Of a stretch of DNA of 21,166 bases, positions 1 through 21,166 are shown in pieces; the first letter of the stretch is position 1, and each line of letters opens with the position of its first letter. The notes under the pieces are model-generated. The model saw only the letters and a list, made by a program, of their open reading frames with translations, was not told where the DNA came from and made no database searches. The translations under genes were made by a program, and so were the position numbers. The DNA is from a virus. The DNA lies in the IMG/VR virus record IMGVR_UViG_3300021963_000772, positions 1 through 21,166 of that record. One strand, given 5' to 3'.

Positions 1-1069
1 TTGCATACCCAACAGCCGCAATTCTGGAAGCAATTTGAAAACCTGCACCACCATCATTTACTGTGACTTGGTTAATTGTTCCACTAAATATTTTTGTTAT
101 AATCGCACTAGGAATAGTATCTGCAATTGGTGCGTTTACAATAACGGGGTCACCAACATTATAGTTTGCACCACCATCAAGAATATTAATTCTTAATAGG
201 TTTGATATTGTGTTTAGATGAACAGGTATAAAAATATCATCATCGGCATCATAGACAGTCAGATTGACATTTTCACCATTAATAAAAGTACCACCATCTA
301 AAGTTTTAGAGTTGATATACAACTCATTAATGAATTCATTGTTTACAATTTTTGTGGATACTTTTTCAACTAATGCAGTTGAACCACTGGTTTCACCTGT
401 TATCAATCTATTGACAAATAGGTTTCTATCCAAAGTTGTTGGATAAAATACTTCAATCTTAGAACCATTTGCTGGTGCTGCATTGAATATAATCTTTTTG
501 GTTTCTTTACGTACTAAAAAGGATGTGGTCACAGAACCATTAATATAAACAGTTAAATCACCAATATCAAATTGTCCCAACAATTTAAAAGTCTTTTTTG
601 TTCCATCGCCAGTATATGTTGAACTGATATCATTTGAAACTTTTAACGCATTATCAATTTGCCACTTACCATCAGATGCTCTAAGGATGTCATTTTTTGG
701 ATATTTGATTTCCAATTCTTGACCAAACAATAGTCTGAACAAGAATTTAAAAGAATTCTCAGAACCCTTTGAGAGATACAAAGGCAATAAATTTTTAATT
801 AGAAATGATTTGTCTGCCGATACATCTCTTGGTAACAAGTAAGCAAAAGTTTCAAAAAAGTTTTTCTCAAAGTCATCAATAGATTCGTCAACATCGGTTA
901 GATAACGCAAGTCTTTTGTTTGCGCCATCAAATCATTCTTTTGTGTTCCTTGTTTTGTTTCTAGGAACTCATAGTATGCTTCCAAAAAAGAAATGAATAG
1001 GGGATATTCTTCCCTTACATATTCAGGAACTTGTTGGTATATTAACGCTGAAACTTTTTGGTCTGCCAT
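1..1069 (-). CDS. Baseplate/tail structural protein following gp6 (C-terminus cut by window edge)
   Basis: The first 356 residues are visible; the reading frame is still open at base 1, so the C-terminus is missing. It begins MADQKVSALIYQQVPEY and continues with an aromatic, acidic helix (FISFLEAYYEFLE), an N-terminus I associate with large tail structural proteins of marine and freshwater T4-like phages. The last visible ~70 residues are beta-rich and Gly/Asn-rich with GGANY and GGAGF motifs, the same kind of module seen near the end of gp6. The ATG at 1067-1069 is 2 bp from the gp6 stop, so the two are translationally linked. Position directly after gp6 matches the place of T4 wedge genes 7 and 8, but I cannot say which it replaces. 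Structural role is likely; exact identity is open. Confidence 0.75.
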   Translation of the reverse strand, partial: MADQKVSALIYQQVPEYVREEYPLFISFLEAYYEFLETKQGTQKNDLMAQTKDLRYLTDVDESIDDFEKNFFETFAYLLPRDVSADKSFLIKNLLPLYLSKGSENSFKFLFRLLFGQELEIKYPKNDILRASDGKWQIDNALKVSNDISSTYTGDGTKKTFKLLGQFDIGDLTVYINGSVTTSFLVRKETKKIIFNAAPANGSKIEVFYPTTLDRNLFVNRLITGETSGSTALVEKVSTKIVNNEFINELYINSKTLDGGTFINGENVNLTVYDADDDIFIPVHLNTISNLLRINILDGGANYNVGDPVIVNAPIADTIPSAIITKIFSGTINQVTVNDGGAGFQIASRIAAVGYA

Positions 1070-3111
1070 TAGATAGTTTGCAATTCAGTTGATATAGAAC
1101 TTGGATCGTTTAAATCAATTGTAATAATTGTATTTTTCTGTGATGAAATAATTCCGTTTTGTGCTTCAATATCTATAGAGATATCTCCGTCAGAAGAAGC
1201 AGAAGAAAGAATTTGTAAATCATTTAATGTGATTAAACCGGAATCATAGTTAATTGTTCCTGCTTTTGCATTAACGATTTTTCGTTCGGCATTTGTGTCA
1301 AAATAAATTGTTCTTAAATCACCAAAGCGTGTGTTCAAAACGGCAATTGCTGCTGCACCAAAACCTGAACCACCACTAATTGTGATGATTGCACGACTAT
1401 AGTTTAGACCACGGTTTGTAATCGTAATACTTTGAACTTTTTGATTTACAACAACCGCTTCAGCTGTCGCTCCTGTACCATCGCCAGTAATTGTGACCAA
1501 AGGTGTGGTTGAATAACCAGAACCACCGTTTGTAACCAAAATCTCATCAATGCCTGTAAATGAATCAGGAACTTCTTCTAGTCTAACTGTTCTTCTTACC
1601 GCTTGTGTATCATAAACATCAAACTCGGTAGAACCAAGTCTATTGGTTACAGTACCACGGTGCAACTCAGCATTAAATGAAATTTCATATGTTCTTGTGA
1701 CAGCAATTTCCGGTGTAAACTTTTTCTTTAATCTTAAAATACATTCTGAACCAATAATTGAATTGGTGTCAACTGAATCAACCGAATCTTGTAGTTTAGA
1801 TAGAACAAATGTCGATGCAAATTTATCCAAATACAAAGTTCTATATGATAGAATTGCGTTTCTTACAGAATTTCTTAATGCATCAGGATTCAAAGAAGTT
1901 TTCTTTGGGTCATATTTGATATAATTTTTAACCAGTAAATAAAGATATTCTGGTTCTCTAATTTCGGTTGTTACCGCAACGATAGATTTTGGTGCAATAA
2001 TCTCATCAATAATTCTTTGTTTCTCAACCTCAGAGATATAAAATCCTTGTTTTGGTTTCATTGAAACCAGAACACGTCCATAGAGGGGAGGATTTTCATC
2101 TTCTCCACCCCAAACAGATAATGAATCTAAAGCAGGATATGCTTTCTTGATATATGATTCATAGTCTTTAAATGTGACTAAACGATTTTGAGTGGCGTAT
2201 TGTGATTGAGCTGAATACTTAATTGAATCAACTGATTCTCTGGATCCACCACCAGAAGCAACTGAGATAACATCAATTATAATTCCACTTGACCCAGCGA
2301 TTGCTTCTTCGGCTATAAAATATTCTGTTCCGTTAGCACCTGCACCGTTGGTAACCAAATAAGAAACTTCAACAATAGAACCATCTGTTAATTTTTTCCC
2401 AACAGAATCATTACCAAAATAAATTTGAAATTTTCCATTTCTTGTTTCTTGCAAGAAGAAAACTCTTGATGTTCCATCAACATCAACAATATCTGTGGCC
2501 TTAGTATATACTTCGGTAAAAGTGTTACCTGAAGTTGGTGTAACGGAAACTTTAATACTGTTTGTATCAATGTTTACATCCGGAATGGTAAAAATTGATT
2601 TTGGATTAGAGGAAGAACTATAAGAAAAAGTTGATGTGGTTAATCTGCCTTCATATAATTCAACATTTTCAAAGATAAATTGTGTTCCACTTTTTGTCAC
2701 AATTTGTGTGTCTAACACATTGAAACGATATGAAATGGCATCCACTAAACTACCAGCAACACTATAGCCTCTATTCAGAGCAGCTGTTCCTGGTGTAGAA
2801 CTTCCTGTTTCGACTGTTATATTTACGATTGCTTTTGGAGCAGTAACCGAAAATGGAGTATAACCTAAAGTTTTTGCGTGAGAGATTACTGAATCTCTAA
2901 GAACTGCTGTATCCAAAAATGATTCATTCGCAACCATGTTCAGATAGTAGGCGTTGTAGTGGGTATTGTATGCTAACAAATCCAATAGAACGCTAAGACT
3001 AGAACCCTCAAAGTCATAGTCTGTAAATTCATTTTGTTGTTTTAAAAATGTTTTTAAATTGGTCTTGATTGTATCAAAATCAAGGTCGGTAATATTTAAA
3101 CGGTCTGCCAT
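1069..3111 (-). CDS. gp6: Baseplate wedge subunit gp6 (baseplate J-like)
   Basis: 680 residues, close to T4 gp6 (about 660). gp6 dimers form the inner ring that joins the baseplate wedges around the hub. The N-terminus (NITDLDFDTIK, then DYDFEGSSLSVLLDLLAYNTHYNAYYLNM and LRDSVISHAKTLGYTP) is the hallmark of the gp6/baseplate-J family. A central part with RLVTFKDYESYIKKAYPALDSLSVWGGEDENPP is also typical. Residues about 525-592 form a Gly-rich beta module (NGGSGY, GDGTGATAEA, GGSGFGAA) that looks inserted before the C-terminal domain. The gene lies 3 bp after gp25 with only a weak ribosome site, suggesting coupling. Order 25-6 is the same as in many T4-like phages. Confidence 0.93.
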   Translation of the reverse strand: MADRLNITDLDFDTIKTNLKTFLKQQNEFTDYDFEGSSLSVLLDLLAYNTHYNAYYLNMVANESFLDTAVLRDSVISHAKTLGYTPFSVTAPKAIVNITVETGSSTPGTAALNRGYSVAGSLVDAISYRFNVLDTQIVTKSGTQFIFENVELYEGRLTTSTFSYSSSSNPKSIFTIPDVNIDTNSIKVSVTPTSGNTFTEVYTKATDIVDVDGTSRVFFLQETRNGKFQIYFGNDSVGKKLTDGSIVEVSYLVTNGAGANGTEYFIAEEAIAGSSGIIIDVISVASGGGSRESVDSIKYSAQSQYATQNRLVTFKDYESYIKKAYPALDSLSVWGGEDENPPLYGRVLVSMKPKQGFYISEVEKQRIIDEIIAPKSIVAVTTEIREPEYLYLLVKNYIKYDPKKTSLNPDALRNSVRNAILSYRTLYLDKFASTFVLSKLQDSVDSVDTNSIIGSECILRLKKKFTPEIAVTRTYEISFNAELHRGTVTNRLGSTEFDVYDTQAVRRTVRLEEVPDSFTGIDEILVTNGGSGYSTTPLVTITGDGTGATAEAVVVNQKVQSITITNRGLNYSRAIITISGGSGFGAAAIAVLNTRFGDLRTIYFDTNAERKIVNAKAGTINYDSGLITLNDLQILSSASSDGDISIDIEAQNGIISSQKNTIITIDLNDPSSISTELQTI

Positions 3112-3114
3112 TTG

Positions 3115-3519
3115 TTATCGAATCCGTTCTAGGAAAAATGTAATTGATAGAGGTTGAGTTTGGTTTACAATCATAAACTTCATTTCAACATTGAATCCGT
3201 TGTTGTCAAAATCTGCTCGAGCTATTGTTTCCAACAGATTCACTCTTGGTTCATAATTTCTTACCGTTTCGTTAATCTCCCGTTCAATAGCGGAAGCCGT
3301 AAGGGTGTCTAGGTTTTCAAATAGAAGTCTGCGAATATTGCTTCCAAAATCTGGATTGAACGGCTTCTCATAATGAGCCGTAAGAACAATGTTCTTTATG
3401 GAATTGATTACGGCTCTTTCAGCCACAAGTTTATTGACATCCTTCCTGATTGGATGGATGGTAAAATTCATGTCGAGGTCTTTAAACTCTCTTGCTATGT
3501 TGGTCTGAACTGTTGCCAT
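3115..3519 (-). CDS. gp25: Baseplate wedge subunit gp25
   Basis: 134 residues, the size of T4 gp25 (132). gp25 binds the gp6 ring and the first sheath ring and is homologous to TssE of type VI secretion. The visible family signature is FKDLDMNFTIHP, a helix with AVINSIKNIVLT, then EKPFNPDFGSNIRRLLFENLD and an ending with YEPRVNL. The last part, with MIVNQTQPLSITFFLERIR, forms the usual terminal strands. The ATG at 3519 follows the upstream stop by 7 bp. The upstream sequence CATAAATA resembles a late promoter but lies too close to the start codon to serve this gene. Confidence 0.95.
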   Translation of the reverse strand: MATVQTNIAREFKDLDMNFTIHPIRKDVNKLVAERAVINSIKNIVLTAHYEKPFNPDFGSNIRRLLFENLDTLTASAIEREINETVRNYEPRVNLLETIARADFDNNGFNVEMKFMIVNQTQPLSITFFLERIR

Positions 3520-3526
3520 TTTCTAT

Positions 3527-4393
3527 TTATGCATTAATTCGGGTAAGTAGTTTCTCTGTTCCAACAATATTTTGGAAGAGGTAATCGTCTCCAGAACCAC
3601 GTTGGCTGTACTTTTTCAACTCTCTAGCTTCATTAACCACGGTTCTAGCATTCATGTAATAATTTTCATCATGCACCCGTCTGGTGTAAATTAGCGTTTT
3701 AATTCCAGCTATGTTTGTATCCATTGTTGTTACTGTTGATAAACTTAAACTGGATACACCACTTCCGTTTATACTTGCATTAATGGTATTTGCGTAGGTT
3801 GAAATTGTGGTGATATATGAATTTACTGTATTTCCTATCAATAAACTTGTAAAACTTCCCATAACTGGTGCTGAATTTGAAACACCTGATGACTGATAGG
3901 CTATGTACGATAATGTTTTTCCTAAACCTATTGCAGAATCATAAAATGGTTTATCGTTGTTACTTTCATCCACTTGCGTCATTGGAGTAACACCAGAAAT
4001 TCTATTCGTATGTGCGACAAATTTGGTAATCTCACCCTCCACAGTAACATAAACTGGACTAATTTCTGTACCCGAATTGTATGTGTAACCAGTCAAAGCT
4101 TTACAAGTGTTAGCAATATTCGAAAATAAGTTTGTGATGGCCATTGTTGTGCCACCGTTAGAAGGAAGATTTGTATTAATTAATGAAATGGACGTATTGA
4201 CTGTAGCCATGGTCGTTGAGAACGGATTCGTAACATAACCATTTACTGTATTATTAGCAATGTCGTTTGATTGCCATTCTTCCAAAATTGGAGGAATAGA
4301 ATCTAGATAACTTTTTGTGTCATCCGAATATTCTCGAACTCTACCTTCAGAGTCATCAAAATTATATCCAAGTCTATCAAATAATGTAGCCAT
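3527..4393 (-). CDS. Unidentified virion structural protein in the baseplate operon
   Basis: 288 residues with no domain I can name. The N-terminus (ATLFDRLGYNFDDSEGRVREYSDDTKSYLDSIPPILEEWQ) and C-terminus (YYMNARTVVNEARELKKYSQ) look alpha-helical, while residues about 45-240 are rich in Thr, Ser and Asn with few charges. I recall similar proteins at this place, between the spike and gp25, in other environmental T4-like phages, always without a known function. Its start has a GGAAA ribosome site and it lies 11 bp after the spike gene, so it is co-expressed with baseplate genes. A role on the virion is inferred from context only; no catalytic motif is visible. Confidence 0.8.
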   Translation of the reverse strand: MATLFDRLGYNFDDSEGRVREYSDDTKSYLDSIPPILEEWQSNDIANNTVNGYVTNPFSTTMATVNTSISLINTNLPSNGGTTMAITNLFSNIANTCKALTGYTYNSGTEISPVYVTVEGEITKFVAHTNRISGVTPMTQVDESNNDKPFYDSAIGLGKTLSYIAYQSSGVSNSAPVMGSFTSLLIGNTVNSYITTISTYANTINASINGSGVSSLSLSTVTTMDTNIAGIKTLIYTRRVHDENYYMNARTVVNEARELKKYSQRGSGDDYLFQNIVGTEKLLTRINA

Positions 4394-4404
4394 TTATTTT
4401 CCAA

Positions 4405-5394
4405 TCATATCATTTTTGTATAAGGAGGCCCGTAAACTTTACCAGGATGCAGGTGTATATTGTACATTGTAGTGTTAATTAGGTCTGTCATCCAAATAGC
4501 ATTAGAAATACCAGAGTTCACGATACCAAAAGTTGCTAGTGGAGCGGTCATAGAAATAAATGAAACGATTGGGCCGGCCGTAAAAATTGAAACAGGTATC
4601 GCTAAAGGTGAAGCAGGAGTGGGAAATCCTAACGAAAGACCGCCAGTACCAGAAGTAAATCCCATTAAACCAGCACCAATACCACCAAGTGGACCAGTAT
4701 CTATACGACCTAATCCAACAGGGTCTTGTACAAGTAGTGAATAGCATGTTACTGCACCCTCAATCACCAAGTCACCTTTAATAATCTTACTGTCACCAGT
4801 TAAAAACTTCATGTAACCCAATGCAGTAGGGTTTACGCCAAGATTACAGTTACCACTTGAAATGATACTTAAATCACGTTTAGTGGATACACTATAATCA
4901 CCTTTCACATAAAGAATATAATCACCATCAACTCTTTCATACTTGTCGCCTTTGGTGTGAACAATAGAATCACCTTCAATCGTGATACTACAAACTCCTT
5001 TTACCAACATGTTCTTGTTTTTCAGATGTATCTCATACCCATCACCAAAAACTTTGTGTACCTCATCACTATTTGGATGAATCTCAGTAAATGTTCCTGT
5101 TCTGTGTTGAATACGAACACGCTCACGGCCAGGTGTATCGTCCAATTCAATAGAGTGGCGAGATTCTGATTGCCAAATTTTATTGTATGGATATACTGGT
5201 GGATTTTCTACTGAAGCCGGAGATTCAGGTTCAGTCCAAGACCTATCAAAACTTGGTTTACTAGCTAGTGCTTCCTTATCGGCTGTTAAAGGAGTTTTTA
5301 CATCACCAGTTAACAGAGTAGGATCTGACGTTCCTAATGCGTTTGTTCTAGCTGATTGTGTTAAGTTATTTAAATTTTGTGCTAATGTAGCCAT
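4405..5394 (-). CDS. Beta-helical central spike protein (gp5 C-terminal/VgrG-like)
   Basis: 329 residues. After a disordered-looking N-terminus, residues about 78-180 carry short repeats alternating hydrophobic and charged residues (HSIELDDTPG, VRIQHRTGTFTEI, GDGYEIHLKN, SITIEGDS, KGDKYERVDGDY, KGDYSVSTKRDL). This is the pattern of the triple-stranded beta-helix in T4 gp5 and VgrG spikes. The middle, about 225-300, is Gly/Ala/Pro-rich and hydrophobic. The C-terminus has NIHLHPGKVYGPP; an HxH pair (His314, His316) close to the end recalls the iron-binding tip of phage spikes such as P2 gpV. It is 19 bp downstream of the OB-fold gene, so the T4 gp5 role appears divided between the two genes. 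The fold is inferred from the pattern, without a structural search. Confidence 0.82.
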   Translation of the reverse strand: MATLAQNLNNLTQSARTNALGTSDPTLLTGDVKTPLTADKEALASKPSFDRSWTEPESPASVENPPVYPYNKIWQSESRHSIELDDTPGRERVRIQHRTGTFTEIHPNSDEVHKVFGDGYEIHLKNKNMLVKGVCSITIEGDSIVHTKGDKYERVDGDYILYVKGDYSVSTKRDLSIISSGNCNLGVNPTALGYMKFLTGDSKIIKGDLVIEGAVTCYSLLVQDPVGLGRIDTGPLGGIGAGLMGFTSGTGGLSLGFPTPASPLAIPVSIFTAGPIVSFISMTAPLATFGIVNSGISNAIWMTDLINTTMYNIHLHPGKVYGPPYTKMI

Positions 5395-5413
5395 TTAATT
5401 TCCTATAATATAA

Positions 5414-6781
5414 TTACGGTCCACGAACGCCGCCTTCAGAGCTATTAGCAACTGGAGTTGGTGCTGCGGCTGCAGCTGCGTTTGCCTCAGCTGTATTATT
5501 TGTCACTAAACCTTTAAAAAATGTCAAAGCTTCTTGTTGTTCCGCTTCACTTGTTGGTGTAACAAAAGCAGCAAGTAATTGAGCTGGAAAAGTAATAATT
5601 TTTACGGTCTCTGTAATGATTTGACCTGTTACACTAATTGTTTCTTGGACTTCTTTCACCAAATCACCAAAGTCACTACCAAATCCTAAAGAGCCAAACA
5701 TATCCGAAAAGATTCGTGCTAATGCACCTAAAAATTCAGCTAAACATTTTCTCAAAAATGCCAAAAGTTTTGCTGGCAAGCTTAAAATATAATCAATCAT
5801 TGCACGAATATAACGGACAATTCTGGTGATAACATTTAAAGCTGCATTAACCATTTTTAAGAAATCACGTATTTCCCTCAATATTCTATTAAACTTACGA
5901 AGTGTTTCAGTAATCTTTTTGAGTGTTCCAGATGGATCCAAATTCATACCAGAAGTAATTCCGTTCACAATAAATCTAATTAGTTCACCAAGTTTTGTCA
6001 TCATAACTTTTGCCCAATCAGATATACCCTTCAATTCATTTGATATATCACAAACGTGTTCTCTGCGAGAATTCGTTACAAGATGAACAGTTCCGGTTAC
6101 CTCACCTCTAGCAATTCTTGGCACAGATGGTTCACCAACTACGCCATCTTTTGAATAACCTGGTTCTCTTGGACCTTGATTGATTTCAGCTTGACTTCTT
6201 GGATCTCTATACCCGCCTGGAGGTTGAGCTTCATTTATTGCATTATATTGTGCAACTCTTTCTTCCAAACTTTTAACAAGTCTTCTTTGTTCTTCAATTT
6301 GTTTGTCAACATCTTTTATATCTGCCCATCTTTGTAAGCCTCCAGTATCTTCAGGATTTGGCTTACTAGCAGCAAGAGTATTTTTTTTCTTTACTAGGTC
6401 GTCTAGTTTTGCTCTTTGTGTATTAAGTTCATCTTTTAAAGCGTTAACAACGTCAGTAGATGAAGTAACTTCTCGTCTTGTATCGGATACAATTCCAGGA
6501 AATACACCTATTACAACAGGTTGTTGACCCTCTTTACCATCCATAAAGAAGCCCATAACCCATTCACCTTCTTTTGGAACGGTGAATGATGTAGCTCCGT
6601 TAGTTGGTAATAGAATTGAAGACCAAGGTAATTTGTCTGTAGGTAATTCCGCTTTGTTGTCTGTGTGCCAACCAATGATTCTAACACGAAGACGACCAAC
6701 TTTCAAGGGGTCTTCTCGTGCTTCAACGATACCTACCCACCAGATAAAGCCATTTTTACCAGAAAAATCCGAATCACTCAT
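5414..6781 (-). CDS. Baseplate hub OB-fold protein (gp5 N-terminal-like) with long helical C-terminus, no lysozyme domain
   Basis: 455 residues. Residues 1-100 match the gp5/VgrG-type OB-fold that connects hub to spike: WWVGIVEAREDPLKVGRLRVRIIGWH, LPWSSILLP and EGEWVMGFFMDGKEGQQPVVIGVFPG. Residues about 110-180 are charged and coiled-coil-like. Residues about 185-240 are Pro/Gly-rich. Residues about 245-425 are a run of amphipathic to hydrophobic helices with many Arg/Lys (IVRYIRAMIDYILSLPAK). The tail is Ala-rich. T4 gp5 has a lysozyme domain after its OB domain; I see no Glu-Asp-Thr lysozyme motif here, and the beta-helix is encoded by the next gene. The ATG overlaps the stop of the gp27-like gene by one base and has an AGGAA ribosome site. 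gp5 equivalence of the N-terminus is firm; the role of the helical half is unknown. Confidence 0.88.
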   Translation of the reverse strand: MSDSDFSGKNGFIWWVGIVEAREDPLKVGRLRVRIIGWHTDNKAELPTDKLPWSSILLPTNGATSFTVPKEGEWVMGFFMDGKEGQQPVVIGVFPGIVSDTRREVTSSTDVVNALKDELNTQRAKLDDLVKKKNTLAASKPNPEDTGGLQRWADIKDVDKQIEEQRRLVKSLEERVAQYNAINEAQPPGGYRDPRSQAEINQGPREPGYSKDGVVGEPSVPRIARGEVTGTVHLVTNSRREHVCDISNELKGISDWAKVMMTKLGELIRFIVNGITSGMNLDPSGTLKKITETLRKFNRILREIRDFLKMVNAALNVITRIVRYIRAMIDYILSLPAKLLAFLRKCLAEFLGALARIFSDMFGSLGFGSDFGDLVKEVQETISVTGQIITETVKIITFPAQLLAAFVTPTSEAEQQEALTFFKGLVTNNTAEANAAAAAAPTPVANSSEGGVRGP

Positions 6782-8118
6782 TATAAGTTCCTAGAATTAT
6801 TAATTGCACTACTATCAGCTCTATACATTGGTCTATTTGTTGAATCGGTAGCAACTTCAAGGACTGTTTCATGTTTATTTTGTTTGAACATATGTCTTGC
6901 TGCTATAATTATGTATTTTCCATTTAAAGAGTCATCCATTCCCTCAATTTGACCGCCTGCATTTCTTGCTGGAAAATTTAATTGTAAATTGAAACCAGAA
7001 GACAAAACAAAGTTTCCAGGTAAAGTTAGTTGAATTCGTGTCTGCATCAAATTGTATATTGTTGCTTTTCTTTGATAAACATAGTTATCAGTATCATCTA
7101 TCAAGTTAGCTGTTTTTGTATCATATTGTTTTGTCCAAGAATTATTAGCTCTTTCACTCTGAAATGGATAAACAACAATATTGGACTTGTACATACTTGC
7201 TGCATCTTTACCATCTTTGTTTTTAGACACGGTTACGTTTGGATATTTGTTTGCATGATTGGACTTATTGTACATATCCAAAAAACTAATTTCTTGTATT
7301 TTTATATTTCGTGTTAAGATATCAAAACCAATGAATCTACCAGCATACATTCCACTTTTTATGGTATCTGGTAAATTAAATTGAGAAAGAATTTTAACGC
7401 TAGTTGCACCAAACAATTCATTTGAAACTTCATCAAAAAGATTCTTTGGTGAAAAATTTACCTTAAACAAATAAGGTTGTTGTAGCATAGTCGATAGTGA
7501 AATAAAATTGTAACCAGTTTTATTTTGAAAAAACATAAAATCGGCTGAACCAGATTCACTAACAGACCTTTTTGATAACCAATTAAGTGTATCAAACGGA
7601 CTTAAATTGGGAACAACAATCGAATGAAGGCCTCTTGTTTTTTCAACATATCCAACTTTACCTTCTACGAGAGGAACTTGCAAATACTTTGATAAAACAA
7701 TATTTGCCATTTGATGGTAATTTCCCTCAAATGATTGTTCAACTTTTTGTTGTTCGGAATAAATGTATTCTTCTGATGCAAAATGAAGAATATAACTTTC
7801 GGAAGTCATTGAACTTGGACTTCTATCTGAAATTTTGTAAACACGAAAAGATTTGTTGAATGATGTAAGCTCATCCAAAGAATCATTTCTGGTTTTTGTT
7901 ATCTGTACATTGATAAATTCACTACCATCAAGATATATTTTTTCCAATAAACCTATAGCGTCTTTTATCAGGATATTTCCTGACATGCAAGGATTTAAAA
8001 GACTATCAAAAATATTCAACTCATCGAACATTCCACTTAAATCATATTCTCCAACTTTGGAAGATATGCTAAGTTTTTTAATGTTATATTCAGTTGTTTC
8101 TGAAATATTCAAATTCAT
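6781..8118 (-). CDS. gp27: Baseplate hub subunit, gp27-like
   Basis: 445 residues, longer than T4 gp27 (391). gp27 trimers form the hub cylinder on which the spike protein sits. Visible features typical of this hub family are an early beta-rich domain (VGEYDLSGMFDELNIFDSLLNPCMSGNILIKDA), FRVYKISDR, and the central VVPNLSPFDTLNWLSKRSVSE segment, with a C-terminal LTLPGNFVLSSGFNLQLNFP and SGKYIIIAARHMF-like ending (LNGKYIIIAARHMFKQNKHETVLEV). It overlaps the gp53 stop (ATGA) and the start of the OB-fold gene (TAATG), so hub and spike components are made from coupled cistrons. Assignment rests on motifs and position. Confidence 0.85.
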   Translation of the reverse strand: MNLNISETTEYNIKKLSISSKVGEYDLSGMFDELNIFDSLLNPCMSGNILIKDAIGLLEKIYLDGSEFINVQITKTRNDSLDELTSFNKSFRVYKISDRSPSSMTSESYILHFASEEYIYSEQQKVEQSFEGNYHQMANIVLSKYLQVPLVEGKVGYVEKTRGLHSIVVPNLSPFDTLNWLSKRSVSESGSADFMFFQNKTGYNFISLSTMLQQPYLFKVNFSPKNLFDEVSNELFGATSVKILSQFNLPDTIKSGMYAGRFIGFDILTRNIKIQEISFLDMYNKSNHANKYPNVTVSKNKDGKDAASMYKSNIVVYPFQSERANNSWTKQYDTKTANLIDDTDNYVYQRKATIYNLMQTRIQLTLPGNFVLSSGFNLQLNFPARNAGGQIEGMDDSLNGKYIIIAARHMFKQNKHETVLEVATDSTNRPMYRADSSAINNSRNL

Positions 8119-8750
8119 TCTTTAAATACTCTTCCAAGTTCTTCTTCAACAGCATTTACAAATTCAGGCTTCAATATATTAATTGTTCTTTTTTCTTCAT
8201 TCGAATCAACTTCATATTGATAGTAAGTTTTAACGTTTTTTAATATATCAACTTGAATCGTATTACCGTCACTTAATGTGGTAGTTGATGATGAAGATGT
8301 TAAGTTGGCATAATCATTAGCTGAAATCTGAACGCTTGTTTCAATGTAATCATTTGTTGAAAGTGTTGTTCTTTTTTCAATCTTATAATAGGAATGATTA
8401 TTCGTTTGAGCCCAAAAAAGGCCAGTCTCGCCAGGAGATGCATTAGAGATATATTTTTTTTCGATATATCTGTTTAGTGTTCTATTCGATAAAGGCCAGT
8501 CAAATTGTGGATCCAGTTTTTCATTCATCATTAAAACTATCCAATGACGGTCTGGTGAACCATAAATTTTTGAAGCAATGATTTCTGGTGTATCAGAATC
8601 TTGTATTTCGTATTTGTAAAAAACAGCTGTATTTTGTAAAAACTCTTTTTCGAAAGAAAATCTTGATGTGATGTTAGTAACCAAATCTAAGTTACTGGAC
8701 GTATCTTTCAAATAAAAAGTTTTTGGAAAATTTCTAAAATATTTTGCCAT
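8115..8750 (-). CDS. gp53: Baseplate wedge subunit gp53
   Basis: 211 residues from the ATG at 8750 (MAKYFRNFPKTF); T4 gp53 is 196. An in-frame GTG four codons upstream is possible but overlaps the preceding stop, and the ATG has a GGTGG ribosome site and a family-like start. gp53 helps join wedges in the baseplate. The core signature is clear: FYKYEIQDSDTPEIIASKIYGSPDRHWIVLMMNEKLDPQFDWPLSNRTLNRYIEKKY, which lines up with the T4 stretch around ANAIYGNPQLYWVLLMCNDNYDP. The C-terminal part is Ser/Thr-rich and then charged. It lies one base after the tube/cap gene and overlaps the gp27-like gene by 4 bp. Confidence 0.92.
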   Translation of the reverse strand: MAKYFRNFPKTFYLKDTSSNLDLVTNITSRFSFEKEFLQNTAVFYKYEIQDSDTPEIIASKIYGSPDRHWIVLMMNEKLDPQFDWPLSNRTLNRYIEKKYISNASPGETGLFWAQTNNHSYYKIEKRTTLSTNDYIETSVQISANDYANLTSSSSTTTLSDGNTIQVDILKNVKTYYQYEVDSNEEKRTINILKPEFVNAVEEELGRVFKE

Positions 8751-8751
8751 A

Positions 8752-10065
8752 TTAACCACCACCAGTTAGTGCAGGATTTTTACCACTAGCTCTCAATTGA
8801 CCAGTTTCAAAATCATGTTTCGTAACAATTGTTGTTTCTTTAAATGTTAAACTTAAACGTGTTGCAACAGGAGTACCAGTTCCACCTTTTTTTGGTGAAT
8901 TATCACCAACTGTTTCATATGCAGCAAAGCCATTTGGTGCATAATCTAAATCAATAGATTGTAAAACACAACTACCAATAATTTTTGGAATATTTGGATT
9001 TTCCTCACCATTGTACATAAATTTAATATCAAATTCTGATGGAGGAATCAAATAAAAACCTCCAGAATTTTTCAAATATTCTGGTGCTTGATGGAATCGA
9101 ATACGCTCAATAATATCATAGACTTCTTTTGCTTCGGATTCTGACCTAGGATAGAACATGAAATCAAATCTAAATGTTCTCAATTGTGGAGAACTATACA
9201 ATACTTCCATCATTGGGTTTCTTGCAAGACCAGATGCGGCAAAAAGAAAAGAAGAAAGATTTTGACCCAAAGCTTTTGTTGTCAAATCGTTCCCTGTTAT
9301 AGCATCCCACAAAAACGGAGAAAGGTTTTTACCAACACCTTTCATGTCTCCACCATTTGCTTTGTATGTTTCAATACCACCAGCTATAGCAGACATTGCT
9401 CCGGTTTGGAGTGTTCCACCCATATTTAATTCACTATAAGATTGACTATCATTAAAAGCCAAAGTATCTGGCATGTAAAGTGCTATTGTGTCAATTGTTC
9501 TTTTTGTTGTTCTAAGTCCTTGAGGAGAAACAGCTTGTTCCGCTAATGTTCCCATTTCATTAACTGCGCCTTTAGCAAATCCTAAAAATCCTTTACCTAC
9601 AGTAGAGTTGGCTGCTTGACCGGTAACCTCACCTACAAAATTTGTAAATGAACTTGTTATTTTTCCAATGGTTTCTTTTCCTGGAAAGTTAGCATTTGTA
9701 ACAGCGTTTGTAACTTTGTTTGATATTTCAGAAGCAAAATTTGTGATAACAGGAGCAGCTTCTTTTCCACCCTCATAAAGAGTATTCACCACTTCACCAG
9801 TTGTGGTTGAACCAACATACTGTCTTCTAGCTTGGTTTAAAGCTTCCGAATTGGTTTGTTCACCGGACTCACTTGATTTAACTTGCGTCAATCTTTGTTG
9901 ATTGATGTGTAAAAGTACATAATGTCCTTTGTCATAATTTCCTAAATCACTTGGATATCTCAAAATATTATACATGTAAGCACTTTTGCTAAGATCCGAA
10001 GCTGTTGTATTGCGAGTGCGTGAATCACCACTAAATGTTATGTCTGTAAGAGAAAATAAAGGCAT
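8752..10065 (-). CDS. Tail tube/baseplate cap protein (gp48/gp54 family)
   Basis: 437 residues from the ATG at 10065 (MPLFSLTDITFSGDSRTRN). Upstream in-frame TTG (10107) and ATG (10089) exist, but they overlap the late promoter TATAAATA at 10089-10096, whose transcript would start near 10083, so only 10065 fits. The N-terminus with YMYNILRYPSDLGNYDKGHYVLLHINQQ and the C-terminal tube-fold segment (LRTFRFDFMFYPRSESEAKEVYDIIERIRFHQAPE) resemble gp48, the protein that caps the baseplate and starts tube growth. Between them lies about 190 residues of Gly/Asn/Thr/Ala-rich sequence. It is the first gene of the minus-strand baseplate operon. The choice between gp48 and another tube-fold protein is less sure than the family. 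Confidence 0.82.
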   Translation of the reverse strand: MPLFSLTDITFSGDSRTRNTTASDLSKSAYMYNILRYPSDLGNYDKGHYVLLHINQQRLTQVKSSESGEQTNSEALNQARRQYVGSTTTGEVVNTLYEGGKEAAPVITNFASEISNKVTNAVTNANFPGKETIGKITSSFTNFVGEVTGQAANSTVGKGFLGFAKGAVNEMGTLAEQAVSPQGLRTTKRTIDTIALYMPDTLAFNDSQSYSELNMGGTLQTGAMSAIAGGIETYKANGGDMKGVGKNLSPFLWDAITGNDLTTKALGQNLSSFLFAASGLARNPMMEVLYSSPQLRTFRFDFMFYPRSESEAKEVYDIIERIRFHQAPEYLKNSGGFYLIPPSEFDIKFMYNGEENPNIPKIIGSCVLQSIDLDYAPNGFAAYETVGDNSPKKGGTGTPVATRLSLTFKETTIVTKHDFETGQLRASGKNPALTGGG

Positions 10066-10098
10066 GTTTGTCCCAAGGTTATAATACATATTTATATG
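10066..10098 (-). promoter_or_regulatory. T4-type late promoter TATAAATA for the baseplate operon
   Basis: The minus strand reads TATAAATA exactly at 10096 to 10089, the T4 late consensus recognised by the gp55 sigma with gp33 and the clamp. By T4 geometry transcription would begin near 10083, giving a leader of about 18 nt before the ATG at 10065, with a weak TTGGGA ribosome site. The element overlaps the start codon of the divergent gp4 gene. A gp33-like gene in this window supports use of this promoter class. Confidence 0.75.
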
Positions 10099-10536
10099 AC
10101 TTTTCAAGCGTACAAAGGCCTCTTTAGGCCTAAGAATCCAAAGAAATACAAAGGTGATTCAACCAATATTGTCTATCGTTCCTCATGGGAACGCAAGGTC
10201 ATGGGTTGGTTAGATGATAACCCAAATGTTATTTGGTGGGCATCAGAAGAATTGCCCATACCCTACTTATCACCTGTGGACAGAAAGGTGCACCGTTACT
10301 TTCCAGATTTCATAGTTCGGATTCGTCAAAGGACGGGTCTGGAGACAACGATGATACTGGAGGTCAAGCCAGAGGCGCAGACCAAAATGCCCACTCAAAA
10401 ACGTAAGACCAAACGATACCTAATTGAAGCGGCAACATATGCGGTAAACCAAGAAAAATGGAGAGCGGCAGACTTGTTTTGTAAAGAACATGGATGGGTA
10501 TTCAAAGTCATTACCGAAAAAGACATTGGTTTGTGA
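10096..10536 (+). CDS. gp4: Head completion protein gp4 (PD-(D/E)XK nuclease fold)
   Basis: 146 residues; T4 gp4 is about 150. It acts after packaging to finish the head before tail joining. The sequence aligns with T4 gp4 through YKGLFRPKNPKKYKGDSTNIVYRSSWE, NPNVIWWASEELPIPY, RYFPDFIVR and the C-terminal AATYAVNQEKWRAADLFCKEHGW. Putative nuclease residues are Glu32, Asp71 (in FPDF) and Glu89-x-Lys91 (in LEVKP), the PD-(D/E)XK pattern. The ATG at 10096 has no Shine-Dalgarno sequence in the preceding 15 bases (AT only), and the nearest AAGG is about 18 bp away. It opens the plus-strand cluster, divergent from the baseplate operon by 30 bp. Confidence 0.93.
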   Translation: MTFQAYKGLFRPKNPKKYKGDSTNIVYRSSWERKVMGWLDDNPNVIWWASEELPIPYLSPVDRKVHRYFPDFIVRIRQRTGLETTMILEVKPEAQTKMPTQKRKTKRYLIEAATYAVNQEKWRAADLFCKEHGWVFKVITEKDIGL

Positions 10537-10548
10537 GATAAATAGACG

Positions 10549-11127
10549 ATGGCATATCTAATTAACAGAATAAAAGAATCTTTAGCTAAAGAAGGATTGA
10601 CACCAAGAACCGTCAAAGCTAGAGATTGGCTAAAAGCAAAAGTCTCCGAATTGAGACCAACCAAAACAACTTTGATGAAAGATAGAGATAGATTAAGAAA
10701 TTCATCAATCATTGGAAAGATGTATTTTTATTATTACGATCCAAAGACAAAAGATAGAATGCCATACTACGACAGGTTTCCTCTGGTTATACCCGTTGAA
10801 CAATACGCTGATGGTTTTCTTGGTTTAAACTTACACTACATTCATCCAAAACAACGTATGATTTTGTTGGATAAGTTGAGTGAAACAACCAATAACGACA
10901 AATACGATAAAACAACAAAGTTGCGTATAAGTTATGAATACTTGGCGGCTTCTACAAAGGCCTTTGAAGCACAGCCTTGCATTAAAAGATATCTGTTCAA
11001 TCACATAGATTCTAGGTTTTTGGAAATTACAGCAGACGAATGGGATATTGCAGCTTTATTGCCTGTAGAATCTTTCGTTGGTGCAACCACAAGTAAAGTT
11101 TACGCAGACTCACGGAAAAAATTCTAA
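10549..11127 (+). CDS. Probable DNA end protector protein (gp2-like)
   Basis: 192 residues. The N-terminus is basic (INRIKESLAKEGLTPRTVKARDWLKAKVSELRP), followed by a well-conserved-looking core, GKMYFYYYDPKTKDRMPYYDRFPLVIP and DGFLGLNLHYIHPKQRMILLDKL, and a C-terminus with IKRYLFNHIDSRFLEITADEWDIAALLPVESF. From memory this family lies beside gp4 in marine T4-like phages and is annotated gp2, the protein bound to packaged DNA ends that protects against host RecBCD. T4 genes 2 and 4 are also neighbours. I could not compare it with T4 gp2 directly, so the name is moderately supported. The stop overlaps the next start (TAATG). Confidence 0.85.
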   Translation: MAYLINRIKESLAKEGLTPRTVKARDWLKAKVSELRPTKTTLMKDRDRLRNSSIIGKMYFYYYDPKTKDRMPYYDRFPLVIPVEQYADGFLGLNLHYIHPKQRMILLDKLSETTNNDKYDKTTKLRISYEYLAASTKAFEAQPCIKRYLFNHIDSRFLEITADEWDIAALLPVESFVGATTSKVYADSRKKF

Positions 11128-11921
11128 TGTCATTCTCACCACAATTATTTTTATCAAATATTAAAGCTAAAGACGGTTTGGCAAAGCCAAGCCGATATGA
11201 AGTCATTCTTCCTATTCCAGCTCCAGTAAATAATAACATTGGTAATTCTATCATTGAACAATTGTTGAATTTACCAAACAGTATCTATACTGACATATCG
11301 TCCGTATTTACTTCTGGTGGAAAAGAAATAGACTCACAATCAAAAACAACTAATGCTTCAATTAGTCGCTATTTGGCATTACAATGTGAAAACACAGAAA
11401 TACCAGGTAAAACATTACAGACCGCAGATGCTAAGATTTATGGTCCAATTTTTAAAGTGCCATATCAGACAAATTTTACCGAAACTTCATTTACATTTCT
11501 CTGTACGAATCAATTTTATGAAAGAAAATTATTTGAGAAATGGATGGAGTGTATCATGCCTAGTGATACAAACAATCTAAGATTTCCAAAAGGAGACAAT
11601 AGCAGATACATGACCAACATTAAGATTATGCAATATGACGATTTCATTAAGCGCATTTTTGCTGTTGAGTTGATTGATGCATACCCTATTGGTATCTCTA
11701 ACCAACAGTTATCTTGGAGTGAAGATGGTTTTCATAGAATGACCGTTCAATTCACCTATCAAAAATATCGTGTTATATACGATAGTGGCTATGATATTGG
11801 TGCAGCTATCGCTGCATTGGTTGGTGTAAAAACCGCACCGTTTGTCGATAGAATCGGTAACGGAATCAACAATACTGTTGCTGATATTTCTAGAAGTTTG
11901 GGAATTCCAAATTTATTTTAA
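11127..11921 (+). CDS. gp54: Baseplate tail tube initiator, gp54-like (tube fold)
   Basis: 264 residues; T4 gp54 is 320. These proteins form the last ring of the baseplate on which gp19 tube hexamers polymerise. Features of the gp19/gp54 tube fold are visible: a start with KAKDGLAKPSRYEVILPIP, TEIPGKTLQTADAKIYGPIFKVPYQTNFTETSFTFLC, FYERKLFEKWMECIM, then IKIMQYDDFIKRIFAVELIDAYPIGISNQQLSWSEDGFHRMTVQFTYQKYRV. The last segment matches the T4 motif around GCIPVAVSSPELSYED. The first base of its ATG is the last base of the previous gene's stop. A normal tail tube (gp19) cannot be fully excluded, but placement among baseplate genes favours the initiator. Confidence 0.83.
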   Translation: MSFSPQLFLSNIKAKDGLAKPSRYEVILPIPAPVNNNIGNSIIEQLLNLPNSIYTDISSVFTSGGKEIDSQSKTTNASISRYLALQCENTEIPGKTLQTADAKIYGPIFKVPYQTNFTETSFTFLCTNQFYERKLFEKWMECIMPSDTNNLRFPKGDNSRYMTNIKIMQYDDFIKRIFAVELIDAYPIGISNQQLSWSEDGFHRMTVQFTYQKYRVIYDSGYDIGAAIAALVGVKTAPFVDRIGNGINNTVADISRSLGIPNLF

Positions 11922-11940
11922 CTTATGAGGATATTATTAA

Positions 11941-12675
11941 ATGTTACCTAAAATTGATGTGCCTGTTTATGAACTTTCTGTTCCATCTACTGGTAAAAAA
12001 ATAAAGTTTAAACCTTTCACCGTCAAAGAAGAAAAACTTCTTTTGATGGCTTACCAGTCTGAGGATGCAAAATACTCAATTGATACAATCGTTCAAGTTT
12101 TAAATAACTGTATGGTTGGAGATGTTGATGTGACTAATTTTCCAACTTTCGACATTGAATATTTGTTCTTGCATTTGAGAGCACGTTCTGTTGGTGAAGT
12201 TGTTAATTTGAAATATCGTTGCAATAATACCATCGAAACAAAAGAAGATGGGTCGGAAGTTAAATGCAATGGCCAAGTGCAAATTGATTTAAATGTTTTA
12301 GAAGTAGATATACATCGTTCTCCAGAACACACCAATAAAATTGAAATTACAGATAAACTTGGTATTGTGATGAAATACCCAAAAATGAATTTCATACAAA
12401 ACGATAAAATAGATGATGAGTTTCAAGTTGTTTTGGATTTGATTGTTGATTGTATTGATTACATCTATGATGAACAAAATCTATATTATGCTAAAGATTC
12501 AACTAAAGAAGAACTCACAGATTTCTTAGATTCACTACAAGGTAAAGACTTAGAAAAAATTAAAAACTTTTTCGATACGATGCCTAAAATGAGAAAGACT
12601 GTCGATTTCAAATGTAAAAAGTGTGGTTATCAAGAAGACATGCAGCTTGAGGGTCTTCAAAGTTTTTTCGGATAA
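11941..12675 (+). CDS. gp26: Baseplate hub assembly / tail chaperone protein, gp26-like (0-frame product)
   Basis: 244 residues. It starts MLPKIDVPVYELSVPSTGKKIKFKPFTVKEEKLLLMA, the typical opening of the T4-like base plate protein family annotated gp26 in environmental phages. Cys94 and Cys109 (flanking a small loop) plus Cys225-x2-Cys228 near the C-terminus suggest a split zinc ribbon. The start has a good TGAGGA ribosome site 11 bp upstream. It precedes the tape-measure candidate, the place of tail assembly chaperones in long-tailed phages. The 0-frame ends at 12675, but a slippery T TTT TTC six bases before the stop and an open -1 frame suggest a minor longer product of about 307 residues. 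gp51 is the alternative T4 counterpart. Confidence 0.85.
   Translation: MLPKIDVPVYELSVPSTGKKIKFKPFTVKEEKLLLMAYQSEDAKYSIDTIVQVLNNCMVGDVDVTNFPTFDIEYLFLHLRARSVGEVVNLKYRCNNTIETKEDGSEVKCNGQVQIDLNVLEVDIHRSPEHTNKIEITDKLGIVMKYPKMNFIQNDKIDDEFQVVLDLIVDCIDYIYDEQNLYYAKDSTKEELTDFLDSLQGKDLEKIKNFFDTMPKMRKTVDFKCKKCGYQEDMQLEGLQSFFG
12649..12669 (+). promoter_or_regulatory. Candidate programmed -1 ribosomal frameshift signal
   Basis: In the gp26 reading frame the codons AGT TTT TTC form the heptamer T TTT TTC (12663-12669), a canonical X XXY YYZ slippery site. A Shine-Dalgarno-like GAGGG at 12649-12653 lies 9 nt upstream, close to the spacing of the stimulator in E. coli dnaX. The 0-frame stop TAA follows at 12673. 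Downstream I find only a weak 5-bp AT stem (12685-12689 with 12700-12704), so an upstream-SD mechanism is more likely than a pseudoknot. Confidence 0.7.
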
Positions 12676-12863
12676 CATTTGGCCATGATAACCTAGAGAA
12701 TCATTACAATACAAACTTTGCTATGATGCAACACCACAAGTATAGTTTGACTGAATTGGAGAATATGATTCCTTGGGAAAAAGATATCTACGTGAATATG
12801 CTAATCAGATATCTTGAAGAAGAAAATGAGAGAATTAAAAATTTAAATCAAAAGAGAAAATAA
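12669..12863 (+). CDS. -1 frame extension of the gp26-like chaperone (T-like domain)
   Basis: Open -1 frame giving 64 further residues after the slip (R-I-T-F-G-H-D-N-L-E and on), ending at TAA 12861-12863, directly before the tape-measure ATG at 12864. The frame opens at 12651 after a TGA and holds no ATG, GTG or TTG until 12723, where the ATG has no convincing ribosome site, so independent translation would lose a conserved-looking segment. The peptide contains HHKYSLTELENMIPWEKDIYVNMLIRYLEEENE, a hydrophobic/aromatic pattern like the short T-type domains of tail assembly chaperones. I infer expression as a fusion to the gp26-like protein; a separate short gene from 12723 (46 residues) is the alternative. 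Confidence 0.7.
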   Translation, partial: RITFGHDNLENHYNTNFAMMQHHKYSLTELENMIPWEKDIYVNMLIRYLEEENERIKNLNQKRK

Positions 12864-14756
12864 ATGGCCACAGCACCAGCAACATCAACAAAACTTGCAG
12901 ACATAATTAAATATCGCCGAAAACAAGGCGGCGGTGTTGCTAGTTCTTTGGCCGGTGGCATTAAAGAAAAACTTAAAGAGAAGTTTGATCCACGCCAAAT
13001 ATTTGACCAACAAGGTATTTTGACAGCTTTGTTTCCTGGTCTAAAAGCATTTAAAGCAACGACCGGTCCAAAACAAGAATTAAAAGATAAGATTGCTCCA
13101 TCTATATCCTTTGAAGAAATTGTTCCTGTATTGGAAAAAATCAATGCAAACACCAGAATAATTTCAAAAAATATGATGGTGTTACCAGCAATGCATCGTG
13201 ATATCAATGTGATGAGGCAAAATATTGGTAAACTTGTCAAACTTAAAGGCGCAAGTGCATCAAATAAAGCTGACATGTACTTTATGAAGGCTAAGGAAAG
13301 AGAAGCTCTTTATGAAGAACAATATAAAAAAGTACCAACAAGAATATCACCATCAGGATCAGGATCACCAGATTCTGGCGATAAAGAAGAAGGTGGTGCT
13401 GGTTTAATTGCATCTTTTGCTAATAGTATTATTGATGCTATCGGTTCTTTGGGTAAAGCTATATTAACTGCGTTTTCAACTTTAGCTGGTATATTAAAGA
13501 ATTTATTTTTCGCATTAGTTGTTCCGGTTGTATCAGCTATTTTAAGTGCTTTAGGTTCCGTATTAGGAACATTGATAATTGAATTCATAAAAGGTTTAGG
13601 CATATTTTCGAGTATAGGTAAGTTTTTGAAATTCTTAGTAACAAGAATTTTACCTAGATTGTTTTGGCCTTTAGCTATAGCTGCAGCGGCTTATTATATC
13701 AACGACAAATTTAATATATTTGGAAATTTATATGAAGGCATGGCTGAAGGAAGAATTCAAGATGCTGTAGATACATTACCGATGCCAAATATTAAAGTCG
13801 GTGAAGAAGTTTCTCCAGGACAATTTGCTACAAAAGAAGTTTTAGCTAGACCAGGAAAACCAAGAGATTTTAAAAATGTCTCAGCTTTGAATGAGTCTGG
13901 ACCAGAAAAAATGTATAATCCAACCGTAGCTAAAGAAGTTAGGGATGGAAAAAGACAAGCTTACAACCTTGTTTTTCCTGGTTTAACCGGTCAAAGAAGC
14001 CGACTATCTTTACCATTAACAGAAAATGAAGCCTTAGATTTTGGTAAAAAATACGCAACTCTAAATTCTACACTACAACAATTGGACGCTTTAAGGAAGA
14101 AAAAGAAAGAAAGTAGAAGTCCAGGTGAAGAAAGACAATATCAAAAAGACATTGATAATAAAAACATTGTTCTTTCAGAACTTTTGGATTACATAAGAAG
14201 AAAATATAAAGAAATTGTAGAAAAATCTTTTCATCCAGAAATTTTAAACAATACTAGAGGTTTGAGTAGTGTGGGTACAGCTTTTGGTGGAGTTAAAGGT
14301 TTAGTTGATGATATGCAAAAGATGATTGATAATCCAGAAATTCAAGCATCATCATTAGTCATACCAAACGAATTTAAAGAAGCTTTTGATTTCGGTGTTG
14401 ATGAAGACAGTCTCAACAAAGCAGGCGCAGCTGCAACAGAAAAAGTTGCTCCAATAATCAGAGGAAAAGTAGAAGAAGCGGTGACAAATTTGAGATTGGA
14501 TCCAAGCCAATTTACACCACAACTTGAAGCACCAAAAGATGGAACTGGTGCAGGTCAACAAATACAACAAAAATCAGGTGAAGTAAAATCAGAAAAACAA
14601 AGTTCATTAATGATGGATCAATCAGACACCAAAGTTTCTAGTTTGACTTCAAATAAAGGTACTTCAAGTGTTACTCATATTCCTGAAGAAGCTTCACCTT
14701 GGAATATGGACTTAATTGGAAACATTTTAACTGGCCAAAGAGCACTAATAGGTTAA
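12864..14756 (+). CDS. Tape-measure-like tail protein
   Basis: 630 residues. Residues 1-155 form a basic domain shared with the next gene (KLADIIKYRRKQGGGVASSLAGGIKEKLKEKFDPRQIF, LFPGLKAFKA, MVLPAMHRDINVMRQN, KADMYFMKAKEREALYEE). A Ser/Pro/Gly linker follows, then about 178-280 is a long hydrophobic stretch with several possible membrane segments (NLFFALVVPVVSAILSALGSVLGTLII). The remainder is mainly charged helix to the end. Length is near T4 gp29 (590), and hydrophobic segments plus position directly after a frameshifting chaperone are tape-measure traits. I see no hydrolase motif. The start is 0 bp from the stop of the -1 frame, with AGAGAAAA as a weak ribosome site. Function is inferred from context, not from direct similarity to gp29. 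Confidence 0.75.
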   Translation: MATAPATSTKLADIIKYRRKQGGGVASSLAGGIKEKLKEKFDPRQIFDQQGILTALFPGLKAFKATTGPKQELKDKIAPSISFEEIVPVLEKINANTRIISKNMMVLPAMHRDINVMRQNIGKLVKLKGASASNKADMYFMKAKEREALYEEQYKKVPTRISPSGSGSPDSGDKEEGGAGLIASFANSIIDAIGSLGKAILTAFSTLAGILKNLFFALVVPVVSAILSALGSVLGTLIIEFIKGLGIFSSIGKFLKFLVTRILPRLFWPLAIAAAAYYINDKFNIFGNLYEGMAEGRIQDAVDTLPMPNIKVGEEVSPGQFATKEVLARPGKPRDFKNVSALNESGPEKMYNPTVAKEVRDGKRQAYNLVFPGLTGQRSRLSLPLTENEALDFGKKYATLNSTLQQLDALRKKKKESRSPGEERQYQKDIDNKNIVLSELLDYIRRKYKEIVEKSFHPEILNNTRGLSSVGTAFGGVKGLVDDMQKMIDNPEIQASSLVIPNEFKEAFDFGVDEDSLNKAGAAATEKVAPIIRGKVEEAVTNLRLDPSQFTPQLEAPKDGTGAGQQIQQKSGEVKSEKQSSLMMDQSDTKVSSLTSNKGTSSVTHIPEEASPWNMDLIGNILTGQRALIG

Positions 14757-14759
14757 TAA

Positions 14760-16745
14760 ATGGCAAAATTATCCGAAATAATTAAATATCAGCGCTCGCA
14801 AGGAAAAGGAGTTGGTTCTTCTTTAGCTGGTGGTATTAAAGAGAGACTGAAAGAAAAATTTGACCCTAGAAAGATGTTCAATCAAAAGGGTTTAATGGTA
14901 TCTTTGTTTCCTGGTCTAAAAGCATATAGAGCAAAGACAACGAAAGAAAAATTAATATCGAAAAATGTAACAGGAGATTTTCTTACAGTAAAACCTCTGT
15001 TTGAATCCATTGATGCAGGTTCAACTTTATCTGCAAAAAACTCAATGGTTTTACCATCTATGCATCGTGATTTTAATATTATGAGGCAGAATGTAATCAA
15101 ATTAGTAAAATTAGAAAATGTTAAGCCCGCAACAAAAGCAGATATGTATTTTGTAAAAGCTTCTGAAAGAGAAAAGCTTTACGAATCTGAAATGCAAACC
15201 AAAAAGGGTGTAAAATCTTCCAGTCCGACAAAATTGGAAACTTCTAAAAATTCACCATCAAGAAGTGGTTTTTCCGTTGGATTTAAATTTATTGCCTTAT
15301 TAGCAGCTGGTGCTTTGATTGTGAAAGCGATTGAAAAGATTGAAAAAGAAGACATAAAAAAAGCATTGACAGATTTTATTTCTTTCATAACAGGTTCTTT
15401 TTCTGCAAATGCGGCAATAAATCGTAATCCAGGAAATATTTCAAAAGATAGCAGTGGAAAATTGTATAAAGAAATACAAATTTCTGAAGCTGAAAAAGAA
15501 CTTAATAAATTTAAATTTAAAGATTTGTCAGAAGCACAAAAGACTGCTTTTTTTGAATCACAATTTAAATCAGAAGGAAATAAACCAGGAACTATAGCTT
15601 ATGACCAAAATAATCCTGGCGCAATGGTTTATAGAGAATGGATGAAGAAATATGGTGGTGAACCAGGAAAAACTGTTATTGGTCCAGATGGAATAACAAG
15701 AACATTTGCTAAATTTCCAACACTCGAAAAAGGTAAAGAAGCACAAAGAGCTCTTTGGGAATCGGAAGCTTATTCAGAAAAACCACTTGGCCAAGCTTTA
15801 AGAACTTGGGTAACACCAATGGGTGATGATGCAAATACTGCTTTCGCTGGTTATGTGGAGAGAGGTCGAACTGCTATAACAAAAGTTGGGCCGTTGCCTG
15901 CTCAAACTGTAAGTCAACCACCAACAACAGCTCGTGATTATAGTGTATCACAATCCGATTCATCACAACGAACACCATCCGTGCCTTTTGTTCCAGGTCA
16001 AGAAGGACTTAGACCACCCATGCAAACGGCCGGTGATATCAACACAAAAGTTTCAGCTGAAGGTTTAAAGACCAACGTTGTTTCATATGGAACAATGAAT
16101 AAAATAGAGAACTTGGTTTTACATCATACTGGTGGCCACGGTCTCCAAGCTACGATACGAACCCTCGAATCGGCGAGAGATGTAAAAGGTACTCAGTATG
16201 CTACACATTACGTAATTGACAGAGATGGAAAAGTTTATCAAGTTAGATATGATAGTGATTTATTGTATCACTTAGGAGATACAAGCAAAAGACCTTCCGT
16301 TTTAAATTCAAATACTTTAGGTGTTGAAATTATTGGCAAGGATAGTTCCGATTTTACTCCACAACAAATTGTTGCAGCGAAAGCATTATCTAGCCAATTA
16401 TCAAAGAAATATGGAATACCTTCATCAAATATTTTTGGACACGGTGAAGTATCAGCCGGCAAAATGCCTACAGAAGGAACAGATTTAGCTAAAACTATTC
16501 GTGGAGAATTCTTAGAAGCTGAACAAAAACGTGATAAAAAAGTTTCTCTAATACGTGGTAGTGAAAACATTGGAGAATCTATTAGTCTAGCTTCTGCTAA
16601 AGTAATGTTAGAAGAAGAACTTGGTTTAAATAACTCAGTCTTCATTCTAAGCCAAAACAATACTCACACCAATACTGTTTACTTGCCAAGAGCTGCAGGC
16701 AATATCAATCCAGTCAGACAACTACTAACAAGCAGTCTCGGATAA
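14760..16745 (+). CDS. Tail-associated N-acetylmuramoyl-L-alanine amidase with tape-measure-type N-terminal domain
   Basis: 661 residues. Residues 1-147 are clearly paralogous to the start of the preceding protein. A single hydrophobic segment lies at about 173-190 (FKFIALLAAGALIVKAI). Residues about 255-370 hold a domain with NNPGAMVYREW and FAKFPTLEKGKEAQRALW that I do not name; the pattern recalls phage structural NPG domains. Residues about 448-580 are an amidase_2/PGRP domain: LVLHHTGG (His455/His456), ATHYVIDRDGKVYQV, LLYHLGD, NTLGVEIIG and FGHGEVSAGKMPTEG (His561, Lys568, Glu572). Zn ligands would be one of the HH pair, His561 and a third near 571-572 where AmpD has Asp. It probably cleaves peptidoglycan during DNA entry. 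The gene ends before a terminator. Confidence 0.85.
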   Translation: MAKLSEIIKYQRSQGKGVGSSLAGGIKERLKEKFDPRKMFNQKGLMVSLFPGLKAYRAKTTKEKLISKNVTGDFLTVKPLFESIDAGSTLSAKNSMVLPSMHRDFNIMRQNVIKLVKLENVKPATKADMYFVKASEREKLYESEMQTKKGVKSSSPTKLETSKNSPSRSGFSVGFKFIALLAAGALIVKAIEKIEKEDIKKALTDFISFITGSFSANAAINRNPGNISKDSSGKLYKEIQISEAEKELNKFKFKDLSEAQKTAFFESQFKSEGNKPGTIAYDQNNPGAMVYREWMKKYGGEPGKTVIGPDGITRTFAKFPTLEKGKEAQRALWESEAYSEKPLGQALRTWVTPMGDDANTAFAGYVERGRTAITKVGPLPAQTVSQPPTTARDYSVSQSDSSQRTPSVPFVPGQEGLRPPMQTAGDINTKVSAEGLKTNVVSYGTMNKIENLVLHHTGGHGLQATIRTLESARDVKGTQYATHYVIDRDGKVYQVRYDSDLLYHLGDTSKRPSVLNSNTLGVEIIGKDSSDFTPQQIVAAKALSSQLSKKYGIPSSNIFGHGEVSAGKMPTEGTDLAKTIRGEFLEAEQKRDKKVSLIRGSENIGESISLASAKVMLEEELGLNNSVFILSQNNTHTNTVYLPRAAGNINPVRQLLTSSLG

Positions 16746-16751
16746 AGAAAA

Positions 16752-16770
16752 ACCCCGCACAAGGCGGGGT
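16752..16770. terminator. GC-rich terminator hairpin (for gp32, minus strand)
   Basis: ACCCCGC pairs with GCGGGGT across a 5-nt loop. On the minus strand the stem is followed by TTTTCTTT, a classic intrinsic terminator 21 bp after the gp32 stop. On the plus strand it lies just after the amidase stop but has no T-run there. Confidence 0.9.
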
Positions 16771-16795
16771 CTAAACTAAGTGAGTTTAGTTTATT
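16771..16795 (+). terminator. Second hairpin with T-rich tail (for the plus-strand cluster)
   Basis: CTAAACT (16771-16777) pairs with AGTTTAG (16783-16789) across AAGTG, followed on the plus strand by TTTATT. The stem is AT-rich and weaker than the neighbouring hairpin, and its tail overlaps the gp32 stop codon. Together the two hairpins separate the convergent transcription units. Confidence 0.6.
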
Positions 16796-17678
16796 CTGCT
16801 AGAGATTTGAAATAATCCAAATCTTCATCAGCATCAGCAGCAATCTTTTGGTCGATTACGCCAATATCATCATCATTAAACTTGTTAACAACGGCAGATT
16901 CTGCTCGTGTAGAAGGTGCAACACCTTCAAAACCTAGAACCTTATCAAGGCGTGCCTTGAGTTGAGCGTGAGGTTTGAATTGTGACTTCTCTGTAAATTC
17001 TTTCAGAGAATACTCTTTCTTCCAAAGAGCTTCAAGTTTCTCATCATCACCATCAAGTAATGCAGACTTATCAGAGAATTCTGATTTGTCATAGTTACGA
17101 TAGCCTTCAACATTACGAATCTTCAACTTGAAGTTAGCACCTTCCCACATATCAAATGGGTTAACTGGTGTTTCGTCAGCAAACTCAGGGTTCATGGCTT
17201 CAGTAATCTTATCAAAGATTTTCTTACCGAATTTGAACAACTTAATTTGACCTTCGTTGGATGGGTCGCTTGGGTCAGAAACAACCAAGACGTTTGCAAC
17301 ATAAGAAAGCTTACGCTTTTGCTTACGTGCGATATCTTTGTTTGCTTCAATACCAGAATTCCATAACGTGTTGTTGTGCTCACAAACAGGGCACTTCTCA
17401 TTGATAGTAGTCAAGCAGTTATCAATGAACCAACCGCCAGGACCTTGGAAACCGTGAGAGAAAACACGAACCCATGGAAGTGCATCGTCACCATCAGCAG
17501 CTGGTGCTGGGAGGAAACGAATAACAGCCATGCCGTTACCTGCTTTGTCTACTTGGGGTTGCCAGAATCTGGTGTCGTCTTTACCGCCTGATTCAGCGGG
17601 TTGACCGGATGCTTCAATCGCTTTAGTTAGTTTGTCCAAAGAACTACGATTGCGCTTAAGATTTGCAAATGAACTCAT
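16791..17678 (-). CDS. gp32: Single-stranded DNA-binding protein gp32
   Basis: 295 residues; T4 gp32 is 301. It coats ssDNA in replication, recombination and repair. The N-terminus has a basic LAST-like motif (KRNRSS, residues 8-13) for cooperativity. The core has FWQPQVDKAGNGMAVIRFLPAP and a zinc site with His75, Cys88, Cys96 and Cys99, the same H-x12-C spacing as T4 His64/Cys77 and a CPVC knuckle. The C-terminus is acidic (NDDDIGVID, DADEDLDYFKSLAE), the part that contacts partner proteins in T4. The ATG has a GGAG site 5-6 nt upstream. A 73-nt leader region separates it from the nucleotidase gene, and a strong terminator follows. Confidence 0.96.
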   Translation of the reverse strand: MSSFANLKRNRSSLDKLTKAIEASGQPAESGGKDDTRFWQPQVDKAGNGMAVIRFLPAPAADGDDALPWVRVFSHGFQGPGGWFIDNCLTTINEKCPVCEHNNTLWNSGIEANKDIARKQKRKLSYVANVLVVSDPSDPSNEGQIKLFKFGKKIFDKITEAMNPEFADETPVNPFDMWEGANFKLKIRNVEGYRNYDKSEFSDKSALLDGDDEKLEALWKKEYSLKEFTEKSQFKPHAQLKARLDKVLGFEGVAPSTRAESAVVNKFNDDDIGVIDQKIAADADEDLDYFKSLAE

Positions 17679-17751
17679 ATATTACTCCGTATAAATTAGT
17701 ATGTTTTGTATTACGACTTATCCACATTATGCATCATATAGTGGTATATAG
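17679..17751 (-). promoter_or_regulatory. AT-rich leader of gp32
   Basis: A 73-bp gap upstream of gp32, the longest in the right-hand operon. The minus strand holds GGAG as ribosome site and an A/T-rich, apparently unstructured stretch before it. T4 gp32 represses its own mRNA by binding an unstructured leader, so similar control is plausible. A CATAAT could serve as -10 element, but no good -35 or late promoter is visible, so a promoter here is not established. Confidence 0.35.
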
Positions 17752-18240
17752 TCATTCAGATAGAAGGGCTTCAAGATACTGCAAAGTTTCACCGATATCT
17801 TTGTGAAGAATACCGATACCACCAGCCTTGTTAAAGGCCACAATAATATCTTCGGTATCATCAATCAAAACAACATCAGGTTTTGCATATTCTGTTTTAT
17901 GACTTCTACCTGGAACGACATTTGGTTTATAAGCAATACCATGCTTTTTCAACCAAACTTTTTTCTGGTCAGCAACAAGGTCGTGATACTTTTTGCCGCC
18001 AGAGGATGTTAACATTTCAACTTCAACATCATATTTGCGAATGAATTTCAGTAACTCTTGGCCACCAGGAAACCAATCAAGTTTTTCAAATTGTCTGGTT
18101 GTACAAAAATGATTCCAGTTGTCACTAAATTCTTTTCTGGCTCGACTTGCTCCGGGTGATTCATTATATAATTCTTCCCAGCGTTTCTCAAAGAAGCAGA
18201 GAACGCCATCCATGTCCAAGTATATCTTACTGATTTTCAT
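17752..18240 (-). CDS. HAD-superfamily 5'(3')-deoxyribonucleotidase-like phosphatase
   Basis: 162 residues with all HAD motifs: LDMDGV (nucleophile Asp9, acid/base Asp11), LTSS (Thr78/Ser79), Lys115 in SHKTEY, and LIDDTED (Asp127, Asp128). Size and the cap-like insert after motif I (FFEKRWEELYNES to WFPGGQELL) fit the NT5C-type nucleotidase family, which dephosphorylates deoxynucleoside monophosphates. The exact substrate cannot be read from sequence. It overlaps the gp59 gene by 14 bp and sits between gp59 and gp32, which are adjacent in T4, so it looks like a later addition that works with DNA metabolism. Confidence 0.85.
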   Translation of the reverse strand: MKISKIYLDMDGVLCFFEKRWEELYNESPGASRARKEFSDNWNHFCTTRQFEKLDWFPGGQELLKFIRKYDVEVEMLTSSGGKKYHDLVADQKKVWLKKHGIAYKPNVVPGRSHKTEYAKPDVVLIDDTEDIIVAFNKAGGIGILHKDIGETLQYLEALLSE

Positions 18241-18826
18241 TTAATACCTTCTTCAAAATCAACTTGTATTTTACATCATCCTTTGGTAGAAAAGAGGCAT
18301 ACTTCACACACTTTCGCCTGAATTCTGGCCATCGTATCGTATCATCTATTCTTTTTGTCCACATCGGAAAGAAATTCAAAACATTATTCAAAACACAAAG
18401 CGTTTCAATTGATAATTCACTACGTAATGTTTTTGTCAGTAAAACTGGATAAACACCGTCAGTCATAATGATATCATTGGGATTGGTAAGTCCTTCAAAG
18501 AGTTTTTTACACTCATTCTCAAATGTATATGACAAAGATTGGATGACCTTCTGATGTTTGCGAAAATTCACTTCGGCAGATTCTTGTAAAAGAGAACCAA
18601 CCCAACTGTTTTCATCTTCAACCATATTCGCAACAATAAATGAAGTCATATCATCTCGGTCGGTATATTTACGACTGAGTTTGTAGAAATGATATTTGTC
18701 CTTGCGATTCTCAAACGTAGTTACACTTACGTTGGTCTTCCCATTGTATTTGAAGAAATCATAAGATTCTGACGTAAAGTGTAATTTGAGTGCTTGATAT
18801 AATCCAAATGTTTCATAGCCTGTCAT
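18227..18826 (-). CDS. gp59: Helicase loader gp59
   Basis: 199 residues; T4 gp59 is 217. It loads the gp41 helicase onto gp32-coated forks and D-loops. The N-terminal region matches the family: FGLYQALKLHFTSESYDFFKYNGKTNVSVTTFENRKDKYHFYKLSRKY, against T4 KLYLMIKQHM, KYNWCMRVS and KRRDKYFFQKLSEKY. FIVANMVEDENSWVGSL matches T4 FISNLVANQDAWIGDI. The C-terminal domain (IETLCVLNNVLNFF) matches T4 SFETFILLDSFLNII. The ATG overlaps the gp33 stop by 4 bp. The gene order 33-59-32 is that of T4, apart from the nucleotidase insertion. Confidence 0.92.
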   Translation of the reverse strand: MTGYETFGLYQALKLHFTSESYDFFKYNGKTNVSVTTFENRKDKYHFYKLSRKYTDRDDMTSFIVANMVEDENSWVGSLLQESAEVNFRKHQKVIQSLSYTFENECKKLFEGLTNPNDIIMTDGVYPVLLTKTLRSELSIETLCVLNNVLNFFPMWTKRIDDTIRWPEFRRKCVKYASFLPKDDVKYKLILKKVLNENQ

Positions 18827-19047
18827 ATCGGCAATCTAGCGCCCTTATCTTTCAACATGTTATTATCCATCGCATTAGCTTCAATCTTAGATTTCAAATT
18901 AGAATTGATAAGCGTAGCTGCGACCTCAATTTCGAGACCGGTCAATTTACAGTATTCAACTATAGCTTCAATGTAATTGTAATCTGTAGAAGCGACCAAC
19001 GATTCAATCGACTTGGCAAATTTTGCCATTTCATCCTTGGTTGGCAT
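18823..19047 (-). CDS. gp33: Late transcription coactivator gp33-like
   Basis: 74 residues, shorter than T4 gp33 (112) and like the short versions in environmental relatives. gp33 links host RNA polymerase to the sliding clamp at late promoters. The visible pattern is MAKFAKSIESLVASTDYNYIEAIVEYCKLTGLEIEVAATLINSNLKSKIEANAMDNNML, ending in LPI. Identification rests on this pattern as I recall it and on position directly before gp59. The ATG at 19047 has an AGGAG site 6 nt upstream; a second ATG at 19029 (MAKF) also has an AGGA site, so a 68-residue product is possible. It overlaps the upstream gene by 17 bp. Perfect TATAAATA promoters in the window support the function. Confidence 0.82.
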   Translation of the reverse strand: MPTKDEMAKFAKSIESLVASTDYNYIEAIVEYCKLTGLEIEVAATLINSNLKSKIEANAMDNNMLKDKGARLPI

Positions 19048-19333
19048 TTGGCTCCTTGGTCAGTTCATTTACTGTCCAGTCCATCACGTTATCACCACGC
19101 ATATCATCTTTTTCTTCTTCTGTAGGTCCTAGACCAACATCAGCATTCCAAGGATGCCAAGTTTCTTCTTCAACGATTTGAACATCACCATCAAATACAA
19201 AACCACAACCCTTTAGAAAATCCTGAAAGTCAGACAATACATCTTCAATAAACAATCTTTCAGTTTCATAGGTGATAACAGGACCATCACCAATGTCGTC
19301 ATTGTGGTCACAAATAAAAGTAAATTTAGGCAT
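19031..19333 (-). CDS. Hypothetical protein between dsbA and gp33
   Basis: 100 residues, acidic (many Asp/Glu), with no domain I recognise. The first half looks alternately beta and helical (MPKFTFICDHND, VITYETERLFIEDVLSDFQDFLKGCGFVFDGDVQI). A central EEETWHPWNADVGLG is Trp-rich and the tail is charged. ATG overlaps the DsbA stop (TAATG). In T4 dsbA and 33 are adjacent, so this is an insertion into the conserved block. Coupled translation suggests a real gene. Confidence 0.78.
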   Translation of the reverse strand: MPKFTFICDHNDDIGDGPVITYETERLFIEDVLSDFQDFLKGCGFVFDGDVQIVEEETWHPWNADVGLGPTEEEKDDMRGDNVMDWTVNELTKEPNANQG

Positions 19334-19605
19334 TATTTTACCACCGTTTCATATAGAGTTTCAAATTGGTCATGCACAGCTACTTCTTCGTCATAGTTTT
19401 GTTTGTAATAAACTTTGACCATTTTAGACACCAGTTTTTTCGGTAGTTGAAGTTGCTTACTGATATCTGCAACTGCCTCACGAATGTAATCTTTTTCTGC
19501 TTGTGCTCTGGTCATAGAATCAGAACATTCACGGATTACCTTTAGTAGTTTTTCCCTGTCGGCAGGATTTGAAATTTGATTTACACTCACTTGCTGAATA
19601 GCCAT
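19333..19605 (-). CDS. dsbA: DsbA-like dsDNA-binding protein of late transcription
   Basis: 90 residues from ATG 19605 (MAIQQVSVNQ), the size of T4 DsbA (89). A TTG four codons upstream is in frame but lies inside the ribosome site region; GGAG at 19612-19615 is well placed for the ATG. T4 DsbA binds double-stranded DNA near late promoters. The sequence follows the T4 protein across its length: ADREKLLKVIRECSD with EDLAKFIKEASD, KDYIREAVADISKQLQLPKKLVSKMVKVYYKQNYDE with NELIKDIRIRAKDELGVDGKMFNRLLALYHKDNRD, and ETLYETVVK with ELYDTVFSK. Synteny with gp33-gp59-gp32 supports it. Confidence 0.88.
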   Translation of the reverse strand: MAIQQVSVNQISNPADREKLLKVIRECSDSMTRAQAEKDYIREAVADISKQLQLPKKLVSKMVKVYYKQNYDEEVAVHDQFETLYETVVK

Positions 19606-19617
19606 TATATACTCCAA

Positions 19618-19854
19618 TTACTTTTTTGCGGTTGTTTGAATTGTATATGCAACACACACCGCATCAACGTGTGAAGCATAAGAACATCGAATAGAAAGTG
19701 GGTCAATACCTTTTTGCATTGCTGCTTCGATATTTTTTGACATTAGTTCCCGTTCGTTGTAATGATAGATTGCCAATGAGACAATTGCTGAGACAGCTAC
19801 TATTGTAACAGCAAATATCAACTGTGTCAAGTTATTTTTTATCTCCTGCATCAT
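19618..19854 (-). CDS. Small single-span membrane protein
   Basis: 78 residues. A hydrophobic segment at about 11-30 (QLIFAVTIVAVSAIVSLAIYHY) predicts one membrane helix with the short N-terminus on one side and a soluble tail that contains SKNIEAAMQKGIDPLSIRCSYASHVDAVCVAY, with two cysteines. I recall similar small proteins with NIEAA-KGIDP in other environmental phages, without known function. It overlaps the SleB-type hydrolase stop (ATGATG over TGA), so it may be a lysis partner (holin or spanin-like), but one TM plus a conserved soluble tail does not decide this. It is followed by the DsbA gene 12 bp on. Confidence 0.8.
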   Translation of the reverse strand: MMQEIKNNLTQLIFAVTIVAVSAIVSLAIYHYNERELMSKNIEAAMQKGIDPLSIRCSYASHVDAVCVAYTIQTTAKK

Positions 19855-20408
19855 ATTTTAAACTCCTTTTTGTAAAAGTAGTCAGACTTTTTCTTATAGA
19901 AAATATGTCTGCCGATTTTGGTGGTCTTTGGCAAAGGCCAACCAGGATTAACATAATCAGCATGATAATATGTTGCACCATACGTAACATCTTTAATGTT
20001 TTCGTAATTCATTACAACATACACAGCCAAATCTCTAATCTCATTATACAATGAAGTCTGTTTGATTGTCAAGCGTTTACTGGTAAATGTTGTGTCACAC
20101 CACCAACTAAATTGGCAAGTATGTCCAGTCTTTTGTTTTACCACACCACATATGTCACTTGCGTAATTACCGGTTGATACTCGGTTCATAGTGACCATAG
20201 CAACAGCGAGTTTGCCTTCATGTGGTTCATGTGCTGCTTCAAAGTAAATATTTTCAGCAAGACATTCAACTTGTTTCTTTGCGGGTTCAGACAACGAATA
20301 ATAACTGATGTTGTCTAGGATGTTTTTACTTTCATCCTTAAATGTAAATGCAGTCAACAATAGTGATGCAGATAAAAAAATGCTTGCAATTATAGGTTTG
20401 CTTAGCAT
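19851..20408 (-). CDS. Secreted SleB/CwlJ-type cell wall hydrolase
   Basis: 185 residues. Residues 1-22 are a Sec-type signal (Lys4, then hydrophobic IIASIFLSASLLLTAFTF); no lipobox cysteine. The hydrolase_2 (SleB/CwlJ) domain begins at about 43: QVECLAENIYFEAAHEPHEGKLAVAMVTMNRVSTGNYASDICGVV, QFSWWCD, and later AVYVVMNYENIKDVTYGATYYHADYVNPGWPL and GRHIFYK. Glu57 in YFEA aligns with the catalytic Glu of SleB transglycosylases. Four cysteines (49, 87, 98, 104) may form disulfides in the periplasm. The ATG has a strong AGGAG site. Role is likely host lysis as endolysin, since late expression and export fit; a role in entry is less likely. Confidence 0.9.
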   Translation of the reverse strand: MLSKPIIASIFLSASLLLTAFTFKDESKNILDNISYYSLSEPAKKQVECLAENIYFEAAHEPHEGKLAVAMVTMNRVSTGNYASDICGVVKQKTGHTCQFSWWCDTTFTSKRLTIKQTSLYNEIRDLAVYVVMNYENIKDVTYGATYYHADYVNPGWPLPKTTKIGRHIFYKKKSDYFYKKEFKI

Positions 20409-20431
20409 AGCTTCTCCTTTCTGTGTGTAAA

Positions 20432-20447
20432 CAGGCCCGAAGGCCTG
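20432..20447 (-). terminator. Hairpin with UUCG loop between the 89-residue gene and the hydrolase
   Basis: On the minus strand CAGGCC pairs with GGCCTG around TTCG, an extra-stable tetraloop, followed by TTTA, 5 bp after the upstream stop. The T-run is short, so it may be a partial terminator or an mRNA-processing/stability element in front of the hydrolase gene. Confidence 0.6.
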
Positions 20448-20452
20448 ACCCC

Positions 20453-20722
20453 TCAGGACTTTTTAGCAGGTTTAACCGGCTCAGAAATATTAGACACGAA
20501 ACCATTCAAGGTATGTGCCTTAGTGATAATTTCTGCTTCTGTGGGATATGGTGGCATCGCAGGATGCTCTGGGAGCGGCGTGCCTGTTTGCTTAGCCTGG
20601 TCGCATTGAGTTGACCAGTTGTTTGTGATTTGCTCTTTTTTGGTGTAGTAATCTTCTACGAGCATTTCTTTCGCCATTTTTAAAAGTTCGAGGCGAATTT
20701 CGAACGGTGACATGTTTGACAT
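20453..20722 (-). CDS. Conserved small hypothetical protein
   Basis: 89 residues. MSPFEIRLELLKMAKEMLVEDYYTKKEQITNNW is a long amphipathic helix, followed by a Pro-rich part (GTPLPEHPAMPPYPTEAEIITKAHTLNGFVSN) and a Lys-rich tail. I recall similar proteins in other marine T4-like phages, function unknown. The first ATG at 20722 has an AGGGG site 7 nt upstream. The late promoter at 20770-20777 would transcribe it, so late expression is expected. Confidence 0.82.
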   Translation of the reverse strand: MSNMSPFEIRLELLKMAKEMLVEDYYTKKEQITNNWSTQCDQAKQTGTPLPEHPAMPPYPTEAEIITKAHTLNGFVSNISEPVKPAKKS

Positions 20723-20746
20723 GTTTTACCCCTGTGTTGTGTGTGT

Positions 20747-20768
20747 AATACCGCCATTTGACGGTATT
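20747..20768. repeat. Inverted repeat beside the late promoter
   Basis: AATACCG (20747-20753) and CGGTATT (20762-20768) form a perfect 7-bp inverted repeat with an 8-bp spacer. On the plus strand it is followed by TTATTTAT; on the minus strand it directly follows TATAAATA. With T4 spacing transcription would start inside it (about 20764), so only part would be in the RNA. It could be a DNA site or a plus-strand terminator for antisense RNA. Confidence 0.5.
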
Positions 20769-20769
20769 T

Positions 20770-20777
20770 TATTTATA
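20770..20777 (-). promoter_or_regulatory. T4-type late promoter TATAAATA
   Basis: The minus strand reads TATAAATA exactly. It lies 6 bp before the end of the upstream gene's stop and about 48 bp before the ATG at 20722. It would drive the small hypothetical and, through the hairpin, the cell wall hydrolase and later genes. It is the second perfect copy in the window. Confidence 0.7.
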
Positions 20778-20782
20778 AAGCT

Positions 20783-21166
20783 TTAATCCCAAAGGCCTTG
20801 GTAATACTTACCAAACAAACGGAATCCGTTTGCTATGCGGTCATGTACAATCTTCATTCCATCATAATCGCATTTGTAGGTATCTTTAGGGCCTTTTGCC
20901 ATTTGCATGAACTTGTGTTCACCTTTCGGCACTTCGTTACCGTCTTTATCAACAGGTACCCACAAAATGTCATGTTCTCCTGAGCGATATGCATCTTCCC
21001 ACGAATCATCGACTTTGTGTTCAAATGCAAAAATCATTTCATCAAGGACATAATCCCAACGTTTAAAATGATTCTCATCAGTATCCCATTCGTTTTCTTT
21101 TGGTGGTGCAGATGTTGATTTTAATTCTTCAGGAACATCTTCATCATCCACAAAAGGTGCGCCATG
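20783..21166 (-). CDS. Conserved hypothetical protein, start beyond window edge
   Basis: 128 codons are visible; the frame stays open to base 21166, and the codons before an internal GTG (21151) read HGAPF, which look like protein, so the true start is probably outside. The visible part is acidic and aromatic: KENEWDTDENHFKRWDYVLDEMIFAFEHKVDDSWEDAYRSGEHD, then KGEHKFMQMAKGPKDTYKCDYDGMKIVHDRIANGFRLFGKYYQGLWD. I recall relatives in many T4-like environmental phages, often with the same DEMIFAFE and NGFRLFGKYY-GLW motifs, without a function. No catalytic motif stands out. Confidence 0.8.
   Translation of the reverse strand, partial: HGAPFVDDEDVPEELKSTSAPPKENEWDTDENHFKRWDYVLDEMIFAFEHKVDDSWEDAYRSGEHDILWVPVDKDGNEVPKGEHKFMQMAKGPKDTYKCDYDGMKIVHDRIANGFRLFGKYYQGLWD

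Follow-up and report, generated by a model that had tools for sequence, protein, structure and literature searches.

Evidence for a programmed −1 frameshift joining gp26-like and gp51-like chaperone sequences in T4-related phages

Does a gp26-like gene that ends one codon after a run of T residues encode a single tail assembly chaperone, or a short and a long one? The question is raised by a virus record of 21,166 bases, probably a fragment, which was analyzed over its whole length (hereafter, the window). Based on profile matches, the window carries T4-like baseplate, head-completion and single-strand-binding genes. A sequence-only reading had proposed that the chaperone gene in this cluster is extended by a −1 programmed frameshift, and comparison with relatives supports that proposal through the slippery heptamer, its phase and the coding constraint on the frame beyond it.

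The chaperone gene and its predicted slip site

The gp26-like gene (11,941–12,675, plus strand) encodes a short tail assembly chaperone of 244 amino acids. The zero-frame product belongs to the gp26 family (PF12322, E 1e-64; phrog_150, E 1e-68), and its AlphaFold2 model has a pLDDT of 86.5. The best solved matches of the N-domain (model residues 1–93) are 3fgx (Z 8.0), HK97 gp13 (2ob9, Z 7.8) and YqbN (3klu, Z 7.1), followed by 5ir0 (Z 5.6) and then by nothing above Z 3.1. Foldseek with the gp26-like model also ranked 2ob9 first, with an E-value that is not significant. The structures 3fgx, 2ob9 and 3klu have been named as phage tail assembly chaperones (PMC9603447). Thus, the predicted fold of the N-domain appears chaperone-like, nearest among the best matches to HK97 gp13, YqbN and Rbstp2171, and the family profiles together with these model matches bear out the assignment of the product as a chaperone.

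The 3′ end of the gene reads GAG GGT CTT CAA AGT TTT TTC GGA TAA. Because the zero-frame codons are AGT TTT TTC GGA TAA, the heptamer T TTT TTC (12,663–12,669, plus strand) lies in the X XXY YYZ phase, just ahead of the stop codon (TAA, 12,673–12,675). The element GAGGG (12,649–12,653, plus strand), a putative Shine-Dalgarno-like stimulator whose position is conserved in relatives, precedes the heptamer by 9 nt. The −1 frame is open from 12,651 and has no start codon for 24 codons, the first ATG, GTG or TTG occurring only at 12,723. After the slip it would run for 64 codons (12,669–12,860) to a TAA (12,861–12,863), and the ATG of the next gene follows immediately at 12,864. The predicted long product therefore has 243 + 64 = 307 residues. 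Everything that the earlier reading had reported here, from the in-phase heptamer and the spacing of GAGGG to the length of the start-free stretch and of the extension, agrees with the sequence base for base.

When the 64-residue −1 translation (12,669–12,863 with its stop, plus strand) was compared by itself with PHROGs, it matched phrog_634, annotated as baseplate hub assembly catalyst (gp51), with an E-value of 1.1e-27. Since this frame alone matches a known family, its openness is not due to chance. The translation also matches the C-terminal end of phrog_150 (E 3e-4), and we consider it a candidate gp51-like C-terminal domain of a long chaperone. A model of the extension shows three helices (pLDDT 78); when two solved chains were compared with it by itself, the better match reached Z 2.8, which is uninformative. 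The Pfam search returned no match to lambda T, and an NCBIfam search returned no useful match. One other candidate identity, Stealth_CR2, was rejected, as its match falls far below the cut-off.

Conservation and coding constraint among relatives

A first search of IMG/VR gave 45 relatives, in which the heptamer with its six T residues is in phase and the −1 frame open wherever the 3′ end of gp26 is present. Widening the search with two further queries, the extension by itself and gp26, raised the total to 207 readable loci in which gp26 and the extension are adjacent. As the first of these queries contains only the extension, the slip site had no influence on the choice of those loci. Every one of the 207 has T TTT TTN in phase and places the extension in the −1 frame. 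The set includes repeats from the same contig, and its 198 complete members reduce to 147, 109 and 38 sequences at 90, 70 and 50% identity, respectively. Two further loci were left out of the 207, one with an unrelated upstream indel (L083) and one that starts inside gp26 (L086); both carry the same junction. The arrangement is also found in cultured phages, namely S-PM2, S-ShM2, Sf-CH5, Cr30, Vibrio V05, Stenotrophomonas Yut2, Aeromonas 65 and Aeromonas CC2. Similarly, ACG-2014d, S-RIM12 and Vibrio D525 have TTTTTTC, an FF-R junction and an open −1 frame.

The extension evolves as a protein-coding sequence in the −1 frame. Its median dN/dS is 0.11, with values below 1 in 299 of 299 pairs at moderate distance, and third codon positions change most (6161 changes, vs 3199 and 1580 at the other positions). 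The other two frames over the same stretch are never open, with a mean of 5.6 and 6.3 stops. The earlier reading had called for homologues in which heptamer phase and −1 frame are conserved with synonymous-rich change, and this is the pattern seen, with phase and frame kept in all 207 loci and synonymous-rich change over the 299 pairs. It had also postulated a T-like domain in the −1 frame; a frameshifted extension under protein-level selection is indeed there, but it belongs to the known gp51 family rather than representing a new domain.

Could the gp51-like reading frame instead be a separate gene, reached by reinitiation or by an internal start beyond the gp26 stop? An in-frame ATG occurs at extension codon 20 in 118 of the 147 loci and could give rise to an extra short product, in some relatives (e.g., V05, Cr30 and Yut2) the gp26 stop overlaps an ATG, as TAATG or TGATG, and records such as those of S-PM2 and V05 annotate the gp51-like frame as its own CDS. 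However, in 63 of the 147 loci no ATG, GTG or TTG is within reach, and the window offers its first start codon 50 nt past the gp26 stop, within the conserved domain. Codons 4–17 of the extension, upstream of the common internal ATG, are themselves constrained (dN/dS 0.15), which a product initiated at that ATG leaves unexplained, as it does the fixed heptamer. We therefore regard a separate gene as improbable.

The heptamer is retained far beyond what the encoded residues demand. The codon ahead of TTT TTN varies (Ser, Asn, Asp, Ala, Gly, Thr or Phe), yet it always ends in T, and in some loci (L038 among them) TTT TTA replaces Phe with Leu while the heptamer is kept. Under a null of synonymous codon choice, with codon usage taken from the same genes, the log10 P of keeping T TTT TT is −56 for the 147 sequences, −42 for the 109 and −14 for the 38; because the sequences are related these values are overstated, and the last, at 50% identity, is the most conservative. 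Elsewhere in these genes six T residues occur in this phase at 27 of 34,315 codon positions.

A run of T could also shift the frame through slippage of RNA polymerase rather than of the ribosome, and the site does consist of six to eight consecutive T. Six T are short for efficient polymerase slippage, however, and the site is exactly TTTTTTC in 101 of the 147 sequences and TTTTTTA in 6. The codon phase is moreover fixed, and a Shine-Dalgarno-like element recurs at 9–10 nt. Slippage during transcription thus seems even less probable to us than a separate gene. Finally, that a sequencing or assembly error split one fused gene, an idea with nothing specific in its favor beyond the error-prone nature of T runs and the unrelated upstream indel in L083, is refuted by the sequences of the relatives, as the same shift at the same site recurs across many metagenomes (207 loci) and in the isolates S-PM2, S-ShM2, Cr30 and Aeromonas phage 65.

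Ribosomal frameshifting may be assisted by upstream pairing with the anti-Shine-Dalgarno sequence. Across the family, this pairing, mostly 9–10 nt upstream of the heptamer, has an energy of −6.2 kcal/mol vs −4.65 kcal/mol expected from synonymous codons (P 3e-8, a value that ignores kinship); in the window it is only slightly above the synonymous expectation (−6.1 vs −5.1). A downstream stem-loop was considered as a stimulator and rejected, as plain folding of the window gave no stable RNA structure downstream of the heptamer (z 0.49) and an Rfam scan of 12,400–13,000 gave no match.

Proposed mechanism and neighboring genes

We conclude, with high confidence from comparative sequence analysis, that a −1 programmed frameshift on T TTT TTC very probably yields a short and a long chaperone of the G/GT kind. 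Most ribosomes would terminate at the TAA at 12,673–12,675 and release the 244-residue short form. A minority would slip by −1 on the heptamer, with the Phe-tRNAs re-pairing from TTT TTC to TTT TTT, and would then decode CGG ATA ACA onward into the 307-residue long form with its gp51-like domain. By analogy with lambda gpG and gpGT, many short and few long copies may form a coat on the tape measure protein, with the extension perhaps recruiting the tail tube subunit. We infer the slippage itself, its efficiency and the binding partners of the domains.

The neighboring genes fit such a role. Directly upstream is a gene for a tail tube family protein of 264 amino acids (11,127–11,921, plus strand; phrog_45 tail tube, E 8e-32; phrog_3629, E 1e-27). 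On the base after the extension stop begins a gene (12,864–14,756, plus strand) for a 630-residue protein with a hydrophobic segment at about residues 200 to 250, which, by position and this segment, we consider a putative tape measure protein. Family searches gave no match for it (tape measure families reached E 0.88, a chance-level value), and no relatives were found in GenBank phages; some genes at the same position in relatives do match tape measure families. The lambda-like G/GT/H layout that had been suggested is thus supported in its order, while the tape measure identity relies on position and the hydrophobic segment.

Several other features of the region were observed. The stretch 12,864–16,745 holds two adjacent paralogues that have about 160 N-terminal residues in common at 52% identity. 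The second (14,760–16,745) has an amidase domain (Amidase_2, E 6e-22) and perhaps stands in for a missing tail lysozyme. On the minus strand, a gp5-like hub/tail-lysozyme protein seems to be split across 4405–6781, with 5414–6781 matching positions 12–111 of phrog_430 and 4405–5394 matching positions 314–454; the part of phrog_430 between them, where T4 gp5 has its lysozyme, is unmatched in both gp5-like genes. Inside the baseplate cluster, a 288-residue protein (3527–4393, minus strand) has no PHROGs match.

Comparison with T4, Ackermannviridae and lambda

The chaperones of the window belong, by profile, to the same gene families as gp26 and gp51 of T4-like phages. In T4 these are separate genes on opposite strands. 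T4 gp51 matches the profile of the fused product over positions 21–279, across the junction (E 6e-13), as well as the extension profile (E 3e-8), both values being from two-sequence searches. T4 gp26 matches the family profile with an E-value of 3e-25 and covers only positions 8–236. Since its alignment with the fused profile spans the junction, T4 gp51 corresponds to a long form read in a single frame; T4 gp26, whose alignment stays within the short form, corresponds to the latter. Accordingly, T4 has its short form and its fused long form in two different genes, whereas in the window a single gene with a slip site takes their place. One relative (L226) has stops in the stretch matched to T4 gp51. 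Judging from these alignments, T4 uses two genes where most of the relatives examined would rely on a single gene with a slip.

Not every member of the gp26 family has the slip site: five Ackermannviridae genomes and Vibrio K368 lack the tandem heptamer, although the −1 frame past their gp26 stop is open. In the Ackermannviridae (L055, L058, L228, L229 and L230), gp26 ends in [A/G] ATT TTC ATT TAA and has no X XXY YYZ motif there; the −1 frame that follows is about 50 codons long. Their extensions have weak similarity to the family (E 1e-4 to 7e-3), and no similarity to the family was detected for that of K368. A possible, if rather doubtful, scenario is that the one-gene frameshift is ancestral in T4-related phages and was replaced in Tevenvirinae by gp26 plus gp51, with Ackermannviridae keeping the −1 extension and reaching it in a second way, by reinitiation or a single-tRNA slip for instance.

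The system in the window is not new in kind, since T4-like chaperone genes and poly-T slip sites have already been published. According to two later papers, Vladimirov, Gautam and Davidson (2022; Virology 566:9–15, pmid 34826709) identified T4-like chaperone genes (PMC10885494, PMC12846349). As cited there, some T4-like phages have a short gene alongside a long one that is fused (PMC10885494), and poly-T tracts within the short chaperone genes of T4-like phages are already known to act as −1 slip signals (PMC12846349). A review describes the G/GT frameshift as conserved among long-tailed phages except T4 (PMC5009743). Conservation across many lineages now supports one gene and a ribosomal slip as the source of both chaperones in T4-related phages other than the T-evens, and T4, long called the exception, achieves two chaperones with two genes. 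With both solutions present in one phage group, the need for a particular short/long ratio becomes testable.

For annotation, this suggests a rule: the many “gp51” genes that are short, begin at odd starts or are absent in annotations of marine T4-like genomes are to be given as joined gp26–gp51 products. The expectation that normal gene calling would miss the extension holds for the GenBank record of ACG-2014d, which leaves it unannotated, but not generally, as GenBank often annotates it from a later codon. Among three cyanophage records (L048, L232 and L233), the gp51 extension starts at a late internal codon in Sf-CH5 and S-RIM12, ACG-2014d being the third.

Outside the T4-like phages, phage Adele (Vandenendeviridae/Andersonviridae) resembles the window in having a conserved poly-T motif (GTTTTT) and a −1 extension that precedes its tape measure gene, in phage families different from that of the window virus (PMC12846349). 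Lambda gpG and gpGT (Levin 1993; Xu 2004, 2013, 2014; summarized in PMC5009743) likewise consist of a short form and a −1 extended long form, with a heptamer near the stop, upstream of the tape measure gene, which in the window is putative. The window extension gives no Pfam match to lambda T. The lambda heptamer is G GGA AAG, in contrast to T TTT TTC in the window. Lambda genes are ordered V-G-T-H, and the window has a like order of tail tube family protein, chaperone, extension and long protein with a hydrophobic segment.

Follow-up and report, generated by a model that had tools for sequence, protein, structure and literature searches.

Why should a T4-like phage carry, directly downstream of gp26, two adjacent genes that begin with the same N-terminal domain, the second of which ends in a peptidoglycan amidase? 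Our best explanation, to which we give a probability of roughly three in four, is that the first gene (A) encodes the tail tape measure and the second (B) a tandem paralogue bearing an amidase, both being loaded with gp26 chaperones.

Architecture of the tandem pair

The window (i.e., the whole stretch of DNA analysed) is a 21,166-base IMG/VR virus record, a fragment of a T4-like phage with T4-type tail genes. Its minus strand encodes gp6, gp25, two gp5-like proteins, a gp27-type tail protein (named from its position and a PHROG "tail protein" label), gp53 and gp48, while the plus strand carries gp4, gp2, a tube-type protein, gp26, A and B in this order, followed by gp32 on the minus strand, which leaves the A/B pair flanked by gp26 and gp32. 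Among the matches listed, the best cultured match to the gp26 of the window came from a cyanophage (42% identity). The neighbouring genes on which the argument draws are:

4405..5394, minus strand: gp5 C-terminal-like protein without a Pfam hydrolase domain (phrog_430, 6e-37; Gp5_trimer_C weak)
5414..6781, minus strand: gp5-type OB protein in which no lysozyme domain is recognised (Gp5_OB, 5.9e-5; phrog_694, 2e-34)
11941..12675, plus strand: gp26-type protein of the T4_baseplate family (PF12322, E 1e-64; phrog_150), directly upstream of A
16791..17678, minus strand: gp32 ssDNA-binding protein (phrog_224, E 2e-111), which in this group always borders the slot on its right

Genes A and B lie on the plus strand and are separated by 3 nt. 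As stated in a first-pass annotation of this DNA, the two consecutive genes have a common N-terminus (~142-170 residues) and then diverge: BLASTP aligned 170 aa with 52% identity and 71% positives (E 5e-49), identity reached 59% over the trimmed N-domain, and the likeness ended around residues 150-170, beyond which the sequences differ. The motifs listed in that annotation (IIKY, SSLAGGIKE, FDPR, LFPGLKA, MVLPxMHRD and KADMYF) all occur in both proteins. The contrast it drew beyond the N-domain was likewise borne out, with a long hydrophobic stretch in A (~residues 180-285, and no recognised domain past the N-domain) versus a single hydrophobic segment, an NPG region and an amidase in B:

12864..14756, plus strand: gene A, 630 aa, proposed tape measure (paralogy with B, hydropathy, place after the chaperone gene)
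12891..13316, plus strand: shared N-terminal domain in A, residues 10-151 (A/B alignment)
13461..13595, plus strand: strongest hydrophobic stretch of A, residues 200-244 (Kyte-Doolittle scan)
14685..14753, plus strand: C-terminal tail of A (EEASPWNMDLIGNILTGQRALIG)
14760..16745, plus strand: gene B, 661 aa, proposed tape-measure paralogue with a virion-associated amidase (Amidase_2 match, paralogy with A)
14766..15185, plus strand: shared N-terminal domain in B, residues 3-142 (A/B alignment)
15264..15335, plus strand: single TM-like segment of B, residues 169-192 (hydropathy scan)
15420..15839, plus strand: NPG-motif region of B, residues ~221-360 (from sequence; NPG motifs near residues 221 and 284)
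16098..16451, plus strand: Amidase_2 domain of B, residues 447-564 (PF01510, E 5.8e-22; PHROG endolysin/amidase matches)

The Amidase_2 match of B scored 78.9 bits against a gathering cut-off of 26. Two related amidase copies also have His455/456 and His561; the third zinc ligand position, canonically Asp or Cys, appears to be Glu572 if one residue has been inserted. The NPG-motif region has no Pfam match, and a similar stretch is present in the B copies of four related contigs (L004, L005, L007 and L016). As for A, several of its orthologues end in a C-terminal tail similar to that of relatives with a single gene in this slot: scores for L019_A, L007_A, L073_A and L009_A exceeded the best of 4200 shuffles, and the score of the window A did not. 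A common C-terminal tail across B copies was not significant on testing, though the tails look alike by eye.

Hydropathy prediction gives A the hydrophobic, putatively membrane-active segments of a tape measure. No tape-measure profile in PHROG or Pfam matched A significantly, however, and the earlier label "tape-measure-type" is best read as one that holds by context (A follows a chaperone gene) and not by family membership.

Distribution and history of the shared N-domain

The shared N-domain matched no Pfam or PHROG model, and a sequence search against PDB returned only weak exocyst SEC6 matches (E 0.022), taken as chance. No relative was found with the N-domain and the A core among cultured phages (tblastn), nor with A alone in a scan of viral contigs. 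With the two-sequence alignment of A and B as query, 17 IMG/VR loci were recovered, and a 31-sequence alignment recovered 55, partly on contigs already in the 17-locus set. At every one of these loci with enough flank, the N-domain occupies the gene or genes directly after gp26, and gp32 comes next wherever the related contig extends that far. The absence of a Pfam or PHROG match and the location after gp26 throughout rule out a generic domain, and the duplication proposed in the first-pass annotation is real, with an N-domain specific to this slot.

The slot occurs in two layouts, a single gene (e.g., L032, L034, L039, L087, L106 and L113) and a tandem pair (the window, L003, L004, L005, L007, L009, L013, L016, L019, L028 and L073). 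Many of the single genes (~550-1000 aa) encode a protein in which N-domain and hydrophobic segments come together with a hydrolase (Phage_lysozyme2, M23, SLT or a weaker Hydrolase_2 match), and several of the single genes are without a Pfam hydrolase. In the pairs, a recognised hydrolase sits on the second gene and its type varies: Amidase_2 in the window, L005 and L007, M23 in L004 and L016, Phage_lysozyme plus VanY in L019, and a PHROG endolysin match in L013, with no clear Pfam domain on the B copies of L003, L009 and L073. The first copies scanned in these relatives carried no recognised wall hydrolase (a weak GDSL-like match was seen in L013). Judged from these domain assignments, the putative cell-wall hydrolases are interchangeable, whether carried by the single gene or by the second copy, while the N-domain stays constant.

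The first-pass annotation had one of two tape-measure-type paralogues "converted" into an amidase. The amidase is indeed on B, but in many single-gene relatives one protein already unites N-domain, hydrophobic segments and hydrolase. We therefore consider it likelier that functions were divided after the duplication, with hydrolase modules exchanged repeatedly, than that one copy was converted.

In the N-domain tree, neither the A copies (AU p 0.0008) nor the B copies (AU p 0.004) form one group, which rejects a single old duplication followed by simple descent. The tree would fit either several duplications or homogenisation of the N-domain within genomes. Across residues 8-62, A and B of the same genome use the same codon at 69% of the positions where their amino acids agree; the corresponding figures for same-genome A and B across residues 62-150 and for orthologues are 54% and 60% (Fisher p 7e-6 and 0.014, from non-independent counts pooled over related genomes). 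This higher codon sharing points to probable gene conversion of the first 60 residues between A and B of one genome.

A frameshift signature at the end of gp26

The 3' end of gp26 in the window reads AGT TTT TTC GGA TAA, and two features follow from this frame into the start of A:

12663..12669, plus strand: slippery heptamer T TTT TTC, read in frame with gp26 (by inspection)
12669..12863, plus strand: 64-aa −1 frame extension of gp26 (the "T" part) including the stop, with the conserved peptide RITFGHDNL..YSLTELENMIPWEKDIY

The −1 frame stop ends at 12863 and the start codon of A lies immediately next to it, at 12864. The heptamer TTTTTT[C/T/A] and an open −1 frame are kept in nearly all gp26 loci examined, and an open −1 frame of 56-67 codons with the conserved peptide was found in related contigs, S-RIM14, BUCT-ZZ01 and Stenotrophomonas phage YB07. 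The arrangement is not present in Vibrio phage D528, and in S-SCSM1 an early stop cuts short the −1 frame behind the heptamer. Matches to the extension were obtained in 543 phage records, frequently as a separate entry named "baseplate hub assembly catalyst". Its peptide is already conserved upstream of the first ATG, and among 40 distinct sequences the substitutions at −1-frame positions 1, 2 and 3 numbered 1913, 1018 and 2894. Conservation ahead of the ATG, together with changes falling mostly at third positions of the −1 frame, favours translation of the extension by a predicted frameshift rather than from a separate start.

Genes for tail assembly chaperones with a −1 frameshift are reportedly found upstream of tape measures, as Xu, Hendrix and Duda are said to have described in 2004. 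By analogy, we read gp26 as a putative tail assembly chaperone "G" and its −1 product as the "T" part. A would then lie directly after a tail assembly chaperone gene with a predicted −1 frameshift, the position expected of a tape measure. In the open-access literature we found no paper tying a frameshift chaperone organisation to gp26.

Known systems and alternative readings

A first comparison is with T4 gp29, the tape measure of a tail of the same T4-like type, present in three copies per tail (PMC3004832) and comparable in length (590 aa vs. 630 aa for A), with a hydrophobic middle. T4-type gp29 has no detectable similarity to the window N-domain profile or to A, and it differs in being a single gene without a hydrolase and in a different gene order. 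Titles cited in PMC6116005 report tape measures with wall-degrading activity in mycobacteriophage TM4, T5 (pb2) and the S. aureus phage phiIPLA35. As these titles have it, wall cutting is located within the tape measure itself, whereas in the window it would sit on a separate tandem paralogue. The tape-measure duplications in PMC3271669 are internal repeats, not paralogous genes.

Similar in layout are several cyanophages of the Kyanoviridae (S-RIM14, S-H38, S-RIM2, S-SZBM1, ACG-2014f and S-T4), in which two large genes, annotated "endolysin" or hypothetical, follow gp26 and are N-terminally paralogous (jackhmmer). As in the window, the pair occupies the slot after gp26 and, in most pairs, at least one member carries a hydrolase; unlike in the window, hydrolases are often found on both members and the next gene is usually a gp27-type tail protein, not gp32. 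The window N-domain profile gave no significant match to these pairs (best E 0.018), and the link is an analogy by slot, architecture and length. In HTVC008M, the slot after gp26 and its extension holds one large gene annotated "putative tail tape measure", which is homologous to both members of several of the cyanophage pairs (E 4.5e-37) but, unlike the window genes, is single and has no detectable similarity to the window N-domain.

Virion data exist for two such pairs. S-CREM2 ORF208 and ORF209, in the slot after gp26 (N-terminal paralogy between them was not detected), were both found in virions, represented by 73 and 71 unique peptides, and S-SCSM1 ORF213 and ORF214 were likewise both detected, although the authors of that study considered them unlikely to be structural and possibly a residue after CsCl purification. 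By analogy, A and B are probably found in one tail compartment, as the first-pass annotation had suggested. The same annotation took the N-domain for a docking domain and named gp27- and gp54-like hub proteins as candidate partners. Binding of the N-domain to such a hub is not supported: in phage 80alpha, it is the C-terminal end of the tape measure, present in three copies, that occupies the gp27-like hub (PMC7048315). Since that tape measure docks by its C-terminus, the N-domain is unlikely to be the hub-docking part, and its role more probably lies in self-association, in chaperone binding or at the head-proximal end.

We infer a tape-measure function for A, a location in the tail lumen, a predicted amidase activity and ejection for B, and joint assembly of the two. 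In the mechanism proposed, A and B would be assembled into the tail lumen under one pair of chaperones, gp26 and the product of its −1 frameshift. Tail length would be set by A, which would also supply membrane-active hydrophobic segments, and B, which keeps the N-domain and a membrane segment, would carry the peptidoglycan amidase, exit the tube with or before the DNA, open the host wall locally and so assume the wall-cutting role of gp5 in T4. On this last point, T4 carries its lysozyme on gp5 (PMC3004832) and the gp5 of contig L050 bears CHAP and GH19, while no hydrolase domain is recognised in either gp5-type protein of the window. This difference fits a move of the wall-cutting function from gp5 to B, judged from the few gp5 genes examined. 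The proposed mechanism suggests how, in T4-like marine phages, the enzyme for wall cutting may have been relocated from the needle of the baseplate to a second, exchangeable tape measure, and would assign a structural role to cyanophage proteins listed as hypothetical or endolysin and deemed probably non-structural in one virion study.

A narrower version of this reading, which takes up the mixed bundle raised in the first-pass annotation and which we regard as tentative and on balance doubtful, is a ruler made of two proteins, with a length chain and a hydrolase chain held in one such bundle (e.g., a coiled coil) by the putatively gene-converted N-module. The codon sharing across residues 8-62 suggests that similarity is maintained over the first 60 residues, and the near-equal peptide counts of the S-CREM2 pair point the same way; however, the codon counts are pooled over related genomes, and protein and tail lengths are inconsistent, no single rule fitting both S-CREM2 (tail 418 nm; 1565 and 1456 aa) and S-SCSM1 (tail 173 nm; 950 and 1131 aa). 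If true, a two-protein ruler would allow wall-cutting enzymes to be exchanged while the ruler itself is left untouched.

It is improbable that B is instead a baseplate-tip lysin on the hub, like the lysozyme of T4 gp5, with the N-domain as a baseplate adapter. The window gp5-type proteins without a hydrolase, next to the hydrolase-bearing gp5 of L050, also speak for such a lysin, but B has its TM-like segment beside the N-domain, like A and the single-gene proteins, A and B come in this order after the chaperone gene and its extension, and the HTVC008M gene in the same slot is annotated as a tape measure. Least credible is an ordinary lysis endolysin fused to the N-domain by chance, for which the endolysin or amidase labels of the PHROG matches of B speak, and against which stand the tail-cluster location in related contigs, the varied hydrolases on a constant N-domain and the presence of the analogous cyanophage proteins in virions.

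Returning to the chaperones of the preferred tape-measure reading, T4-type phages have gp26 and gp51 on opposite strands, unlike the window, and cyanophage gp51, as noted by Sullivan et al. (2010, PMC3037559), reaches only about 20% of its normal length. A gp26-fusion profile matched full-length T4-type gp51 with an E of 4e-10, compared with 0.033 for the best of 2000 shuffles. This match and the short cyanophage gp51 suggest that T4 gp26 and gp51 may be the two chaperone forms encoded as separate genes, and the predicted gp26 frameshift offers a direct and testable role for both proteins.

A putative frameshift signal at the end of gp26

The 3' end of gp26 carries a feature that is kept in relatives:

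12663-12863, -1 slippery heptamer (T TTT TTC, 12663-12669) and open -1 frame

In public records, this -1-frame region often has an annotation of its own, "gp51 hub assembly catalyst", and full-length T4-type gp51 is itself matched by the gp26-fusion profile (E 4e-10). These sequence comparisons suggest that gp26 and gp51 of T4 are G/GT-type tail assembly chaperones (a chaperone and its -1 frameshift product). In cyanophage S-SCSM1, gp26 (L126:6250-6320) has the heptamer, with the -1 frame stopped within a few codons, unlike the remaining cyanophages examined.

Tandem proteins, tail length and gp5

Among copies of the first tandem gene, the proposed tape measure, the sole enzyme sign was a weak GDSL-lipase-like match (E 0.0016) in the IMG/VR locus L013 (L013:8001-10043).

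Cyanophage S-CREM2 (OR473000) has a 418 nm tail, and its tandem proteins are 1565 and 1456 aa long; in S-SCSM1 the tail measures 173 nm and the tandem proteins 950 and 1131 aa. One nm-per-residue rule does not fit both phages.

Elsewhere in the window (4405-6781), gp5 appears to be in two parts: one protein has the OB fold, and a second one resembles the gp5 C-terminus.
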